Of a stretch of DNA of 64,000 bases, positions 1 to 64,000 are shown in pieces. The notes under the pieces were generated by a model. It was given only the letters and a program-made list of their open reading frames with translations, had not been told where the DNA came from and did not search any database. The position numbers and the translations under genes were made by a program. This stretch comes from Prosthecobacter algae. GTDB taxonomy: Bacteria; Verrucomicrobiota; Verrucomicrobiia; Verrucomicrobiales; Verrucomicrobiaceae. Within the stretch, counting starts at the first letter, position 1, and every line of letters starts with the position of its first letter. Where the stretch lies: assembly GCF_039542385.1 (NCBI RefSeq), contig NZ_BAABIA010000001.1, positions 558,001 through 622,000 of the forward strand. Reading direction: 5' to 3'.

Positions 1-405
1 AATGTGGTCATCCCGGAGCGCCAGGGTTTCACGGTGGAGACGCCAGACTTTGTGCATGTCATGGCCAAATTTCGCAGCGGTCTAGAGGCGACGATGCTGT
101 TCAGCGGTGTCGCGGCCCATGCACCGACGGACAAGCTGTGGCTCTTTGGCTGTGAGGGCACGCTGAGTTATGACTTTGTCACCGATGAAGTGTGCCTGGG
201 CAAACCGGGCGGCTCCCTGGAGGTCGTGCCTGTGCCTTATGAGATGGAGCGGGAGTGGACTGTGGAGCGTGACTTCATCCAGGCCATTATGGACCCAGCG
301 GCCCCGCGGCCAAAGCCGGACTTCACCGAAGGCGTGTGCTACATGCGGGTGGTCGAGGCCGTGTGGGAGGCCATGGAAAAACGGGCGGCGGTGAAGTGCG
401 CGTAG
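1..405 (+). CDS. Gfo/Idh/MocA-family oxidoreductase, C-terminal fragment
   Basis: Only the last 134 codons are present; the frame is open to the left edge, so the start and the NAD-binding Rossmann half lie outside. What remains looks like the alpha/beta C-terminal domain of Gfo/Idh/MocA dehydrogenases: strands around 'VHVMAKFRSG', a glycine turn in 'GCEGTLSYD', and the usual family ending of a Pro-rich stretch, 'DFTEG' and a terminal helix 'VVEAVWEAMEK'. Members oxidise or reduce sugars and polyols with NAD(P) in the cytoplasm, and Verrucomicrobiota often carry many copies. The gene converges with the next one, with a single base between the two stops. The catalytic EKP-type motif would be upstream, so the substrate cannot be judged. 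Confidence 0.75.
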   Translation, partial: NVVIPERQGFTVETPDFVHVMAKFRSGLEATMLFSGVAAHAPTDKLWLFGCEGTLSYDFVTDEVCLGKPGGSLEVVPVPYEMEREWTVERDFIQAIMDPAAPRPKPDFTEGVCYMRVVEAVWEAMEKRAAVKCA

Positions 406-406
406 C

Positions 407-1525
407 TTATGGACCTGCCACCCACTGCACGGCTTTGAGGATAAAGGCCTCCATCCCGGCCTGCTGTTCCGGATGCGGGCTACTGCAAAGCAGGCGTCCT
501 TTCCCATAACTGCCCGCGACCATAGCGGGGGAGTTCACTTGGGCTCCTTTGGGTGAGCCATTTTCCGCCAGTTCGCTGCGGAAAAAGGCCAGAGGTTCAA
601 AGTCGGGGATGGCTTCATCTCCCGCTGGATTAAAGACGGGGCCATTGGCGTAACGGATATCCAGCAGGCCTTCGGGCATGCCCAAAATCTCGCGGCCCTT
701 GGGCGTAAATTCGATTTTTACATCGCCCACACCGCGTGCCCATTTCGAGGACTTGGTCTTGGCATCAAGGATCTGCAGCCCCCAGGAGAAACCATCGCAG
801 GCCAGGTAATTGCCAGCGCAGATGCCCACATAACCGCCGCCCGCCTCAATGAAACGGCGCACTTGTTCACGGCCCACAAGGCCCAGTGTGCCCGCCTGCT
901 TGCCACCGCTGCCACCCGTAAAGATGACGACATCGAAGTCCTTGAGTCCGCCTTCGCGGATGAGTTGCGGTTTAACGATCGTGACTTTGACCCCAGGCGC
1001 TTGGCTGAGCAGTTCCGTGCAACGTGGCACACCTTTGCCAAAGCTGCCGTAGTCATCAAATAGAGCCACTCGCACGGGACCATCACCGCGCTGGAGGGGC
1101 GGAAGTGGTGCGAGTTCCTTCCAGGTGAGGGAGATGGCCTGAAGCTCTTGGGTCTTGGCGCGTTTGCCCACCAGTCGCCATTGAGGCTGCTCATCTGATC
1201 CAGTTCGAATGAGCTTGGCCTCAGTCACGGGAAACTCCGCTACCAGATGCAGGGCATTGATGTTGATCTTGGTGTTGGCGGGATCAAAGCCTGCCGGATT
1301 CGTGGTGTGATAAAGCGCGGTGCTGGCTTTGCCTTTGACGGGATGCAGCACATAGTGATGCCCTGCGGTGATTTCGGCCGCCGACAGCAGTTCCTCGCGG
1401 CCTTGGAGGGAGCTGGGTGCCCACTCCCCAACCAGTTTTGGATACTGGATTCCAGGAGCTAGGTTTTCCCCGGCGTGCAGTGACAAGGCAAAGAGGCTCA
1501 GGAGAAGCAGGTGTTTCATAACCAA
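407..1525 (-). CDS. Secreted BPL_N-like (glutamine-amidotransferase-fold) protein
   Basis: A 372-residue protein with a signal peptide (residues 1-18, ending 'LSLHAG'). Residues 150-260 have the class I glutamine-amidotransferase-like fold seen in the N-terminal domain of biotin-protein-ligase-like proteins: a strand 'VRVALFDD', the loop 'VVIFTGGSGG', and a nucleophile elbow 'GYVGICAGNY' with Cys236. Late residues 'GSYGKGRLLCSSPHPE' fit the family's C-terminal strand and possible catalytic His. Residues 20-145 are of unknown role. It is the last gene of a leftward operon that begins with a peptidoglycan amidase, only 8 bases after the NlpC/P60 gene, so a role in processing envelope material is inferred. 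Two Met codons (1 and 3) could serve as start. The substrate is unknown. Confidence 0.65.
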   Translation of the reverse strand: MVMKHLLLLSLFALSLHAGENLAPGIQYPKLVGEWAPSSLQGREELLSAAEITAGHHYVLHPVKGKASTALYHTTNPAGFDPANTKININALHLVAEFPVTEAKLIRTGSDEQPQWRLVGKRAKTQELQAISLTWKELAPLPPLQRGDGPVRVALFDDYGSFGKGVPRCTELLSQAPGVKVTIVKPQLIREGGLKDFDVVIFTGGSGGKQAGTLGLVGREQVRRFIEAGGGYVGICAGNYLACDGFSWGLQILDAKTKSSKWARGVGDVKIEFTPKGREILGMPEGLLDIRYANGPVFNPAGDEAIPDFEPLAFFRSELAENGSPKGAQVNSPAMVAGSYGKGRLLCSSPHPEQQAGMEAFILKAVQWVAGP

Positions 1526-1533
1526 AAGTGTGT

Positions 1534-2103
1534 TTATAGGCCGTTTGGGTGGCGGTTGATGAAACCGGAGGTGCCGCGTGCGGTGGACCGCCAGCGCGGA
1601 CCTTCGCCAGTCTGCGTGCCCGAGGTGTCAAATCGCAGGCCGCAGACGGACATGAAGACGTGGTTTCCGGGTTTCACAAAGATGGAGACGTAACGCCCTG
1701 GGCCGGACTTTCCATAACCTGCAAAGCCGCGGGAGTTCAGCGGCTGCACGAGGAGACCCGTGCGGTAGAGAATGTGAGAGATGGAGCCAGAGCAGTCGAA
1801 ACCGTCATCAAAGAGCTGCCTGTGCCCGCCTCCCCATTTATAAGGCTTGTCCACAAGCTGGTTGGCATAGTGGACGATGTGGTGAAGAACAGGCGGGTGA
1901 TAGGCGGTGGCCCGTGCATATCGGCCATCGAAATGCAGCAGGGGAATCTGCGAGTAATAATAGACCCCGGCCCCACCGCCCGCGATGGCCAGTGCGCCTA
2001 GGCCGCTCATCTTGAGCCAATCACGCCGCCCCAGGTTCCTCACCGTGGCGGCTTCAGGGGTGTCTTCCAGGAGGCCGGGGATGAAGTCCTGAGGTTCGTT
2101 CAT
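1534..2103 (-). CDS. NlpC/P60-type peptidoglycan peptidase
   Basis: A 189-residue protein. The N-terminus carries a twin-arginine-like segment (Arg26-Arg27, 'GRRDWLKMSG') followed by a hydrophobic stretch, suggesting Tat export or a membrane anchor. The papain-like NlpC/P60 core follows: 'YKWGGG' and 'DDGFDCSGSISHIL', with Cys104 as nucleophile, and 'KPGNHVFM' with His148 as the catalytic His. The family cleaves D-gamma-glutamyl to diamino-acid bonds in peptidoglycan stem peptides. It sits third in the leftward operon behind an N-acetylmuramoyl-L-alanine amidase and a beta-propeller protein, consistent with stepwise wall degradation in the periplasm. No separate substrate-binding SH3 domain is visible; the protein is little more than the catalytic core. 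Confidence 0.8.
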   Translation of the reverse strand: MNEPQDFIPGLLEDTPEAATVRNLGRRDWLKMSGLGALAIAGGGAGVYYYSQIPLLHFDGRYARATAYHPPVLHHIVHYANQLVDKPYKWGGGHRQLFDDGFDCSGSISHILYRTGLLVQPLNSRGFAGYGKSGPGRYVSIFVKPGNHVFMSVCGLRFDTSGTQTGEGPRWRSTARGTSGFINRHPNGL

Positions 2104-2121
2104 GGAGTGCTGGGGGTGAGA

Positions 2122-3021
2122 TTATTTCCTGCGAAGCCGGTAAAGTGGTGTTGGTAGCTGCTCGCTGGTAAACCACAAGGTGGCGCTGTCGTCATCGTAA
2201 CAGACGCCCTCCATCTGGCGGGTGAGCGGGGGCTCGATGATCAGGGCAGGGGATTGCAGGGTTTTACTGAGTGGTTGACCTGGCGTCAGCTTCCACTCAT
2301 GCAGGTAGCTGTAAGTCGCGATGACGAGCCGTTTGCCATCGGGTGAAATACTTGCGCCGGTGGTCATGCTGGCCATGCCGGGGCGTTTGCCTTCACGTGA
2401 CCGGGCGGGAAAACTGAGAGTGGTTATTTTTTCCAGCTTCATGGCAGCACCTGAACGCCTTTTGCCCTTCAGTTCATAAAGGGTGCTTTCGCCGTTCTCT
2501 TCCTTGGTCAGGATCCACACCTGCTGAGTTTGTGGATGCACCAACAGGCACTCGGCATTGTGACGTCTGTCAGGGTAGCCGAGGTGCCAAATCTCAGGTT
2601 CAGCACTCTCGGTCTCCTTCTTTGGATCCTTGGGTAGGTCAGGCTCTGGAATGCGGTAGATCTGCAGGCTGGCGCGCACTTTGAGATTGTCCCCGATGTC
2701 GGCAATCAAAAGGCAGGGGCGGCCTTCTTCATCGGTACCGGAGGCTAAGTCCTCCCAGTCAAAGTTCACGGCTTTGGGCAGGCGCACCTTGGCCCGTGTC
2801 TGGCCCTTTTCATCAATGGCAAAGAGGCAGGGCTCGCCGCCCGAGTCGTTGAGCGTCCAGAAAAGCCCAGGGTGCCGCTGGCTGCGCGTGAGGCCGCTGC
2901 TTTCGTGGATGCGTTTGTCGGCCAGAATGACCGGTTTGTCCGCCTCCAGGCGGGCGGCTTTCTGGCCACGGCATGGCAGTGCAGCGAGGCAGAGCAAGAA
3001 AACCGGCAGCAGCTTGTTCAT
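2122..3021 (-). CDS. Secreted beta-propeller-like protein of unknown function
   Basis: A 299-residue protein with a clear signal peptide (residues 1-19, 'VFLLCLAALPCRG'). The mature part shows repeating strand patterns ending in motifs such as 'FWTLNDSGGEPCLFAID', 'FDWEDLAS', 'CLLIADIGDN', 'VWILTKEENG' and 'SISPDGKRLVIATYSYLHEW', typical of a six- or seven-bladed propeller. The 'DWED' plus 'IADIGDN' combination occurs in bacterial proteins annotated only as hypothetical or esterase-like propellers. No catalytic residue can be named. It lies between an amidase and an NlpC/P60 peptidase, 12 and 18 bases from each, so it is probably co-expressed with wall hydrolases and may bind or modulate them; this is inference. 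Confidence 0.6.
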   Translation of the reverse strand: MNKLLPVFLLCLAALPCRGQKAARLEADKPVILADKRIHESSGLTRSQRHPGLFWTLNDSGGEPCLFAIDEKGQTRAKVRLPKAVNFDWEDLASGTDEEGRPCLLIADIGDNLKVRASLQIYRIPEPDLPKDPKKETESAEPEIWHLGYPDRRHNAECLLVHPQTQQVWILTKEENGESTLYELKGKRRSGAAMKLEKITTLSFPARSREGKRPGMASMTTGASISPDGKRLVIATYSYLHEWKLTPGQPLSKTLQSPALIIEPPLTRQMEGVCYDDDSATLWFTSEQLPTPLYRLRRK

Positions 3022-3033
3022 GGGCCGGGAGGA

Positions 3034-3780
3034 TCAGCCGAGGGAGCGCGCGGGGCCGGGGACGAGGCGATTGTAATGCAGGTTCACCCGGCGCAGGTAC
3101 CACTGCCAGGTGGGGCCCGGACGGCCACGGTCTAACAAAAAGTGAGGGCAGTTCTTGTGCGGGTCCTTGATGCTTGGGCTGATGCGCGGCCAGTGGTAGT
3201 GCGGCACCACATGGTCCAGCGGGATGCCATAGACATACATGAGGTAGGCGGTGAGGCGGGCCGTTTTGTCAATCGTCAGCGCGATGTCGTTGCCACGATG
3301 CTCGCACATCTCAATGCCGATGCTGTAGTTGTTCCCTGGGCCGTCGAAGTCGGCGTGCTCTCCCTGCTCACGGCAGGGCAGGTGCTGGATGGCGACGTTC
3401 GATTGCGTCGTGAAGTGCCAGGTGAGGAAGCCGATGCGGTTGCCGCCTGGGCGCTTGGTGGCACGAAGGGCTCCGCGTTTGAGCGCCAGGGCGTGGTTGT
3501 AGGCATTGCCGCTATAGTTCTGCGTGCTGTGGATGGTGATGTATCGCGGCGTCATCGGCCGGTATTTGTAGCGGCCTACCTTGCCGGCGGGAATGAGGTC
3601 CGGCCGCAGGCCGATTTCCCGCAGCAATTGCTCCGGCGTCACGCGTCCCAGGGAGCTGTCATTGTAACGGGCTTCCCACATGGCAATCTTCGAGCGGCCT
3701 GCGGGCGAGCCGCAGGCGACGAAAACAACCACAGCCAGAAGAGCGAGGGGGAGGGCCAGAAGAGCACTGCCTTTGTTCAT
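3034..3780 (-). CDS. N-acetylmuramoyl-L-alanine amidase (Amidase_2), lipoprotein
   Basis: A 248-residue Amidase_2/AmpD-like zinc hydrolase that cuts the bond between N-acetylmuramic acid and L-Ala in peptidoglycan. The N-terminus is a signal peptide with a lipobox-like 'FVAC' (Cys23), suggesting a lipid-anchored periplasmic enzyme. Metal ligands are visible in the expected order: His84 in 'ITIHSTQN', a His in 'VVPHYHWPRI' (194/196), and Cys211 in 'HKNCP', matching the H...H...C pattern of the family. 'SNVAIQHLPCREQGEHAD' and 'NNYSIGIEMCEH' fit the fold. It is the first gene of a four-gene leftward operon with an NlpC/P60 peptidase downstream. Its start overlaps the ATG proposed for the divergent glycosyltransferase, so both promoters would lie within the opposing genes or share a very short region. 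Confidence 0.85.
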   Translation of the reverse strand: MNKGSALLALPLALLAVVVFVACGSPAGRSKIAMWEARYNDSSLGRVTPEQLLREIGLRPDLIPAGKVGRYKYRPMTPRYITIHSTQNYSGNAYNHALALKRGALRATKRPGGNRIGFLTWHFTTQSNVAIQHLPCREQGEHADFDGPGNNYSIGIEMCEHRGNDIALTIDKTARLTAYLMYVYGIPLDHVVPHYHWPRISPSIKDPHKNCPHFLLDRGRPGPTWQWYLRRVNLHYNRLVPGPARSLG

Positions 3781-5005
3781 GGCGGCAGTATGGTGGCTGC
3801 GCGGAAGTTTGCCAGTCTGGAGTCAGTGGACTGACATTTTGTTTGAGTTCCGCCAATTCTCCGCCAGCGATAGCCTTGTGATTCTCGTCCTGACAGCAGG
3901 CTTTGGCGATGGGCATAACACCGCTGCTTTCTCAACCGCTGAAGCGCTGCGGCGACTCTGCCCAGGGGAAGATGTGCAGACGTGCGATCTCATCAGCGAG
4001 GTGCAGCCGCGCATCGCCACGGTGCTGAAGAATCTCTATCAGCAGGCCATCACCCACTTTCCCAGTGGCTGGCGCATGGTCTATCACATGCTGGAAAAAT
4101 CTGACGTGGATCCCCAGGACAGCGCTTGGCTGGCCCCCCTGGTGCGTGGCCTGCGCGAAAAGATCGAGACCTTGCAGCCCCGTCTCATCATCAGCACCTA
4201 CCCTCTGTATGCAGCGCTCATGGATGCGCTGCGCAAGCAGCAGGTGCCGCTGCCCAGGCTGGTCACCATCATCACGGATTCCATCAGCGTTCATCGCATC
4301 TGGCTCATGCAGCCCAGCGACCTCTACTGCGTGGCGGATGCGGAGACCCATGAGGTGGTGGAAAAGCTGGGCATCCCGGCAAACAAGGTGAGCATCACCG
4401 GGTTCCCTGTGAGCCTGCAGTTCACCGAAACCCTGCCGCCAGATGCCCGTCCGCCAGGCGAGCAACGCATCCTCTACCTGCCTTCGACGACGGGCCGTCG
4501 CGTGGCCACCACGCTGGCGGCCTTGGTCCCGCTGCTGGAAAAAGGCGTGAAGCTCACCATCCCGGTGGGCAAACACAGCTCCCGCCTCTACCACGTGCTG
4601 CGCAAGTTCACCGATGCGCTGCCGCAGGCTCCCGTGGAGATCATCGGCTGGACAAATCGCATCCCAGAATTGCTGCGCACCCACGACGTGGTGATTTGCA
4701 AAGCGGGCGGGGCGATCCTCCACGAAGTGCTTGCCGCACGCATCCCGGCCGTGATTGATTACGTGGTCCCTGGCCAGGAGGAAGGCAATGCGGAGATGCT
4801 GCTTTCCCGCCATTGTGCCTACCGCACCTTTACCTCCAAAGAAACCGGAGAGGCCGTGGCCAAAGTCTTAGCAGATGGGGGTAAAATAGGCCGCCAGATG
4901 CGGGCAAACATGCTGGCCATCAGCGTGCCGGATGCCGCCATACGCACCGCCCAGACAGCCCTGGAACTGGCCGCACCGCTGGAGGCTACGGCACCGCTGG
5001 TTTAG
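3779..5005 (+). CDS. MGDG-synthase/UgtP-like glycolipid glycosyltransferase
   Basis: A GT28-type glycosyltransferase of the monogalactosyldiacylglycerol synthase / processive diacylglycerol glucosyltransferase group. The N-terminal signature 'ILVLTAGFGDGHNTAA' is the family's acceptor-side P-loop. The C-terminal donor domain has 'GWTNRIPELLRTHDVVICKAGG' and 'VPGQEEGNAEML', which match the conserved nucleotide-sugar-binding region. Such enzymes transfer sugar to diacylglycerol at the inner face of the membrane. The start is uncertain: ATG at 3779 gives a 33-residue leader with no resemblance to the family, whereas GTG at 3878 would begin exactly at the conserved first strand. The gene is divergent from the amidase operon. 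Which sugar is used cannot be read from the sequence. Confidence 0.8.
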   Translation: MAAVWWLRGSLPVWSQWTDILFEFRQFSASDSLVILVLTAGFGDGHNTAAFSTAEALRRLCPGEDVQTCDLISEVQPRIATVLKNLYQQAITHFPSGWRMVYHMLEKSDVDPQDSAWLAPLVRGLREKIETLQPRLIISTYPLYAALMDALRKQQVPLPRLVTIITDSISVHRIWLMQPSDLYCVADAETHEVVEKLGIPANKVSITGFPVSLQFTETLPPDARPPGEQRILYLPSTTGRRVATTLAALVPLLEKGVKLTIPVGKHSSRLYHVLRKFTDALPQAPVEIIGWTNRIPELLRTHDVVICKAGGAILHEVLAARIPAVIDYVVPGQEEGNAEMLLSRHCAYRTFTSKETGEAVAKVLADGGKIGRQMRANMLAISVPDAAIRTAQTALELAAPLEATAPLV

Positions 5006-6095
5006 CCGCTGCGGCAGGGGTAGGCGGTGTGGCCGTTGCCGTTTTCTGCGTCGCGACGCTCGCTGGCTGCGCCTTGGGCGGATGACGGTCCGCCTCGATC
5101 CATTGCTGGATCATCGGCCAGAAAAGCTCACCCGGCAGGGCAAAGGTGGTGATGCGGTCCACCCTCGCAATGTTGATGCCGACGGCCCGTCCCTTGAGGT
5201 CCAGCACTGGGCCTCCCATGTCGAGCGGGTTCAGGGGCAGATCGTGTTGCAGCACTTCGGCAAAGTTATCCGTGCGGATGGAAATGCCGCCGTTGGCAAA
5301 GTCCTCGCCATCCCAGTTGGACAATACCTTGGTGCGGCTGGCCAGGCGCACCTTCAGACTCCCCAGCTTGTCATTGCGCTGGTATTTAATTTCGATTTCT
5401 TCACCCGGTTGGCGTTTGAAGATGAGCTCGTTCACACGGCGGAAGTCGCGGATCTTTTCCCCGGCGAGTTCCATCATGAGATCGCCTGCGATCAGGCCTG
5501 CGGCGGCTGCGGGACTGTCCTCCGCCACGCCGATGATGCGCACCCCGCTGGCACTGCTGGGCTTGTCATCCATGCGGATGCCCATGGCGGCACCAAAGCC
5601 CTTGATCTCCCGGCGCTTGGCGCTGATGACGCCGATCTTTAGCACCTTGCCCGCCGCCGGGGACACGATCCATTGGCCGAAGGAAAGATTTTTGGACGAG
5701 ATGAAGCTGACGGCTGGCACCTCAGGCAGGTGGATGGCCTGGCCGAGGACGATGTCATGGCGCGTATCCCGGCGGATCTCCCGCACCTGGGCCTTGGGCG
5801 CGGTACCCCATTTCACAGTGCATTCCTCCAGTCGCGGCACCTCACTGGCCTTGGTGATGAAGTAGCCCTCCTTGCCCACCCAGGTCAAGGTGGCCACGGC
5901 CTTGTTCTTTGCATTCATCAGCAGGGCCGTGTTACGGGCCACCTGCGCTTGCAGGGCCGCCAGCGGGGCCAGCGTCTGGTTGCCGTTGGTCATTTCCTCC
6001 GGTTTCAGCGGGGCGCGCAGTTCGCCCAGGGCCAGTTGGCTGACGGTGGTCAGCAGCAGGATCAGCACTTTGGGGGATGGCAGGGGAGTGATCAT
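4986..6095 (-). CDS. Degenerate trypsin-like protein with inserted PDZ domain (probable pseudoprotease)
   Basis: A 369-residue protein with a signal peptide (residues 1-24). It follows the plan of S1C/DegP proteases, but the catalytic residues are lost. The His site reads 'GYFITKASE' (Ser84 where His is expected). Asp114 in 'RHDIVLGQA' is kept. The Ser site reads 'LDMGGPVLDLKG' with Met293 in place of Ser. A PDZ domain (about residues 165-240, 'DSPAAAAGLIAGD') lies before the Ser-site strand, so it appears to be inserted within the protease fold rather than following it. 'RAVGINIARVDRITTFALP' matches the end of the protease domain. The C-terminal 35 residues are Pro/Ala/Thr-rich. The start overlaps the stop of the intact protease by four bases, implying translational coupling and a possible regulatory partnership. 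Confidence 0.75.
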   Translation of the reverse strand: MITPLPSPKVLILLLTTVSQLALGELRAPLKPEEMTNGNQTLAPLAALQAQVARNTALLMNAKNKAVATLTWVGKEGYFITKASEVPRLEECTVKWGTAPKAQVREIRRDTRHDIVLGQAIHLPEVPAVSFISSKNLSFGQWIVSPAAGKVLKIGVISAKRREIKGFGAAMGIRMDDKPSSASGVRIIGVAEDSPAAAAGLIAGDLMMELAGEKIRDFRRVNELIFKRQPGEEIEIKYQRNDKLGSLKVRLASRTKVLSNWDGEDFANGGISIRTDNFAEVLQHDLPLNPLDMGGPVLDLKGRAVGINIARVDRITTFALPGELFWPMIQQWIEADRHPPKAQPASVATQKTATATPPTPAAAAKPAVP

Positions 6096-7057
6096 CCTTC
6101 TTCTTTCGGGCGGATGCCCAGGGTGATTTTGACGTCGCGTTCAGCGCTCACATTCTTCAGGCGCAACTGCACTTCCTCACCGGCAGGGCGCACCCGCACG
6201 GCATGGGTAAACTGCGGCAGGTCGGTGATTGCCTCGCCATTGAGGGAAAGGATGACGTCGCCGGTTTTGATGCCAGCCTTTTCTGAGGGGGAACCAGCTA
6301 TGACCTCCACCACCTCCAGCGCTCCCTTGGCATTCATCTCCGTGCCTATGCCCAGGTACCCGCCGCTGCCGATGCCCCAGGTGTGGATGACATGGCTGCC
6401 TTTCATTTCATCCCAGGACCTCAGAAAAGGGGCCATGGAAACATGCATGTTCTCATCGCGCCCCTCCCAAATGAGGCTGTGGATGCCGATGACGTCGCCA
6501 TTCAGATCAAAGAGCGGGCCGCCCGAGTCGCCTCCCATCAGCACACAGTCAGTTTGCAGGGAGTTGGCGGTCTGTTTCACAATGCGGCCCACACGCAGGA
6601 CCACGCCACGTTTTTCATCAAACCCGCCCGGGTGACCGAGCGCAAAGCACCACTCCCCCGGCTGCGCCTTGATCACTTGGCGGGAAACCTTGACGTGCGG
6701 CCATTTGCGCTCGGTGTCGTTGAGCTGCATCAGCGCGGCATCGGTGGTCTTGTCCAGACCCAGGGTGGTGGCCTGCACCACCGTGCCATCTTCCAGGATC
6801 ACGCGCAGCTCACGGCCTGGGCGTTCCGCCACATGGGCAGCGGTGAGGATGAGACCATCTTCGCTCATGATCACCCCGCTGGCCGTGCCATCTCCCGTAA
6901 AGATGGCCACCACGGCGGGGCGTACCTTGGGCAGCAGCGACTGCACATTGTCCTGCAACTTGAGGAAGGGTTCAAAGTCCGGCTCCCCCGCAGCGAAAGC
7001 AAATCCTGGCACGTGGAGGAGCATCCACATGAGCCGGGCGAAGAGCGCATTTTTCAT
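6092..7057 (-). CDS. S1C trypsin-like serine protease with C-terminal PDZ domain
   Basis: A 321-residue DegP/HtrA-like periplasmic protease with a signal peptide ending near residue 23. The triad is complete: His75 in 'LILTAAHV', Asp106 in 'KTTDAALMQL' and Ser178 in 'GGDSGGPLF'. One PDZ domain occupies about residues 232-315 ('GSPSEKAGIKTGDVILSLNG'). DegP has two PDZ domains; this single-PDZ form resembles DegS or short HtrA types, but it has a cleavable signal rather than a lasting anchor. It is the first gene of a two-gene operon with the catalytically dead paralogue. The family degrades or refolds damaged envelope proteins. Partner and trigger are not evident from the sequence. Confidence 0.88.
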   Translation of the reverse strand: MKNALFARLMWMLLHVPGFAFAAGEPDFEPFLKLQDNVQSLLPKVRPAVVAIFTGDGTASGVIMSEDGLILTAAHVAERPGRELRVILEDGTVVQATTLGLDKTTDAALMQLNDTERKWPHVKVSRQVIKAQPGEWCFALGHPGGFDEKRGVVLRVGRIVKQTANSLQTDCVLMGGDSGGPLFDLNGDVIGIHSLIWEGRDENMHVSMAPFLRSWDEMKGSHVIHTWGIGSGGYLGIGTEMNAKGALEVVEVIAGSPSEKAGIKTGDVILSLNGEAITDLPQFTHAVRVRPAGEEVQLRLKNVSAERDVKITLGIRPKEEG

Positions 7058-7216
7058 AACGACTCAATTCTAACGTGCAAGAAGGCCGAAATTCTCCTTA
7101 ATTCCGAAGCGAGATTCAAGCCAAGTCTGTCAAAGCCCTGAGAAATCCGGCTGAAGGCGGGTCCCAGGCCCGAATCCGTAGAATACTCGAACCCTCGGTT
7201 GCGTCCAAGCCACCTC

Positions 7217-9394
7217 ATGAAACGCCCGCCTCCCGCACCCCATCGTACGCCGCCTCCACAGTCCCGTTGGCGGCGCTGGTGGCGGCTGCTGTTGCTGGCC
7301 CTCATGGGCGGCAGCCTGCTGGTCACCCTCACCATCGCAGGCACCATCGCCTTTTATTCCCACCTGGCCCGGCAGTATGACCTCAGCAAGCTGGGCGAAA
7401 TGCCGGAGCGCACCGTGGTGCTGGATGCCCAGGGGGAGATGCTGGGCCGCATGCATGGGGAAAACCGCATCGTGGTGCCGCTCAGCCAGGTGTCTCCCTT
7501 CTTTGTCAAAGCGCTCCTGGCTCGTGAGGACTCCCGCTTTTATGACCACGGGGGCATTGACTACGTCGGCGTGGCACGCGCGACGGTGAGGAACATCAAG
7601 GACCGCCGCGTGGTGCAGGGGGCCAGCACCATCACCATGCAGCTCGCTCGCAACAGCTACCCGGATCTCAACGACCGCAGCTTTCACCGCAAGATGCTGG
7701 AGATGATGCTGGCCCGCCGCATCGAGGGTTACTGGACGAAGGATCAAATCCTCGAGCACTACGTGAACCGCATCTTCTTCGGCACGAACCTCTACGGCAT
7801 CCAGCGCGCCAGCCAGGTGTACTTTGGCAAGCACGCCAGCCAGCTCAATCTGAGCGAGGCCGCCCTCATCGCAGGCATCATCCGCAGCCCGGTGCGCTTC
7901 TCCCCCTTCCGCAATTTCGATGGCGCGCTGAAGGAGCGTGACGATGTGCTGAAGCGCATGGTGGCCACCAAAGTCATCACCACCGAGGAAGAACTGGCTG
8001 CCCGTTATGCCGACATCGCCCTGCACGCTCAGCCCGCCTTTCAAAGCCAGGGCGGTTACGCGCTCGATGCCGTCCGCCGGGATCTCGACCGCGTGCTGGA
8101 AGATCACGAGATCGAAGACGGCGGCCTCATTGTTTACACGACGCTGAGCCAGGAACTGCAAACACTGGCGGAGCAGTCCGTGGAAAAACGCCTCGCGGTG
8201 GTGGAAAAACTGCCCGGCTACAAGCACCCCACGAAGGCCGCCTTTGATGCCACCTGGGACGGCACCCAGGAGGTGGCCTCCACCCCGTATCTCCAGGGGG
8301 CGGTCACCATTTTGGACAATGCCACCGGCGGCATCCTCGCCCTGGTGGGTGGGCGTGACTATCGGCAGAGCAAGTACAACCGCGCCACCCAGGGCCAGCG
8401 CCAGATCGGCTCCACGGTGAAGCCGTTCGTCTATGCTACGGCCATCGCCAGCGGCTTCCTTCCCGGCACTTTCATTGACGATGCCCCCATTCAGCCCGGC
8501 GAGATCGAAGGCGCCGGGGCAGGGTGGTCCCCCCAGAACAGCGATGGCAAATTCACCGGTCAGCAAACGCTGACATACGGGCTGGTGCAAAGCCGCAACA
8601 CCATGACCATCCGCGTGGGCAACTACGCGGGGCTGGACCGTGTGCTCAATTTGTTAGGCGATGCCGGCATCGGCAGTAGCGCCGAGCGTACCCCGCAGAT
8701 TTTCATCGGCAACCTCGGTGGTACACCGCGCGACCTCACCAGCGCCTTCAGCATCTTCCCCAACGACGGCATCCGCCGCCGCCCCTTCCTCATTGATAAG
8801 GTCACGGACAAGGCTGGCAACATCCTTTACAGTACCAGCCTGCTGGAGGCCGATGTCGTCAGCCCGGGCGTGGCCCATCTCATGCGCCGCATTTTGGGGC
8901 AGGTGATGGATCGTGGCACCGCCGCCAGCGTGCGCAGCGAGCACAAATTCAAAGAGCCTGCCGGGGGCAAAACCGGCACCACCAATGATTACAAGGACGC
9001 CTGGTTTGCAGGCTACACGGATCGCGTCACCTGCGCCGTGTGGGTGGGGCTGGACAAGCCGCAAACCATTGTGGACCAGGGTTATGGTAGCCGCCTCGCC
9101 ATCCCCATCTGGGCCGATGTGGTGAAAAAAGCGGTCGAGCTGGGCTACATTCCCGCAGGTCCGCGTGTGGAGCCACCGCTGGCCGCCGTGCAGCTCTGCC
9201 ACCTCAGCAGCCAGCTCGCCACCCCCGCTTGTGCGGCGAGTGGCACGGCCTATGATGAAAAGCTGCCGTATGACCTCATTCCCCAGGGCAACTGCGGCGC
9301 ACACCAGGGCGTCATCGCCGCCCCCCAGTATGAGGATCAGCCACGCGGCAGAAGCCCCGGGCTGCTGAATCGCATCCGCGGCTGGTTCCGTTAG
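7217..9394 (+). CDS. Class A penicillin-binding protein (transglycosylase/transpeptidase)
   Basis: A bifunctional peptidoglycan synthase of 725 residues. A basic, proline-rich cytoplasmic tail precedes one transmembrane helix (about residues 24-48). The GT51 glycosyltransferase domain has 'LLAREDSRFYDHGGID' with catalytic Glu104 and 'GASTITMQLARN'. The transpeptidase domain has the three penicillin-binding motifs: 'STVK' (Ser399), 'SRN' (about 459-461) and 'KTGTT'. Length and order match PBP1A/1B-type proteins, which polymerise lipid II and cross-link it in the periplasm. ATG at 7217 is chosen over an in-frame TTG 18 bases upstream. The C-terminal tail ('PRGRSPGLLNRIRGWFR') is basic. Neighbours are the envelope proteases (divergent) and a sugar-nucleotide dehydrogenase. 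Confidence 0.93.
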   Translation: MKRPPPAPHRTPPPQSRWRRWWRLLLLALMGGSLLVTLTIAGTIAFYSHLARQYDLSKLGEMPERTVVLDAQGEMLGRMHGENRIVVPLSQVSPFFVKALLAREDSRFYDHGGIDYVGVARATVRNIKDRRVVQGASTITMQLARNSYPDLNDRSFHRKMLEMMLARRIEGYWTKDQILEHYVNRIFFGTNLYGIQRASQVYFGKHASQLNLSEAALIAGIIRSPVRFSPFRNFDGALKERDDVLKRMVATKVITTEEELAARYADIALHAQPAFQSQGGYALDAVRRDLDRVLEDHEIEDGGLIVYTTLSQELQTLAEQSVEKRLAVVEKLPGYKHPTKAAFDATWDGTQEVASTPYLQGAVTILDNATGGILALVGGRDYRQSKYNRATQGQRQIGSTVKPFVYATAIASGFLPGTFIDDAPIQPGEIEGAGAGWSPQNSDGKFTGQQTLTYGLVQSRNTMTIRVGNYAGLDRVLNLLGDAGIGSSAERTPQIFIGNLGGTPRDLTSAFSIFPNDGIRRRPFLIDKVTDKAGNILYSTSLLEADVVSPGVAHLMRRILGQVMDRGTAASVRSEHKFKEPAGGKTGTTNDYKDAWFAGYTDRVTCAVWVGLDKPQTIVDQGYGSRLAIPIWADVVKKAVELGYIPAGPRVEPPLAAVQLCHLSSQLATPACAASGTAYDEKLPYDLIPQGNCGAHQGVIAAPQYEDQPRGRSPGLLNRIRGWFR

Positions 9395-9442
9395 GCACGG
9401 TTGACGGTCCTTTCGGAAATCCTTCTCAGATTCGCTGCCACC

Positions 9443-10744
9443 TCACCAGCACAGGCCTTCGTAGCTCCACGGCAGAGTCTTGAGTTCGCGCCAGCCGTTG
9501 ACATCGATCACGCTCTTCTCCGCCGTCACCCACGCAGCCAGATCCTCCGGCTTCACGCATTTTTGGGAGGCGATGATGAGCTCGCTGCCCTCCACCACTT
9601 CGCGGGCATCCTCCCGCAGCAGCGAGGCCAGGTGCGGCATCCGGCGCTGGATCTCGGCCTCATTCGCTCCGATCAGGCGGGATAGGTTCAGGCTCGGGTC
9701 ATAGATGCGCAGCTCGTAGCCACGGCCTAACAAAGTTTCCGCCACCGCCACCATCGGGCTGCCACGCAGGTCGTCCGTGTCGGCTTTGAAGGCTAGGCCC
9801 AGCAGGCCCACTTTGCGGGTGCCCTTGCTGGTGATCAGCTTGATCAGCAGGTCCAGGTGCGCGTGGTTAGTATCCAGCGTATTGTCCAGCAGCGGCAGGG
9901 AGATGCCCTCCTGGCGGGCAAAGGACAGCAGCGCGCTCACATCCTTCGGCAGGCAGGAGCCGCCAAACGGATTGCCCGGCTTCATGTAGTACTTTGAAAT
10001 ATTCAGGCGCGTGTCCGCACACACCACGTCCATCACCCGTGCACCATCCTCGCCCAGGAACTTGCACAGGCGACCGATCTCATTGGCAAAACCCACCTTC
10101 AGCGCGTGGAAGTAGTTGCAGGAGTACTTGATCATCTCGGCCCCTTCCCAGGCAAGCACGGCAGGCGTGCCACCCAGAAGCTGGCGGGCTTCTTCGCTCT
10201 CCGGTTCCAAGCCATCATGGGTGCCCACCACAGCCAGGGAGGGCTCGCGAAAGTCCTTCACCGCCGTGCCTTCTCGCAGGAATTCCGGGCAGTAGTAGAT
10301 GCGCACCTGGCCTGTCACGCGCAGGTCTTCAAAAAAGTCGCGCACCATCGTGCGGGTACTGCCCGGCAGCATGGTGCTGCGGAAAAGGATCACGTGTGTT
10401 TTGCCGCTCTCGCGCAGCGCCTGGGCGATCTGCTCGCTCACCTTCCGCACAAAGTCGAGATTCAGTCGGCCGGACTCCAGCGATGGCGTGCCCACGCAGA
10501 TGATGCTGGCGTCGGAGTTCGCCACGGCTTCCGCCGCGCTCGTGGTGGCAGACAGACGGCCTTCACGCTTCGCCGTTTGCAGCAGACCATCTAGCTCCGG
10601 CTCGATGATGGGGGAAACCCCGGTGTTAAACGCATCCACCTTGGCCTGCTGCACATCCGCCCCGATGATGCCATGCCCCAGCTCCGCCAGGCACCCTGCG
10701 GTGACCGCACCCACATAACCCAGACCAAAAATGCTGACGTTCAT
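9443..10744 (-). CDS. UDP-glucose/GDP-mannose-type nucleotide-sugar 6-dehydrogenase
   Basis: A 433-residue NAD-dependent enzyme that oxidises a nucleotide sugar to the corresponding uronic acid. The N-terminal Rossmann motif 'IFGLGYVGAV' begins at residue 5. The middle dimerisation helix contains 'EMIKYSCNYFHALKVGFANEIGRLC'-like residues, and the catalytic Cys264 lies in 'FGGSCLPKD'. The stretch 'CADTRLNISKYYMKPG' is closer to GDP-mannose dehydrogenase (AlgD) than to typical UDP-glucose dehydrogenases, but substrate assignment from sequence alone is not safe. Product would feed an exopolysaccharide or cell-surface glycan, although no polysaccharide cluster is visible nearby. ATG at 10744 begins right at the Rossmann strand; a Met three codons upstream is also possible. 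Confidence 0.88.
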   Translation of the reverse strand: MNVSIFGLGYVGAVTAGCLAELGHGIIGADVQQAKVDAFNTGVSPIIEPELDGLLQTAKREGRLSATTSAAEAVANSDASIICVGTPSLESGRLNLDFVRKVSEQIAQALRESGKTHVILFRSTMLPGSTRTMVRDFFEDLRVTGQVRIYYCPEFLREGTAVKDFREPSLAVVGTHDGLEPESEEARQLLGGTPAVLAWEGAEMIKYSCNYFHALKVGFANEIGRLCKFLGEDGARVMDVVCADTRLNISKYYMKPGNPFGGSCLPKDVSALLSFARQEGISLPLLDNTLDTNHAHLDLLIKLITSKGTRKVGLLGLAFKADTDDLRGSPMVAVAETLLGRGYELRIYDPSLNLSRLIGANEAEIQRRMPHLASLLREDAREVVEGSELIIASQKCVKPEDLAAWVTAEKSVIDVNGWRELKTLPWSYEGLCW

Positions 10745-10821
10745 ATCATGCACTTAGCACAGTCCTGAGAGGGCTGACAACTTACCTCCACCAACAAAAA
10801 AATAAGTGCTACACATTAATA

Positions 10822-10849
10822 TTGACAGTAACACTGTTAATGTTATCTC
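10822..10849 (+). promoter_or_regulatory. Promoter of the MerR/VIT-VWA operon with overlapping dyad
   Basis: A perfect -35 box TTGACA (10822-10827) is followed by a -10-like TATCTC/TTATCT at 10843-10849. Between them lies the dyad ACAGT-AAC-ACTGT (10825-10837), and flanking arms ACATTAA/TTAATGT span 10813-10843. MerR-family activators bind dyads in this position, so autoregulation is likely. The expected transcription start falls at or near the A of the ATG at 10856 and no Shine-Dalgarno is visible, so the message could be leaderless. Confidence 0.55.
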
Positions 10850-10855
10850 ATTGGC

Positions 10856-11323
10856 ATGAGTTTCTCTTTGGAGCAGTTGGCTTCGCAAGTCACCGAATGG
10901 TGTGCGCGTCACGGCGTCGTGCCCGCCAATGGTCAAGTTGCGGCAGATACCACGGTGAGGACCCTGAGGTATTATCGCACCCTGGGCCTACTCGATGCGG
11001 CGGTGGAAGGTGGCGGCAGCGGTTACACCCAACATCATTACCTCCAGGCTGCCTCCGTGCGGGTATTGCAGAGCCAAGGCCTGCCGCTGACTCGCATTCA
11101 ATCGCTGCTGTTTGGTCGTAGCGATGAAGAACTGCAGGGCATCCTCGACACGGTTGAGGGAGGGGGCGGGCAACTGCCTGAGGCCGAAAATTCTAAGTGG
11201 GTGCAGCCGGAGACTTGGCAGACTTGGCCCGTGTCACCGGAGTTCCTGCTCATTTCTCGCCGCCCAGGACTCACTCTTACTGCCGATCAACTCGAAGCCA
11301 TTCGCCTCATTATACAAGCCTAA
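10856..11323 (+). CDS. MerR-family transcriptional regulator
   Basis: A 155-residue protein. After a short lead, residues 30-85 carry a winged helix-turn-helix of the MerR type: 'TVRTLRYYRTLGLLD' and 'GYTQHHYLQAASVRVLQSQGLPLTRIQSLL'. The usual MerR start 'y.IgelAk..gv' is replaced by a longer N-terminus ('LEQLASQVTEWCARHGVV...'), so the first helix is atypical. No Cys cluster for metal sensing is visible in the C-terminal part, so the effector is unknown. The gene is 18 bases upstream of a VIT-VWA protein and clearly in the same transcription unit. The stop codon lies inside a copy of the 9-mer TTGTTAGGC (reverse orientation). Confidence 0.8.
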   Translation: MSFSLEQLASQVTEWCARHGVVPANGQVAADTTVRTLRYYRTLGLLDAAVEGGGSGYTQHHYLQAASVRVLQSQGLPLTRIQSLLFGRSDEELQGILDTVEGGGGQLPEAENSKWVQPETWQTWPVSPEFLLISRRPGLTLTADQLEAIRLIIQA

Positions 11324-11341
11324 CAAAAAGCCTCTCTATTT

Positions 11342-13783
11342 ATGAATACCCGTATCTTTGGTCTCATCGCTCAACTTGCCCAGACTCGCATTCACCTGCC
11401 GCTCGTTCATCTTGAAACCCGATTTCGCATCATGGGCGAAGTGGCTGTGGTTGAAATGGATCAGGTCTTCGAACAAACGGCCCGCGAGTCGTTGGATGTG
11501 ACCTACACATTCCCTCTGCCCAGTGCCGCTGCAGTTTATCGCTGCGAAATGATCGTCAACGGGCGGCTCATTCGCGCGGTGGTGCTGGAGGCTGAGGAGG
11601 CCCGTGCGAAAGTGGCAGAGCAAAAGGCGGCCGGACGTCGCACCGCACTGGTGGAGATGGAGCGGGATAACCTTTTCACCTTAGAACTGGGAAATGTGGC
11701 TCCGGGGGACCGTGTGGTCATCCGTTTTGCTTATGTGGAAAGCCTGGATCGGCTGGGCGCACAGCTCAGCCTTCGCATCCCTTTCTGCCCCGGAGTGCGC
11801 TACATTCCCGGTAAGCCGTTGCTGCGAACGAACCGTGGCAAAGGGGTGGCGGACGACACGGATGAGGTACCAGATGCCAGCCGCCTGACTCCCCCGCGCA
11901 TCCAAGCTGGGCATGAAGATGCCGCCACCCTGTATCTTCACGGCGTGCTGGAGGATGGCGAGGTGGACCTGCTCACTCTGGACTGCCCCACTCACCCGGT
12001 CACCATGCGCAGCCTTTCAGGAAGGATCGAAGTGGAACTGTTAGGCGAGGAACATGTGCCAGACCGCGATCTAGTGCTGCGCTGGGAAGAAACAGTGGCC
12101 GCCACCCCCAAAGCACATGCCTGGGCCGTGGAAAAGGAGGGGTACCGATATGCACTTCTCCAGGTGAGAGCCCCGCAGGAGGTGGATGTGAAGACGGTAG
12201 ATGAGGCGGAGTATGCTCAGGATGTGTACTTTTTGTTAGACCGATCTGGAAGCATGGCCGGATTGAACTGGCAGAAGAGCATTGAAGCCCTGCATGCTTT
12301 TGTAAAGGAGTTGGGCCAGTGGGATCGAGTGTGGATCACATTTTTTGAATCTAATTACCAGGACTTTGCGGAGCAACCTCTGAAGCGGGATACGCTGCTT
12401 ACCGATGCTAAATTCCGCCAACTGCATTCGCTGAGCACGGACGGAGGGACTCATTTGCTCCCTGCTCTTGAACATGTGATGCAGATGCTCCCTGTTCACA
12501 GCGCGGAGCGTGCGACGCGTATGGTGCTGATCACCGATGGCCAAGTCGGCAATGAGGGCCAAGTGCTAAAGCACATGAAAGCCCTGCGTGATAGCCATGT
12601 GCCGGTGCACTGTTTCGGCATTGATACGGCGGTGAATGATGCCCTGCTGAAGGCCATGGCTAGGCGCACGGGTGGGCGTTGTGTGCTCATGACACCCCAT
12701 GAGGATATCCCTGCCGCAGTGAAGCAACTGGCGGTAGTGCTGCGCAGCCCGGTGCTTACAAACTTGAGCCTCAGTGAGGGCGTCGTGGTGGCGGATGACC
12801 GACTGACCTTGCCAGATCTCCACGCTGGCGAGGTCATCCTCATGCCGGTGCAGGTCATCTCTGGCACCGCTCAGGTGACTTTGAGAGGAAGCCTTCCCGA
12901 TGGTAGCGCCTGGACTCAAGCTTTTAACCTGGAAGAAGCCCTCTCAAGGGATGAAGCCCCGCGCCTGCTTTGGGCCCGTAACCGCACCCAGTACCTTCTT
13001 GCGAATGGTCGAGACAACGAAGCGGTGGCCCTGGCTGTAGAGCACAACGTCGTCTGTAAAGGCACCTCCTTTGCCGCCTGGGACGAGGCCGAAAAAGTGC
13101 CTGTGGCTAAACGCGAAGTCTATCAGCCGTCGCTCCTGGCGTTGAAGGCTGAGAAGGATGCTGTAGCGGCAGCGGCATTTGCCCATGGTTCCGTCGCCTC
13201 GGGGCCAGCCTCTGGATATCGCAAATCTGCGCCACCGCCAATGGTGGAGACCAGCTATGAAGCCTCTTTACCTACAGAGAATTTCTTTTTTGAAGGGGCG
13301 TTGAAGAATTATCTCAAGACTTCCAGTTGGGATGAATACAGTGCGGATGATCTTGCAGGCGGGGTAAATCCTAGTTTTGCGTCAGAAGTTGTCAGTTCTG
13401 GTCCACCGAGTAGGAGCCGTGGTGATAAGTGGGTAAGCGTCTGCAAAGAAATGGAGGGTCGTTATGGCCAGCTAGAATATCAGGATGAAAGCTGTCTCAT
13501 GACATGGGGACTTTCTCTTTTGGCGCTCTTTATGAAGGAAGGGCTGAGTTCTGAGGTGGCACGGGCGATCGTGGTGGTTTTGTGTGGTTGGGATGGCGAG
13601 GATGCTTCAGGAAAGCGTCATCGACTTCTCGCTACACTGGTGAAAGAAATGACCATTGCTTCGAAACCCTTGGAGCACTTCTGGAGTTTCGTGCACTTGC
13701 AGGTAACGGGGGGAGATCTAAACAACCTGAAAAAGATAAACCAGTATGCTCCAGAACCATTTCCGGAACCATTGGAAGGATAA
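11342..13783 (+). CDS. VIT and VWA domain protein
   Basis: An 813-residue protein with no signal peptide, so probably cytoplasmic. Residues 1-140 form a VIT (vault/inter-alpha-trypsin-inhibitor) domain ('VAVVEMDQVFEQTARESLDVTYTFPLP'-like strand pairs, 'GDRVVIRFAYVE'). A VWA domain starts near residue 290, with a complete metal-ion adhesion motif DRSGS at 300-304 and 'MVLITDGQVGNE' later. A helical C-terminal region (about 690-800) follows a low-complexity linker. VIT-VWA proteins in vertebrates are extracellular. Bacterial cytoplasmic versions have no settled role, and this one is co-transcribed with a MerR regulator. It may act as a protein-binding scaffold under stress; that is inference. 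A rare TTA codon sits just before the MIDAS. Confidence 0.87.
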   Translation: MNTRIFGLIAQLAQTRIHLPLVHLETRFRIMGEVAVVEMDQVFEQTARESLDVTYTFPLPSAAAVYRCEMIVNGRLIRAVVLEAEEARAKVAEQKAAGRRTALVEMERDNLFTLELGNVAPGDRVVIRFAYVESLDRLGAQLSLRIPFCPGVRYIPGKPLLRTNRGKGVADDTDEVPDASRLTPPRIQAGHEDAATLYLHGVLEDGEVDLLTLDCPTHPVTMRSLSGRIEVELLGEEHVPDRDLVLRWEETVAATPKAHAWAVEKEGYRYALLQVRAPQEVDVKTVDEAEYAQDVYFLLDRSGSMAGLNWQKSIEALHAFVKELGQWDRVWITFFESNYQDFAEQPLKRDTLLTDAKFRQLHSLSTDGGTHLLPALEHVMQMLPVHSAERATRMVLITDGQVGNEGQVLKHMKALRDSHVPVHCFGIDTAVNDALLKAMARRTGGRCVLMTPHEDIPAAVKQLAVVLRSPVLTNLSLSEGVVVADDRLTLPDLHAGEVILMPVQVISGTAQVTLRGSLPDGSAWTQAFNLEEALSRDEAPRLLWARNRTQYLLANGRDNEAVALAVEHNVVCKGTSFAAWDEAEKVPVAKREVYQPSLLALKAEKDAVAAAAFAHGSVASGPASGYRKSAPPPMVETSYEASLPTENFFFEGALKNYLKTSSWDEYSADDLAGGVNPSFASEVVSSGPPSRSRGDKWVSVCKEMEGRYGQLEYQDESCLMTWGLSLLALFMKEGLSSEVARAIVVVLCGWDGEDASGKRHRLLATLVKEMTIASKPLEHFWSFVHLQVTGGDLNNLKKINQYAPEPFPEPLEG

Positions 13784-13832
13784 CCTTGCTCATTAAAGGG
13801 TGGAGAAAGGCAGCGTAACTCTAAACTTTCGG

Positions 13833-14564
13833 TTAGTTTTTCTTCCCCAGAAAACTCATGACCACCAATCCCAGCAGCACGCCGCATACACAGATGAGCC
13901 AAAAGTTGGCCTGCGTATCGGGGAGCTTGCTGTGGATTTCCATGCCGAAGACGCTGGCCAGGGCCGTGAGCGGGAGGAAAAGCGCGGCGAGTAGGTTCAG
14001 GCGATGCGCGGTGGCGGCCATCTGGCGGGCGGTGGCCGCCTGGGCCTCGGCCTGGCGGGCAACGGTGAAATTCAGGCCGAACTGGGCATCTTGAAGGAGC
14101 AGTTCGGAGTTCCGCTCGATGGCCGCCGCCTGATCTCGGAAGTTGATGAGTTCACGCTCACCCTTCACCAGCTCGCGTGCCTGCTGCATGGTGCGGTGCA
14201 GGCCGCGTGAAGAACGCAGCACGGGGGCCAGTTTCTCCAGCACCGTATGATATTCGGTGGCGGTACTGGCTAGATTTTCAGCATCCTCCAGCTCGGTCAG
14301 TTTGTTGTCATAGGTCCGCATGTGGTCATTCAAAGCGGCCAGGCCGGTGCCATTTAGGTTGGTCTTCCACTCGCCCTCCGGGCTGCGCCAAAACAGCGCC
14401 GGTTTGCGCTGGTGCTCATCGGGCTGTGGGAGCTGGTGCAGGATGATGAGCAAATGTCCCTCCTCCAGCATGGCGCGTTGCGGGCCCGGCTCGCGGCCCA
14501 GGCGGTTACGGATGGAGTCGGGAATGATCCACAGCTTCGGGAGAATGCTGGCTTCAGGTTTCAT
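13833..14564 (-). CDS. CorA-like membrane protein with altered GMN motif
   Basis: A 243-residue protein with the outline of CorA-type divalent-cation channels: a soluble N-terminal part, long helices (about residues 75-185) and two C-terminal transmembrane segments (about 188-206 and 219-238). The hallmark Gly-Met-Asn selectivity motif after TM1 is 'FGMEIH' here, so the Asn is replaced by Glu209. CorA/Mrs2 and ZntB proteins place cation-selecting Asn there. A Glu may alter selectivity, or the protein may transport something else, or nothing. It is shorter than E. coli CorA (316 residues). ATG at 14564 is preferred over an in-frame start 45 bases upstream, because 'MKPEASILPKLWIIP' fits the family start. 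It is transcribed alone and converges with the VIT-VWA gene. Confidence 0.75.
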   Translation of the reverse strand: MKPEASILPKLWIIPDSIRNRLGREPGPQRAMLEEGHLLIILHQLPQPDEHQRKPALFWRSPEGEWKTNLNGTGLAALNDHMRTYDNKLTELEDAENLASTATEYHTVLEKLAPVLRSSRGLHRTMQQARELVKGERELINFRDQAAAIERNSELLLQDAQFGLNFTVARQAEAQAATARQMAATAHRLNLLAALFLPLTALASVFGMEIHSKLPDTQANFWLICVCGVLLGLVVMSFLGKKN

Positions 14565-14659
14565 AAACGCGGCGATCCTAGCCGAGGGACCTGGGGCAGG
14601 GGAATACAATTTCGTGCCAAGATTCGCTCCGCTTTAGCTTTGCAGACGTAGAGAAAGCC

Positions 14660-16189
14660 ATGCGCCACCTTGTCATCATCCTGGGAGATCAGCTCGATCT
14701 CAAATCTTCTGCCCTGGATGGTTTCGATCCGAAGCAGGACCGGGTATGGATGGCGGAGGTGGCGAGGGAATCCACCAAGGTGTGGGTGCACAAGGCGCGC
14801 ATTGTCACCTTCCTGGCAGCCATGCGGCACTTTGCCGAGGATCTGAAAAAGGCGGGGCTGCCTGTGGAATATCGCCGCCTGGAGGATCCGCAAAACCAGG
14901 GCGACTTCATCGTAGAGCTGGAAGCGACGGTGAAACGGCTGAAGCCGAAAAAGCTCATCTTGGTGGAGCCGGGCGAGTGGCAGGTGCGCGAAGATTTTCG
15001 CCAGGCGGCTAAACGCTTGAAGGTGGAACTGGACGAGCGTGAAGACCGCCATTTCATGGCCACCCATGCGGATTTTGAAAACCATGCCAAGGGGCGCAAA
15101 GGCCTGCGCATGGAGTTCTTTTATCGAGAGATGCGCACCCGCCACGGCATCCTCATGGAGGGTGCCAAACCCATCGGGGGCGAGTGGAATTTCGACAGTG
15201 AGAACCGCAAGAGCTTTGCCAAAGCAGGTCCGCCTTTGCATGCAGCTCCGCGACGTTTTTTACCGGATGCCATCACCCAGGAAGTGATCCAGACCGTGGA
15301 GGCCACTTTCCCGGAGCATCCCGGCAGCCTCGCCGACTTTGACTGGCCCGTCACGGCGGCGGAGGCACAGATCGCCCTGGAGGATTTCATCACGCATCGG
15401 CTGGCGGATTTTGGTGATTACCAGGATGCCATGTGGACTCAGGAGCCGTGGCTCTTTCACAGCCGTCTCAGTGCGGTCATGAATCTGAAACTGCTGGATC
15501 CCCGGCAGGTCATCGCAGCGGCGGAAAAGGCCTACCACACAGGCGGCGCCCCCCTAGCGGCGGTGGAGGGATTCATCCGCCAGATCCTCGGCTGGCGCGA
15601 GTATGTGCGGGCCATCTATTGGCGTTTCATGCCTGGATATGGAGAGATGAATGAGCTCCAGGCGCAGCAGCCGCTGCCGAAGTTTTACTGGACTGGCGAG
15701 ACAGACATGAACTGCCTGCGCGATGCCCTCGGCCAGACCCTCCGCTATGGGTATGCCCATCACATCCAGCGGCTGATGGTCACGGGGTTGTTCTCCTTGT
15801 TGTTAGGCGTACGGCCACAGGAGGTCCACGAATGGTACCTGGCGGTGTATGTCGATGCGGTGGAGTGGGTGGAGCTGCCAAATACTCTGGGCATGTCCCA
15901 GCATGGCGATGGCGGCATCATGGCCAGCAAGCCCTACATCGCCTCCGGCAAATACATCCAGCGCATGTCCAATTACTGCGCGGGCTGCCGTTACGATCCG
16001 GCCCAGTCCACCGGGCCCAAAGCTTGCCCCTTCACCACGCTCTACTGGGAGTTTCTCCTCCGTCATGAGCCTCGGCTGAAGATGAATCAGCGCATGTCCA
16101 TGCAGGTGCGCAACCTGGCCCGCCTCACCGATGCGGAGAAAGAGGCCATTGTGGAACAGGCGCAGTCCATCCGCACGAGTCTGGCGTAA
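14660..16189 (+). CDS. Prokaryotic (6-4) photolyase / FeS-BCP (PhrB-type)
   Basis: A 509-residue cryptochrome/photolyase-related flavoprotein. Four cysteines that bind a 4Fe-4S cluster in the FeS-BCP group are present at Cys352, Cys440, Cys443 and Cys456; their spacing agrees with what is known of Agrobacterium PhrB. 'MRHLVIILGDQL' begins the N-terminal antenna domain, and 'GGAPLAAVEGFIRQILGWREYVR' and 'SQHGDGGIMASKPYIASG' line the FAD pocket. PhrB-type enzymes use blue light to repair pyrimidine (6-4) photoproducts. The SDR gene follows after 12 bases, so the pair is likely co-transcribed. A TTGTTAGGC motif lies inside the gene. Confidence 0.92.
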   Translation: MRHLVIILGDQLDLKSSALDGFDPKQDRVWMAEVARESTKVWVHKARIVTFLAAMRHFAEDLKKAGLPVEYRRLEDPQNQGDFIVELEATVKRLKPKKLILVEPGEWQVREDFRQAAKRLKVELDEREDRHFMATHADFENHAKGRKGLRMEFFYREMRTRHGILMEGAKPIGGEWNFDSENRKSFAKAGPPLHAAPRRFLPDAITQEVIQTVEATFPEHPGSLADFDWPVTAAEAQIALEDFITHRLADFGDYQDAMWTQEPWLFHSRLSAVMNLKLLDPRQVIAAAEKAYHTGGAPLAAVEGFIRQILGWREYVRAIYWRFMPGYGEMNELQAQQPLPKFYWTGETDMNCLRDALGQTLRYGYAHHIQRLMVTGLFSLLLGVRPQEVHEWYLAVYVDAVEWVELPNTLGMSQHGDGGIMASKPYIASGKYIQRMSNYCAGCRYDPAQSTGPKACPFTTLYWEFLLRHEPRLKMNQRMSMQVRNLARLTDAEKEAIVEQAQSIRTSLA

Positions 16190-16201
16190 TCCCCACCACT
16201 T

Positions 16202-17035
16202 ATGTCCACCTCTCCCCGCGTCTGGTTCATCACAGGTTGCTCCTCCGGTTTCGGTCAAGCCATGGCCGAGGCGGCACTGCTGGCGGGAGATCACGTCATC
16301 GCCACCGCCCGTCAGGTCGCGGATCTGGAAATGCTGGAACACATCGGCGCAGGCCGCTGCCACATTCTGCCGCTGGATGTGACCGATGCTGCGCAAGTCA
16401 GCGAACAAGTAGCCGCTGCGCAGGCGGTCTGGGGGCGGCTGGATGTGGTGGTGAACAATGCAGGCTATGGCCTGCTGGGCGCGGTGGAGGAATGCAGCGA
16501 GGAGCAAATCCGGTTAAACTTTGAAACGAATTTCTTCGGCGCTTTGAATGTCATCCGGGCTGCCCTGCCCATCCTGCGTCAGCAAAAGCAGGGACACATT
16601 ATCAATATCAGCGCAGCGGCGGCCATCTCCAACTATGCCGGTTTTGGCATCTACGGCGCGGCCAAAGCGGCCCTCGAATCACTGAGCGAAAGCCTGCGCC
16701 TGGAGGTGGCGGCCCATGGCATTAAGGTCACCCTGGTGCAGCCTGGCCCTTTCCGCACCCGCTTCATCGGCAAAGGCATGGCCCAGGCCACCGCCACGGA
16801 AACGTATGCGGGCAGCAGTGGCAAATTCGCTGCCTATTTAGAGAAGGTGGATGGCAAGCAGCCCGGCGACCCCGAACGCGCCGCCGCCCTCATCGTGAAA
16901 ATGGTCCAGGATGGGCAGTCGCCTCTGCGGCTGCCGCTGGGCAAGTATGCGGTGAAGAAAGTCCGCGATGTCGCGGCCTCCCGCCTGCGCGAACTGGAGG
17001 CCTGGGAACAGGCGGCAGGCGAGACGGATGGCTGA
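16202..17035 (+). CDS. SDR-family oxidoreductase
   Basis: A 277-residue classical short-chain dehydrogenase/reductase. The cofactor motif 'FITGCSSGFGQAMA' lies at residues 10-23, the 'NNAGYG' motif follows near residue 87, and the catalytic pair is 'YGAAK' with the upstream Ser in 'NISAAAA'. The C-terminal region ('GDPERAAALIVKM') is typical of 'oxidoreductase with unknown substrate' members that have 'TGCSSGFG'. It is likely NADP-linked, but the sequence does not settle it. It is probably translated from the photolyase message. A link to photoreactivation is not known; the pairing may only reflect stress-induced expression. Confidence 0.85.
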   Translation: MSTSPRVWFITGCSSGFGQAMAEAALLAGDHVIATARQVADLEMLEHIGAGRCHILPLDVTDAAQVSEQVAAAQAVWGRLDVVVNNAGYGLLGAVEECSEEQIRLNFETNFFGALNVIRAALPILRQQKQGHIINISAAAAISNYAGFGIYGAAKAALESLSESLRLEVAAHGIKVTLVQPGPFRTRFIGKGMAQATATETYAGSSGKFAAYLEKVDGKQPGDPERAAALIVKMVQDGQSPLRLPLGKYAVKKVRDVAASRLRELEAWEQAAGETDG

Positions 17036-17098
17036 AGAGCATGCAGATAGGAAAACCGTCTCGACAAAGTGGCTGCATCCATGCGAGATCATTCGAGA

Positions 17099-18745
17099 AT
17101 GAACTCGAGTCCCTTCCGCCGAGCCTGCGGCCGTTTCTTCCGCTACGCGGCCTGGACGGGCATGATCGTTTTCATCCTTGTCTCCTCAGTTTATGTCTAT
17201 CTGGATTGGAAAGCGGAGAAGCGCTGGGCGGCTGTGCAAGCGATGGTCAAACGGGAAGGGGAGACCCTCGCGCTGACGGACTTGATGCCACCCCGCCTGC
17301 CCGAGGCGGAAAACTATGCAGCCATCCCGGAACTGCGCGGCATCAACATCGTCGAAGATGGCGATGATAAAAAAGGAGCTCCGGCAGCCAAACGCCAGGC
17401 CTTGCTGGATCTGGTGAGCGGTCTGGAAAAGATCACCCCTAAAATGTACCAGGAGTCTTTGCTGGGGAGACCTCCGGATTGGCCGCGCCTTATGGCCGAA
17501 CTGAAATCTACCAGCTACATTACCGACCTGCCACCCGCTGGAAAAGAGGCCGAGCTTTTCAAGCGCACCTTGGAGACCCAGAGGCCCCTGCTCAAAGTTC
17601 TCGCCGAATCCTCTCATCGTTATCAGCAGGCGGAATGGGTGCCAGCTTTGCGCGATCAGACTTTGCCCAAACATCTGATGGAACGGAAGGTGCCGCACTA
17701 CAATGCCGTGCAGATGATATGCCGGGCTTTAACTTTGCACGCCATCGCAGCCGCAGAGTCCGGAGATGCCAGGGCCGCCCTGGATGATTATCGTGCGATC
17801 TCTCTGTTAACCAAAACCCTGAATCGCGAGCCTTTGCTGATAGGCCACTTGGTATCCTTGGTCAGCAATCGGTCTGGTTTTGAAGTGGTGTGGAGCCTTC
17901 TGCGGTTGAGGGGTCTTCAAGAAGCAGATGTGGCCAGTCTGCAAACCCTGCTGGCTTCCTATGAACCCGAAAAATCTTACCTGCTAAGTCTGCGAGGAGA
18001 ACTGTTCCTCGGGCTCAACTCTCTGGAAGCACTGGCCAGCGATCCCACGGGAATGGGGATGTTTTCCCTGGCCGGGGCCACGGGCAAGACGGGAGGTTTC
18101 CGATCTTGGATTGGGCGGGCAGTGCCGGACAGCTTTTTTACAGAAAGCAGTGCCAGTTGGGTGGAACTGCAAATGACCCACTTCATTCGCCCGATGAAGA
18201 GCCAGGGAAGCTGGGCCGTGGTTCAACAGCAAGATGCTTTGAATGCAGCGCTTGGCAGTGGAAGACTCTTTGAACAGCCGTTTGACCGATTTTTTTCCCG
18301 GTTCATGCTTCGAGCCTCACTGGCGGTCGCCCTGCGCACCCTGAATGTAGAGGTCTTGCGGAGGCAGGCCCTTGTCGCTTGTGCCCTGGAGCGTTACTTC
18401 ATTAAACAGGGGCGGTATCCTGAACGATTGGAGGAACTGGTGCCGCAATACCTGGCTTCCGTGCCGCTGGATCCTGTGGATCAGTTGCCTCTCCGCTACC
18501 GTCAGGCCGATTCAGGCCGCTATCGCATCTGGTCCGTGGGGATGGATGGCGTGGATGATGAGGGGCAGGTGAATCCTGGGCCCGGAGACAATCCGGCGGC
18601 CATTTTGAGCAAACCTCAGTACCAGGGTGATTGGACCTGGCAGTATGAGCCTGTGGCGCTACCGCCGGCGGTGCCTGCCGCAGCGCCCAAAGGTCCGGGG
18701 CTGCCTCCGTTACCGGGTTTTCCTTCGGCCCCATCCGGCTCGTAA
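17099..18745 (+). CDS. Membrane-anchored protein of unknown function with pseudopilin-like C-terminal motif
   Basis: About 548 residues. An N-terminal signal anchor ('MIVFILVSSVYVYLDW') is followed by a long helical periplasmic domain with alternating charged helices. Near the C-terminus, 'QGRYPERLEELVPQYLASVPLDPVDQLPLRYR' and 'YRIWSVGMDGVDDEGQVN' resemble the region of type II secretion major pseudopilins (GspG) that ends in a calcium site, although the rest of the protein is not pilin-like. The last 35 residues are Pro/Ala/Gly-rich. Similar proteins occur in Verrucomicrobiota and Planctomycetota without a known role. Start choice is open: ATG at 17099 or 17081, or GTG at 17069. It is transcribed alone after the SDR gene. 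Confidence 0.6.
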   Translation: MNSSPFRRACGRFFRYAAWTGMIVFILVSSVYVYLDWKAEKRWAAVQAMVKREGETLALTDLMPPRLPEAENYAAIPELRGINIVEDGDDKKGAPAAKRQALLDLVSGLEKITPKMYQESLLGRPPDWPRLMAELKSTSYITDLPPAGKEAELFKRTLETQRPLLKVLAESSHRYQQAEWVPALRDQTLPKHLMERKVPHYNAVQMICRALTLHAIAAAESGDARAALDDYRAISLLTKTLNREPLLIGHLVSLVSNRSGFEVVWSLLRLRGLQEADVASLQTLLASYEPEKSYLLSLRGELFLGLNSLEALASDPTGMGMFSLAGATGKTGGFRSWIGRAVPDSFFTESSASWVELQMTHFIRPMKSQGSWAVVQQQDALNAALGSGRLFEQPFDRFFSRFMLRASLAVALRTLNVEVLRRQALVACALERYFIKQGRYPERLEELVPQYLASVPLDPVDQLPLRYRQADSGRYRIWSVGMDGVDDEGQVNPGPGDNPAAILSKPQYQGDWTWQYEPVALPPAVPAAAPKGPGLPPLPGFPSAPSGS

Positions 18746-19103
18746 ACGGTCCCAAGTCGGGTTTCAGCCGCTTGCATAGGGCCTCGGTGGGCCCGATATT
18801 CTCTCCGTGATTCCTTTTTATTGGTCTTCAGGAGGCTCCCGCTCTTGGCGTGGGCACCTGCCATCAGACGGGTCGGCTTCCCGCTTTTTGACCCCGCACC
18901 TTCCCCAGGAATCCCCCGATGGGGAAGTCTTGGGGAGACGATGGGGAAAGTCATCCCCATCACAAAAAGTTGAGGATCAGTCGATTAGGTCCAAAAATCC
19001 CCAGGTGGGGAAAAATTCGCCTTTTCCCCCATTTAACCCTCATTCCCACTCATTTTTGAATCTCAGGTCCGGTGGAAAGCTTGATTTGGGTCCAAAAAGC
19101 CCC
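18746..19103. other. Long non-coding stretch upstream of the rpoA promoter, with G/C-run palindromes
   Basis: About 360 bases with no convincing gene. A 107-codon GTG frame here has low-complexity Pro/Ser content and no family resemblance. The stretch holds repeated GGGGAA/TTCCCC runs, including a hairpin with arms GATGGGG (18940-18946) and CCCCATC (18955-18961), and a repeated GGTCCAAAAA followed by CCCC near 18986 and 19089. No T-run follows the hairpin, so it is not a plain terminator for the upstream gene. Confidence 0.4.
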
Positions 19104-19131
19104 TTGCAAAGCGGCGACGCCAGCCCATAAT
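19104..19131 (+). promoter_or_regulatory. Sigma-70-like promoter of rpoA-rplQ
   Basis: A -35 box TTGCAA (19104-19109) and a -10 box CATAAT (19126-19131) are separated by 16 bases. A leader of about 110 bases follows, ending in a purine-rich GGAGGT at 19217-19222 well upstream of the ATG at 19247. The long leader leaves room for ribosomal-protein feedback, but no known structure was recognised. Confidence 0.55.
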
Positions 19132-19246
19132 CCCCGCCCCTTGCGAGCTGCCTAGTCACATCGCCGTCGGTCTCCAGGTCCGTTTTCTCTTCTGAGAAGC
19201 CACGGACGCTCGCTCTGGAGGTAACCCGGTATATCCAAATCCATCC

Positions 19247-20365
19247 ATGTCCGTCCGCCTAGCCCGATTCGAAATGCCGAATCGCCTCGTTCGCAACGAG
19301 GCCACCGCCACCGATACCTACGCCCAGTTCAGCGCCGAGCCTTTTGACAAAGGTTACGGTCACACGATCGGGAACTCCCTTCGCCGTGTCCTGCTTTCTT
19401 CCCTGGAAGGTGCAGCCATCACGTCGGTGAAGATCCGCGGGGCGGAACATGAGTTCAGCACCCTGCCAGGCGTGCTGGAAGATGTGGTTCAGATCGTTCT
19501 GAACCTGAAAAAAGTCCGTTTCAAGCACCACAGCGAGAGCAAAGAAGCCCGCCTCCTCTCCATCAGCGTGGACAAGGAAGGTGCTGTCACCGCCGGTGAC
19601 ATCAAAGAAGACAACCACTACGAAGTCATCAACAAGGACCTCGTCATCTGCAACCTGGACCGCAAAGCCAAGTTCGAATGCGAATTCGAAGTCCGCGTCG
19701 GCCGTGGTTTCTCCACCTGGGAAGAAAACAAGCGTGCAGACACCCCGATCGGTGTGATCCCGATCGACTCCATTTACAGCCCGGTGACCCGCGTGAAATA
19801 TGGCGTGGAAAACACCCGCGTCGGCCAGAACACCGACTATGACAAGCTGGTGCTGGACGTTTGGACCGACGGCCGTATCGCCCCGAGCGACGCCCTCCTC
19901 CAGGCTGCCTCCATCCTGCGTCACCACCTGGACGTGTTCGTCAACTACGACGACAAGGCCATCGAATTCGAAGCGGCTCCAGAAGCCCAGACCGAAGAAA
20001 ACAGCGAGCTGCGTAAGCTCCTGAACATGAGCGTCAACGAAATCGAGCTGTCCGTCCGTGCGGCGAACTGCCTGAACAACGCCAACATCACCTCCGTGGG
20101 CCAGCTGGCCATGAAGACGGAGGCCGAAATGCTGCGCTACCGCAACTTCGGCAAGAAGTCCCTCACCGAAATCAAAGAGAAGCTGGCCGAACTGGGTCTG
20201 TCTCTCGGCATGAAGTTCGATTCATCGCTGCTTGAGCCTACCTCCGGCGGCAGTTCCTTGCTCGCCCGCAGCAGCATGATCGCTGATGACGATGATGAAG
20301 CCGATGCCGCTGGTTTCGCCAGCCTGATCGACAGCCACCTGCCAGATGGTGACGACGACGAATAA
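19247..20365 (+). CDS. rpoA: DNA-directed RNA polymerase subunit alpha
   Basis: A 372-residue RNA polymerase alpha subunit. The N-terminal assembly domain has 'GYGHTIGNSLRRVLLSSLEGAAITSVKI', and the C-terminal domain (about 250-325) has the DNA- and UP-element-binding helices 'SVRAANCLNNANITSVGQL' and 'LRYRNFGKKSLTEIKEKL'. E. coli alpha has 329 residues; here an extra acidic tail of about 40 residues ('ADDDDEADAAGF...DGDDDE') extends past the C-terminal domain. The gene is not preceded by rpsM-rpsK-rpsD as in the usual alpha operon but by an unrelated gene and a 500-base gap, and has its own promoter. rplQ follows after 31 bases. An alternative start at the Met of 'MPNRLVRN' (residue 10) is possible. 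Confidence 0.98.
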   Translation: MSVRLARFEMPNRLVRNEATATDTYAQFSAEPFDKGYGHTIGNSLRRVLLSSLEGAAITSVKIRGAEHEFSTLPGVLEDVVQIVLNLKKVRFKHHSESKEARLLSISVDKEGAVTAGDIKEDNHYEVINKDLVICNLDRKAKFECEFEVRVGRGFSTWEENKRADTPIGVIPIDSIYSPVTRVKYGVENTRVGQNTDYDKLVLDVWTDGRIAPSDALLQAASILRHHLDVFVNYDDKAIEFEAAPEAQTEENSELRKLLNMSVNEIELSVRAANCLNNANITSVGQLAMKTEAEMLRYRNFGKKSLTEIKEKLAELGLSLGMKFDSSLLEPTSGGSSLLARSSMIADDDDEADAAGFASLIDSHLPDGDDDE

Positions 20366-20396
20366 TCCCTGACCTTAGACTAGAGAGAACGAAGAC

Positions 20397-20885
20397 ATGA
20401 AACACGGAAGAAAAGTCCCCAAACTCCAGCGCGACGCAGCCCACCGCAAAGCACTGCTGGCCAACCTCGTTTGCGCCCTTGTGGAGCACCGCCGCATCCG
20501 CACCACCCTGGCCAAGGCCAAGGCCGTGCGCCCGCTGGCTGAGAAAATGATCACCCTGGGCAAGCGTGGTGACCTTCATGCACGCCGCACCGCGATTTCC
20601 GAACTGCGCCAGACTGGCACGGTGAAGAAGCTGTTTGAAGACATCGCTCCTGCCTCCAAGGACCGTCAGGGCGGCTACACCCGCATCATCAAGCTCGGTC
20701 AGCGCCGCAGCGACTCCGCCCCGATGGCTTTCATCGAGTGGGTTGACGCTTATGTGCCCCCAGCACCGAAGTCTGAAGAAGCCGCTGCCGATGTGGTGAC
20801 CGTCGAAGAGCCAGCCTCTGCTGAAGAAGCTGCTCCGAAGAAGAAGCGCGCCACCAAAAAGGCCGCCGAAGCTACCGCTGAGTAA
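20397..20885 (+). CDS. rplQ: 50S ribosomal protein L17
   Basis: A 162-residue L17. The core (residues 1-118) shows the conserved '[24 protein letters not shown]' start (cut here across residues 1-24), '[22 protein letters not shown]' and '[24 protein letters not shown]'. A C-terminal tail of about 45 residues rich in Ala, Glu and Lys ('[17 protein letters not shown]') is an extension found in several phyla and likely lies on the ribosome surface. It forms a two-gene unit with rpoA and ends in a strong terminator. Confidence 0.97.
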
Positions 20886-20916
20886 TCAGCCTCTACGGAT
20901 CTAAGATCTACTTTGA

Positions 20917-20948
20917 GCGCGGATGCCGAAAGGTATCCGCGCTTTTTG
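20917..20948 (+). terminator. Rho-independent terminator after rplQ
   Basis: An 11-bp stem GCGCGGATGCC / GGTATCCGCGC (one G-T pair) with loop GAAA is followed by TTTTTG. The T-tract runs straight into a TTGTTAGGC 9-mer (20946-20954). Confidence 0.9.
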
Positions 20949-20962
20949 TTAGGCAGGATCGT

Positions 20963-21667
20963 TCAATCCAACGCTGTTTTGCCCCAGATTTCCTGGAGGA
21001 GGTGATGGATGGAGGGTTCGGCGGTTTTGAGTTCGCCGTGGACGAAGGGGTAGAAGTCATTGACGCCGAAGTAGGCTTCGGTCATCTCGGCAAAGAACTC
21101 CTTGTGGTTGGTTAGGGCATAGTGGCGGATCCGGCGGCCGGTGACATGCAGGCTCCTGTCGCCATGACCGGACTTTTGATAGGCCTCCCAGCAGGCGGCG
21201 ATGCGGGGTTCGTCAAAGCCCAGTGCCTGGTCGTGATAGGCGTGGGCTAGCTCATGCAGCAGGCTCCAGGGCTGGATGTGCTGATGGCGGGCGGAGACGA
21301 ACTGCGCGGCGACAGGGATGTGCACGGCTCTGGCCAGGGAGGCTGAATGGCCGTTGTCCGTCAGCCACTTCGCAGACGGATGATACTGCATGGAGGTGAG
21401 GTCGCGGCTGTCGAGCTCCAGCCAGATCGGGACCTTCTGAAGTGGGGGGACTTTGTCTTTCGGCAGGACGGTGACGATGTCTGCCAGGCGGGCCTGGAGA
21501 AGGGCAAGTGCGGTCTTCCCCAGCGCGGCGTGGTCTGGCTGCAGCAGGCGCTCATCCACATGGATGGTCCATCCTTCCACCTGATGGGCTGCATGAGTTG
21601 TGGCCTGGGCCAAGCCAACCGAGGTGACGAGTGAAACCAAAATGGTAAGGAGAGTGGTGACGGACAT
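20963..21667 (-). CDS. Secreted HExxH zinc metallopeptidase (lethal-factor-like fold possible)
   Basis: A 234-residue protein with a signal peptide (1-23, ending 'GLAQATT'). The zinc motif is His138-Glu139-x-x-His142 in 'SLLHELAHAYH'. A third ligand is probably Glu194 or Glu197 in 'NHKEFFAEMTEAYFG', 50-60 residues on. The 'HELAHAYH' plus 'EFFAEMTEAYF' pair is seen in bacterial proteins with the anthrax-lethal-factor-like (ATLF) peptidase fold, which place a Tyr and Glu in such a helix. That assignment is from recall and would need a profile search. Likely secreted or periplasmic. The upstream in-frame extension (46 codons) lacks a signal peptide at its end and is not used. Divergent from the mla operon. 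Confidence 0.72.
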   Translation of the reverse strand: MSVTTLLTILVSLVTSVGLAQATTHAAHQVEGWTIHVDERLLQPDHAALGKTALALLQARLADIVTVLPKDKVPPLQKVPIWLELDSRDLTSMQYHPSAKWLTDNGHSASLARAVHIPVAAQFVSARHQHIQPWSLLHELAHAYHDQALGFDEPRIAACWEAYQKSGHGDRSLHVTGRRIRHYALTNHKEFFAEMTEAYFGVNDFYPFVHGELKTAEPSIHHLLQEIWGKTALD

Positions 21668-21763
21668 GCGAGGGGTATAACGTCCAAAGCTGGGCCGTTT
21701 GTCTCCAATAAGGAGCATCTGAGCATTGCATCCTGCGTCAGGGTGGCTGACGTTGGCGCACTC

Positions 21764-22540
21764 ATGGTGCGTGCTCTGGGATCTCATACTCTCGCGTTGG
21801 TCCACGGTTTGGGAGACTTTACGTTGTTTACGTTAAGGTCGTTCCAGTCCGTGTTTGGCACGCGTCGGCTGTTTCGCCGGGTGGTGCGGGCGATGTTTGA
21901 GCAGGGCGTGCGCTGCCTGCCGGTGATCCTCATTGTGGGGCTGTTCACCGGATTGGTACTGGGTCTGCAGGGCTACTATGTGCTGAACCGCTTTGGTTCG
22001 GAGAGCCTGCTAGGCGCTTTGGTTTCGTTGAGCTTGGTGCGGGAGCTGGGGCCGGTGCTGGCCGCGCTGATGCTGGTGGGGCAGGCGGGTTCGGCACTGG
22101 CGGCGGAGCTGGGCATCCAGCGCAATACGGAGCAGGTTGCCGCGCTGGACACGATGGGCGTGAACAGTCTCGGTTACCTCATCTCGCCCAGGTTGTTGGC
22201 GGCTTTGATGGTCTATCCCATGCAGACGGCGTTGTTTGTCGCCGTTGGTCTTTTCGGGGGCAGCCTTTCCGGCACTTGGTTGTTAGGCCTGGAGTCCGGG
22301 GTCTATTGGTCATCGGTGGAGCGTGCGGTGCAGATGCAGGATGTGACGGAGTGCCTGATGAAGGCGGGCACCTTTGGCCTGCTGACCATCGCTCTCTGCG
22401 CCTACCATGGATTCAATGCGCATCGCTGCCGCTCGGCCACTGGCGCGCGTGCGGTGAGTGCCTCCACCACACGGGCGGTGGTGCAGTCCAGCATCACGGT
22501 GCTGGCGGCGGATTATGTGATCACCTCTTTCCTTGTCTGA
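21764..22540 (+). CDS. mlaE: MlaE-type phospholipid ABC transporter permease
   Basis: A 258-residue inner-membrane permease of the Mla (YrbE) family, with five or six hydrophobic segments. Conserved blocks are 'GLFTGLVLGLQGYYVL', 'VRELGPVLAALMLVGQAGSALAAELG' and 'EQVAALDTMGVN', which bind MlaF and form the lipid pathway. The Mla system moves phospholipids between inner and outer membranes and keeps the outer leaflet asymmetric. It is the first gene of a five-gene operon whose genes overlap by one to four bases. ATG at 21764 is chosen; a GTG at 21743 is an alternative. No mlaB (STAS) gene is present in the unit. Confidence 0.92.
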   Translation: MVRALGSHTLALVHGLGDFTLFTLRSFQSVFGTRRLFRRVVRAMFEQGVRCLPVILIVGLFTGLVLGLQGYYVLNRFGSESLLGALVSLSLVRELGPVLAALMLVGQAGSALAAELGIQRNTEQVAALDTMGVNSLGYLISPRLLAALMVYPMQTALFVAVGLFGGSLSGTWLLGLESGVYWSSVERAVQMQDVTECLMKAGTFGLLTIALCAYHGFNAHRCRSATGARAVSASTTRAVVQSSITVLAADYVITSFLV

Positions 22541-23346
22541 TGATGCCTGATCCCACTCAAGAATTGCTGCTTCAGGTGCAGGGCGTGCATAAGCGCTTTG
22601 GCGACAACGTCGTTCTCGCCGGGGCAGACCTGGACGTGCCGCGTGGCAGTCTGGTGACGGTGATGGGGCGCAGCGGCGCGGGCAAGTCGGTGTTCCTGAA
22701 ATGCCTGGCCGATGTGATCCGCCCGGATGAAGGCCGTATCCTTTTTGATGGGAAGGAACTGGCCGCAGGCGCGGCGCGCGCGGACTTCCGCCGCCGTTGC
22801 AGCTTCCTATTTCAGAGCAATGCGCTGTTTGATTCGCTGACGGCCCTGGAAAATGTGGCGCTGCCGCTGGAGCAGACGCTGGATATTTCAGAGAAGGAGA
22901 TCCGCGAGCGAAGCCGGGAGGCGCTGCGCCAACTGGAACTGGAAGCTCACCAGGACCGCTATCCCAGCCAGCTTTCCGGCGGGATGCAAAAGCGGCTGGC
23001 GCTGGCACGGGCGATTGTCACCCGGCCAGAGCTGGTACTGTTTGACGAGCCGACGGCGGGCCTGGACCCCCTGCGACGGAATGCGGTGTTCGTGATGATC
23101 GCCCGTTACCAGCGGCAGTTTGGCTTCACCGCGGTGGTGGTCACGCATGATGTGCCGGAGGCGCTGATCGCGAGCGATCGGGTGGCCTTGCTGGACCAGG
23201 GGCGGATGCATTTTCAGGGAACACCCGCGCAATTTTCCGCTTCATCCGATTCTGTCGTGGTCAGTTTCCGCGACAACACGGCGGCCCTCAGCACTTCTTT
23301 GGCTGCCATCCGCAGCGGCGCACTCCTCCATTCTGAAGACGTATGA
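22540..23346 (+). CDS. mlaF: MlaF-type phospholipid ABC transporter ATP-binding protein
   Basis: A 268-residue ABC ATPase: Walker A 'GRSGAGKS', Q-loop near 'SFLFQSNALFDSLT', signature 'LSGGMQKRLALARA', Walker B 'LVLFDEPTAGLD' and switch His in 'VVVTHDV'. The Q-loop region 'FQSNALFDSLTALENV' is characteristic of MlaF. It energises lipid transport by MlaE. The ATG at 22540 shares its A with the stop of mlaE (a second Met follows at 22543), so translation is coupled. The longer frame upstream of this ATG lies over mlaE and is not used. Confidence 0.93.
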   Translation: MMPDPTQELLLQVQGVHKRFGDNVVLAGADLDVPRGSLVTVMGRSGAGKSVFLKCLADVIRPDEGRILFDGKELAAGAARADFRRRCSFLFQSNALFDSLTALENVALPLEQTLDISEKEIRERSREALRQLELEAHQDRYPSQLSGGMQKRLALARAIVTRPELVLFDEPTAGLDPLRRNAVFVMIARYQRQFGFTAVVVTHDVPEALIASDRVALLDQGRMHFQGTPAQFSASSDSVVVSFRDNTAALSTSLAAIRSGALLHSEDV

Positions 23347-23819
23347 AACAGACCAAGCTTGAATTACTTGTCGGTGCCTTTGTGCTTTTGGGCCTAGCCG
23401 CCGTCGCCTACCTGACGGTGAAACTGGGAGCAGGCTCCCTGCTGGGCGGGGACACTTACATGCTGGAGGCGCGGTTCACCAGCGTCAGCGGGCTGAATGC
23501 GGGTGGCAATGTGGTGGTGGCCGGGGTGACCGTGGGCCGGGTGGAATCCATCCGCATGGAGCCGACGGAATACACGGCGATTGTGACGCTGAGCGTGATG
23601 TCTGGCCTGAAGCTGCCTACGGATTCCATGGCCTCCATCAAAACAACCGGGCTGATCGGCGATAAATATCTAGCGCTTTCCCCGGGTGCGGATGAAACTT
23701 TCCTAAAAGCTGGCGAGCGAATTACGATGACAGAGTCTTCCGTTGATCTTGAGTCCTTAATCGGGAAGATGGCCTTCGGCAGCGTGTCAGAAGAAACTGA
23801 AAAAGCACCACCCCCATGA
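23343..23819 (+). CDS. mlaD: MlaD-type MCE-domain lipid-binding protein
   Basis: A 158-residue protein with one N-terminal transmembrane helix (about 8-26) and an MCE domain (about 37-120: 'ARFTSVSGLNAGGNVVVAGVTVGRV', seen as separate strands, then 'STGLIGDKYL'-like 'KTTGLIGDKYLALSPG'). MlaD forms a hexameric periplasmic ring on MlaE that passes phospholipid to MlaC. It is slightly shorter than E. coli MlaD (183 residues). Overlaps mlaF and mlaC by four bases each. Confidence 0.93.
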   Translation: MKQTKLELLVGAFVLLGLAAVAYLTVKLGAGSLLGGDTYMLEARFTSVSGLNAGGNVVVAGVTVGRVESIRMEPTEYTAIVTLSVMSGLKLPTDSMASIKTTGLIGDKYLALSPGADETFLKAGERITMTESSVDLESLIGKMAFGSVSEETEKAPPP

Positions 23820-24403
23820 ACCGACGTTCCTTACTCGCTTTGATTGTGTCCGCGCCCATCCTGCTCGGGCAGGCTTCTGCCTCCACTGCGGAGGCGCAGG
23901 CGCGTCTGAAGACGGCGGTGGATGAAGTCCTTTCCGTTTCCAACCGGGTCTCCAGCCGCAGCGCCTTGGCGGAAAGTGCGCGGCCGGTTTTGCAAAAGCA
24001 CATCAGCTTTGAAACGATGACCCGCCGAGCTGTGGGCGTGGGCTGGCGGCAGTTCAGCGCGGCGCAGCAGCAGAAGGCGACACAGCTTTTCACCACCCTC
24101 GTCATCCGCACTTACAGCAACAAGTTCACCCCCGGTGAAAAGGCGGCGGTGGATTTCCAGACGGCCCAGGCTCCTGCAGCCGGCCGTGTGGATGTGCCGA
24201 CGACGCTCGTTTACAAAGGCAGCCGTTACAGTGTGACCTACCGCATGGAGCAGGTGGGTGGCGGCTGGCGCATTGTGGATGTGGTCATCGAAGGCGTCAG
24301 CATGGTCGCCAATTACCGCACCCAGTTGGATTCCACCTTTAAAAAAGGCGGTGCCGCCGCTGTCATCACGTCCCTCGAACAATCAGTCTCCCGCCCCCAA
24401 TGA
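23816..24403 (+). CDS. mlaC: MlaC-type periplasmic phospholipid-binding protein
   Basis: A 195-residue protein with a signal peptide (1-22, 'LIVSAPILLGQASA'). 'ISFETMTRRAVGVGWRQFSAAQQQKATQLFTTLVIRTY' (in two helices) and 'WRIVDVVIEGVSMVANYRTQL' are MlaC hallmarks; the family equivalents read 'FD...ma...LG..Wr..s..Q...f...F...L...Y' and 'W.v.Dv..eG.Sl..nyr..f'. It shuttles phospholipid across the periplasm between MlaD and MlaA. Overlaps both neighbours by four bases. Confidence 0.93.
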   Translation: MNRRSLLALIVSAPILLGQASASTAEAQARLKTAVDEVLSVSNRVSSRSALAESARPVLQKHISFETMTRRAVGVGWRQFSAAQQQKATQLFTTLVIRTYSNKFTPGEKAAVDFQTAQAPAAGRVDVPTTLVYKGSRYSVTYRMEQVGGGWRIVDVVIEGVSMVANYRTQLDSTFKKGGAAAVITSLEQSVSRPQ

Positions 24404-25185
24404 AAACTGGCATCCCCACTCTTCGTTTGCTGACGCTGGCCTTGGTCCCGTTCCTGACGGACTGCGCCACCCCCAAGACTTCAGCGCCCCCTGTGGTGGC
24501 GGGGAGTGAAGCGGTGAAGCCGCTGGATGCCGTGGATGAACTGGACGACTACGGCGCGGCTGCGGAAGTGGCCGATCCGCTGGAAGGGCTCAATCGTGCG
24601 ACCTTCAAGCTCAACGACGGTCTCTACAATTTTGTCTTTAGGCCCGTCTCCAAAGGGTATGAGTTCGTCGCCCCGCAGCCAGTGCGGAAGGGGCTGACCA
24701 ACTTTTTTGACAACGTGAAGTTCCCAGTGCGCTTCGTGAACAGCGGTTTGCAGGGCAAGTTTGTCCGTGCTGGCAAAGAGGTGCAGAAGTTCGGTGTGAA
24801 CACCATCGTGGGTGCGGGCGGTTTGGTGAAAGTGTCCGACAAGATCCCCTCCCTGGTGGCTGTGCCTAGCGAAGATACAGGTCAGACGCTGGCTAAGTGG
24901 GGCCTCGGTCATGGCCCTTACATCGTGCTGCCTGTTTTTGGTCCGAGCACGGCGCGTGAAACGGTGGGCTTTGCCGGTGACTATGTGCTGAATCCAGTCA
25001 ACTGGGGATTCTTCCTGAAGGGAGATGCCCGTGACTGGGTCTGGATCCCTTCGACGGTGAACACGGTGCAGTCCCTGCCTGACCAACTCTACTATTACGA
25101 CGAGGCCTGCAAGAACTCGGTGGATCCCTACCTGTCGGTGCGCAGCATCTATATTCAGAACCGTAACTCGGCGGCGGGCCAGTAG
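24400..25185 (+). CDS. mlaA: MlaA (VacJ)-type outer-membrane lipoprotein
   Basis: A 261-residue lipoprotein with a signal peptide and a lipobox around 'FLTDC' (Cys22). The MlaA core is clear: 'DPLEGLNRATFKLNDGLYNFVFRPVSKGYE'-type start (split here for brevity), 'NFFDNVKFPVRFVNSGLQGK', 'NTIVGAGGLVKVSDK', 'GQTLAKWGLGHGPYIVLPVFGPSTARE' and the final 'DQLYYYDEACKNSVDPYLSVRSIY'. MlaA sits in the outer membrane and removes misplaced phospholipids. In E. coli mlaA is unlinked to mlaFEDCB; here it closes the operon, so the whole pathway except MlaB is together. Confidence 0.94.
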   Translation: MKTGIPTLRLLTLALVPFLTDCATPKTSAPPVVAGSEAVKPLDAVDELDDYGAAAEVADPLEGLNRATFKLNDGLYNFVFRPVSKGYEFVAPQPVRKGLTNFFDNVKFPVRFVNSGLQGKFVRAGKEVQKFGVNTIVGAGGLVKVSDKIPSLVAVPSEDTGQTLAKWGLGHGPYIVLPVFGPSTARETVGFAGDYVLNPVNWGFFLKGDARDWVWIPSTVNTVQSLPDQLYYYDEACKNSVDPYLSVRSIYIQNRNSAAGQ

Positions 25186-25278
25186 GGCTACTTCAGGGAT
25201 GATTTGTCGCATGCTTGGTTAGACTTCCGGCAAGCTAAGCTGTGCGGGGAACCGTCCGGCAAGGTGGGCGCGGTAATC

Positions 25279-25312
25279 TTCATCCTGCGTCGTGGATGAA
25301 ACGGGTTTCTTT
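25279..25312 (+). terminator. Weak hairpin after mlaA
   Basis: Arms TTCATCC (25279-25285) and GGATGAA (25294-25300) enclose an 8-base loop and are followed by ACGGGTTTCTTT. The stem is short and the T-tract interrupted, so termination is only possible, not certain. The rest of the 230-base gap before the surface-protein gene shows no clear promoter. Confidence 0.35.
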
Positions 25313-25416
25313 AGCGAAGCCTCAGAGTATCCTTTGTTATGGCATGGGGATGATGCCGAAATGCAAAAGAGGCGATGAAATTCCGGGCGGGGTGTGTACT
25401 GATACCTCCCCCGATT

Positions 25417-28400
25417 ATGATTCCCCCCAATCATCTTTTTCCTGAGTTCCGCCTGCTTAAACCGATCCTCGTGGGTCTTGCGCTGCTGCTTTCGATGGTG
25501 CGCGTGCAGTCGGCGGAGGTGACCTGGAATGGTGGCGGGGCCGACAACAACTGGGGAACGGCGCTGAACTGGGGCGGGGCGGTGCCGCTGGCGGGTGACT
25601 CGCTGGCTTTTGGCGGCAGCCTGCGGCTGGGCGCAGTGAACAACCTGGCGGCAGACATCAGCTTTGCAGGCATCACCTTCAACAGCGGCGCGGGGGCGTT
25701 CACGCTGTCGGGCAGCCGGATCACGCTGGGCGGGGATGTCATCAACAACTCTGCGGCCACGCAAACGCTCAGCTTACCGCTGCTGCTGGATGCGACGCGC
25801 AGCTTCAATGCGGCTGCGGGAACGCTGACGGTGAGCGGTGCCATCAGCGGCAACGGCGGCCTGAACAAGACGGGGGCGGGCACGTTGAACCTCAGCGGCA
25901 CGGTGGCGAATGCCTACACGGGGCTGACGACGGTGAGTGCGGGGATCCTGAACCTGGACAAGACGGCGGGCGTGAATGCGGTGGCAGGAAATCTGGAAAT
26001 CACGGCTGGAGGACGGGTGACCTTTGCGCGGTCTAACCAACTGGCTGACACGGCTTTGGTGACCATGAGCGGGGCGGGCAGTGTGTTTAATGGCACGGCT
26101 GTGAATACGGGCATGCCGAATTCCTTTTCTGAAACCATCGCCGGGCTGGCGATCACAGGCGGTGCCTTCAATCCCGGGGGCGGATCCATCTGGACGATCA
26201 CCGGCGCGGGCAGTTTCACCGGCGGTGCGGACAACACCATCTTTGTGGGCAACAGCGGTGCGCGGCTGAGCTTTGACAGTCTGAGCCTCACGGCCATGAC
26301 GGCCACGGCAGGTGCTGTGGTGGGGACGAACAATAGCTTCACCCTTTATGGGAACTCGGGTACGCAGAGTTCCATCACGGTGGGCAGCGGCGGGCTGACG
26401 CTGGACGGCTCTCGCCTCAATATGCGGCGCGGGGGAGCAGGTGCGACCGGGAGCAAGGTGGTGCTGAATGGTGGCGTGACGACGGTGGGCACGGCGGCTT
26501 CATTCATCACGGAAGACACGGCGGGCGGCACGACCGGGGTGGTGCGCCTGGAACTCAGTGGCACGGCGGCTGTGGTGGAGCGCGAGTTTAACATCGGGGC
26601 AGGCGGGGCCAACCTAACCATCAATGTGGAAGTGACCAACGGGGCCTCCACCCAGGCGGGGCTGACCAAGACGGGCAATGGCAACCTGAGCTTCACGGGT
26701 GGCTATGCCAACAGCTACACCGGGACCACACGGATCAATGGCGGCATGCTGACGCTGAACAAAACGCCGGGGGTGAATGCCGTGGCGGCAGACATCGAGG
26801 TGAATGCGGGAGGAACGCTGACGATGAGCGCGAATGACCAGATCGCCGATACGGCGGGCATCATCGTGAACACGGGCGGGACCATCGCGGCCTGGAGCCG
26901 GAATGAGACGATCGCCTTTTACACGCAGAATGGTGGCGGGGTGACGGCGAGCGGCAACACGGGGCAGGTGGTCATCACGGGAGCGATGCGGCTGCTGGGG
27001 GGCAATCTTTTCACCATCAACAGCAATGCTGTGCCCGCACATTTTCAGATGGGCAGCCTGGAACTCAGCGGGGCGGATCTGCTGGTGGGCGGCAACAACG
27101 GGGTGGGGCTGGGACGCACGGCGGTGACGGTGGGCAGTGGTGGCCTGAGCCTGAAGAATGGCCGTACCCTGACGCTGTATCGCGGCACGGCGGGTACGGT
27201 TTTGAACCTGAATGGCGACTTCACCGGGGCGGGCAGCAACTCCATCATTGCCAACATTCCGGGCCCTGTGGAGCCGGAGCTGAACTTGGGAGCGGAGACG
27301 CGTACTTTCACGATTGAGACAGGAGGCAACACGACGATCAGCGTGGCCATCGTGGGCAATGGCGGGCTGACCAAGGCCGGGCCGGGCACTCTGACCTTCA
27401 CGGGCAATCTGGCCAACACCTATGCGGGTGTGACGACGGTGAACGGCGGCGTTTTGAACCTGAACCAGACGGTGGGCACGGATGCGATCACTAATGGACT
27501 GGACATCCGGACGGGCGGGACGCTGACCCTGACCGCGAATGAGCAGATCGCCAACAGCTCCGGCATCACGATGAATGGAGGGCTGCTGTCGCCTCTGACC
27601 ACGACGGAGACACTGGCCTACTACACGCAGAACTCTGGCGGGCTGAACAACAGTGGTAATGTGGGGCACCTGATTGTGACCGGGACCATGACGCTGGATG
27701 GTGGCAACATCATGACCCTGAACAGCAGCGGAGCGACTCCGCCTAACTGGCAGTTTAACCGGGCGGTGCTGCGTGGCGCGGACATCCTGGTGGGGGCCAA
27801 CAATGGCACGGGCAATCCCCGCACCCGGCTGACGGTGGGCGCTGGCGGGCTGTTGCTTCAGGGCCGGACGATCACGCTGAATCTGGGCAATGCGGGCTCG
27901 GAAATGTTCCTGGATGGGGATGTCAGCGCCAGCGGCACGAGTGCCATTACGGCGGGCTCTAGTGGGGCTGTGGAACCCTTGCTGCATCTGGGCACGGGGA
28001 CGCGCGTGTTTGACATCACCGGCGGTACCACCACGCTGGGGCTGGAGGTGACCGATGCGGCGGCGCTGCAGAAAATGGGCAGCGGTACCCTGGTGCTGAC
28101 GAGCGGCAACAGCTACAGCGGCGGCACCACGGTGAGTGCTGGCAATCTGCGCCTGACCAATGCCAGCGGCAGTGCCACGGGCACGGGGGCGCTGACGGTG
28201 AACAGCGGTGCGACGCTGAGCGGCACGGGCCGCGCGGCACCAGCCAGTGGGCAGGGGATATCCATCAATGGTATCGTCTCGGTGGGAAATCCAAGTCCCG
28301 TCTCTGGGCAGACGCTGACGCTGAGCACCAGCGGCCTGGGCACGGTGGAAATCGGTGGCCGGGTGGTGATTGATCTCTTTTCAGGCCAGGGCAGCGGCGG

Positions 28401-28788
28401 CGTGAACAATGCGGCGAGTGCGGACCGTCTCATCCTGGCCAGCGAGGCCGGTGTGATCTTGGGGGGTGGCTCCGTGCTGAATGTGGTCACCAGCATTCCG
28501 GTGGATGCGGGGAACTCGGCAGGCTGGGCGCTAGGCACGACCTGGCAGATCATTGACTGGAGCGGACTGACGGGTGGCCTAACCGGAAGTTTTGGAAACC
28601 TGAGTGGCCCCTCTCCTTCGAACTATCTGAATTTGCCGGACCTAAGCGCCATGGGCTTTGCCTGGGATGTGTCAGGTCTTTACACGCAAGGCACGATCAA
28701 GGTGGCGCTGATCCCGGAGCCTGGGCGCGTGCTGCTGCTGGTGCTAGGTCTGGGCGCGGTGGTGCTGCGCCGACGCAGGGGCGTGTGA
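25417..28788 (+). CDS. Autotransporter-strand-repeat PEP-CTERM surface protein
   Basis: A 1,123-residue exported protein with a signal peptide ('ILVGLALLLSMVRVQSA'). The body is Gly/Thr/Asn-rich beta-helix built from autotransporter-associated strand repeats of the type 'GGLTKTGxGTLxxTG...YxGxTTVxxGxLxL'. Large repeat units begin near 25856, 26655, 27361 and 28063, about 700-800 bases apart. The C-terminus has a PEP-CTERM sorting signal: 'IPEPG', a hydrophobic stretch and 'RRRRG'. Such proteins are processed by an exosortase and displayed or released with exopolysaccharide. No outer-membrane barrel is present despite the 'autotransporter' repeat name. ATG at 25417 is favoured; one 42 bases upstream is possible. 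It stands alone between the mla operon and tandem hairpin repeats. Confidence 0.85.
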   Translation: MIPPNHLFPEFRLLKPILVGLALLLSMVRVQSAEVTWNGGGADNNWGTALNWGGAVPLAGDSLAFGGSLRLGAVNNLAADISFAGITFNSGAGAFTLSGSRITLGGDVINNSAATQTLSLPLLLDATRSFNAAAGTLTVSGAISGNGGLNKTGAGTLNLSGTVANAYTGLTTVSAGILNLDKTAGVNAVAGNLEITAGGRVTFARSNQLADTALVTMSGAGSVFNGTAVNTGMPNSFSETIAGLAITGGAFNPGGGSIWTITGAGSFTGGADNTIFVGNSGARLSFDSLSLTAMTATAGAVVGTNNSFTLYGNSGTQSSITVGSGGLTLDGSRLNMRRGGAGATGSKVVLNGGVTTVGTAASFITEDTAGGTTGVVRLELSGTAAVVEREFNIGAGGANLTINVEVTNGASTQAGLTKTGNGNLSFTGGYANSYTGTTRINGGMLTLNKTPGVNAVAADIEVNAGGTLTMSANDQIADTAGIIVNTGGTIAAWSRNETIAFYTQNGGGVTASGNTGQVVITGAMRLLGGNLFTINSNAVPAHFQMGSLELSGADLLVGGNNGVGLGRTAVTVGSGGLSLKNGRTLTLYRGTAGTVLNLNGDFTGAGSNSIIANIPGPVEPELNLGAETRTFTIETGGNTTISVAIVGNGGLTKAGPGTLTFTGNLANTYAGVTTVNGGVLNLNQTVGTDAITNGLDIRTGGTLTLTANEQIANSSGITMNGGLLSPLTTTETLAYYTQNSGGLNNSGNVGHLIVTGTMTLDGGNIMTLNSSGATPPNWQFNRAVLRGADILVGANNGTGNPRTRLTVGAGGLLLQGRTITLNLGNAGSEMFLDGDVSASGTSAITAGSSGAVEPLLHLGTGTRVFDITGGTTTLGLEVTDAAALQKMGSGTLVLTSGNSYSGGTTVSAGNLRLTNASGSATGTGALTVNSGATLSGTGRAAPASGQGISINGIVSVGNPSPVSGQTLTLSTSGLGTVEIGGRVVIDLFSGQGSGGVNNAASADRLILASEAGVILGGGSVLNVVTSIPVDAGNSAGWALGTTWQIIDWSGLTGGLTGSFGNLSGPSPSNYLNLPDLSAMGFAWDVSGLYTQGTIKVALIPEPGRVLLLVLGLGAVVLRRRRGV

Positions 28789-28861
28789 GGTGGATGTGTT
28801 TTTGGTTAGGGGAGCTTTCGTGGGTGCTGGGGCTTGGGGGAGTTCCGTGAGGGATCTTGGC

Positions 28862-29023
28862 GGCTGCGCCGCTGAATAATGGGGCGGAGAAGAGTCTCCG
28901 CGCTCCTCTCGGGGTGGCTGCGCCGCTGAGTAATGGGGCGGAGAAGAGTCTCCGCGCTCCTCTCGTGGTGGCTGCGCCGCTGAGTCATGAGGCGGAGAGG
29001 AGTCTCCGCGCTGCTCTCTTGGG
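28862..29023. repeat. Three tandem 54-bp repeats, each with a hairpin
   Basis: Units start at 28862, 28916 and 28970 with the shared GGCTGCGCCGCTGA start. The first two differ at only a few bases; the third is more diverged. Each unit contains GCGGAGA-AGAG(or GGAG)-TCTCCGC, a 7-bp stem with a 4-base loop. The block lies between two convergent genes and ends two bases before the stop of the leftward one. REP-like palindromic elements in intergenic ends are the closest known class; a role in transcript ends is inferred. Confidence 0.85.
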
Positions 29024-29024
29024 G

Positions 29025-31409
29025 TTACTTCTTGGGGGCGGGGCGGGTGGGGAGACCGTTTTTGATCCAGGTGGCGGGAGGTGTGAGGGGGGCGGCCAGG
29101 AAGGCTTCACGCTCTGGATCGGCCAGGGGGGCGACGGGAGAGAGGAAGGTGCGTGTCTGGTGTGCGAGGCACACTCTCACGAGGTCCTGTTTTAAGTCTC
29201 CACGCTGCACCGGGATGGCGCTGATGATGTGATCATAAGTGCCCACTTGCAACGAACGCAGGGCTGGAGCGGGCTTCTCCTCGGTGGCGGCTTCCAGGCC
29301 TAACCAGCGAGTGTTGGCATTGCAGCTTTCGGCCAGCGGCAGCAGGACGCAGGTGCCTGCGGGAAGGGGCTGAGCAGGGCTCGGTTCAGGGATGGATGTG
29401 GTACGGTCCAGGCGGAGGTACGTGCCGGGAGGAATGGTGGAAGGCAGGGGTTCGCGCAGCACTCGGAAGGCCCATTCCCAACTCGGGACCCGGAAGATTT
29501 CCTGAGTCATCTGTGCCCAAGGCAGGCTGGCAAAGCCTGAGTCTGCCGCGACCCAAAGCTGGGTGGCCTGCGGGCTGGTCTGGGCGATGGCTTGGGTGAG
29601 GGTTTCCAAAAACGGTGCCCAATCCAGCTCCGCGCCTGGGGTGGCGGACATGGGTTTCAGTCGGTCATGATGAATGACGCGACCCGCAGGGCCCTGCACG
29701 ATGAGGCTGTAACGTCCCTGGGCGGCCTCGCCACGCATGACCAGGCTGATCCAGGCGGTGGGGGCCAGTTCTGGACGTTCGCGAAGCTCTGCGGCGACGG
29801 ACCAAAGTTCGACCTGGCGCTGATGTTCAAGCTGCTGCATCTGCCGGGGATCTGCCACCAGGGCCTGCACCAGTGGGGAGGGCTGGCTGCGGCTGTGCAG
29901 GTGGCGCAGGGCGAGGGTCTGCAGTTCGTCGGGAAGCACACGCAGGAGGGTGACCTCGCGGTCATGCAGCGTCTCATGCAGGAGAAAGAGATCCTCGGCA
30001 TCTTGGATGGCTTCGGGCTCCAGTCGTGACCACGCGGTGCGCAGGGACTTCGTCCAATCCTGCCAGATTTCCTGATCGCGAAGAAAGGGCATGCGGCGCT
30101 GGTTCTGGCGCAGCGTTTTGGCATAACCAAGGATGCGTTCAGGGGAGGGCGGCAGGTGGGGCAGCAGGCGACCGAGGGTGATGAGGCGGTGGTGGCGTGC
30201 GGCGAGGGTGGCGGCGGACTGCAGGAGCTCGTGCTGCTTTTTCAGGGCGTAAGCCTGGGCCTTGCGGGCGACCCAGCTCAGGGCGGCGAGGGGGTGATGT
30301 AGCACGATGCCTGCGCGGCGCAGGACCTCCCAGTCCGGGTCATTCTGCACTTCACTGGTTAGGTATGGGTGCGCGGCGTCCTGGGGATCAAGATACTGGC
30401 GGGCGGCGGCCTGGCCATTTTCCGTGGTGGGGAGATCGCCAGGGAAGGGGAGATCCTCAAGGGGGATCTGGAGGGCGGGGTGGCCGCAGAGACCCATTTC
30501 GGAAAGGTGCCAGGCGGCCACGCGGCAGCGCTGCAAAAAGGAGTCTGGAGCCTGGGGCGGCAAAAGGTGGAGGACCAGGGCGGCGAGCCGGGCTGCCTGA
30601 TCCGCATCGCCTGCCAGACGGGCGGTGGAGGCGGCGGCGAGCAGGGTTTCCAACTCGGCTCCGCGCACAGCTCCCTGGGCGGGGCGGGCATCGCGATGCA
30701 GCATCCAGGCGGTGATATGCCAGGGGGCGAGATCCGCAGCAGGGGTGGCTTTGGATTCAAGCTGCTGGAGGATCTGCCGATGGAGTGTGCTGGCGAGCCG
30801 ACGGGTGATTTGAGATGAAGCAACGGGCCAGGGGAGTTCGCTGTCCCAGAAGCCGAGGTCCGTTTTGCGGCCCGGTTTCCAGCCTGGCGTGGCGGTTTGC
30901 AGCAGGGCCTGAAGTTCAGTCCATGTGGCGGTGCCCAAAAGACTGCGGGCCTGCCACAGCACGAGGGCGGAGGACAGGGGGGCTTTGGTCAGCGGCAGCA
31001 GCGGTGGGCGGTCCTGGCTCAGCCGTTGGCGGAGGGTTTGCAGCAGGCTGTCCTTTTTGGCCGGGGAAAGGGCGGGGAGTTCCAGCACCTCAGGCAGCAG
31101 GGCGAGGACGGCCCAGAGGATGGCGGACTCGGGCGACTTCAGGGCGCGGAGGGCCAGTTCGGTCGGGTCCTGCCGACGCTGGGGAGGAGAGTCAGCGCCA
31201 TGGAGCTCCCGCCAGAGGGCGTAGTCGGGCCGTTGGGCGTGCTGGGCATCCTGCTTCTGCCAGTAGTCGCGCAAGGCACCACGGCTGGGCTTGCCCGTCT
31301 GGGCAGAGCGCCAGGCTTCGAACTCCCGGATCACCGTGCCGAGGGGGACGATGGGGGCAGGTTTGCGGGCGGCTGGCTGAGGGGGGCGTGGTCGGCGCGG
31401 GGCTGGCAT
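29025..31409 (-). CDS. Large protein of unknown function (possible degenerate CHAT-like C-terminal region)
   Basis: A 794-residue protein starting at 'MPAPRRPRPPQPAARKP'. After a Pro/Arg-rich N-terminus comes a long helical region (about 60-560) rich in Ala, Leu and Gln with no clear repeat register, like TPR-type solenoids. Around residues 570-640, 'GRYSLIVQGPAGRVIHHD' and 'LWVAADSGFASLPWAQM' are reminiscent of CHAT caspase-like domains ('l.ivpdg.l..lPw'). However, the expected catalytic His and Cys are not obvious, so this is only a hint. 'YDHIISAIPVQRGDLKQDLVR' follows. No signal peptide or membrane segment. It is divergent from the MscS gene. The upstream in-frame extension (124 codons) has poor content and overlaps the MscS gene, so it is rejected. 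Confidence 0.6.
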   Translation of the reverse strand: MPAPRRPRPPQPAARKPAPIVPLGTVIREFEAWRSAQTGKPSRGALRDYWQKQDAQHAQRPDYALWRELHGADSPPQRRQDPTELALRALKSPESAILWAVLALLPEVLELPALSPAKKDSLLQTLRQRLSQDRPPLLPLTKAPLSSALVLWQARSLLGTATWTELQALLQTATPGWKPGRKTDLGFWDSELPWPVASSQITRRLASTLHRQILQQLESKATPAADLAPWHITAWMLHRDARPAQGAVRGAELETLLAAASTARLAGDADQAARLAALVLHLLPPQAPDSFLQRCRVAAWHLSEMGLCGHPALQIPLEDLPFPGDLPTTENGQAAARQYLDPQDAAHPYLTSEVQNDPDWEVLRRAGIVLHHPLAALSWVARKAQAYALKKQHELLQSAATLAARHHRLITLGRLLPHLPPSPERILGYAKTLRQNQRRMPFLRDQEIWQDWTKSLRTAWSRLEPEAIQDAEDLFLLHETLHDREVTLLRVLPDELQTLALRHLHSRSQPSPLVQALVADPRQMQQLEHQRQVELWSVAAELRERPELAPTAWISLVMRGEAAQGRYSLIVQGPAGRVIHHDRLKPMSATPGAELDWAPFLETLTQAIAQTSPQATQLWVAADSGFASLPWAQMTQEIFRVPSWEWAFRVLREPLPSTIPPGTYLRLDRTTSIPEPSPAQPLPAGTCVLLPLAESCNANTRWLGLEAATEEKPAPALRSLQVGTYDHIISAIPVQRGDLKQDLVRVCLAHQTRTFLSPVAPLADPEREAFLAAPLTPPATWIKNGLPTRPAPKK

Positions 31410-31503
31410 GAACTGGGGAGTGTAGCGATGGCGGGCGAGAGAGCAATGGCGCAGCGGGGGAGACGCTGACTTGCAATGCGGGGGCTCCCACGTGTAATAC
31501 GGC

Positions 31504-33246
31504 ATGGGTTTGTCATGGATCATTCGTAAGGGCCTGCTGCTGCTGGCCATCGCTGCGGCACTGCCTGCGCAGACGCCGGAGGCGAAAGAGGGCAAGGATG
31601 TGAAGGAGGCGAAAGTGGAGCCAGCCAAAGTGGTGCCACCTGCGCCTGTGGAGGAGCCTGCGCCGGACAAAAGGCAGACGCTGAGCTCCCTACTGACGAC
31701 CCGTGACGGCCTGCGCAAGTCCCTGGAAGAGCAGCGGCAAAAGCTGCGCAACGAGACGGCAGAGACGGCGAAGAAGGACATCCAGGCCGAGATCGAACGG
31801 CTGGAGAAACGCCGCCAGGAGGTGGAGCGTGACTTTGCGGTGATGGTGACGGGCCTGCAGTCGCTGGAAAACTACAGCACCAGTCCGGAGGTGCAGGCCC
31901 CGCTGAAGTTGCAGGATGAACTGGGCCAATTCCTGACGCCCATCTTCAGCGATCTGCGGGAGCTGACGCGGAAACCGCGCGAGGTGCGGGCCCTACAGGA
32001 TGAACTGGCCCGTCTGGAGCTGCAGAAAGGCCAGGCCAAACGGGCGATGGAGGAGGTGGATAAACTGCTGGCTGAGCTGAAGGCGAGCAAAGCCCCGGAC
32101 GCAGGGCTGCGCACGGAACTGAATGACACACGCAAACGCTGGCAGACGCGGCTGGGGGAAACGGAAAGCCGCGTGGCGGTGGTGCAGCACCAGCTTCAGG
32201 AACTGAATGTCTCGGGCGCGAATTTTTGGTCGGAATTGGGCAAGCAGGTGCAGCGGTTTGTCTTCACGCGGGGGACGAACATTGCACTGGCCCTGCTGGC
32301 CTTTCTAGTGGTTCTCTTTGGCCTGCGGGCGGCCTACTATTATGCCCTGAAGCTGGTGCCGGTGAAGAAGTACCAGCGGCTGAGTTTCTCCGCCCGGCTG
32401 CTGGATGTGGTGCATGAAGGGGGCAGCCTGCTGCTGGCCATCGTCTCCGCCCTGCTGGTGCTGTATGCCCGGGGGGACTGGCTGCTGGGCGGGCTGGCTT
32501 TGTTAGCCGTGGGTGGTTTGCTGATGACGGCGAAGTCGGGAATCGGCAAGCACCTGGAGGAGTTGCAATTTTTGTTAAACCTGGGCTCGGTGCGCGAGGG
32601 AGAGCGCGTGTACATTCGCGGTGTGCCGTGGCGCGTTGGGGCCATCCACATGTTTACGCAGCTCACGAATGTGGCCATCGGCGGGCCGGGGCTGCGGCTG
32701 CCTTTGGCGGAGCTTTCGAAGATGGTTTCGCGCCCGAGCTCGCTGGATGAGCCGTGGTTCCCGTGCAGCAAGCGGTCGTGGATTTTGCTGAACGGGGCTA
32801 CGCTGGCGCAGGTGACGGACATCACGCCGGACCAGGTGGAGCTGCGCTATGGCGGGGGGCTGAAGCGCTGCCTGCCGATCAGTGACTTTGTGAAGATGGA
32901 TGTGGCCTGTCTGGCGGGCGGTTTTGCGCGCTCCATCACGGTGGGGTTTGACTATCGGCATCAGCCGCAGGCGCTGACGGAGATGCCTGAAATCCTGAAG
33001 TCGGCAGTGAAGGCGGCCTTGCTGGAGACGATGCGGGAGGAGGAACTGACGGATGTGGTGGTGGACTTTCAGGAGGCGGCGGCTTCGTCGCTGAATTTTC
33101 TGGTGGTCGCTGTGCTGGCGGGTTCCCAGGCGCCTAACTATCTTTCCATTCCACGGATCATGCAGCGGGCGGTGCTGGCCACGGCGAGCAGGAATGGCTG
33201 GGAGATCCCCTTTCCGCAAATGGTGGTGCGGCAGGCGGGCGTTTGA
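31504..33246 (+). CDS. MscS-family mechanosensitive channel with long periplasmic coiled coil
   Basis: A 580-residue protein. A signal peptide (about 1-23) is followed by a Lys/Glu/Pro-rich stretch and a long periplasmic coiled coil (about 55-235: 'LRKSLEEQRQKLRNETAETAKK'-type heptads), as in MscK/MscM-type channels. Transmembrane segments lie near 255-280 and 300-345. The MscS beta domain follows ('REGERVYIRGVPWRVGAIHMFTQLTNVAIGG') and then the C-terminal alpha/beta vestibule ('SITVGFDYRHQPQALTEMPEILKSAV'). Channels of this family open on membrane tension during osmotic downshock. The usual Gly/Ala-patterned pore helix is recognisable only loosely ('LLTAKSGIGKHLEELQFLLN'-like). Confidence 0.8.
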   Translation: MGLSWIIRKGLLLLAIAAALPAQTPEAKEGKDVKEAKVEPAKVVPPAPVEEPAPDKRQTLSSLLTTRDGLRKSLEEQRQKLRNETAETAKKDIQAEIERLEKRRQEVERDFAVMVTGLQSLENYSTSPEVQAPLKLQDELGQFLTPIFSDLRELTRKPREVRALQDELARLELQKGQAKRAMEEVDKLLAELKASKAPDAGLRTELNDTRKRWQTRLGETESRVAVVQHQLQELNVSGANFWSELGKQVQRFVFTRGTNIALALLAFLVVLFGLRAAYYYALKLVPVKKYQRLSFSARLLDVVHEGGSLLLAIVSALLVLYARGDWLLGGLALLAVGGLLMTAKSGIGKHLEELQFLLNLGSVREGERVYIRGVPWRVGAIHMFTQLTNVAIGGPGLRLPLAELSKMVSRPSSLDEPWFPCSKRSWILLNGATLAQVTDITPDQVELRYGGGLKRCLPISDFVKMDVACLAGGFARSITVGFDYRHQPQALTEMPEILKSAVKAALLETMREEELTDVVVDFQEAAASSLNFLVVAVLAGSQAPNYLSIPRIMQRAVLATASRNGWEIPFPQMVVRQAGV

Positions 33247-33263
33247 TCTACTGAAGTGCCCAC

Positions 33264-33295
33264 AAAAAAGGCCAGCCACTGGTGGGTGGCTGGCC
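33264..33295 (-). terminator. Rho-independent terminator of the cyclophilin gene
   Basis: A perfect 10-bp stem GGCCAGCCAC (33270-33279) / GTGGCTGGCC (33286-33295). On the minus strand it is followed by TTTTTT (33269-33264). It serves the leftward cyclophilin gene and may also stop the converging MscS transcript. Confidence 0.85.
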
Positions 33296-33314
33296 TGGAA
33301 AGGGACGGCGAAGA

Positions 33315-33908
33315 TTATTCGCTGACCTTGGCGCTCTTGATGGTCACGGCTTCAGCAGGCACGTCGCGATGACCGCCTTTGGAGGTGGTCTGCACAGCGG
33401 CGATCTGGTCGATGACTTCAAGGCCTTTGGTGACTTTGCCAAAGACGCAGTAGCCCCAGCCGTCCTGGCCAGGATAGTCGAGGAAGCTGTTGTCCTTGAG
33501 GTTGATGAAGAACTGGCTGGAGGCGCTGTGTGGGTCCGGCGTGCGGGCCATGGCGAGGCTGCCTTTGACGTTCTTGAGGCCGTTGGCGGCTTCGTTCTGG
33601 ATGGGGGCATCCGTCTTCTTCTGCTGCATGTCAGCGGTGAAGCCACCGCCCTGGATCATGAAGTCAGGGATCACGCGATGGAAGATGAGGCCATCATAGT
33701 GGCCTTTTTTCACGTATTTGACGAAGTTGGCGACGGTGCTCGGGGCCTTGGCGGCGTCGAGCTCGATTTCGATGGTACCTTTGCTGGTTTCCATCACGAC
33801 TTTCACTGGTTTGGTTTCGCTCACAGGGGTCTCTTGGGCTGGGGTTAAACCGGTCGAGCCGACAAACGTGACTGCGAGGGCGGCAAGAAGCGGAAAATTG
33901 AGTTTCAT
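33315..33908 (-). CDS. Secreted peptidyl-prolyl cis-trans isomerase (cyclophilin type)
   Basis: A 197-residue protein. A signal peptide (1-24, 'LLAALAVTFVGSTGLTPAQ') is followed by a cyclophilin domain: 'VMETSKGTIEIELDAAKAPSTVANFVKYVKKGHYDGLIFHRVI' (in part), 'FMIQGGGFT', 'GSLAMARTPDPHSASSQFFINL' and 'GYCVFGKVTKGLEVIDQI'. Catalytic Arg (in 'FHRVIP'), Phe, Gln and 'SQFFI' residues are present. It catalyses proline isomerisation of exported proteins in the periplasm. ATG at 33908 is chosen because the signal peptide starts there; an upstream in-frame extension of 32 codons is rejected. Confidence 0.92.
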   Translation of the reverse strand: MKLNFPLLAALAVTFVGSTGLTPAQETPVSETKPVKVVMETSKGTIEIELDAAKAPSTVANFVKYVKKGHYDGLIFHRVIPDFMIQGGGFTADMQQKKTDAPIQNEAANGLKNVKGSLAMARTPDPHSASSQFFINLKDNSFLDYPGQDGWGYCVFGKVTKGLEVIDQIAAVQTTSKGGHRDVPAEAVTIKSAKVSE

Positions 33909-34045
33909 AGAGTTGGGGCTTGAATGAGGCATGGAGAGGCCGGATTTGCAAAGGGGAATGTCGGCATCGGGCAAATGGCAGGGGGTGACATAAAGAACGG
34001 CCATTTTTGAATAATGCAGAACATTCCAGCGTCTGAGCTTCAGTT

Positions 34046-34705
34046 ATGAAAACAAAATTCCTTTCTCTGGCTGGGGTGGTCTTGTGTGCCGCCGCCCTTA
34101 GCTCCTGTGTGAACTACGATGAGTATGGTTACGGTTATTCCGGGGTCGCGCCTGTGGGCGGCACTGTTTACGTGGATGATGGCCCCTACTACGGTGGCGG
34201 GTATGGCTACGGCGGCTACGGCTACGCGCCTGCCTATACCAGCGTCGGTTTCCTGGGCTTTGGCGGTGGGGGATTCTTTCCCGGTTACGGCTATGGCGGC
34301 TCCTATTACAACCGCCACCGCCATCACGATCACCATGACCATCACGACGGCGGCTATTACCGGTCTTCGTCCGCCAGCTCCAGATATGCCTCTCGGGTGA
34401 GCCGCCCGAGTTCTTCCCTGGGAGGTTCGGTAGGTCGTGCGCCGCTGACGCCTTCGCTGCCTTCGCCCCGCCAGTTGACGCGTCCTTCCAGCAGCTCTTC
34501 ACGGGCTTCGCGTTCGTTTACCTCGCCCGCGCCGACGATGCGTTCGGCACCGCGTGTGCAATCTCGGCCAGCCCCGGCGATGCGTTCAAGCCCTGCGCCT
34601 AGCATGCGTTCGGCTCCTCGGGTGACGACGGCTTCGGCCCGTTCGGCTCCAGCATCTGTGGGTCGTGCACCTGCGGCATCTTCGGATCGTCGTCGTTCGC
34701 GCTAA
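34046..34705 (+). CDS. Low-complexity lipoprotein, Gly/Tyr- and His-rich
   Basis: A 219-residue protein with a lipoprotein signal ending 'AALSSC' (Cys21). The mature part has three blocks: Gly/Tyr-rich (about 24-90, 'YYGGGYGYGGYGYAP'), a His/Asp cluster 'HRHHDHHDHHD' (about 91-102), and a Ser/Arg/Pro-rich tail with repeats of 'MRSAPRV' and 'RPAPAMRSSPAPSMRS'. No enzyme motif is visible. The His cluster could bind metal and the Tyr/Gly block could be adhesive or structural; both are inference. A weak promoter (GTGACA at 33985, AATAAT at 34010, 19-base spacing) precedes it, and a strong terminator follows. Confidence 0.7.
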   Translation: MKTKFLSLAGVVLCAAALSSCVNYDEYGYGYSGVAPVGGTVYVDDGPYYGGGYGYGGYGYAPAYTSVGFLGFGGGGFFPGYGYGGSYYNRHRHHDHHDHHDGGYYRSSSASSRYASRVSRPSSSLGGSVGRAPLTPSLPSPRQLTRPSSSSSRASRSFTSPAPTMRSAPRVQSRPAPAMRSSPAPSMRSAPRVTTASARSAPASVGRAPAASSDRRRSR

Positions 34706-34724
34706 TTTTGCTGAAAATGCAAAG

Positions 34725-34766
34725 CGGGGTGTCCTGGGAACTTTCCCTGGGACACCCCGTTTTTCT
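34725..34766 (+). terminator. Rho-independent terminator after the Gly/His-rich lipoprotein gene
   Basis: A long stem CGGGGTGTCC (34725-34734) / GGACACCCCG (34750-34759), extended inward by TGGGAA/TTCCC, followed by TTTTTCTT. It lies between convergent ends and may also stop the leftward secretin transcript, though the reverse strand has only an interrupted T-tract. Confidence 0.9.
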
Positions 34767-34810
34767 TGAGACTTTGAAGATGAACTGCCGTGGAATCTGC
34801 GGCGGCCTTC

Positions 34811-36841
34811 TCAGAAGTATTTCTTGGAGAAGAGGAGCCGGGCCATTTGCTGGTTGCGATCAAGCAGGCCTTTGAGCTGCTGCTGATTGCTGTAGATGAG
34901 GGCTCCCTGGGCGGGATACTGCTGCTGGAGGACTTCGCACTGGGCAGCGAGCTGTTCGACGGCGATTTTCAGCTCCTTCACCTTGCGGCTTTCATCGGCG
35001 GTGATGCGGCCTTCGTAGATGGTGTGGTGGAGGATGTCGGTCTCGCGGGTGAGGTAGGAGACGGCGTTGGGCAGGGCCTCGGGTCCGCCGATGATGGCCC
35101 CACTGTTAGGATCCACCTGAGGGATTTTCGGCAGCATTTTGTCTGGGCGCTGGGGGATGACGGACTGCGGTTCATTGGGCAGGCCGCCGTCGCGGGCGTC
35201 GATGATCTGCGGGGTGATGAAGAGCATGAGGTTCTTGTGGTTCTTGCTCTTGCTGTCGTATTTGAAGGCCTTGCCCAAAACGGGGATGCTGTGCAGGAAA
35301 GGGATGCCGGCTTTGCCTTCACGCTCGCGGGCTTCATCCAGGCCGCCGACGGCGACGGTATAGCCGGAATTGACCTCGACAGGGGCATTGTAAACGCGGG
35401 AGGAGGCAACGGGGTAGGGGTTGCCATTGATGATCTCGGTGCTGATGATGCTGGAAACCGTCACTGCCATGTTGAGGAGGATTTTGTCATTCTCCATGCG
35501 CTTGGGCAGGATGTTGAGCACGGTACCGATGGGCAGGTAAGCGATGGATGAGGTGGTGGTGGCCCCTGCGCCGACGGTGGCGGAGGCGGTGCCATCGAGG
35601 ACGGGCTGGTTCACTACGCTGCGGAAGGAGACTTCGCTGTTGTTCATGGTGACCATGCGGGGATAGGAGGTCATTTGCGTTTCCTCATCGCGCAGGAGGG
35701 CGCGGAGTTTCACATTGATGTCTTGAGAACTGAGGATGCCTAAGGCTGGGTAGCCGAGGGCACCTCCGGCAGCATTTAAGTTGGTGGGGCTGAGGAGGTT
35801 GGTGAGGTCGGCCCGGTAGCCGCCATTGGTGGCGACGTTGTCATACTCCACCTGGATGGAACGGCGACCGGTGTCTTCGTCGATTTCTTCGGTGACCTGG
35901 TTGACCTGGCGGAAGTTGCCAGTGTCGAAAGTACCCGTCCAGTCGATGCCGAACTCGCGTTTGGGATCGCGGGTGGTTTCGATGAACTTCACCTCGATGG
36001 CGATGAGGGTCTGGGGTTTGTCGGCGATTTCGAGGAAGCCTTCCACCCACATGTGCTGGAGGCGGGTGGCGACGATGTAGAGGGTGTTGGAGTCGGACTT
36101 CCAGATGACTTTGGGTTTGCGGAAGGCGCTGAGTTCGTTGGAGTTCATGGCCTTGGTGGGATCGCCACCGACACCGGCGATGGAGCCGAGATCACCGCCG
36201 CTCTGGCTGCTGGTTTCCTGTTCTTCGGTGGGCAGGCTGAGGAGGGAGCGGATGTCATTGATGATTTCGCTGCGGCGCACGGAGAAGGTTTCCTGGTTTC
36301 CCTGGAGATTCACGCCCCCCGCAGATGCACCGCCGCCGCCACCCCCACCACCGCCGCCGGAGCCCCCCACGGGAGTGAGGCTGAGGCCGGAGCCGGAATT
36401 AACGCGGTCCACACGCTCAAGGGCATTGTGGCGGATCTGGTAAGATTTGCCGATGAGTTCTTTGTCATCCGCAGGCCGGATGTACCAGATGCCATTGTCA
36501 GGGATGATGGCGAGCTGGTTGGCATTGCAGAGGGTCTCCAGCACGCGAAAGGGGCTGGCCTTGATGGTGAAGGTGACCTGGCGGGAGCCCTCAGGGCTGT
36601 CATTGGGAAGGGAAAAGAAGGACATCCCGGCATCCGTGGCCAGAAAGCGCAGCACATCGGAAAGGATGGCGTTGGAAAACTCATACTGCTGTGGCGGGGC
36701 ATCCCGCAGCTTCTGAGCTTCCGCCTCGAACACGGCAGAGGAGAAGTTGAAGGAGGGGCTGCTCATCTGCGCACCTGCAGGGCGAAGAACAAGGCATGTC
36801 CCGAGGCAGAGGATCCAAAAAAGTGGGCGCAGAGTGTGCAT
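34811..36841 (-). CDS. Secretin (type II/III secretion or type IV pilus family, Amuc_1098-like)
   Basis: A 676-residue outer-membrane secretin. A signal peptide (1-24) is followed by a short N-terminal STN-like domain (about 52-122, 'SNAILSDVLRFLATDAGMSFF'), a poly-Gly run (159-171) inside a linker, an N-domain ('SNTLYIVATRLQHMWVEGFLEIADKPQ') and the secretin barrel (about 340-560). The barrel ends in the classic 'GIPFLHSIPVLGKAFKYDSKSKNHKNLMLFITPQII'-type motif (residues in order, split in the protein by no gap). A C-terminal helical tail of about 100 residues follows, which could be a pilotin or partner site. The layout matches the Akkermansia Amuc_1098 type. It is divergent from the pilin/assembly genes and almost certainly the outer-membrane pore of that system. 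Confidence 0.92.
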   Translation of the reverse strand: MHTLRPLFWILCLGTCLVLRPAGAQMSSPSFNFSSAVFEAEAQKLRDAPPQQYEFSNAILSDVLRFLATDAGMSFFSLPNDSPEGSRQVTFTIKASPFRVLETLCNANQLAIIPDNGIWYIRPADDKELIGKSYQIRHNALERVDRVNSGSGLSLTPVGGSGGGGGGGGGGASAGGVNLQGNQETFSVRRSEIINDIRSLLSLPTEEQETSSQSGGDLGSIAGVGGDPTKAMNSNELSAFRKPKVIWKSDSNTLYIVATRLQHMWVEGFLEIADKPQTLIAIEVKFIETTRDPKREFGIDWTGTFDTGNFRQVNQVTEEIDEDTGRRSIQVEYDNVATNGGYRADLTNLLSPTNLNAAGGALGYPALGILSSQDINVKLRALLRDEETQMTSYPRMVTMNNSEVSFRSVVNQPVLDGTASATVGAGATTTSSIAYLPIGTVLNILPKRMENDKILLNMAVTVSSIISTEIINGNPYPVASSRVYNAPVEVNSGYTVAVGGLDEAREREGKAGIPFLHSIPVLGKAFKYDSKSKNHKNLMLFITPQIIDARDGGLPNEPQSVIPQRPDKMLPKIPQVDPNSGAIIGGPEALPNAVSYLTRETDILHHTIYEGRITADESRKVKELKIAVEQLAAQCEVLQQQYPAQGALIYSNQQQLKGLLDRNQQMARLLFSKKYF

Positions 36842-36861
36842 TGAAAAAGCGGGTTATGATA

Positions 36862-36890
36862 AATATAGTGGCTTTGGTTAATTCACTCAA
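36862..36890 (-). promoter_or_regulatory. Promoter of the secretin gene
   Basis: On the minus strand, TTGAGT (36890-36885) and TATATT (36867-36862) are separated by 17 bases, 20 bases upstream of the ATG. The spacing is ideal and the boxes match 4 of 6 and 5 of 6 consensus bases. Confidence 0.6.
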
Positions 36891-37092
36891 ATGTTATTTA
36901 TCAATGGGAGGATATTATTTTTTGGAAAGCCTAACTATTGAGGCCTCGCGATAACGCGAAGTGCTTCATGGTCTTAATGTATGGACTTTGAGTGTATCAT
37001 GAAAGCAAATTTATGGAAAATATGGAAAAACATTGCTTCTCATGAATTTGGGGTATAAATTTCGCTGGGTTTAATTATTTACCATAATCAAT
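36891..37092. promoter_or_regulatory. AT-rich divergent control region of the pilus-like locus
   Basis: The whole 250-base gap between secretin and pilin genes is far more AT-rich than its surroundings. It holds a palindrome TCGCG-ATAA-CGCGA at 36946-36959, a candidate operator. On the plus strand TTGCTT (37033) and TATAAA (37054) form a possible promoter, with a short 15-base spacer. No activator gene or integration-host-factor site was identified. Confidence 0.4.
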
Positions 37093-38709
37093 ATGGATTC
37101 CGTGCTCCCTCCTCCCTCTCTCCGCCAGCGCTCCCATCCTGGGCAGCGGCAGGGCTTTTCGGTGATGGAGCTGGTGGTGATCATCGCCATGCTGGGGGTC
37201 CTGGCCACGGTGGTGCTGACTCTGGTGGGCCAGCAGCCCGTGGCGGTGCGGAATACCAAGCTGTCCTCCGATGTGGCCACGCTGAATCAGATGCTGGCAG
37301 TGTACAGTTCTGATGGGGGCGACCTGAAGAATCTGTCGGACGCGCAGAGGGTCCTCGACAAGCTGAAGCGCACGCGGCCACAGGTCGAGTGGAAGCGCCA
37401 CACGGGCCCGGCTTCTGGAAGGCTGATTGATATCCGCCTGCGTGCCCGGGTGACATCCGAGCCGGAAAAGAGCGGCCAGGAGCGTGCTAAGTGGAACAGC
37501 AGCAAAATGCGCTTTGAAATGACCAAGGGGAGTGGTGTGGCTGTGAGTGAATTTTACCTGGATGAGACCCTGGCCGGGACAGATCCTGGCACGGAACCCC
37601 GGACGGTGAGCGCCGTGCGCTACAATGTGGGCAGCGGCAAGAACCAGGGCTGGGTGTGGGGACATTCCAAATCAGGCACGGCCTCCTACAACAGTCCGGG
37701 CAGCAACAATGGCTCCGGTGTTTCCTCGCCCTTCAATCCACTGGCAAGTGCGCCCGTGCCACCGACCGACCCTACTGGGGGCGGTGGTGGAAGTGGTGGC
37801 GGCACGGGCGGTGGTGGCAGCGGGGGCGGTGGCGACCCTGGCGGCGGTGTTTCCCCACCGACGGCCACGCAACTGCCACGGCCGGGCATCAGCCCTTCCG
37901 GCGGTACCTTTGCCTTCGCTGCTTTTCCTGGCCAGGTTCTTTTGAGCCCGAACGGTGCGCCAGCCGCAGGATCCCGCCTGGAATACCGGGTGAATGCCGG
38001 GTCCTGGACTCCTTACTCGGGCACCCCGATCATCGTGGGATCTGCGGATAAGCTGGAAGCGCGCAATCTGGCCACGGACACGGCGCTCTATAAAAACAGC
38101 AGCGTGGCCTCGGCTTCCTACTTCCGCCTGGTTTCCGGCTTTTCCGGCTCGGGCACGGGGACCTGGGGGAATGCGACGGGTGGCACGGGCCTAGTCACGA
38201 ATGTTCAAAACGGCGACGACAAGTCTACCTTCAAGCATGGCAACACGAAGCTGGATCTCGGGAACGGGGAGTTTCTGGATGCCGGGGTGGAGAACGTGCT
38301 GACCTTTGACCCCAAGCCTTTTGAGACCGTCGTACCCAATGTCTGGTTTGCCCTGGGGGACTTGGTGATGCTGAACGGGACCACCTTTTACAACAGTGAG
38401 TCCGATGGGGTCACGCTGAGCATCAACTTGGGGCTTTCAGAGCCAGCGCACAGCGCGGTGGTGCACATCAATCTGGGCCTGGTGAGCACGGAAAATACGA
38501 GCGACCGTCTGTCCAGCGCGGACATCGTGGAACTGCGCAATCCGAGCACCGACTTCACCGTCACGGTGGATGGGGTGGAATACCGCCTGGAACTGGGCTG
38601 GGCCACGACGGATCCCGGTGCCGGTGTGGCGCAGGGGAACCAGTTTCTTGTGTTTGAAGGGGCCGCTGCCAGCGCACTTCTGCGAGGCCGCTTTGTGCCT
38701 AACAAATAG
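37093..38709 (+). CDS. Prepilin fused to Gly linker, chitobiase-C-like and choice-of-anchor-like domains
   Basis: A 538-residue modular protein. The N-terminus has a long leader and a type IV prepilin site: Gly21 followed by 'FSVMELVVIIAMLGVLATVV', with Phe+1 and Glu+5. A pilin-like head (about 50-180) is followed by a Ser/Pro and poly-Gly linker (about 205-252). Residues 260-345 ('ISPSGGTFAFAAFPGQVLLS', 'LEYRVNAGSWTPYSGTPII') resemble the chitobiase/beta-hexosaminidase C-terminal domain. Residues 350-535 ('GTWGNATGG', 'FALGDLVMLNGTTFYNSES') resemble choice-of-anchor K-type beta-sandwich domains; both domain names are from recall. Most pilins are 120-200 residues, so this is probably a tip or adhesive pilin. 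The stop codon lies within a GCCTAACAA motif. Confidence 0.82.
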   Translation: MDSVLPPPSLRQRSHPGQRQGFSVMELVVIIAMLGVLATVVLTLVGQQPVAVRNTKLSSDVATLNQMLAVYSSDGGDLKNLSDAQRVLDKLKRTRPQVEWKRHTGPASGRLIDIRLRARVTSEPEKSGQERAKWNSSKMRFEMTKGSGVAVSEFYLDETLAGTDPGTEPRTVSAVRYNVGSGKNQGWVWGHSKSGTASYNSPGSNNGSGVSSPFNPLASAPVPPTDPTGGGGGSGGGTGGGGSGGGGDPGGGVSPPTATQLPRPGISPSGGTFAFAAFPGQVLLSPNGAPAAGSRLEYRVNAGSWTPYSGTPIIVGSADKLEARNLATDTALYKNSSVASASYFRLVSGFSGSGTGTWGNATGGTGLVTNVQNGDDKSTFKHGNTKLDLGNGEFLDAGVENVLTFDPKPFETVVPNVWFALGDLVMLNGTTFYNSESDGVTLSINLGLSEPAHSAVVHINLGLVSTENTSDRLSSADIVELRNPSTDFTVTVDGVEYRLELGWATTDPGAGVAQGNQFLVFEGAAASALLRGRFVPNK

Positions 38710-38726
38710 TTTTTTATCATCTCTCC

Positions 38727-39791
38727 ATGGAAGACATCAACGAACGCAGCCAACTGGGCTATCGCATGCTGCATCTGTCAAAGGATGCCGGGGTGAGCGA
38801 CTTTTACATCACGCCCTGGGAGCCGCTGACGTACCGGCGGAACGGCAAACTGTTCTTTGATTCCTTCATCTACCAGCCGGAGCGGCCGCTGGAGTTCACC
38901 GCCGGGTGCGTGGACTATGCGCTGGTGCTGGGCAGCCGCCGTTACCGTGTGAACCGCATGGTCACCCGCGGGCGTCCGCGCTGGGTCATGCGCTTGCTGC
39001 CGGAAAACATCCCGGACATCAGCAAACTGATGGTGCCACCTGCGGCGATCAAGGCTTTCCTGGAGGCCAAGAACGGCCTGTTTCTGGTGTGCGGGGCCAC
39101 GGGTTCCGGTAAGTCCACCACCATCGCCTCGATGATCCTGGAGCGTGCCAAACGCCGCCAGGAGCATGTGCTGACCTTTGAGGACCCCATTGAGTTCGTT
39201 TATCCCTCGGACATTCCTTCGCTGGTGTCTCAGCGTGAGATCGGCACGGATGAGCTGGACTTTAACAAGTCATTGCGCGCTGCTCTTCGTCAGGCCCCGG
39301 ACGTGATCCTGGTGGGGGAAATCCGTGATGGTGAGACGGCAGAGATCGCCCTGCAGGCGGCGGAAACGGGGCATGTGGTGGTGGCCACGCTGCACACCTC
39401 CAGCGCGGCGCAGACGGTGCAGCGTTACCTGAAGTTGATCCCGAGCGACCGCATGGAAAACGCCATGCTTTCCTTTGCCGACAGCTTCCGTGGTATCCTC
39501 TGCCAGCGCCTGCTCTTTGATGAGGCGCGAGGCAAACGCTTCCCCATTCATGAACTGCTGCTGCCGTATGATTCGGTGTGCGGCATGATCCGGCGCGGTG
39601 AGTTCAAGAACCTGGAGCAGGAGCTCGAGGCGGGCTTCACGCGCGGCATGATGAGCTTTGAAAGGTGCCTGGGCTTTCGCCAGCAGGACGGGTGGAAACC
39701 CTCCCAAACGCGCAAGACCGGCTACGCCGAACATGAGGTCTATGACTTCCTATCCCGAGAAAACCTGACTTCCGTTTATGCTGTTGGATGA
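38727..39791 (+). CDS. PilT-like secretion/retraction ATPase
   Basis: A 354-residue GspE/PilT-superfamily ATPase. Walker A 'GATGSGKST' (123-131), Asp box 'LTFEDPIEFVY', Walker B 'VILVGEIRDG' (193-202) and His box 'GHVVVATLHTSSA' (215-227) are complete. The C-terminal part 'SVCGMIRRGEFKNLEQELEAGF' and 'GMMSFER' corresponds to PilT's 'AIRNLIREGK' and 'GMQTMDQ' segments. The long N1 domain and the Cys4 metal site typical of PilB/GspE are absent. This is therefore of retraction-ATPase type, and the only motor encoded in this locus. It overlaps the next gene by 14 bases. It acts on the cytoplasmic face with the PilC-like platform. Confidence 0.9.
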   Translation: MEDINERSQLGYRMLHLSKDAGVSDFYITPWEPLTYRRNGKLFFDSFIYQPERPLEFTAGCVDYALVLGSRRYRVNRMVTRGRPRWVMRLLPENIPDISKLMVPPAAIKAFLEAKNGLFLVCGATGSGKSTTIASMILERAKRRQEHVLTFEDPIEFVYPSDIPSLVSQREIGTDELDFNKSLRAALRQAPDVILVGEIRDGETAEIALQAAETGHVVVATLHTSSAAQTVQRYLKLIPSDRMENAMLSFADSFRGILCQRLLFDEARGKRFPIHELLLPYDSVCGMIRRGEFKNLEQELEAGFTRGMMSFERCLGFRQQDGWKPSQTRKTGYAEHEVYDFLSRENLTSVYAVG

Positions 39792-40647
39792 AATCAAATC
39801 TGTACTGAGCTTTGCCGCCTTCAAACCGGAGGCGGATGATGCCAGCGTACCCTGGGGCCGGCGCTTTGAAGGGCGCAAGACCCTGCTGCTGAACGTGAGC
39901 CGAAACCAGACGAGCTGGCGAGGCATCAACAAGAAAGGCCGCTTTGAAGACGGCGGAGTCATGGAGGGTGAATTCTCCGACGTGGCACCGCAGCGCGCCG
40001 ATGAATGGCGGCAGATGGCGGATGGAGGCTGGTGCGTGGTCTCCGTGAACAACCGTTTCATCGTCAGCCTGGAGAACAACATGATGCGGGGAGAAAACTG
40101 CGTGCATCTGCTGCGCACGAATCCGCGCGCGGTGCTGGGGCCGAAGTTCGACCGTGGCAAGCGCTATGCCATCTGCCACCATCCGGAAAGCTCCGCCAGC
40201 ATGCTGCTGGCCTGTGAGGAGAGCATGGTGAAGGTGACGGAGGATGTGCTGAAGACCATTGGCATCCGGCCCGGGCGGGTGTGCTGCGGCCTTTTTGCCC
40301 TGTCGGAATATGCCATCCACCAACTGTATGCGGAGATGCGCGGGGCGGTGCCGCAGAACATGATCCTCATCGTCGCCTGCGAGGGCTCCATTGCAGTGCT
40401 GGTGCAGCAGGACGGGCAGTGGAAGGAACTGCGCTGCCGCAGCGGCCTGGGGCCGGATGCGGTGGAGACCTGCCTGCAAATCATCAGCCCGCTGGTGCAA
40501 AAGGTGCCGCAAGGCAGCCCAGTGTACTTCATGGGCGACGGGCAGGACGCGAAATTCCGTTCCGAACTTTTTGTTCACCTGGAGCGCCTGGGCACCAAGG
40601 ACCTGACACAGGAAGACCTGCTCTGGCGCATCCTCGGCCTTCATTAA
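39778..40647 (+). CDS. PilM-position protein (divergent actin-like assembly protein)
   Basis: A 289-residue protein with no membrane segment or signal. It sits directly before PilN- and PilO-like genes, where PilM (FtsA-like cytoplasmic ATPase) is found in type IV pilus operons and where Akkermansia has Amuc_1101. Patterns such as 'LLLNVSRNQTSW' and 'MILIVACEGSIAVLVQQDGQWKELRC' fit strands of an actin-like fold, but the classic phosphate-binding loops are not obvious. It could be a shortened or non-nucleotide-binding relative. It begins 14 bases inside the ATPase gene in another frame. Confidence 0.55.
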   Translation: MLLDEIKSVLSFAAFKPEADDASVPWGRRFEGRKTLLLNVSRNQTSWRGINKKGRFEDGGVMEGEFSDVAPQRADEWRQMADGGWCVVSVNNRFIVSLENNMMRGENCVHLLRTNPRAVLGPKFDRGKRYAICHHPESSASMLLACEESMVKVTEDVLKTIGIRPGRVCCGLFALSEYAIHQLYAEMRGAVPQNMILIVACEGSIAVLVQQDGQWKELRCRSGLGPDAVETCLQIISPLVQKVPQGSPVYFMGDGQDAKFRSELFVHLERLGTKDLTQEDLLWRILGLH

Positions 40648-40666
40648 CTTTAGCCATAGAATTCCC

Positions 40667-41218
40667 ATGTCCGATTACATTTGCCACGACTTCAAAACGC
40701 CGCGCACTGACACGTCCAAGCGGCTGCCGAACTCCTTTAAGATGGTGCCGGTGGCCTTTTATCTGGCGCTTGTCGGTGGGGCCTATTTTATGACGATGGA
40801 CTGGATGGCCTACAAGCATGCCCAGCAGCAGAAGATCGCCTCCGAAGAGGTGAAAAAGCAGCACGAGGCGGTGACCAAAAAGATGGGGGACGAGAAGGCC
40901 GCGCTGGATGCTGAAACCGCCAAGGCGGAGGAGGTGGCCAAGTGGATGGAAGGGGCGCGCAACCTGCAGCCCATCAGCGTCGCCATCGCGCGGGCCATCC
41001 CACCGGAGGTGCGGATTTCTGACCTGACGATCGAGCGCAGTGACCAGGTGCCTGCAAACCTTTCCCTGGCGATGAAAATCAATGGCGGCTCGGTGACGGA
41101 GGTGGGGCTGATCGAAAGCAGCATCTCACGCCTGAACTACCGTTCCTACTCGCCCCAGCAGACGAAGTCTGGGGATCTCATCGAATATCGCTCCACGCTG
41201 GTGCGGCAGGAGCAGTGA
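40667..41218 (+). CDS. PilN-like single-pass assembly protein
   Basis: A 183-residue protein with a cytoplasmic N-terminal segment of about 27 residues, one transmembrane helix ('VPVAFYLALVGGAYFMTMDW'), a coiled coil (about 50-95, 'KIASEEVKKQHEAVTKK') and a ferredoxin-like domain ('IPPEVRISDLTIERSDQV', 'LSLAMKINGGSVTEVGLIESSISRL'). This matches PilN/GspL-C plans, in which the N-terminal peptide binds PilM. It follows the PilM-position gene by 19 bases and precedes a PilO-like gene by the same distance. Confidence 0.7.
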   Translation: MSDYICHDFKTPRTDTSKRLPNSFKMVPVAFYLALVGGAYFMTMDWMAYKHAQQQKIASEEVKKQHEAVTKKMGDEKAALDAETAKAEEVAKWMEGARNLQPISVAIARAIPPEVRISDLTIERSDQVPANLSLAMKINGGSVTEVGLIESSISRLNYRSYSPQQTKSGDLIEYRSTLVRQEQ

Positions 41219-41237
41219 CCTTTTTCCGAATCCTTTT

Positions 41238-41819
41238 ATGAATCCCAAACAACTCGCCTGTGTCGTGCTGATGATGTTCATCGGCTGCGTCACTTATTTT
41301 GGCCAGATCGTCCACAAGAAGGTGGGGGCGATGAAGAAGTCTGCGGACATGGCTGCGCAGGATGCGTTCAGCGCGGAAGGGGCGCGGCAGACGGCGGAGA
41401 TTTTGACGGCTAGGACCAAGGCGGAGACGGAGGAGGTCCGCCGGTTTCTGCAGGCCTGGAGCCCGCATGTGGACAAGGCGCAGACGGAGCAGGAAGTGGA
41501 AAGCACGATCGAGTTCAGCCTGCGCGAGCGCGGCATCTCGCTGGTGAGGTCCCGCAAGACGGAGGTGAAAACCTCGCGTGATAACAAGGTGATCCCGAAG
41601 ACGGTGCTGACGACGGTGGTCATCGAAGATGAGTTTGCCAAGGTGCTGAATTGGCTGGGTGATGTGGAAAAGCGCCTGCCATTGGCCCGAGTGAAAACCT
41701 GCCGCATCACGGGTGGCAGCACGGCCCGGCAGCTACGCCTGGACGTGTCCTTTGAGACCCCGTTGATCAACCTGGCTTCGGATCCTTCAGCGAGCGAGAA
41801 GACCAAGAAGAAAGCCTGA
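41238..41819 (+). CDS. PilO-like single-pass assembly protein (Amuc_1100-position)
   Basis: A 193-residue protein with an N-terminal transmembrane segment ('LACVVLMMFIGCVTYFGQIV'), a coiled coil (about 30-85) and an alpha/beta domain ('EVESTIEFSLRERGISLVR', 'VIEDEFAKVLNWLGDVEKRLPLARV'). The helix before strands and 'FAKVLNWLGDVEKRLPL' match the PilO ferredoxin-like domain, whose family form is 'y..l..fl..le..prlv.v'. By order it corresponds to Amuc_1100, the Akkermansia membrane protein with a similar fold, but it is much shorter than that 317-residue protein. A Lys-rich tail ends the protein. Confidence 0.7.
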   Translation: MNPKQLACVVLMMFIGCVTYFGQIVHKKVGAMKKSADMAAQDAFSAEGARQTAEILTARTKAETEEVRRFLQAWSPHVDKAQTEQEVESTIEFSLRERGISLVRSRKTEVKTSRDNKVIPKTVLTTVVIEDEFAKVLNWLGDVEKRLPLARVKTCRITGGSTARQLRLDVSFETPLINLASDPSASEKTKKKA

Positions 41820-41827
41820 TTTCCCCC

Positions 41828-42580
41828 ATGAAACGCATTTTATCTCTCATGCTCCTGCTTGCTGCCACCCTGGGCCTCCATGCCCAGGAAGAGGTGGAAG
41901 GGGAGGGGACGGAGCGCGTGCAATACGCGCTGATCCTGCCCGATGAAAAAACGCCCGAGCTGGTGAAGCCCGAGGAGAACAACCCCTTTGAAACGGCGGC
42001 GGATGGCGCTGTGGACGACGAGGGTGACACGGAAGAAAACCAGGTGCGCGACATGCTGCTGCGCATGCCTGTGGGCGGGGCCGTGAGCGGCCTGCGCGGT
42101 GTGCGGGTGATGCTGGGCGGGATGCGCCTGGAGCAGGGAATGAACGTGCCGCCCGTGATCCCAGACCAGCAGGTGACACTGCGGGTGAAGTCCATCACGT
42201 CGGCCGCCATCGAGCTGGTGTGGGTGGAGAAAAAACCGACGGGGCTGCCACCCAAACTTTTGGTTATTCCGGTGGATGGTTCTCCCTCGGTCCGTTACCG
42301 CATGCCGACCTCGCCAGGGGCGGACCCTGCGGCTGGCGGCAGCATGGGCACGGTGCGGCGGCCCGATGTTTCCGCCCTGTCCCGTCCGGTGGCGGATGGT
42401 GAGCCGATGGTGGCGCGTGCCCAGCCTGTGGAGACCCCGCCACCTGCCCCTTCATCTGCCACGCCGCCAGCCGCGCCCGCTGCGGCACCGAAAAAATCTT
42501 CTTCGTCGCCGCCTTCGGATGCGCCTGCGGCCTCCGTGCTGCGCATGCTGTTTGGCAACCGTCCGTCTCCGGCTAAATGA
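41828..42580 (+). CDS. Periplasmic PilP-position protein
   Basis: A 250-residue protein with a signal peptide (1-19, 'LMLLLAATLGLHA'). Residues 75-160 form a small beta-rich domain ('GAVSGLRGVRVMLGGMRLEQG', 'VTLRVKSITSAAIELVWVEKK') that recalls PilP/GspC homology-region domains which bind secretins. The remaining 80 residues are Pro/Ala/Ser-rich and disordered. Position after PilN/PilO-like genes supports a role linking inner-membrane parts to the secretin. The stop overlaps the next start by four bases. Confidence 0.55.
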   Translation: MKRILSLMLLLAATLGLHAQEEVEGEGTERVQYALILPDEKTPELVKPEENNPFETAADGAVDDEGDTEENQVRDMLLRMPVGGAVSGLRGVRVMLGGMRLEQGMNVPPVIPDQQVTLRVKSITSAAIELVWVEKKPTGLPPKLLVIPVDGSPSVRYRMPTSPGADPAAGGSMGTVRRPDVSALSRPVADGEPMVARAQPVETPPPAPSSATPPAAPAAAPKKSSSSPPSDAPAASVLRMLFGNRPSPAK

Positions 42581-43575
42581 GCATTCCCCACCAGCTTCTG
42601 CGGCGGCGCTACGGCTTTACCTCCATTGAGCTGCTGATGGTCCTCTCCCTCTCGGCCCTGGTGCTGGGCGGGATCGTGGTGAGCTATGGCACGCTGGTGC
42701 GCAGCCAGCCGCAGGTGGCGAGTGTGGTGGCAGTGCCGCTGGGCAGCACGCGGCTGGTTCGTTTTTACGGCAGCAATGACACGAAGCGGCAGAACACGGC
42801 CTCCGCTCCCAGCTATGGCAGCCTAGCGCTGGCAGAGGAGCTGCGGGAGCAGTTTTACCACGATGTGCTGAGTGCCACGGCGGTGTTTTGCTTGCCGCGT
42901 GCGGATGACAACACCTGGAAGCCTGCCTACATCAAATACAATCCAGACACAGACGAAGAGCTGGACACTTCGCAGAAGTTTCGTGAGCACATCATCCGTG
43001 TGGCCGGAGTGCCCGCCAGCCAGTATCAAAACTACCGCAATCCCGGGGCCAGCAGTGAGAAGGACCAGCCAAACCTCAGTGTCTTCATCCTGGGCTACGG
43101 CGGCTACTCGGGCTACCTGCATGTGCAGGCCATCTATGACATTGATGTGATCCGTTTCAAAGGCGGCAGCCAGCCGCTGGGATTCCATGCCAGTGTGAAG
43201 CGATATACGGATCCGGCAGGCCCACCGCCAGGGGTGGACTACAGCCTCATTTTTTCCGGTGGTTACTCGGTGTTTTATCCCCCGGCGAATCCGGCGGCGA
43301 CCAAGGAGGCGGACATGGCCAAGGATGGCTTTACACCGCTGTTCGTTTCCTTTGAACGCTCCACCCGGCTGGCGTTGCGTGAGTCCACCGCGATCGACCG
43401 TTTCAAGCTGGCGGCTGAGCGGCCTTTCTATTTCATGTGGTGGCCGGACCCGGCAGCCCGGCACCTGGGGGAGCAAAAGAACACGGCACCCACCAGCACC
43501 CCCCAGCAGGCCTACAATCACATGGCGGGCCGCACCTCCTTCATGTTTACCGTGCCGATGTTTCCGGCGCTCTGA
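42577..43575 (+). CDS. GspJ/PilW-like minor prepilin
   Basis: A 332-residue protein with a short basic leader and a type IV prepilin site: Gly13 followed by 'FTSIELLMVLSLSALVLGG', with Glu+5. A large globular domain follows; it is longer than usual GspJ proteins (about 200 residues). Proteins of this kind are found in Verrucomicrobiota as parts of repeated 'Verru_Chthon' pilin cassettes; the membership here is inferred from size, motif and order. In type II secretion, GspI-J-K form a tip complex, and the same set (J-K-I order) appears here. It overlaps the PilP-position gene by four bases. Confidence 0.8.
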   Translation: MSIPHQLLRRRYGFTSIELLMVLSLSALVLGGIVVSYGTLVRSQPQVASVVAVPLGSTRLVRFYGSNDTKRQNTASAPSYGSLALAEELREQFYHDVLSATAVFCLPRADDNTWKPAYIKYNPDTDEELDTSQKFREHIIRVAGVPASQYQNYRNPGASSEKDQPNLSVFILGYGGYSGYLHVQAIYDIDVIRFKGGSQPLGFHASVKRYTDPAGPPPGVDYSLIFSGGYSVFYPPANPAATKEADMAKDGFTPLFVSFERSTRLALRESTAIDRFKLAAERPFYFMWWPDPAARHLGEQKNTAPTSTPQQAYNHMAGRTSFMFTVPMFPAL

Positions 43576-43584
43576 GACCTAGCC

Positions 43585-45174
43585 ATGAAAGTCCGCTTCC
43601 AACTTCCAGCTTCGCCGCGCAAGGGTGCCCTCATGGGGGTGGCCCTGATATTGATGCTGTGCAGCGGCCTTTTCCTGGCGGGCTGGGTGACGATGATGAG
43701 CACGCGCGCCATCCAGGTGAGCTGGCTGGAGAGCGCGATGCAACGGCGAATCGGCCTGGAAAATTCCCGGCTGCTGGCCTGGCAGACTTCCATGGACCAT
43801 GCCTTTGACCGCGAGGCGGATCTGGACAAGAAATCGGTCCTTCTTTTCAATGGCAAGGCGGGTGCGCTGAACACGCAGGACGGTTGGAAAAAGCTGAACC
43901 TTTACAGTGTGCTGACCTCGCCGCTGACGATGACGGAGAACTTCCCTTACAACCCGAACGGGCTGCGCCCAGGAAGCTCGTATTTGGCGCATGAGACCTT
44001 TATCCGCGCCGATCTGCCTAACAATGTTTCACTGGACAGCTTCGCGGCACATGAGTTTTTGAAAAGCCGCAGCCCGGTGCTGAATGGCGATCTGTTTGTG
44101 ATCTACCGGAAGCCTGCGGCCGCCGTGACGGAGCTGAACATCTACAAGAATGTGTCGCCCTTCCAGGTGCATGGGCGCACGGTGGTGCGGCACCCGCCAT
44201 CGCTGTTTGTGAAGAACACCTCCCAGGTGGATCTGCCGTTTCTGACGAAGTCGCTCTACATCCAGTCTCACGATTCGGTTTCGCGGTATCCGGTGACGGG
44301 CACCGGGCTGGATAGCAAGGTGCTGCTGCCCTCGAACCTGGCGGTGGTGCCTGCTTCTCTGGGGCCGGATTCAGCGGCGGCGAGCAAGCTCTTTGATGGC
44401 TTCCTGAACGTCATCGAAAATGCGGACAATCCGGAGAACTCGCTGGCCCACACGCTCCGCAAAGGGCTGTATGAAAACATCGAGGTGTATAAGGACAACC
44501 TGCCGCCGACCGGGCCATACTGGATGGCGAAGTATGACACGCAGGCCCCACCCGTGCCGCCGCCGGACTATGCGAATGGCGGCTTTGAGGTGCCCTTCCG
44601 GACGATGTATGTGAATCTGGCGAACCCCAGCCTGAAGCATCTTTACATCCGCCAGGACATCCGTGTGGTGGACCAGATCGTCTTTGTGGGGCAGAGAAAT
44701 GCGGCGGACTATGAAGCCGCAGGGGCGATGAGCCCGGTGATCGTCACGCTGGTGCAGGGGTCCGGCTCGCCGGTGCGCAACATCGCCTTTCAGCATGAGA
44801 ACAATCGCCGGCTGATCCTGGGCACCAAGGTGAAGGCCGGCCTAACCACTCGTGAGCTCATTTTTTCCTGGGCTGGCAATCCGATCCTGGGGCGGGAGCT
44901 ACGCTGGCGGATGACGCTGATCAATGAAGGCTTCCCGGTGCTGATGAACCTGCACGAAAATGCCACGACGGACATCCGCTGGATCGGCGGCATCATGACG
45001 AACTGGTCCGTCTGGCGGAACATTTTCACCGGCCCGCGCAGTGACCGCCTCATCCTACAATCCGACAGCGCGGTGCCCACGCTGCCAGTCGTGGGGGCCA
45101 GCTATGAATCCCTCCTGCCGCGCGAGGCGTGGCTGGAGTCGTACTTCCTGCCGATCCCCCCAGCCAGTTTATGA
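43585..45174 (+). CDS. GspK/PilX-like large minor pilin-type protein
   Basis: A 529-residue protein. The N-terminus 'SPRKGALMGVALILMLCSGLFLAGWV' has a basic leader, Gly and a hydrophobic helix without the Glu+5. This is the hallmark of GspK-type tip pseudopilins and of Verru_Chthon cassette 'A' proteins. The long extracytoplasmic part is beta-rich with no recognised domain. It lies between GspJ-like and GspI-like genes, fitting a tip complex. The stop overlaps the next gene's start by four bases. Confidence 0.72.
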   Translation: MKVRFQLPASPRKGALMGVALILMLCSGLFLAGWVTMMSTRAIQVSWLESAMQRRIGLENSRLLAWQTSMDHAFDREADLDKKSVLLFNGKAGALNTQDGWKKLNLYSVLTSPLTMTENFPYNPNGLRPGSSYLAHETFIRADLPNNVSLDSFAAHEFLKSRSPVLNGDLFVIYRKPAAAVTELNIYKNVSPFQVHGRTVVRHPPSLFVKNTSQVDLPFLTKSLYIQSHDSVSRYPVTGTGLDSKVLLPSNLAVVPASLGPDSAAASKLFDGFLNVIENADNPENSLAHTLRKGLYENIEVYKDNLPPTGPYWMAKYDTQAPPVPPPDYANGGFEVPFRTMYVNLANPSLKHLYIRQDIRVVDQIVFVGQRNAADYEAAGAMSPVIVTLVQGSGSPVRNIAFQHENNRRLILGTKVKAGLTTRELIFSWAGNPILGRELRWRMTLINEGFPVLMNLHENATTDIRWIGGIMTNWSVWRNIFTGPRSDRLILQSDSAVPTLPVVGASYESLLPREAWLESYFLPIPPASL

Positions 45175-45650
45175 AATGCCGTTCTCTCCAGTTGCTGCGC
45201 CGTGGCTACACCCTCATTGAGGTGCTGGCCGCCGGGGCCGTCATCTCCGTGGGTATGGCGGCGGCGGCGAGTCTGGCCAGTTCCCTGATGGTGCAGGAGG
45301 AGCTGGCATGGCGTGTCTCCATCACCCGCAATTATCAGGAAAACATGGTGCGGCTGTGGCAGTTGGGCCTCAGCCCTGCGGGCAGCAAGGATGCGACGAA
45401 CATCGGCGCGGTGATGCCCAGCCAGAATTACAGTGCCCTGCTGAATGAGGCCATCAACAGCACGCCTTACCTCATCGAGACCGGCACCACCACGCCTGAG
45501 GGCCTGGGCAAACTACAATCTGCCGCCATCACGGCGACGGTGAATGTTTCTTCCGATCCGAAGAAGGAGCTGGAGGGGGCCACCTTCACGCTCACGGCCT
45601 ACCGCCCCAGCCTGCCTGCCAGCCTGCGCACGGGCGCACTGAATCCCTGA
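45171..45650 (+). CDS. GspI/PilV-like minor prepilin
   Basis: A 159-residue prepilin with leader 'MKCRSLQLLRRG' and cleavage before 'YTLIEVLAAGAVISVGMAAA' (Glu+5). The short size and 'TLIEVL' match GspI/PilV. The upstream in-frame extension of 14 codons lies over the previous gene; the ATG at 45171 overlaps its stop by four bases and is preferred. Confidence 0.85.
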   Translation: MKCRSLQLLRRGYTLIEVLAAGAVISVGMAAAASLASSLMVQEELAWRVSITRNYQENMVRLWQLGLSPAGSKDATNIGAVMPSQNYSALLNEAINSTPYLIETGTTTPEGLGKLQSAAITATVNVSSDPKKELEGATFTLTAYRPSLPASLRTGALNP

Positions 45651-45668
45651 TTTCCCCCCTCCACGCTC

Positions 45669-46895
45669 ATGCTGAAGAAAGTCACCATCACCAATGTCAA
45701 TACCGGGCACAAATCCATCTCCATGGTGGATACGGACACGCATGAGAAGGCGCTGATCGGCTGCGGCATCGCGGCGAATGAGACGGCCTCCATCGAGGAC
45801 ATCACGGGCCCGGATGAAAAGCTGCAGCGGCTGACTTCGCCCAAGGGCGGATCTGAAGATTGTGGGGCGTTTTTCTCTGGCCTGGGCCGATGCCTGGAGC
45901 GCAACATCAGCATGACGAAAAGCCTGCGCCTGCAGGTGAACCGCGTGGCCTCCGCCCGCTACAAGGGCATGATCGCGGAAGTGATCCATGCCATTTCGAT
46001 GGGGGAGAAATTCAGCGATGCGATCGCCCGCTTTCGGGATCTTTTCACGGAGGACATTCTGTCCCTGGTCATCGCCGGGGAAGAGGCGGGGCAGCTTGCC
46101 CGCGTGTGCAAGCGCATCGGCGTGGCGCAGAAGAAGTCATCGAAGACGCTGAAGAAGCTGAAGGGTGCGATGATCTATCCCGGGGTGGTGATGGTGCTGG
46201 GCGTGGTGGTGGTGATCATCATGAGCTTCACGCTGGTGCCGGCGATGTCGAAGCTTTTCACGAGCTTCAATGCGGACCTGCCCTTTGCCACGAAGGCGTT
46301 GATTGCGCTTTCGGATCTGTTCATCAACAAACCCTACATGGCGGCGGCCCCGCTGGTGGGGCTGTATGTGTTGTTTTCGAACTTCAACAAGATCATGTCC
46401 CAGCGCTGGGTGCAGGACCTGGTGCTGAAGCTGCCTGTGGTGGGGATGCTGGTGCGGAAATCGGCCTCCGCCGCAGGCTTTCGCACGCTGGCCATGCTCA
46501 CGGAATCCAATGTGCGCCTCACCAGTGCGCTGGAGATCACCTCCTCCGCCACCTGGCACTATCATTACAAGGAGTTCTTCAACCGCCTGCGCGACCACAT
46601 CAGCGTGGGGCGCACGCTGCATGAGGGATTCCTCATGGAATCTCATTGGTTAGGCTCGGATGGACGCAACCTCTGCGGTCTCATTGAGCTGGCCTCGGAA
46701 ACGGGCTCTGGCACGGAGATGCTGGCAGAGATCGCCGATGACTATGAGGAGGAGCTGGACAACATGGCGGCCTCGCTGGACAAGCTGATTGAGCCACTGA
46801 CGATGCTCATCCTCGGGGTCATGGTGGGCTTCCTCATCTATGCGATCTATGGCCCGATGTTCAGCCTGGGCGATGTCATCCTGAAGAAGAAGTAG
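45669..46895 (+). CDS. PilC/GspF-like inner-membrane platform protein
   Basis: A 408-residue type II secretion F-domain protein. Two homologous F domains (about 85-200 and 270-390) each carry a helical bundle; 'IAGEEAGQLARVCKRIGVAQKKSSK' and 'LASETGSGTEMLAEIADDYEEELD' are the repeated signature. Transmembrane segments are near 165-190, 215-240 and 370-395. The N-terminal 70 residues form a small extra domain. It anchors the ATPase to the pilus base. It is the last gene of the locus; no prepilin peptidase or PilB follows in the window. Confidence 0.92.
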   Translation: MLKKVTITNVNTGHKSISMVDTDTHEKALIGCGIAANETASIEDITGPDEKLQRLTSPKGGSEDCGAFFSGLGRCLERNISMTKSLRLQVNRVASARYKGMIAEVIHAISMGEKFSDAIARFRDLFTEDILSLVIAGEEAGQLARVCKRIGVAQKKSSKTLKKLKGAMIYPGVVMVLGVVVVIIMSFTLVPAMSKLFTSFNADLPFATKALIALSDLFINKPYMAAAPLVGLYVLFSNFNKIMSQRWVQDLVLKLPVVGMLVRKSASAAGFRTLAMLTESNVRLTSALEITSSATWHYHYKEFFNRLRDHISVGRTLHEGFLMESHWLGSDGRNLCGLIELASETGSGTEMLAEIADDYEEELDNMAASLDKLIEPLTMLILGVMVGFLIYAIYGPMFSLGDVILKKK

Positions 46896-46981
46896 GCGTG
46901 GCAGGGCAGCCTCCGCCCGTGTGCGTCGGGGGCTGTTTTTGAAAAGCTTGCATTGGGAAAGATCTCGGAGATCATGTGTTC

Positions 46982-48046
46982 ATGAGAACAGATGATTTGC
47001 CGGTCAATCGTCCCCGTGGGCGCGGGGCGGCTGCGAATACGGAGCAGCGGTTCTCCGCCCTGCAGATGACCTATGATCCGGGCGAGGAGCCGGAGAAGGT
47101 GGTGACGAAATTCTTCCATGACCACTCCAGCACCATCATCAGTCGGCACAGCAGCCCGGATCTGCCGTTTGAGGCCAGCCTGAATCCGTACCGGGGCTGT
47201 GAGCATGGTTGCGCTTATTGTTATGCACGGCCCACGCATGAGTGGCTGGGCTTTTCTGCCGGGGTGGATTTTGAATCCCGCATCATGGTGAAGACGGAGG
47301 CCCCGGCGCTGCTGCGGGCGGAACTGGCGCGGGACAAGTATGTGCCGGAGCGGCTGTCCCTGAGCGGGGTGACGGACTGCTATCAGCCGGCGGAAAAGCG
47401 GCTGGAGATCACCCGTGGCTGCCTGGCCGTGCTGGCGGAGTGCCGGCACCCGGTGGTGATGATCACGAAGAATCACCTCATCACTCGTGACATGGATCAC
47501 CTGGGGGAACTGGCCCGCCACCAGGCCACGGCTGCCTACATTTCCATCACCACGCTGGATGCAGACCTGGCGCGGAAGCTGGAGCCGCGCGCCTCCTCCC
47601 CCCAGATGCGGCTGGAGGCGATCCGCGCCCTGGCGGGGCAGGGGATCCCGGTGGGCGTCTCCGTGGCACCGATGATTCCAGGGCTGAATGACAGCGAGAT
47701 CCCAGCCATCCTGGAGGCCGCGCGGGAGGCGGGGGCGCAGTTCGCCGGATACACGGTGGTGCGGCTGCCCTTCAGCGTGAAGGAGGTCTTTGCCGCGTGG
47801 CTGGAGGCGCATTTCCCTGGGAGGAAGGACAAGGTGCTGGGCCGCATTGAGGAGACGCAGGGGCGCACGCTTTCGCACCCGGAATTCGGCAAGCGGCTGA
47901 AAGGCGTGGGCGTGTGGTCGGACCAGATCGCCCAGATCTTCAAGGTCTCGCTGAAACGTGCCAGGATGCTGCATCGGCGGCCCGAGGTGAATGCAGCGGC
48001 TTTCCGGCGACCGCGTGAGCGCGGTGGGCAGATGGAGCTGTGGTGA
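46982..48046 (+). CDS. Radical SAM protein, PA0069 (SplB-like) family
   Basis: A 354-residue radical SAM enzyme with the cluster motif 'GCEHGCAYCYA' (Cys-x3-Cys-x2-Cys) near residues 75-85. 'PYRGCEHGCAYCYARPTHEWLG' together with 'ISRHSSPDLPFEASLNPYRGC'-type context and 'LSGVTDCYQPAEK' define the PA0069-type group, distantly related to spore photoproduct lyase. The substrate is not established. The C-terminus ends in 'FRRPRERGGQMELW', typical of the group. ATG at 46982 is preferred to a GTG two codons upstream. Confidence 0.9.
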   Translation: MRTDDLPVNRPRGRGAAANTEQRFSALQMTYDPGEEPEKVVTKFFHDHSSTIISRHSSPDLPFEASLNPYRGCEHGCAYCYARPTHEWLGFSAGVDFESRIMVKTEAPALLRAELARDKYVPERLSLSGVTDCYQPAEKRLEITRGCLAVLAECRHPVVMITKNHLITRDMDHLGELARHQATAAYISITTLDADLARKLEPRASSPQMRLEAIRALAGQGIPVGVSVAPMIPGLNDSEIPAILEAAREAGAQFAGYTVVRLPFSVKEVFAAWLEAHFPGRKDKVLGRIEETQGRTLSHPEFGKRLKGVGVWSDQIAQIFKVSLKRARMLHRRPEVNAAAFRRPRERGGQMELW

Positions 48047-48089
48047 TGGCGTGCAACATGGGGCGGCGGGGAGCGTTTGTGTAGCAACC

Positions 48090-48878
48090 ATGATCCGCCC
48101 ACTTTTGCTCTCCCTGTCCCTGACGGCTGTCTTTTCACTCGCTGCGGCTGAGCCGATGCCGCCGGAGGGCTTCGTGGCCATTTTCAATGGCAAGGACCTC
48201 ACGGGCTGGCAGGGCAGTGACAAATATTGGTCGGTGGAAGACGGCTGCCTGACGGGCGTGGCGGATGGCAAGCTGGACTACAATCGTTTCATCACCTGGA
48301 AGGCCGGGAAGGTGAAAAACTTCGAGCTGCGGGTGAAGGTGAAAGTGACGCCGGATGGCAACAGCGGTCTGCAATACCGGGGCCAGGAGCGCCCGGACCT
48401 GGGCGAGTGGGTGGTGACGGGCTACCAGTGCGATGTGGTGCCGAAAAACGCCGACTACAACGGCATGCTGTATGAGGAGCGGGGCCGCCGCATCCTGGCC
48501 CACACGGGGGAGAAGGTGGTCATCGATCCGCAGGGCCAGCCCTGGGTAGTGGGCAAGATGCCGGTGCAGAAATTCCCCGGCGGCGAATGGCATGACTACC
48601 GCGTGCGGGTGGAGGGGAACCATCACCGCCACTGGATCGATGGTGTGCCGACGGTGGATGTGGTGGACCTGGATGAAAAAGGCCGGGCGCTGGAGGGCGT
48701 GATCGCCGTGCAGGTGCACGTGGGCCCGCCGATGAAGATCCAGTACAAGGACTTCTTTGTTCAGCATCTGCCGGAGGATCTGCCGATCCTGAAAGCCGAG
48801 GCCGCCCCTATCCCGGCGGATGCGGTGAAGGTGGTGCCACAGGGCGGCGGCAAGAAAAAGGCACCGGCTAAAAAATAA
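48090..48878 (+). CDS. Secreted DUF1080 (3-keto-disaccharide hydrolase-like) protein
   Basis: A 262-residue protein with a signal peptide (1-20). The DUF1080 beta-jelly-roll has 'GFVAIFNGKDLTGWQG', 'WSVEDGCLTG', 'DGNSGLQYRG' and 'PGGEWHDYRVRVEGNHHRHWIDG', followed by 'IAVQVHVGPPMKIQYKDF'. Some members hydrolyse 3-keto-glycosides, a pathway that also uses Gfo/Idh/MocA enzymes; many others are uncharacterised. The family is greatly expanded in Verrucomicrobiota and Planctomycetota. The C-terminal 25 residues are Lys/Ala-rich. Upstream in-frame codons overlap the radical SAM gene and lack a signal peptide. Confidence 0.88.
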   Translation: MIRPLLLSLSLTAVFSLAAAEPMPPEGFVAIFNGKDLTGWQGSDKYWSVEDGCLTGVADGKLDYNRFITWKAGKVKNFELRVKVKVTPDGNSGLQYRGQERPDLGEWVVTGYQCDVVPKNADYNGMLYEERGRRILAHTGEKVVIDPQGQPWVVGKMPVQKFPGGEWHDYRVRVEGNHHRHWIDGVPTVDVVDLDEKGRALEGVIAVQVHVGPPMKIQYKDFFVQHLPEDLPILKAEAAPIPADAVKVVPQGGGKKKAPAKK

Positions 48879-48921
48879 GCCCCAGGGTGGCCGGTGGCGA
48901 TGCCACGGGTGCCCTGAGGCT
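48870..48921 (-). terminator. Terminator of the DUF5069 gene, overlapping the DUF1080 stop
   Basis: Arms AGCCCCAGGG (48878-48887) and CCCTGAGGCT (48912-48921) pair with one mismatch around an inner loop. On the minus strand the stem is followed by TTATTTTTT, which is the complement of the Lys-Lys-stop codons of the converging gene. Confidence 0.65.
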
Positions 48922-48950
48922 TAAGAGAAGGGTATTCGCGGTGGCGAGAT

Positions 48951-49391
48951 TTATTTGATCTCGGCGGCCCATAGGGTCTGCCAGTCGTCGAGGTTGTTGA
49001 GGTCCACGGCACCAGGATTGACGCCGGTTTCATCGGTCACGCCAGCGGCGTCGAGGATGGTCTTGCGGACGTCGTCGCCGTGGATGTAGCCGAGGATGGC
49101 CTGGTTATGCTTGTAGAGGTTGGCCTTGGTGAGGTTCACGCCAGGATAGGCTTTCACCCAGGCTTCGAGCTGGACGTAGGTGGGCTTGGTGGCGATGAAG
49201 GCGAGGAACTCATCTTCCTTGATGCCGAGGGCGCCGAGGGTCATGCCATCGTAACCTTTGCCGCAGGCCGGATAGTCGGCGTGCAGCTTGCCAGCGGCAG
49301 CCAGGGATGCCTTCAGCCAGAGGCGTGGCAGGTGCAGCACACCGAGGGGACCGGCAACACCGGAGGAGATAAGGGGGACGATTTGGCTCAT
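48951..49391 (-). CDS. DUF5069-family protein
   Basis: A 146-residue soluble protein without signal peptide. 'GVLHLPRLWLKASLAAAGKLHADYP' and 'FIATKPTYVQLEAWVKAYPG' match DUF5069, a small helical family common in Verrucomicrobiota and cyanobacteria with no known activity. It is transcribed alone. No catalytic residue can be named. Confidence 0.75.
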   Translation of the reverse strand: MSQIVPLISSGVAGPLGVLHLPRLWLKASLAAAGKLHADYPACGKGYDGMTLGALGIKEDEFLAFIATKPTYVQLEAWVKAYPGVNLTKANLYKHNQAILGYIHGDDVRKTILDAAGVTDETGVNPGAVDLNNLDDWQTLWAAEIK

Positions 49392-49566
49392 AGGAGACGG
49401 ATGATAGAGTAGGTTAGGTTGGCGGCGGCAGACGTGCTGCCGTCCCCAGAACGTGGGTTACGAAAGCTTTTGGTCAAGCGGAGGCAGAAAACACCGAGGT
49501 TTCCGACGATCGCTGGGAGAAGTGGCTAGGCTGGGACGTAGCAAGCGCAGTTGCGTGAAAAGGCTG

Positions 49567-49594
49567 TTGCCATGCAAAGGGCAACCGCTAGACT
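49567..49594 (+). promoter_or_regulatory. Promoter of hppA with inverted repeat
   Basis: TTGCCA (49567-49572) and TAGACT (49589-49594) are 16 bases apart, 48 bases upstream of the ATG. The inverted repeat GTTGCC (49566-49571) / GGCAAC (49580-49585) overlaps the -35 and spacer, a possible operator. Confidence 0.45.
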
Positions 49595-49641
49595 CGCGCG
49601 CTTTATCCCCCGGTCCAACCAACCGGTTTTAGACATCTCTC

Positions 49642-51693
49642 ATGAACTCGCTCCTTCTCGACCAAGGCATCCTTGTCTCCATCGCGCTCGCCGTGGTGGG
49701 GTTGGCTTTTGCCATCCTTTTGATTCGCCAAATCATGGCCTGCTCGCCAGGCAATGACCGCATGGCGGTGATCGGGGATGCGATCCAGCAGGGGGCGAAG
49801 GCCTATCTCAGCCGCCAGATCCGTGCGGTGAGCCTCATCGCCATCGTCGTGTTTTTCATCGTCTGGTATGCACGCGGCGGCCTGGCCAGCGCGGGCTTTG
49901 TGGTGGGGGCGGTTTGTTCCATGGTGGCCGGCTACATCGGCATGATGGTGGCGGTGCGTGCGAACGTGCGCACGGCCTGGGCAGCGAGCGTGGGCTCTCA
50001 CCCGGCGCTGAAGGTGGCCTTCAACGGCGGCGCAGTCACCGGCCTGCTGGTGGTGGCCCTGGGCCTGCTTTCTGTCGGCGTGTTTTACCTCATCGTGGAA
50101 AAGATGTCGGGTGCCAAAGCGGCGATTGATGCGCTCATCGGCCTGGCCCTGGGCAGCTCCTTGATCTCCGTCTTTGCCCGTCTGGGCGGTGGCATCTACA
50201 CCAAGGCGGCCGATGTGGGCGCTGACCTGGTGGGCAAGATCGAGCAGAATCTGAACGAAGATGATCCGCGCAACCCGGCGACCATCGCTGACAACGTGGG
50301 CGACAACGTGGGCGACTGCGCTGGCATGGCGGCAGACGTGTTTGAAACCTACGCGGTGAGCCTCATCGGCGGCATCTTGGTGGGTCACCTCACCGGCCCT
50401 GAGGGCAACCACAGCGTGCTCGTCTATCCCTTCGTGCTTTGTGGCCTGTCCATTATTTCCTCCCTGCTCGGCATCGGCTGGGTGAACTTTGTGAAGCAGA
50501 AGGCCACGGCCTCCCTGGTCAGCGGCGTGGCTGTTGCCGGTGTCGTTTCTGCCGGTCTCTTCAAATGGGCCACCGATGTGATGTTCCCGGAAGCTGTCGT
50601 GATGGCGGGCAAGACGGTGACGGCCAATGACCTGTTCTACTGCGCGCTGATCGGCATCGTGCTGACCTTTGTGGTGGTGTGGATCACGAACTACTTCACC
50701 AGCACCGCCCACGCTCCGGTGCGCCGGATTGCTAAGGCCTCCGAGACCGGCCACGCGACGAACATCATCGCGGGCATCAGCGTGGGCCACCACGCCACCC
50801 TGCTGCCGGTGCTGGCCATCGCGGCCTCCATCTGGGGCTGCTGGGACCTAGGCGGCCTGTATGGCATCGCCATCGCCGTCGTCTCCATGCTGAGCCTCAG
50901 CGGCATCATCATTTCCCTGGATGCCTTTGGCCCGATCACCGACAACGCGGGCGGCATCGCTGTGATGTCCGGCCTGCCTGAAGAAGTGCGCAAGATCACG
51001 GATGAACTGGATGCCGTGGGCAACACGATGAAGGCCGTGACGAAAGGTTACGCCATCGCCTCTGCCGGTTTGGCCGCCATGGTGCTGTTCGGCTCCTATG
51101 TGGAAGAAGTGAAGGCTTTCCTGAAGCTGGACGTGCTGGTCTTTGACCTCATGAATCCGCAGGTCATCATCGGCATGTTCATCGGTGGTCTGCTGCCCTA
51201 CCTGTTCACCGCCTTTGGCATGGATGCCGTGGGCAACGCCGCAGGTGCTGTGGTGCGCGAAGTGCGCCGCCAGATCCAGCTCAAGCCAGGCATTCTCACT
51301 GGCCAGGACGTGCCGGAGTATGGCCAGTGTGTTGACATCGTGACGAAGGCCGCCCTGCGCCAGATGATCGTGCCGGCGCTGCTGCCGATCGTGTTTGTGG
51401 TCGGTGTCGCCTTCCTGGGCAAGGAAGCCCTGGGCGGCCTGCTCATCGGCACCATCATCACGGGCCTGTTCGTCGGCATCGCCATGACGAGCTCCGGCGG
51501 TGCCTGGGACAATGCCAAGAAGTATGTCGAAGAAGGCAACCATGGCGGCAAAGGCAGCTTTGCCCATGCGGCAGCCGTGACGGGTGACACCGTCGGCGAT
51601 CCTTACAAAGACACCTCCGGGCCTGCGGTGAACCCGATGATCAAGGTGGTGAACGTGCTGGCCATCCTGGTGATCCCGCTGTTCTTCAAGTAA
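49642..51693 (+). CDS. hppA: Membrane-bound pyrophosphatase (proton-pumping type likely)
   Basis: A 683-residue ion-translocating pyrophosphatase with about 16 membrane segments. Substrate-site motifs are present: 'DVGADLVGK' (about 192-200), '[23 protein letters not shown]' (partly) and '[16 protein letters not shown]'. The K+-dependence position reads 'GNTMKA' with Lys464, the residue typical of K+-independent, proton-pumping enzymes (K+-dependent forms have Ala). It couples PPi hydrolysis to export of protons across the cytoplasmic membrane. It is transcribed alone, with its own promoter and terminator. Confidence 0.95.
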
Positions 51694-51714
51694 ACGACCT
51701 GCCAACTTTTGAGA

Positions 51715-51748
51715 GCGGGCTGTCCTCACCGGGCAGCCCGCTTTTTGT
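51715..51748 (+). terminator. Rho-independent terminator after hppA
   Basis: Stem GCGGGCTG (51715-51722) / CAGCCCGC (51734-51741) with an 11-base loop, followed by TTTTTG. The tail continues as TTGTTAGGT, nearly the same as after the rplQ terminator. Confidence 0.9.
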
Positions 51749-51829
51749 TAGGTGGATGGGGCGGCGAAAGCTCGGGATACAGCTCTTCCTGGGCTTTTAA
51801 TTCGACTGAAAAGCCAGCCCCAACGGAGG

Positions 51830-52033
51830 TTAGGCCTTGGCCTTGGCAGCCTTTTTGTTGCGGTTATTGCGGTGGCGGCGCCATTCAGCGCGGTGGTTCT
51901 GGGCCCATTCATTGAGGGCGCGCTCGAACCCGACATCGCGATTTTCCTTTTCACTGACCAGCCACTTGTGCCGCAGGATCTGTTCGAGCTCGGCTTTGAA
52001 CTCGGAATAGGCATTGAGGGGGGCGACGGGCAT
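51830..52033 (-). CDS. Small basic conserved-looking protein
   Basis: A 67-residue protein starting at 'MPVAPLNAYSEF'. 'FKAELEQILRHKWLVSEKENRDVGFERALNEWAQNHRAEW' (as two helices) followed by a Lys/Arg-rich tail resembles short proteins seen in Verrucomicrobiota and Planctomycetota, where a 'RHKW..SEk.grDiGfe.Al..W...hr..W' pattern is kept. Function is unknown; the tail could bind nucleic acid or ribosomes. A longer in-frame start 36 codons upstream is less likely. It lies between the hppA terminator and a divergent tRNA gene. Confidence 0.65.
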   Translation of the reverse strand: MPVAPLNAYSEFKAELEQILRHKWLVSEKENRDVGFERALNEWAQNHRAEWRRHRNNRNKKAAKAKA

Positions 52034-52182
52034 GGGGCGGGGGAGTGGATACGGCGGGAAGAGGCGCTTGGCAAGCAGGGGCGGGAGATCGGCAGTCTGT
52101 AAAATGACGTGCCAAGCAGAAAGAAAATGACAAAAGCCCACGCTGGAGTATAACCTTCCGGCTCAACCGAAACGTTGCACGT

Positions 52183-52257
52183 GCCGAAGTAGCTCAGTGG
52201 TAGAGCATCGCATTCGTAATGCGAGGGTCGCGGGTTCAAATCCCGCCTTCGGCTCCA
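52183..52257 (+). tRNA. tRNA-Thr (anticodon CGT), CCA encoded
   Basis: The acceptor arms GCCGAAG and CTTCGGC pair perfectly; D arm GCTCAGTGGTAGAGC, anticodon loop TTCGTAA with anticodon CGT at 52215-52217, and T arm GCGGGTTCAAATCCCGC are all present. Discriminator T is followed by an encoded CCA (52255-52257). It reads the Thr codon ACG. Confidence 0.95.
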
Positions 52258-52271
52258 CTCCGTGTCAGTCA

Positions 52272-53156
52272 ATGACTCCAGCCCCAGAAAAGCCTCGTGC
52301 CAGCCGCAACCGTCGGCAGGGGCCTATGTTGGGCCTTTTCGCCCGGTTGGCCGCCGCCCTGGCCCTGGTGATTCTGATCGCCGTGATCATCAATTTGGGC
52401 ATTCATAAGCTGGAACGTAGCCCGCCCGTGCAGCCGGAATACGAAGCCGCCCAAAAAGCGCCGGAGCCTGCCGAAGTGAAGGCTGTGGCGGTGGCACCCG
52501 CCGGACCGGTGCAGGGGATCGAGCGGCTGGAGGAGAAACGCCCGCAGATCGAAACGGCATTGAGGGCTTTCTTTAAGGCGGCGACGGTGGAGGACAAACT
52601 GGCCTTTGCCCGCAGCCCGGAGCGCGTGCGCCCCCTGGTCCACAGTTACTACAGCCAGCGGCCCTTCCAGGCGCGCACGCTCACCGGGCTGGGCACCTGC
52701 CAGTCCGTGGCCGAAAAAGGCTACCGCCTGGGCTACATCCAGGCCCTGTTTGCCAAAGAAACACCCTTGAGCGTGATCGTGGAAGAGCAGGCGGATGGGC
52801 AGTTCCGGGTGGATTGGGAAAGCCTGGTGCGCTACGGCGAAATGGAATGGGAGACCTTTTTGAGAGAAAAACCGACCCGCCCGATCCTGCTGCGCGTGAT
52901 CGCCAGCCTGCCTGCCGGAGGCGGGGAAGGGGACGGCGAGTGGCTGGAGGTCCGCAGTCCGGGCCAGGAATCGGTGCTGAAGGCCCATTTTGACCGTCAA
53001 AACCCCGCCTTGAAGCCTTTAATTGACCAACTTCAACTGGGGGGGTGGAAAAATGTTCCGCTAACGCTCAGAGTGTGTTATTCGGAATCTAAATCGAACG
53101 CCGACACGGCCCAGATCGTAGGCTGTGAAGGCAAAGGCTGGTTGATACTAAACTGA
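52272..53156 (+). CDS. Membrane-anchored protein of unknown function
   Basis: A 294-residue protein with a basic N-terminus ('KPRASRNRRQGP'), one transmembrane helix (about 22-45, 'LAAALALVILIAVIINLGI') and a periplasmic domain. The domain has a SnoaL/NTF2-like feel ('IETALRAFFKAATVEDKLAFARSPERVRPLVHSYY', then 'QFRVDWESLVRYGEMEW') seen in several Verrucomicrobiota proteins without function. It begins 14 bases after the tRNA CCA end and may be expressed by read-through from the tRNA promoter. The H1-tail phosphatase follows after 17 bases. Confidence 0.65.
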   Translation: MTPAPEKPRASRNRRQGPMLGLFARLAAALALVILIAVIINLGIHKLERSPPVQPEYEAAQKAPEPAEVKAVAVAPAGPVQGIERLEEKRPQIETALRAFFKAATVEDKLAFARSPERVRPLVHSYYSQRPFQARTLTGLGTCQSVAEKGYRLGYIQALFAKETPLSVIVEEQADGQFRVDWESLVRYGEMEWETFLREKPTRPILLRVIASLPAGGGEGDGEWLEVRSPGQESVLKAHFDRQNPALKPLIDQLQLGGWKNVPLTLRVCYSESKSNADTAQIVGCEGKGWLILN

Positions 53157-53173
53157 CAGGAGGAGCTAACCAC

Positions 53174-54667
53174 GTGAGCAAGACCCACCCACCCAAGTCC
53201 AAATCGGCTAAAAAAGCGGTGACCGCGAAACCTGCCGCCAAAAAAGTGGCGGCGTCCAAGCCGGCGTCCAAAGCTCCCTCCAAGCCTGTGAAAAAAGCCC
53301 CCCCCGCCAAACCCGCTGCCAAGGCTCCGGCCAAGAAACCTGCTGCCAAGAAGGCGGCCCCGGTGAAAAAGGCCGCCCCCTCGAAAGCCGCCCCCGCCAA
53401 GAAGGCCGTGGTGAAAAAAGCCGCTCCGGCGAAGAAGGCGGCCCCGGCCAAGAAAACCGTGCCTGTGAAAAAAGCCCCTGTGGCGAAGAAAGCGGCCCCG
53501 GTGAAACCGGCTGCCAAGGCCCCCGCGAAAAAAGCTGCCCCCCCAGCGCCAGCCACGAAGCTGGCGGTGAAGGTGGCTGCCCCGGCGAAAAAGGCCGAGG
53601 CTAAAAAGCCCGCCCCCGCTCCGGTAAAAGCTGCCGCAGCACCCGTGCAGGAGGCTCCACCGCCGCCAGCCCCTGTGAAGGCCGCGCCTGCGCCCGCACC
53701 GAAGCCCCCGGCAAAACCTGCGGCCAGCGGGAAAGCGGGAGCCAAAGTGGTGACTCCAGCCGTCGCGGCAGATCCCATTGCGCCGCCAAAGCCGCCCGTG
53801 ATGTCGGATGAAAAACCCGTGGCCTCGAAATCGGGCGCGCTGTTTTATGATTCCCACATGCACACCCCCCTGTGCAAACACGCCTGGGGCGAGCCGGAAG
53901 AATACGCCGCCCAGGCCCTGAAATCCGGCCTGAAGGGCATTATCTTCACCTGCCACTGCCCGATGCCGGATGGCTTTTGGCCCACGGTCCGCATGGCGGA
54001 AAGCGAATTCGATACTTACGTGTCCATGGTCCAGCGCACCGCTGAGGCCTACAAGGGCAAGCTGGACGTCTGCCTGGGCCTGGAAAGCGAGTTCTTCCCC
54101 GGCTACGAAAAATACATCGAAAACCTGCACAAGCGGGCCGACTTTGATTACATCCTCGGGGCCGTGCACTGGCAGTCGAAGGACTACCTGGCCAAGTTTG
54201 AAACCGGCACCATCGAGAACTTCCGCCGCACCTACCTGGAGCATCTGGCCCAGAGTGCGGAGACGGGGCTTTATGACTGCGTGGCGCACCCCGACCTGGT
54301 GAAAAACTATCACCCGGATTCCTGGTGCTTTGCCATCATCAAAAACACCGTTTCCACCGTTCTGGACCGCATCGCCAAAACCGGTGTGGCCATGGAGCTG
54401 AACACCTCCGGGCTGAACAAAAGCTACTCCGAGATGAATCCCGGCAACGAGATGCTGCGCATGATGGCGGATCGGAAGATCCCGGTGGTGCTGGGCAGTG
54501 ACTCGCACAAGGCCGTGCGCGTGGGTGAGCACTTTATCACCGCGCTGAACAACCTCAGTGATGCCGGTTACGAGGAAGTCAGCTACTTCAAGAAGCGGCA
54601 GCGGATTGACCTGAAGATCAGCGATGTGCTCGCCAGCATTCGGAAAGCGATTGATGCCAATTCCTAA
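53174..54667 (+). CDS. PHP-family histidinol-phosphatase-like enzyme with histone-H1-like N-terminal tail
   Basis: A 497-residue fusion. Residues 1-215 are almost only Lys, Ala and Pro in repeats such as 'AKKAAPVKKAAPSKA', as in bacterial histone-H1-like proteins. From residue 222 on is a PHP metal-dependent phosphoesterase: 'YDSHMHTPLCKH' (226-237), 'GLESEFFPGYE', 'GAVHW', 'DCVAHPDLV' and 'LGSDSHKA' supply the His/Asp/Glu metal ligands, as in HisK-type histidinol-phosphatases. The GTG start at 53174 has an ideal Shine-Dalgarno AGGAGG (53158-53163), so the tail is really translated. An internal Met210 at 53801 could give the enzyme alone, but it has no ribosome site. The tail may target the enzyme to DNA or nucleoid; this is inference. 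Confidence 0.85.
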   Translation: MSKTHPPKSKSAKKAVTAKPAAKKVAASKPASKAPSKPVKKAPPAKPAAKAPAKKPAAKKAAPVKKAAPSKAAPAKKAVVKKAAPAKKAAPAKKTVPVKKAPVAKKAAPVKPAAKAPAKKAAPPAPATKLAVKVAAPAKKAEAKKPAPAPVKAAAAPVQEAPPPPAPVKAAPAPAPKPPAKPAASGKAGAKVVTPAVAADPIAPPKPPVMSDEKPVASKSGALFYDSHMHTPLCKHAWGEPEEYAAQALKSGLKGIIFTCHCPMPDGFWPTVRMAESEFDTYVSMVQRTAEAYKGKLDVCLGLESEFFPGYEKYIENLHKRADFDYILGAVHWQSKDYLAKFETGTIENFRRTYLEHLAQSAETGLYDCVAHPDLVKNYHPDSWCFAIIKNTVSTVLDRIAKTGVAMELNTSGLNKSYSEMNPGNEMLRMMADRKIPVVLGSDSHKAVRVGEHFITALNNLSDAGYEEVSYFKKRQRIDLKISDVLASIRKAIDANS

Positions 54668-54763
54668 TCGCCAGCCGGGCTTTTAGGGATGGGTTCGAAT
54701 TCGTGAAAAGTGTCTCCAGCCGTTGCTTGCGGGCGGGCTGCACATCGCTATGGCAACGGTTCC

Positions 54764-55909
54764 ATGATTCCTTTTCCCGACAGCCCGGTCGCCGTGCTCT
54801 GCAGCGGTGGCGACGCCCCCGGTATGAACGCCTTCCTCCGCGCCATCGTGCGGCTGGGGCTGAACCGGCACAAGGTGCCCGTGCTGGGCATCCGCGGCGG
54901 TTATCGCGGACTGGTGCGTGCCGCCAAACAAGTCAACGGTGAGGCCGACGAACTGGTGCGGCTGAAGCAGGAGATCACGGCCAATACGGGCAACCGGGGC
55001 CTCATTGATGCGAAGATGAGCATCATCCAGATGGACCACGCCAGCGTCAGCGGCATCATGGGCAAAGGCGGCACCATCCTGGGTTCGGCCCGCTGCCTGG
55101 ACTTTCACAAGCCGGAAGTCCGCCGCAGCGCCATCCAGCTTTTGGAGAACCTGGGCGTGCGGGCGCTCGTGGTGGCCGGGGGCGATGGCTCCCTCACCGG
55201 CGCAAAGCTGCTGGCCGAGGAAAGCAATCTGAAGATCATCGGTGTGCCCTCCACGATTGACAACGACCTGCAGTTTACCGAGATGGCCCTGGGGGTGGAT
55301 ACGGCAGTGCACACGCTCGTCTGGGCGGTGGACCATTTCATTGACACGGCCCGCAGCCATCGCCGCGTGATGGTGCTGGAAACGATGGGCCGTGAGAGTG
55401 GCGACCTCGCCCGCATGGCCGCCCTGGCCTCCGGCGCGGAGATGGTGATCACGCCAGAAGGCGGCCCGCTGACGGAAGAGGCCATGATTGCCTATGCCGA
55501 AGAGATCGAAAGTGCGATGACCCGTGGCCGCGGCCATGCCATCGTGCTCATCGCTGAAGGGGTGAAGTTTGACCCGCCGCAGTCGCGCAACGGCGCCTAC
55601 ATCCTGCGGGATGCCTTTCAGAAATACTTCCAGCGGGAAGGCGCGCCCTTCCAGGATCTGGAGGTGCGCCCCTCCGTGCTCGGTCACCTTCAGCGGGGTG
55701 GCCACACCACGCCGGGCGACTGCATCCTGGCGGCCCGTTTTGCGGAAGAAGCCTGGAAGGCCATCCTGGACCCGAATGGCAGCAATGGCATCACGGCACT
55801 GCAGCATAACAAGGCCACTATCGTGCCCTTTGGCTGCCCAGACCTGCCCGAGCGCGCCCTATCCTCCGTGGCCATGGATCGCCTGCACGATGACCTGAGC
55901 TCCTGGTAA
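54764..55909 (+). CDS. pfkA: 6-phosphofructokinase
   Basis: A 381-residue phosphofructokinase. 'CSGGDAPGMNAFLRAIV' starts the fold; 'VVAGGDGSLTGA' has Gly after GGD as in ATP-dependent enzymes (PPi types have Asp). 'PSTIDND' carries the catalytic Asp, and 'METMGRESGDLA'-like 'LETMGRESGDLA' plus 'PSVLGHLQRGGH' complete the fructose-6-phosphate site. The Ser in 'PSTIDND' replaces the Gly (ATP type) or Lys (PPi type) of classic members, so the phosphoryl donor is not fully certain. It phosphorylates fructose 6-phosphate in glycolysis. It is monocistronic, with its own terminator. Confidence 0.93.
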   Translation: MIPFPDSPVAVLCSGGDAPGMNAFLRAIVRLGLNRHKVPVLGIRGGYRGLVRAAKQVNGEADELVRLKQEITANTGNRGLIDAKMSIIQMDHASVSGIMGKGGTILGSARCLDFHKPEVRRSAIQLLENLGVRALVVAGGDGSLTGAKLLAEESNLKIIGVPSTIDNDLQFTEMALGVDTAVHTLVWAVDHFIDTARSHRRVMVLETMGRESGDLARMAALASGAEMVITPEGGPLTEEAMIAYAEEIESAMTRGRGHAIVLIAEGVKFDPPQSRNGAYILRDAFQKYFQREGAPFQDLEVRPSVLGHLQRGGHTTPGDCILAARFAEEAWKAILDPNGSNGITALQHNKATIVPFGCPDLPERALSSVAMDRLHDDLSSW

Positions 55910-55924
55910 GGAGACGGATTTTCC

Positions 55925-55962
55925 AGGCCTCATTCCCACCCGGGAGTGAGGCCTTTTTTTGG
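55925..55962 (+). terminator. Rho-independent terminator after pfkA
   Basis: Stem AGGCCTCA (55925-55932) / TGAGGCCT (55947-55954) with inner TCCC/GGGA pairing, followed by a run of T. Confidence 0.9.
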
Positions 55963-56012
55963 GCCAAGAGGGCAGTCCTCGGCCCCTGGGCTGCTTGCTG
56001 GCCAATCCACCG

Positions 56013-56039
56013 GAAACGCGTGAAACGCCCGAAACGTTC
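56013..56039. repeat. 9-bp direct repeats (GAAACG core) upstream of the DnaT-like gene
   Basis: GAAACG occurs at 56013, 56022 and 56031, an exact 9-base period (GAAACGCGT, GAAACGCCC, GAAACGTTC). A second pair with the same period lies inside the following gene at 56410 and 56419; the 22-base context TGAAACGCCYGAAACG is shared. The rest of the 195-base gap is comparatively AT-rich. Iteron-like function is speculation. Confidence 0.55.
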
Positions 56040-56157
56040 GCATCGACAAACATCATTTTGCAATTTAGGGCATTGTTAACCAAACTTTTTTTGGCACTTA
56101 GGCCTTTCACCCCCGGTACGCCCTTGCACAGGGGAAAAGCTCCCCTTAGTTTCTCCC

Positions 56158-56985
56158 ATGACGACCTTTGATCTGGATCCTGCGGCCCTCCTGAAGGTCG
56201 CCGCCCAGGTGGCCTGTGAGTATGGGTGCGAAGTCCGCGTTTCCAGGCGTGGAGCCTTCTCCGTCCGCCCCCTCGCCGCACGCCCCACCTCCACCGACCG
56301 GGTGCGCAGGCACCGTGAGAACAAGCGCCTGCTTTCCCAGGCCGAACCTGCCGTGGAAAGCCGCGCTGCTGAACAGTGTAAAACATCATCCGACACTGCC
56401 AACAGAAATGAAACGCCTGAAACGCTTCCAGAATCTGCGTCCATTTGCCCCTCTCTCCCTCCCTCTCCTCCTTCCCCCGTTCCCCCATCCTCCACACCCG
56501 CCCTCACACCCGTGCCTCCTCCCGCACGTACGAGCCGCCCCCAGGCGGCAAGGCGGCAGGAAACCGAAAACAACCTCCGCCTAGCCCAGGAAGTGCCCCT
56601 GCCAGCGGCGCTGGACACCGCCGAATTCCGCACCCTTTGGGCCGACTGGTGCTGCCACCGCGCCGCCCTGGCCCGGCTGAATCCGCAGAAGCAATGGACC
56701 GCCCTCGCCGCCCGCAACACCCTGGCCGAATGCGCTCGCCACGGCCTGAAGACCGCCCTGGAGGCCATCCCCTGCGCCATCGCCAACGGCTGGCAGAGCC
56801 TCGTCTGGGAACGCCTCACCGCCCCGCGTGGAAGCGGCAGCGGGGGCGGATTCAACCGGCCTCACAACGGCGGCAACGGCATCCCAGGCAGCGTGTTTTG
56901 CAACAAGCCCCGCCCTCGAAACCAGGCCTACCTCGCATCGGAAGCCACGCTCGGCCTCACGGCGGATCAGATCAGCAAGTTCTGA
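56158..56985 (+). CDS. DnaT/phage-replication-like protein
   Basis: A 275-residue protein in three parts: an N-terminal region with 'LLKVAAQVACEYGCEVRVSRRG' and a basic stretch, a long Pro/Ser/Thr-rich linker (about 75-140), and a C-terminal helical domain (about 150-225). The domain pattern 'FRTLWADWCCHRAALARLNP' then 'AIANGWQSLVWERL' resembles C-terminal domains of phage replication proteins and DnaT-like primosome proteins ('W..w..hR......t....', 'I..gWqgl'). A basic Asn/Gly/Pro-rich tail follows. The DnaC-like ATPase gene lies 58 bases downstream, so the pair likely acts in loading a replicative helicase. Confidence 0.6.
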   Translation: MTTFDLDPAALLKVAAQVACEYGCEVRVSRRGAFSVRPLAARPTSTDRVRRHRENKRLLSQAEPAVESRAAEQCKTSSDTANRNETPETLPESASICPSLPPSPPSPVPPSSTPALTPVPPPARTSRPQAARRQETENNLRLAQEVPLPAALDTAEFRTLWADWCCHRAALARLNPQKQWTALAARNTLAECARHGLKTALEAIPCAIANGWQSLVWERLTAPRGSGSGGGFNRPHNGGNGIPGSVFCNKPRPRNQAYLASEATLGLTADQISKF

Positions 56986-57043
56986 CCTTTGCGCCTAACT
57001 ACTTTTCAAACAAACGAAACACACAACACCTGATCAACGCCGC

Positions 57044-57892
57044 ATGACCGCCATGACTGCCACGCCGCCTGTGAAACCCAAGAACGAGTCCGCCCTCGAA
57101 AAGCTGGACCGCCTGCTCCAGAAAATCGCCGAGCGCACCAGCGAGTTCGAGAAGCAGCTCGATGCCGAGCCACAGACCCTGCACTGCGGCATGCATGGCC
57201 CCGACCAGCGGCGGCTGGATCGCGATGCCTCCATCCAGGCCGCGCGGCCCGTTTACACCTGCCCCGGCTGCGAGCAGGCGAAGTTTGAGCAACGCTACCT
57301 CCAGCGCATGGAGGAGGCAGAAATCCCCGCCGATGTGCGCCATGCCACCCTGGAAAACTTCCGCACCGATCTCCCCGGCGTGATGCCAGGCCGTGGCCAC
57401 CACACGCCCGTGCAGTTCCTGGAGGCCGCACGCCAGTTTGCCACCGGCAGCCTGCGCAACCTCATCATCGCAGGCACCCCCGGCATCGGCAAAGGCCACC
57501 TCGCCGCCGCCCTGGCCCGGCATGAAATTCTGCTGGGCCGCCGCGTGCGCTGGATCGAGTGCGCGCGCCTCTTTGCCAATTTCCACCGCGCCTACCAGAC
57601 CGAGACTGGCGACGCCCTGCTCACGCGATACGCCGCGCCCTCCCTGCTGATCCTCGATGAAGTCTGCCTGCGCGATCTCCCTGCCGATGGTGAAGAGATC
57701 CTCTTTGCCATCCTCGACCGCCGCCACAAGGCCGGACGCCGCAGCATCCTACTGGGCAACAAGCCCGCCCAGGAAACTCGCCACTGGCTGGGCGACCGCA
57801 TCAGCGACCGCCTCCGCTCCGGCGGCGTTACTTTTTGTTATGGCGAATGGCCCAGCGCCCGCGGCTCCACCAACGATGGGGCTGAGTTTTGA
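57044..57892 (+). CDS. DnaC-like AAA+ helicase-loader ATPase
   Basis: A 282-residue protein. A predicted helical N-terminus with a Cys motif ('YTCPGCEQAKFEQRY') precedes a DnaC-type ATPase: Walker A 'GTPGIGKGHLAAALAR' (E. coli DnaC has GKPGTGKNHLAAAI), Walker B 'SLLILDEVCLRDL', sensor 'SILLGNK', and arginine-finger region 'RISDRLRSGG'. The resemblance continues through the C-terminal 'YGEWPSARG', which parallels DnaC's 'NWDSYRS'. IstB transposition helpers share the fold but have no such Cys motif and no transposase lies nearby. DnaC-type loaders are thought to be phage-derived. Start could be Met1 or Met4. Confidence 0.8.
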   Translation: MTAMTATPPVKPKNESALEKLDRLLQKIAERTSEFEKQLDAEPQTLHCGMHGPDQRRLDRDASIQAARPVYTCPGCEQAKFEQRYLQRMEEAEIPADVRHATLENFRTDLPGVMPGRGHHTPVQFLEAARQFATGSLRNLIIAGTPGIGKGHLAAALARHEILLGRRVRWIECARLFANFHRAYQTETGDALLTRYAAPSLLILDEVCLRDLPADGEEILFAILDRRHKAGRRSILLGNKPAQETRHWLGDRISDRLRSGGVTFCYGEWPSARGSTNDGAEF

Positions 57893-57932
57893 TGGGTGGA
57901 ATATGGTTCTCTGTTTAAATAGATGACACCCC

Positions 57933-58589
57933 TCACGGCACCACGGTCACAGGCGTGCCCATGGGGCAGGCGAGGAAGAATTTCTCGGCCATGTGGCCGG
58001 GGAGGCGGATGCAGCCGTGGGAGGCGGGGTAGCCGGGGAGATAGCCCTGGTGCATACCCACGCCGCCGTAGATGCGCATGAAGTAGTACATCTTCGCTCC
58101 TTCAAAACGGGTGCCGGGTGGGCGGCGGTCCTTGCGGTTGTCAATGTTCGTCATCACCACGTTGCCGTACATGTCCTCGTAGTCGCCGTAGATGGAGGAT
58201 TTGTGGTCGATGTCCTTCTCGATCACGCGGTATCGGCCCGGGCGGGTGTCATACCCTTCGGAGCCGGAGGAAATGGGAGAGCCGCCGGCGAGGTGGCCGC
58301 CTTTGTAGAGATAGACCATCTGCTCGCCTAGGACGATGCGGATGGACGGGCGGCCCTGCATCCCATCGGCATACCAAAAGGAGCTATCGCTGCGGAACAG
58401 GCCCATCACGCGGGAGGGCAGTTTTTTGGCCACATTCACGCCCTGCTGCCCATAGCGAAACAGGTTCTGCCCATAGGACGGCTGGCCCCCGTAGGCGGGC
58501 TGCCCGCCATAATAGGGCTGGGTGGAGCAACTGACGCTGAGCAGCGGCAGGAGGAGCAGGCAGGCGGAAAGTAGGCGGGGGAAGGTCAT
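57933..58589 (-). CDS. L,D-transpeptidase (YkuD domain), probable lipoprotein
   Basis: A 218-residue protein with a signal peptide and lipobox-like 'LSVSC' (Cys21), then 'YGGQPAYGGQPSYGQ' repeats. The YkuD catalytic domain ends in 'GYPASHGCIRLPGHMAEKF' with His191, Cys193 and Arg195; His180 in 'GGVGMHQGY' is the second His. Such enzymes make 3-3 cross-links in peptidoglycan or attach lipoproteins to it. It is transcribed alone, opposite to its neighbours. Confidence 0.92.
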   Translation of the reverse strand: MTFPRLLSACLLLLPLLSVSCSTQPYYGGQPAYGGQPSYGQNLFRYGQQGVNVAKKLPSRVMGLFRSDSSFWYADGMQGRPSIRIVLGEQMVYLYKGGHLAGGSPISSGSEGYDTRPGRYRVIEKDIDHKSSIYGDYEDMYGNVVMTNIDNRKDRRPPGTRFEGAKMYYFMRIYGGVGMHQGYLPGYPASHGCIRLPGHMAEKFFLACPMGTPVTVVP

Positions 58590-58698
58590 GCGGAGGGTGA
58601 TACGGATGAAAGCATAAAGATAGCCTGCTTGGACAGATAAGTTTCAGTCCCGCTTCTGCTCTTGCATCCGGGAACGCTCCATGCCTTCATGGGCGCGC

Positions 58699-59304
58699 AT
58701 GAAGCGCCTCCTCACTCTTTTCGCCTTTTTTACCACTGCTGTCCTGGCCGGGGAACCTGCACCCCTGGCACCCGGCCTTTCGCCAGAGGTAAAACCCTGG
58801 CAGCAAAACAGCATCGACCTGGAAGTGGGCTACCTGTGGAAGGTGGGCGGTGACACGCCGCTGGACTATGAAAGCGCCCCGGTGATGCTGTCCTGGCGCC
58901 CGGCCTACATGATGCACCATGTTTTTGAAGACGGTTCTGCCATCGTCGTACGCAGCCGCTTTGCCGCCATCGGCCAGGCCATCCTCCAGGGTCCTGAAAA
59001 TCACTACTTCGGCTTCATGGCCGCCCCGTCCCTGGAGTATTGGGATGCCACCGGCACCTGGTCCGTGTATGGCCAGCTCGGCGGTGGTCTGGGCTGGATT
59101 GATTCCCAGGGCGTGACCGGCGGCCAGGGCCAGGACCTGACCTACAATTGGTTCGCCGCCGCAGGCGTCTCCTACGCCGTGGCTCAAAATGTGGACCTGC
59201 GCCTGGGCGCGATGTTCCAGCACCTGTCCAACCAGGGTGCCACCGATCCGAATCCGGGGCTGAATTCCCTGGGTGTCACCCTGGGCGTTACCTGGAGTTT
59301 CTAA
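58699..59304 (+). CDS. PagL-like lipid A deacylase (acyloxyacyl hydrolase family)
   Basis: A 201-residue outer-membrane beta-barrel protein with a signal peptide (1-18). Alternating strands fill the mature part. The C-terminal 'RLGAMFQHLSNQGATDPNPGLN' supplies His175 and Ser177, matching PagL's catalytic His-Ser and its conserved 'NPG.N', and the last residue is Phe, as in OMPs. PagL removes the 3-O acyl chain from lipid A, lowering its inflammatory potency. The AMP-forming ligase follows after 9 bases. ATG at 58699 gives a clean signal peptide; an ATG 18 bases upstream is possible. Confidence 0.83.
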   Translation: MKRLLTLFAFFTTAVLAGEPAPLAPGLSPEVKPWQQNSIDLEVGYLWKVGGDTPLDYESAPVMLSWRPAYMMHHVFEDGSAIVVRSRFAAIGQAILQGPENHYFGFMAAPSLEYWDATGTWSVYGQLGGGLGWIDSQGVTGGQGQDLTYNWFAAAGVSYAVAQNVDLRLGAMFQHLSNQGATDPNPGLNSLGVTLGVTWSF

Positions 59305-59313
59305 TCCGGCTTC

Positions 59314-60777
59314 ATGTTCAGCATCGTCGAAGCCATCCGTCAGCGTGCGACGCCCCAAGCGGTCGCGTTGGTCCAGAAAGACCGCACGCTCAGTTACGAG
59401 TCCCTTTTCCAGCAGTGCGATGCCCTCGCTGCGGTGATCCGGCAGCATCTGCCGCGTGATCCCGCGCGGGCGGACCGCCTGCGCATCGGGGTGCACTTCC
59501 CCAGCAGCCTGGACTATGTGCCCCTGGCGCTGGCCACCCTGGCCGCCGGGGCCTGCTTTGTGCCCATCCCGGATGAACTGGCCGATGAGGAAAAGCGCGA
59601 CCTCGCCACCCGCACCGGCATGGATGCCGTGCTGGTGCTGGAAACGCTGGCCGGCTGGCTGCCTGAGGGCACGCAAAAGCTGGGCGACTTCAGCGTGGCC
59701 GAACAAAAAGTGCTGATCCAGCGCCTGCCCGTCGCCACGTCCAGTTTCCCGGCGGCGGCGTTTGAAGGGATCAATCCCGCCTTCATCCGATTTAGCTCCG
59801 GCACCACGGGCAAATCGAAGGGCGTGCTGCTTTCCCACGAGTCCCTGCTGGAGCGCATCACCGCCGCCAATGAAGGCCTGCGCATCGGCCCGGGTGACCG
59901 CGTGCTGTGGGTGCTGCCCATGGCGCATCACTTTGCCGTCTCCATCGTCCTGTACCTCTACCACGGGGCCACGACCATCATCGAGGAAACCCACATGGGC
60001 GAGGACCTGCTGCGCGCGGGGGCAGAACAAAAGGCCACCGTCATGTACGGCAGCCCCGTGCACTACCGCCAGCTCGTGGAGGCACCGCCCGTGGGCGAGT
60101 GGACCACCCTGCGCCTGGCCGTGGCCACCGCCGCTGCGCTGGATGCTGCCACGGCGGAGAAATTCCGCGCCCGTTTTGGCCGTGATCTCGTGCAGGGCCT
60201 GGGCATCATCGAGCTGGGCCTGCCCGTGCTGAACCTTACAGGGGCTCAAGAGGCCCCCGAGGCCATCGGCCTGCCACTGAGCGCCTACGAATGCCTGCTG
60301 AAGGATGACACGGGCCGCGAACCGCCTGCGGGTGAGCCGGGTGAAATCTGCCTGCGTGGCAAGGGCATGTTCGATGCCTACCTGGACCCCTGGATGCCGC
60401 GCGCGGAAGCCCTGGATGCGGAAGGCTGGTTCGCCACAGGTGACCTGGGCCGCCGCGATGCTGCGGGCCGCGTGACCATCTGCGGGCGCAGGAAAACGCT
60501 GATCAATGTCGGGGGCATGAAGGTGTTCCCGGAGGAAGTGGAGCGCGTGCTGGATTGCCACCCGAAGGTGCAGCGCTCCCTCGTCGAGGCCCGCCTGCAT
60601 CCGCTTTATGGGGAGGTGCCCATCGTGCGCTACATCGCCAGCCCCGAGGGTGCCCCCACCACGATGGAGCTGCGCAACCACTGCCGCGCCCACCTCGCCG
60701 GGTACAAGATCCCCCTGCTCTTCAGCGCCGTGCCGGAACTGCCCCTGACCGCCAGCGGCAAGTTGAAGCGCGCTTAA
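59314..60777 (+). CDS. AMP-dependent acyl-CoA/acyl-ACP synthetase-like ligase
   Basis: A 487-residue adenylate-forming enzyme. The P-loop 'FSSGTTGKSKG' (160-170), 'GIIELGLPV' in the acceptor site, 'GWFATGDLGRR' and 'GGMKVFPEEVE' cover the A3-A8 motifs, and Lys483 in 'SGKLKR' is the catalytic lysine. It is shorter than most acyl-CoA synthetases but complete. The acyl substrate cannot be read from the sequence. The location just after a lipid A deacylase suggests it might reactivate the released 3-hydroxy acid; this is inference. Confidence 0.85.
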   Translation: MFSIVEAIRQRATPQAVALVQKDRTLSYESLFQQCDALAAVIRQHLPRDPARADRLRIGVHFPSSLDYVPLALATLAAGACFVPIPDELADEEKRDLATRTGMDAVLVLETLAGWLPEGTQKLGDFSVAEQKVLIQRLPVATSSFPAAAFEGINPAFIRFSSGTTGKSKGVLLSHESLLERITAANEGLRIGPGDRVLWVLPMAHHFAVSIVLYLYHGATTIIEETHMGEDLLRAGAEQKATVMYGSPVHYRQLVEAPPVGEWTTLRLAVATAAALDAATAEKFRARFGRDLVQGLGIIELGLPVLNLTGAQEAPEAIGLPLSAYECLLKDDTGREPPAGEPGEICLRGKGMFDAYLDPWMPRAEALDAEGWFATGDLGRRDAAGRVTICGRRKTLINVGGMKVFPEEVERVLDCHPKVQRSLVEARLHPLYGEVPIVRYIASPEGAPTTMELRNHCRAHLAGYKIPLLFSAVPELPLTASGKLKRA

Positions 60778-60790
60778 AGTCAAAAGCCGG

Positions 60791-60815
60791 GCGGCGGTGT
60801 ACAAAGCATCGCCGC
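60791..60815. other. Small hairpin between convergent ligase and dnaG genes
   Basis: GCGGCG (60791-60796) and CGCCGC (60810-60815) enclose a 13-base loop. No T-tract follows on either strand, so termination is weak; it could be a dispersed palindromic element. Confidence 0.3.
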
Positions 60816-60862
60816 TCCGGATTTGTAGTCTGGGTGAGCTGCTTGGTCGTAGCCTAACCTCT

Positions 60863-62683
60863 CTAAACCGGGGCCTTGGCGGCTGCGGCGACGACCTTTT
60901 GCAGCTCGGTGAGTTCGCGGTGGAGGTCGAGGCTTTCTCGCTGGAGATCGGCCACTTCCTGGGGATCCAGGTTCGGGTGCTTGAGCTGGGTCTGCAGGCG
61001 CTGGTGCTGCTGCTTCAGGCATTTCAGCGACAGGATTTGCAGGGAGTGCTGCGCATCCACCAGCTTGCCCGGAGGCGGGGCCATGTGCTGCACCTGGGTC
61101 AGTGCGGCCTCTTCGTCCCGGTCGAGGGTGAAGAGGAAGGTGTTGAAGGAATCCGGGTTCGCGGGCTCGAAGTCGCCTAACCAGACGCGTGACAAAAGCT
61201 CCATGCCGACGAGGTCATGCAGCACATTTTGTTCGCCATGTTCGCGCAGCCAGAGCAGGATTTCGGGATCGGAAAGGGCCAGGCGGCAGAGCATGAGGGC
61301 GGTGGCATCCTGCGCAGCCAGCAGCTTTTCCCCCGCGCGTTCGTTGGTTACTTCCTTCTTGTTACGGTTGCTCAGGCCCTTTTCGGCCTTGGTCACCAGC
61401 TTGCGCATGATTTCCTCGGAGATGCCCAGGCTGTTGGCCACCCGCTGGATGGTGGTCTGCTTGGCAATGGGCGTGTCGAAGAGCTTGACGTTTTCCGCCA
61501 TCTCTTCGGCGAACTTGATGCGCTCTCGCATCTCGGTCAGGTCACGGCGGGAGCCGACGCTGGCGAGCTGGTAATCCACGAAGTCCTTGGCATGTTTGAC
61601 GAGTTCGCCAAAGGCCTCCACACCTTCCTTGCGGATGTAGGAGTCGGGGTCTTCGCCCTTCGGCAGCATGGCCACTTTGACAATGAGGCCGTAGGGGGCC
61701 AGGGCCTGGAAGGCGCGCTCGGCAGCCTTGTAGCCAGCGTTGTCCGAGTCATAACAAAGCACGATTTCATCGGCCTGGCGCTTCAGGGCTTTGGCGTGGA
61801 ATTCAGTGAAGGCGGTACCCTGGCCTGCGACCACGTTTTGAAACCCGGCCTCATAGACCATGAGGGTGTCAATCTGGCCTTCGCAGACGATGGCCTGGCC
61901 TGCCTTGGAGATGCCGCGTTTGGATTTGTCGAAGCCGAAGAGGACCTTGCTCTTGTTGAACAGCGGGGTCTCGGGCGAGTTCAGGTACTTGGCGGCCTTG
62001 GCATCGGCCTCCAGCACACGTCCGCTGAAGGCGATGACCTCGCCATTGTCATTGCAGATGGGGAACATCAGCCGGTGGCGGAAGCGGGGGTAGGCATCGC
62101 CGCGTTCTTCACTCGTGGCCAGGATGCCGGCCTCGATGAGCAAGCCGGAGCCGATCTTGTTTTTCATGGCCCATTCCCGCAGCGGCTGGGTATTGGGCGG
62201 GGCGTAGCCGAGCTTCCAGCGTTTGGCCACCTCGGCGCTGATGCCCCGGTTTTTCAGGTACTGCCGGGCGGCATCGGCCATGGGGTGCTTCATCAGCAAC
62301 TGGTGATACCAGGTGGCGATCTCCTGATGCACGCGGATGAGGGAGCTGCGCAGCTTGGCCGCGGCCTCGGCATTGGCGTCCCAGACTTCTTCCTCGATGC
62401 GGATGCCGGCCTGCTCCGCCAACCGCTTCACCGCCTCCATGAAGGTGAGGCCATCGTGCTCCATGACAAAACGGAAAGCATTCCCCCCCGCGCCACAGCC
62501 GAAGCAATGGTAGGAATTGGTGGAGGGACGGACGTTGAAGGAGGGGGACTTTTCGTTGTGAAAGGGGCACAGGCCCACCCAGTTCGTCCCGGCCCGGCGC
62601 AGCTTCACGGAGCGCCCCACCAGGTCCACGATGTCCGTGGCGGCGAGCACTTGCTGCAGGGTTTCTTCCGGGATGCGAGGCAT
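60863..62683 (-). CDS. dnaG: DNA primase
   Basis: A 607-residue DnaG. The N-terminal CHC2 zinc ribbon has Cys39, His42, Cys60 and Cys63 ('LCPFHNEKSPSF', 'YHCFGCGAGG'). The catalytic core includes 'VIAFSGRVL' and the TOPRIM motifs 'AIVCEGQIDTLMVYEAG' and 'VLCYDSDNAG'. The C-terminal region would bind DnaB helicase. ATG at 62683 begins at the canonical 'MPRIPEETLQQVL'; upstream codons overlap repeats and are not used. The gene is not in the rpsU-dnaG-rpoD layout of proteobacteria. It lies close to the MFS gene upstream, separated by the 70-bp repeats. Confidence 0.96.
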   Translation of the reverse strand: MPRIPEETLQQVLAATDIVDLVGRSVKLRRAGTNWVGLCPFHNEKSPSFNVRPSTNSYHCFGCGAGGNAFRFVMEHDGLTFMEAVKRLAEQAGIRIEEEVWDANAEAAAKLRSSLIRVHQEIATWYHQLLMKHPMADAARQYLKNRGISAEVAKRWKLGYAPPNTQPLREWAMKNKIGSGLLIEAGILATSEERGDAYPRFRHRLMFPICNDNGEVIAFSGRVLEADAKAAKYLNSPETPLFNKSKVLFGFDKSKRGISKAGQAIVCEGQIDTLMVYEAGFQNVVAGQGTAFTEFHAKALKRQADEIVLCYDSDNAGYKAAERAFQALAPYGLIVKVAMLPKGEDPDSYIRKEGVEAFGELVKHAKDFVDYQLASVGSRRDLTEMRERIKFAEEMAENVKLFDTPIAKQTTIQRVANSLGISEEIMRKLVTKAEKGLSNRNKKEVTNERAGEKLLAAQDATALMLCRLALSDPEILLWLREHGEQNVLHDLVGMELLSRVWLGDFEPANPDSFNTFLFTLDRDEEAALTQVQHMAPPPGKLVDAQHSLQILSLKCLKQQHQRLQTQLKHPNLDPQEVADLQRESLDLHRELTELQKVVAAAAKAPV

Positions 62684-62730
62684 GGGGTGGAGAAGATGGC
62701 GGAGGCCAGGGCAGTGTGCAACTGGCGCAT

Positions 62731-62946
62731 CATCTTGGTAGGGCGGCTGGTCCCCAGCCGCAGCCCTGCCCCCTACGTCCGCGCTTTCCGCCGCAGGCAT
62801 CGTCTTGGTAGGGCGGCTGGTCCCCCAGCCGCAGCCCTGCCCCCCTACGTCCGCGCTTTCCGCCGCAGGCGCATCGTCTTGGTAGGGCGGCTGGTCCCCA
62901 GCCGCAGCCCTGCCCCCCTACGCCCGCGCTTTCCGCCGCAGGCGCA
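62731..62946. repeat. Three tandem ~70-bp repeats capturing the 3' end of the MFS gene
   Basis: Units begin TCTTGGTAGGG at 62733, 62803 and 62877 (periods 70 and 74). Each holds GGCTGGTCCCCAGCC (a hairpin) and a copy of the segment encoding the last residues of the adjacent transporter, 'LRRKAR' plus stop. The rightmost copy is the real gene end. The block lies between the MFS stop and the dnaG start, both on the minus strand. Confidence 0.85.
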
Positions 62947-64000
62947 GCCACAGGAGGGACAGCGCCAGGGTGCCCAAAAACCAGCCCGGCCACCACGTGA
63001 GGCTAGTGGCGAAGATGCGCAGATCCCCCGAAGGCAGCGCGAGGTCCTTTTGCAACCACTGGGTGTGCCAGCCAAAGAGCAGCGTCATCACGCCATAGGC
63101 GAGGTTCATCGTCAGGCCGCGAAAGCTGAGAGCAGTGGCGCGGCGGGCGGAGTCCACAATGTCATTCAGGTAATAGGAGAGAAAGAACTGCAGGAAGCGC
63201 ATGGCCAGCATCAGCGGCACCACCAGGGCCACGCCCAGAAAACCGGGCTGCGGACAGGCGGCGAAAAGCAGGCCCACCAGGGTCATGACGGCCAGCCAGG
63301 TGAAATTCGACCGCTGGCTGCCCTGGGTGGACATGCGCTCCATCAGCCCCGCCGTGGCCAGGCCCAGGAGCGAAGCCACCGTGCCGATGATGCCATACCA
63401 AGCCTCCGTGATGCCGACGAGGCGGTAGAAGTTGCTGGAGACGGTGAGGAAGAGGCGGATGATGCTGTCAAAGACGACGCCGAGGAGGATGAGCGTGAAG
63501 GCGGCCTCTGTGCGCCAGATCCAGCGCCCGGTTTCCAAAATGCGCGCAAAGGCCAGCCGGGCCTCATGCAGCCAGCCGCCGGTGCGCGCGACGATGGCCG
63601 TGGCGGGTTCCGTCATGCGCAGGGTCACCAGCAGGCAGGCGATGCCGGTGAGGAAATTTAGCCCCAGGGGGATCTTCATGGTCCAGGCGCGGGGCACCTC
63701 CCCCAGGCCCAGCCACGCGAGCGCGGCGCTGACTTTGCCATGGTCATAGAGCAGACCGCCGCTGACGGAGGAGACGATGAATCCCAGGGCCATGGCGCGG
63801 CTGAGCTGGGCCATGACCTTTGGCCACAGCACCGGGCGTTCCGCCTCCGGCAGGGAGTCATAGGTCAGGGCTTCGTCCGCCCCGCTGGCGGCCGCTTCAG
63901 CAGCCCCGCTGAGGATGCGGTTCAGCACAAACAGCCACAGGACGACATCGTGATTCCCCACGGGCATGAGGCACAGCACGCCCATCTCCGCCACCATCAG
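62918..64000 (-). CDS. MFS transporter, N-terminally truncated by the window edge
   Basis: At least 360 residues of a major-facilitator-superfamily permease; the frame is open to the right edge, so the first two or three helices and the start are missing. Eight or more hydrophobic segments are visible. 'LNRILSGAAEAAASGADEALTYDSL' is the loop and helix 4 typical of the MFS group that has 'R.l.G...a..SGa..al'. No substrate can be assigned. The last codons ('LRRKARA') are part of a tandem repeat that extends towards dnaG. Confidence 0.82.
   Translation of the reverse strand: MMVAEMGVLCLMPVGNHDVVLWLFVLNRILSGAAEAAASGADEALTYDSLPEAERPVLWPKVMAQLSRAMALGFIVSSVSGGLLYDHGKVSAALAWLGLGEVPRAWTMKIPLGLNFLTGIACLLVTLRMTEPATAIVARTGGWLHEARLAFARILETGRWIWRTEAAFTLILLGVVFDSIIRLFLTVSSNFYRLVGITEAWYGIIGTVASLLGLATAGLMERMSTQGSQRSNFTWLAVMTLVGLLFAACPQPGFLGVALVVPLMLAMRFLQFFLSYYLNDIVDSARRATALSFRGLTMNLAYGVMTLLFGWHTQWLQKDLALPSGDLRIFATSLTWWPGWFLGTLALSLLWLRLRRKARA

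Follow-up and report, generated by a model that had tools for sequence, protein, structure and literature searches.

A putative modular pilin of Prosthecobacter algae with a probable Ig-like spacer and a head of predicted peptide-binding-type fold

Modular pilins are defined as proteins that combine a prepilin motif with a domain foreign to pili (PMC8179133), and two of them, PilB and PilC of Streptococcus sanguinis, have been modelled at the pilus tip (PMC8179133, PMC9934059). The RTX adhesins follow a plan of an anchor, Ig-like extenders and a distal ligand-binding head (PMC10865825, PMC12077191). The current study describes an open reading frame (ORF 37093-38709) in a stretch of 64,000 nucleotides from Prosthecobacter algae, the whole of which is referred to here as the window, whose product appears to bring these two layouts together (Table 1). 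A search of titles and the beginnings of abstracts, with most subscription journals lying outside it, returned no description of this combination of pilin, choice-of-anchor K domain and spacer, and within the same scope nothing was found that joins choice-of-anchor K to a peptide-binding domain or that deals with this verrucomicrobial family.

Table 1. Features of the putative modular pilin and its neighbouring genes, in positions of the window
Feature	Position	Strand	Basis
Divergent secretin	34811..36841	-	Pfam PF00263 6.4e-33; adjoins pilin in relatives
Modular pilin ORF (putative)	37093..38709	+	538 aa, open frame
Prepilin leader, residues 1-21, last Gly21	37093..37155	+	Sequence; motif counts in homologs
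Pilin carrier domain, residues 22-186	37156..37650	+	AF2 model; carrier profile vs solved pilins
Gly-rich flexible linker, residues 187-254	37651..37854	+	pLDDT below 50; Gly-rich stretch in homologs too
M unit (probable spacer), Ig-like beta-sandwich, residues 256-347	37858..38133	+	pLDDT about 95
Choice-of-anchor K head, residues 350-538, predicted RTX-adhesin peptide-binding fold	38140..38706	+	NF038131; model, fold searches; profile vs PDB sequences
N428, near-invariant polar in K family, aligns with Asn of MpAFP	38374..38376	+	Profile alignment
N468, near-invariant polar in K family, aligns with Asn of MpAFP	38494..38496	+	Profile alignment
D477, near-invariant polar in K family, aligns with Asp of MpAFP	38521..38523	+	Profile alignment
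E522, near-invariant polar in K family, aligns with Glu of MpAFP	38656..38658	+	Profile alignment
PilT-type (retraction-type) ATPase	38727..39791	+	TIGR01420 272 bits, below cut-off 319
Accessory gene at the pilM place and of pilM-like size (inferred)	39778..40647	+	Gene order; no family
Accessory gene in pilN place (inferred)	40667..41218	+	Gene order; no relevant PDB-sequence match
Accessory gene in pilO place (inferred)	41238..41819	+	Gene order; no relevant PDB-sequence match
Accessory gene in pilP place (inferred)	41828..42580	+	Gene order; no NCBIfam match
Prepilin-like protein, 332 aa, E at +5	42577..43575	+	Weak GspH and N_methyl matches; conserved in same-genus loci
Large 529-aa protein, N-terminal hydrophobic helix, no E at +5	43585..45174	+	Sequence; no family; conserved
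Prepilin, 173 aa	45129..45650	+	TIGR02532 22.4 bits, above cut-off 16.3
PilC/GspF-type inner-membrane platform protein	45669..46895	+	Pfam PF00482 4.8e-35

The N-terminus of the protein carries a G21/F22 junction followed by E26, the glutamate at +5. Among the 120 listed homologs, the motif [G/A]-F-x3-E is present in 97 and GY..E in one, while 12 fit only a loose motif pattern with other residues and 10 give no motif match (three have G-H at the site and seven begin inside the motif or helix). The curated prepilin profiles score below threshold on the ORF: Pfam N_methyl (PF07963) reaches an E-value of 0.11 and 12.6 bits (cut-off 21.2), GspG TIGR01710, the best pilin profile, gives an E-value of 5.6e-6 but 26.4 bits (cut-off 88.85), and none of the 26 TIGR02532 matches in its genome (E <= 0.01) is this ORF. 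PF07963 does match 11 of the 27 rows of the family alignment A1 (E <= 0.1; best 1.3e-5), which includes the window row, although that row is not one of the 11. By its motif the protein would thus count as a modular pilin in the sense of PMC8179133, at sub-threshold prepilin profile scores, while by the curated profiles alone it would fall outside that class. The AlphaFold2 model, built from 27 rows, has a long helix (residues 24-73) and then a small alpha/beta head, and the carrier-family profile A7, made from nine carrier domains, matches solved pilins among the PDB sequences (Geopilin 2.9e-10, PilE1 4.3e-8 and GspG 8.3e-8), mostly over the N-terminal helix.

The closest named homologs of the ORF come from Prosthecobacter. 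Thirty-five of 56 genomes were matched in the search for relatives; for the genus of the window the figure is 27 of 35, with the source genome counted and two of the matches weak and partial. When 189 genomes of the order were searched with a single carrier domain (E <= 1e-10), 93 gave a match, and within the genus 27 of 39 did so. Several carrier copies are often present in genomes of another family (f3), and listed open frames reach up to 2238 aa. Seventy-one loci were fetched and scanned, yielding 77 carrier ORFs, of which 36 lie in the operon slot, and 41 lie elsewhere; an ORF was counted as in the slot when a same-strand PilT relative begins no more than about 200 bases downstream of it or a divergent secretin is located no more than about 1,300 bases upstream; contig ends can hide the slot of carrier ORFs, and three loci (L049, L053, L054) were left out of the 77 because their carrier match was not long enough. 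The loci were picked by hand, in many cases because of an unusual length or favourable flanks, and proportions such as 31 of 36 and 70 of 77 below are therefore not population frequencies.

Downstream of the carrier, the model shows a disordered linker of about 68 residues, a separate and confidently predicted beta-sandwich (residues about 256-347), and a second beta domain that follows this spacer and reaches the C-terminus. A sequence-only reading of this DNA had proposed a prepilin N-terminus, a glycine linker and an adhesin-like C-terminal half with a chitobiase-C-like sandwich and a choice-of-anchor domain; the N-terminal residues and the linker are present as described, and independent beta domains do follow residue 255 on the prepilin-type carrier. 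The chitobiase assignment fares less well, as the sandwich itself is there but no Pfam family is found on it (E <= 1), and CHB_HEX_C_1 (PF13290) has no match in the ORF (E <= 1) or in any of the 27 A1 rows (E <= 0.1). Some ground for it comes from the relative L040, in which the best stretch (538-558) of a CHB_HEX_C (PF03174) match falls inside an M unit (498-562); the whole-protein E-value is 1.9e-8 and no single stretch passes alone. A distant tie of the M unit to the CHB_HEX_C family is therefore possible.

The M unit occurs in 70 of the 77 relatives, in 1-20 copies, according to a spacer profile made with the window's unit and those of 30 in-slot relatives; these 30 are matched because they went into the profile, and a match is also found in 40 of the remaining 47. 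The seven ORFs without it (L035, L036, L037 (both), L038 (both) and L039) are the cadherin-like ones and one neighbour. Copy number is one in the window (from the model), two in L043 and L161, fifteen in L133 and twenty in L032, L140 and L141. In L133, an ORF of 1805 aa in the same operon slot, the 15 units stand head to tail between the carrier and a terminal K domain and are 40-76% identical (mean 53%). Because its unit recurs in this manner, the first sandwich looks like an extender or spacer rather than a binding module, and the earlier suggestion that both C-terminal domains serve in binding is not supported.

The assignment of the terminal domain to choice-of-anchor K holds: NCBIfam NF038131 matches residues 351-526 with an E-value of 1.5e-21 and 77 bits, above the cut-off of 30. 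Fold searches with the K model point to the RTX-adhesin peptide-binding domain fold over the whole of the predicted domain. The same domain is found by sequence when K profiles are compared with PDB sequences, at an E-value of 2.9e-7 over the second two thirds of profile A6 and at 3.2e-4 with the narrower profile A3; sequence identity between K and the solved peptide-binding domains is 16-19%. The four conserved polar residues of K that align with MpAFP (Table 1) may serve the fold or a metal only. In the RTX-adhesin peptide-binding domain, calcium has a role at the peptide site. The source genome contains one K domain (E <= 0.01). K is also found in PEP-CTERM proteins (P0163, P0165 and P0167, with TIGR02595 above cut-off at the C-terminus; P0161 has a weaker match to PEP-CTERM families) and is therefore not specific to pili; the peptide-binding-type fold is likely to be common to PEP-CTERM surface proteins.

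On the carrier, the head appears to be exchangeable. Thirty-one of the 36 in-slot relatives carry K, and the remaining five (L034, L135, L137, L138 and L139; 1285-1307 aa) share a DUF5122-type beta-propeller in its place, recognised as DUF5122/delta-60 in L034 and L135. Outside the slot, K is present in 14 of 41 carrier ORFs, other heads include VWA (L044, L048, L163) and Big_9/cadherin-like domains, and some ORFs end in a weak DUF4114 match that follows a long array of spacers. A carrier tree of 78 rows labelled K, propeller, VWA or other requires at least 11 head changes, a number that may overstate the true one because the loci were hand-picked and "other" is a catch-all (L167 and L170, labelled other and cut by a contig end, also begin a propeller); K alone requires at least 8, and 4 of these are forced by well-supported branches. 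Prepilin-type ORFs of about 2,100-2,830 aa are found in L032, L140 and L141 (20 spacers; the L141 ORF is cut by a contig end) and in L033 (propeller repeats). Separately, eight carrier-type ORFs lie within about 26 kb at L143 and L144 (G351:C289), three of them with K and the rest with different or unrecognised C-terminal parts.

The pilin gene has a divergent secretin upstream and a PilT-type ATPase downstream of it, and the genes from the pilin to the PilC/GspF-type platform protein are likely to form one operon, since gaps are short and some genes overlap; the same gene order is found in all eight same-genus loci fetched with flanks. For the secretin, the GspD profile gives 132.5 bits and the PilQ profile slightly less, 121.2 bits, and neither score comes near its cut-off. 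Compared with solved structures, the ATPase matches PilT at 1.9e-54, while the best assembly ATPase is PilF (1.3e-31), followed by PilB (2.6e-28). The product in the pilM place has no PilM match among PDB sequences, and the 529-aa protein could be a tip pilin of GspK/PilX type. Neither an extension ATPase nor a second GspG-like pilin (Pfam, NCBIfam) was recognised inside the operon. Three observations concern the surroundings: a 219-aa protein rich in Gly, Tyr, Ser and Arg, with a lipoprotein-like start by eye, adjoins the secretin (34046-34705) and has a counterpart in three of the eight same-genus loci; a PA0069-family radical SAM protein follows the pilus operon (46976-48046) and is present in L055 and L056, the flanks of the other six loci being short on that side; and a tRNA-Thr (cgt) at 52183-52257 overlaps the start of an apparent ORF at 52197, which for that reason is probably an artefact.

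Several type IV filament systems probably coexist in the source genome, as it contains 11 T2SSE matches (the window's own and 10 further), 26 TIGR02532 prepilin matches, of which one is the operon's 173-aa prepilin, and one prepilin peptidase frame (414 aa, matched in two pieces). At another locus (C16), a T2SSE match in a 780-aa frame lies close to four short prepilins, and this locus looks like the T2SS. PilY1 (PF05567) has no match in the ORF (E <= 1), and a PilY1 search of the genome also gave no match, but neither did the control sequences.

The reading we prefer, with slightly better than even confidence, is that of a modular pilin in which carrier, glycine-rich linker and likely spacer present a K head that would probably bind peptide ends on other cells or surfaces. 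The single prepilin peptidase detected in the genome would cut at G21/F22, and the mature pilin would join a type IV filament assembled by way of the secretin and the platform protein encoded nearby; the extension ATPase would be supplied from elsewhere in the genome. As modelled, the linker and spacer would keep the K head clear of the filament; the head, going by its homology, would capture exposed peptides, the probable target being protein C-termini, as for MpIBP, and the PilT-type ATPase of the operon would then pull the bound partner in by retraction. Several findings weigh against this reading: the 16-19% identity to the solved domains, conserved residues that may serve the fold or a metal only, the terminal position of K in contrast to FrhA, its occurrence in PEP-CTERM proteins, the sub-threshold prepilin profiles, the operon's lack of an extension ATPase, and the lack of corresponding PDB-sequence matches for the genes placed as pilM, pilN and pilO. 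Polysaccharides had been suggested as the ligand by the sequence-only reading, and it is conceivable, though rather improbable, that K is a glycan-binding module by which the pilus adheres to them, the RTX-type fold having been reused for another ligand. A peptide is the better prediction, since K resembles the peptide-binding domains of RTX adhesins both in predicted fold and, detectably, in sequence.

With regard to where the head is displayed, the tip is plausible by analogy with known modular pilins, as far as the available texts describe them (PMC8179133, PMC9934059, review PMC10191384). It would be an unlikely arrangement, but one deserving serious attention, for the protein to be the operon's main filament subunit, with leashed heads covering the whole shaft and not the tip only: the GspG profile is its best pilin match, the glutamate at +5 is kept, no other GspG-like pilin is recognised in the operon, and the linker is long. 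However, head and spacer are larger than the pilin part, the in-slot ortholog with 15 spacers would crowd the shaft, the TIGR02532 prepilins of the genome, including the operon's own, could supply the major pilin, and the tip models of S. sanguinis PilB and PilC (PMC8179133, PMC9934059) speak for the other placement. The GspG-type N-terminus, together with the secretin's slight preference for GspD, would also suit a type II secretion-like machine in which the protein acts as a pseudopilin and uses its head to choose cargo, with no adhesion involved; this is very unlikely given the PilT-type ATPase directly downstream, and C16 is the better candidate for that machine. T2SS are not known to use a PilT-type ATPase. 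Equally hard to sustain is the possibility that the N-terminus is a mere membrane anchor for a K-domain surface protein without any pilus, for which the occurrence of K with several anchors (e.g., PEP-CTERM) and the sub-threshold prepilin profiles can be cited, but which is at odds with the constant place of the gene in a secretin-PilT-PilC operon in the eight same-genus loci, its position beside PilT or a secretin in 36 of 77 relatives, and the match of the carrier family to solved pilins over the helix.

If the preferred modular-pilin reading and the predicted head fold hold, these pili would probably allow the cell to hold on to proteins, whether on other cells or on surfaces. A broader proposal, which we put forward only tentatively and consider doubtful as a whole, is that Verrucomicrobiales have rebuilt the RTX-adhesin plan with a type IV pilin as its base, the result being retractable pili that grip peptides, and that the entire K family, in pilins and PEP-CTERM proteins alike, represents widespread peptide-binding heads. 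Were this true, the plan would consist of an anchor, 1-20 Ig-like extenders and an exchangeable head, including a peptide-binding one. For the K domain, so far named only after its changing anchors, there is now a predicted fold, together with a homology and a class of ligand that can be tested, and RTX giants and type IV pili are linked through a common head and a spacer-plus-head layout. In addition, nature offers in this family a graded set of proteins that differ in head and in number of spacers on one carrier (15 spacers in L133 versus one here), with which the influence of reach and head type on the targets of a pilus can be tested, and its hosts are environmental bacteria whose pili have hardly been studied.

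Compared to known systems, the Prosthecobacter protein resembles S. sanguinis PilB and PilC in that adhesive modules are grafted on a pilin part. VWA heads occur both in the verrucomicrobial carrier family and in the S. sanguinis modular pilins, and the Ig-like module of PilC precedes its head (PMC9934059) as the spacer precedes K here. It differs from them in its carrier domain, its operon, its long glycine-rich linker and its K head of peptide-binding type, and its relatives have up to 20 spacers and 2,197-2,833 aa, versus 860 residues for the most extreme multi-domain pilin given in the available text of PMC8179133. PilC/PilY1 tip adhesins have the same would-be role of a modular adhesin shown by a pilus (PMC8179133), but PilY1 is not a pilin and ends in a C-terminal propeller; the propeller of the five in-slot relatives is a different one and sits on a pilin carrier. 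The choice-of-anchor K proteins, such as those with PEP-CTERM, have the K domain in common with it, well above cut-off, whereas they carry a C-terminal sorting signal in place of a prepilin-type N-terminus in a pilus operon. With the RTX adhesins MpIBP/MpAFP and FrhA it shares the predicted head fold, a detectable sequence kinship and, as described in the available sources, the layout of anchor, extender and distal head. It is not itself an RTX adhesin, as no Pfam family of RTX nonapeptide repeats matches the ORF (E <= 1) and the anchor is different: the N-terminal domain of RTX adhesins plugs the type I export channel, in contrast to the pilin N-terminus here, and K forms the end of the protein, unlike the FrhA domain, which has a split domain next to it. 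The protein would work like a modular pilin with a new combination of parts, in which extender units and an RTX-type head are joined to a dedicated verrucomicrobial carrier.
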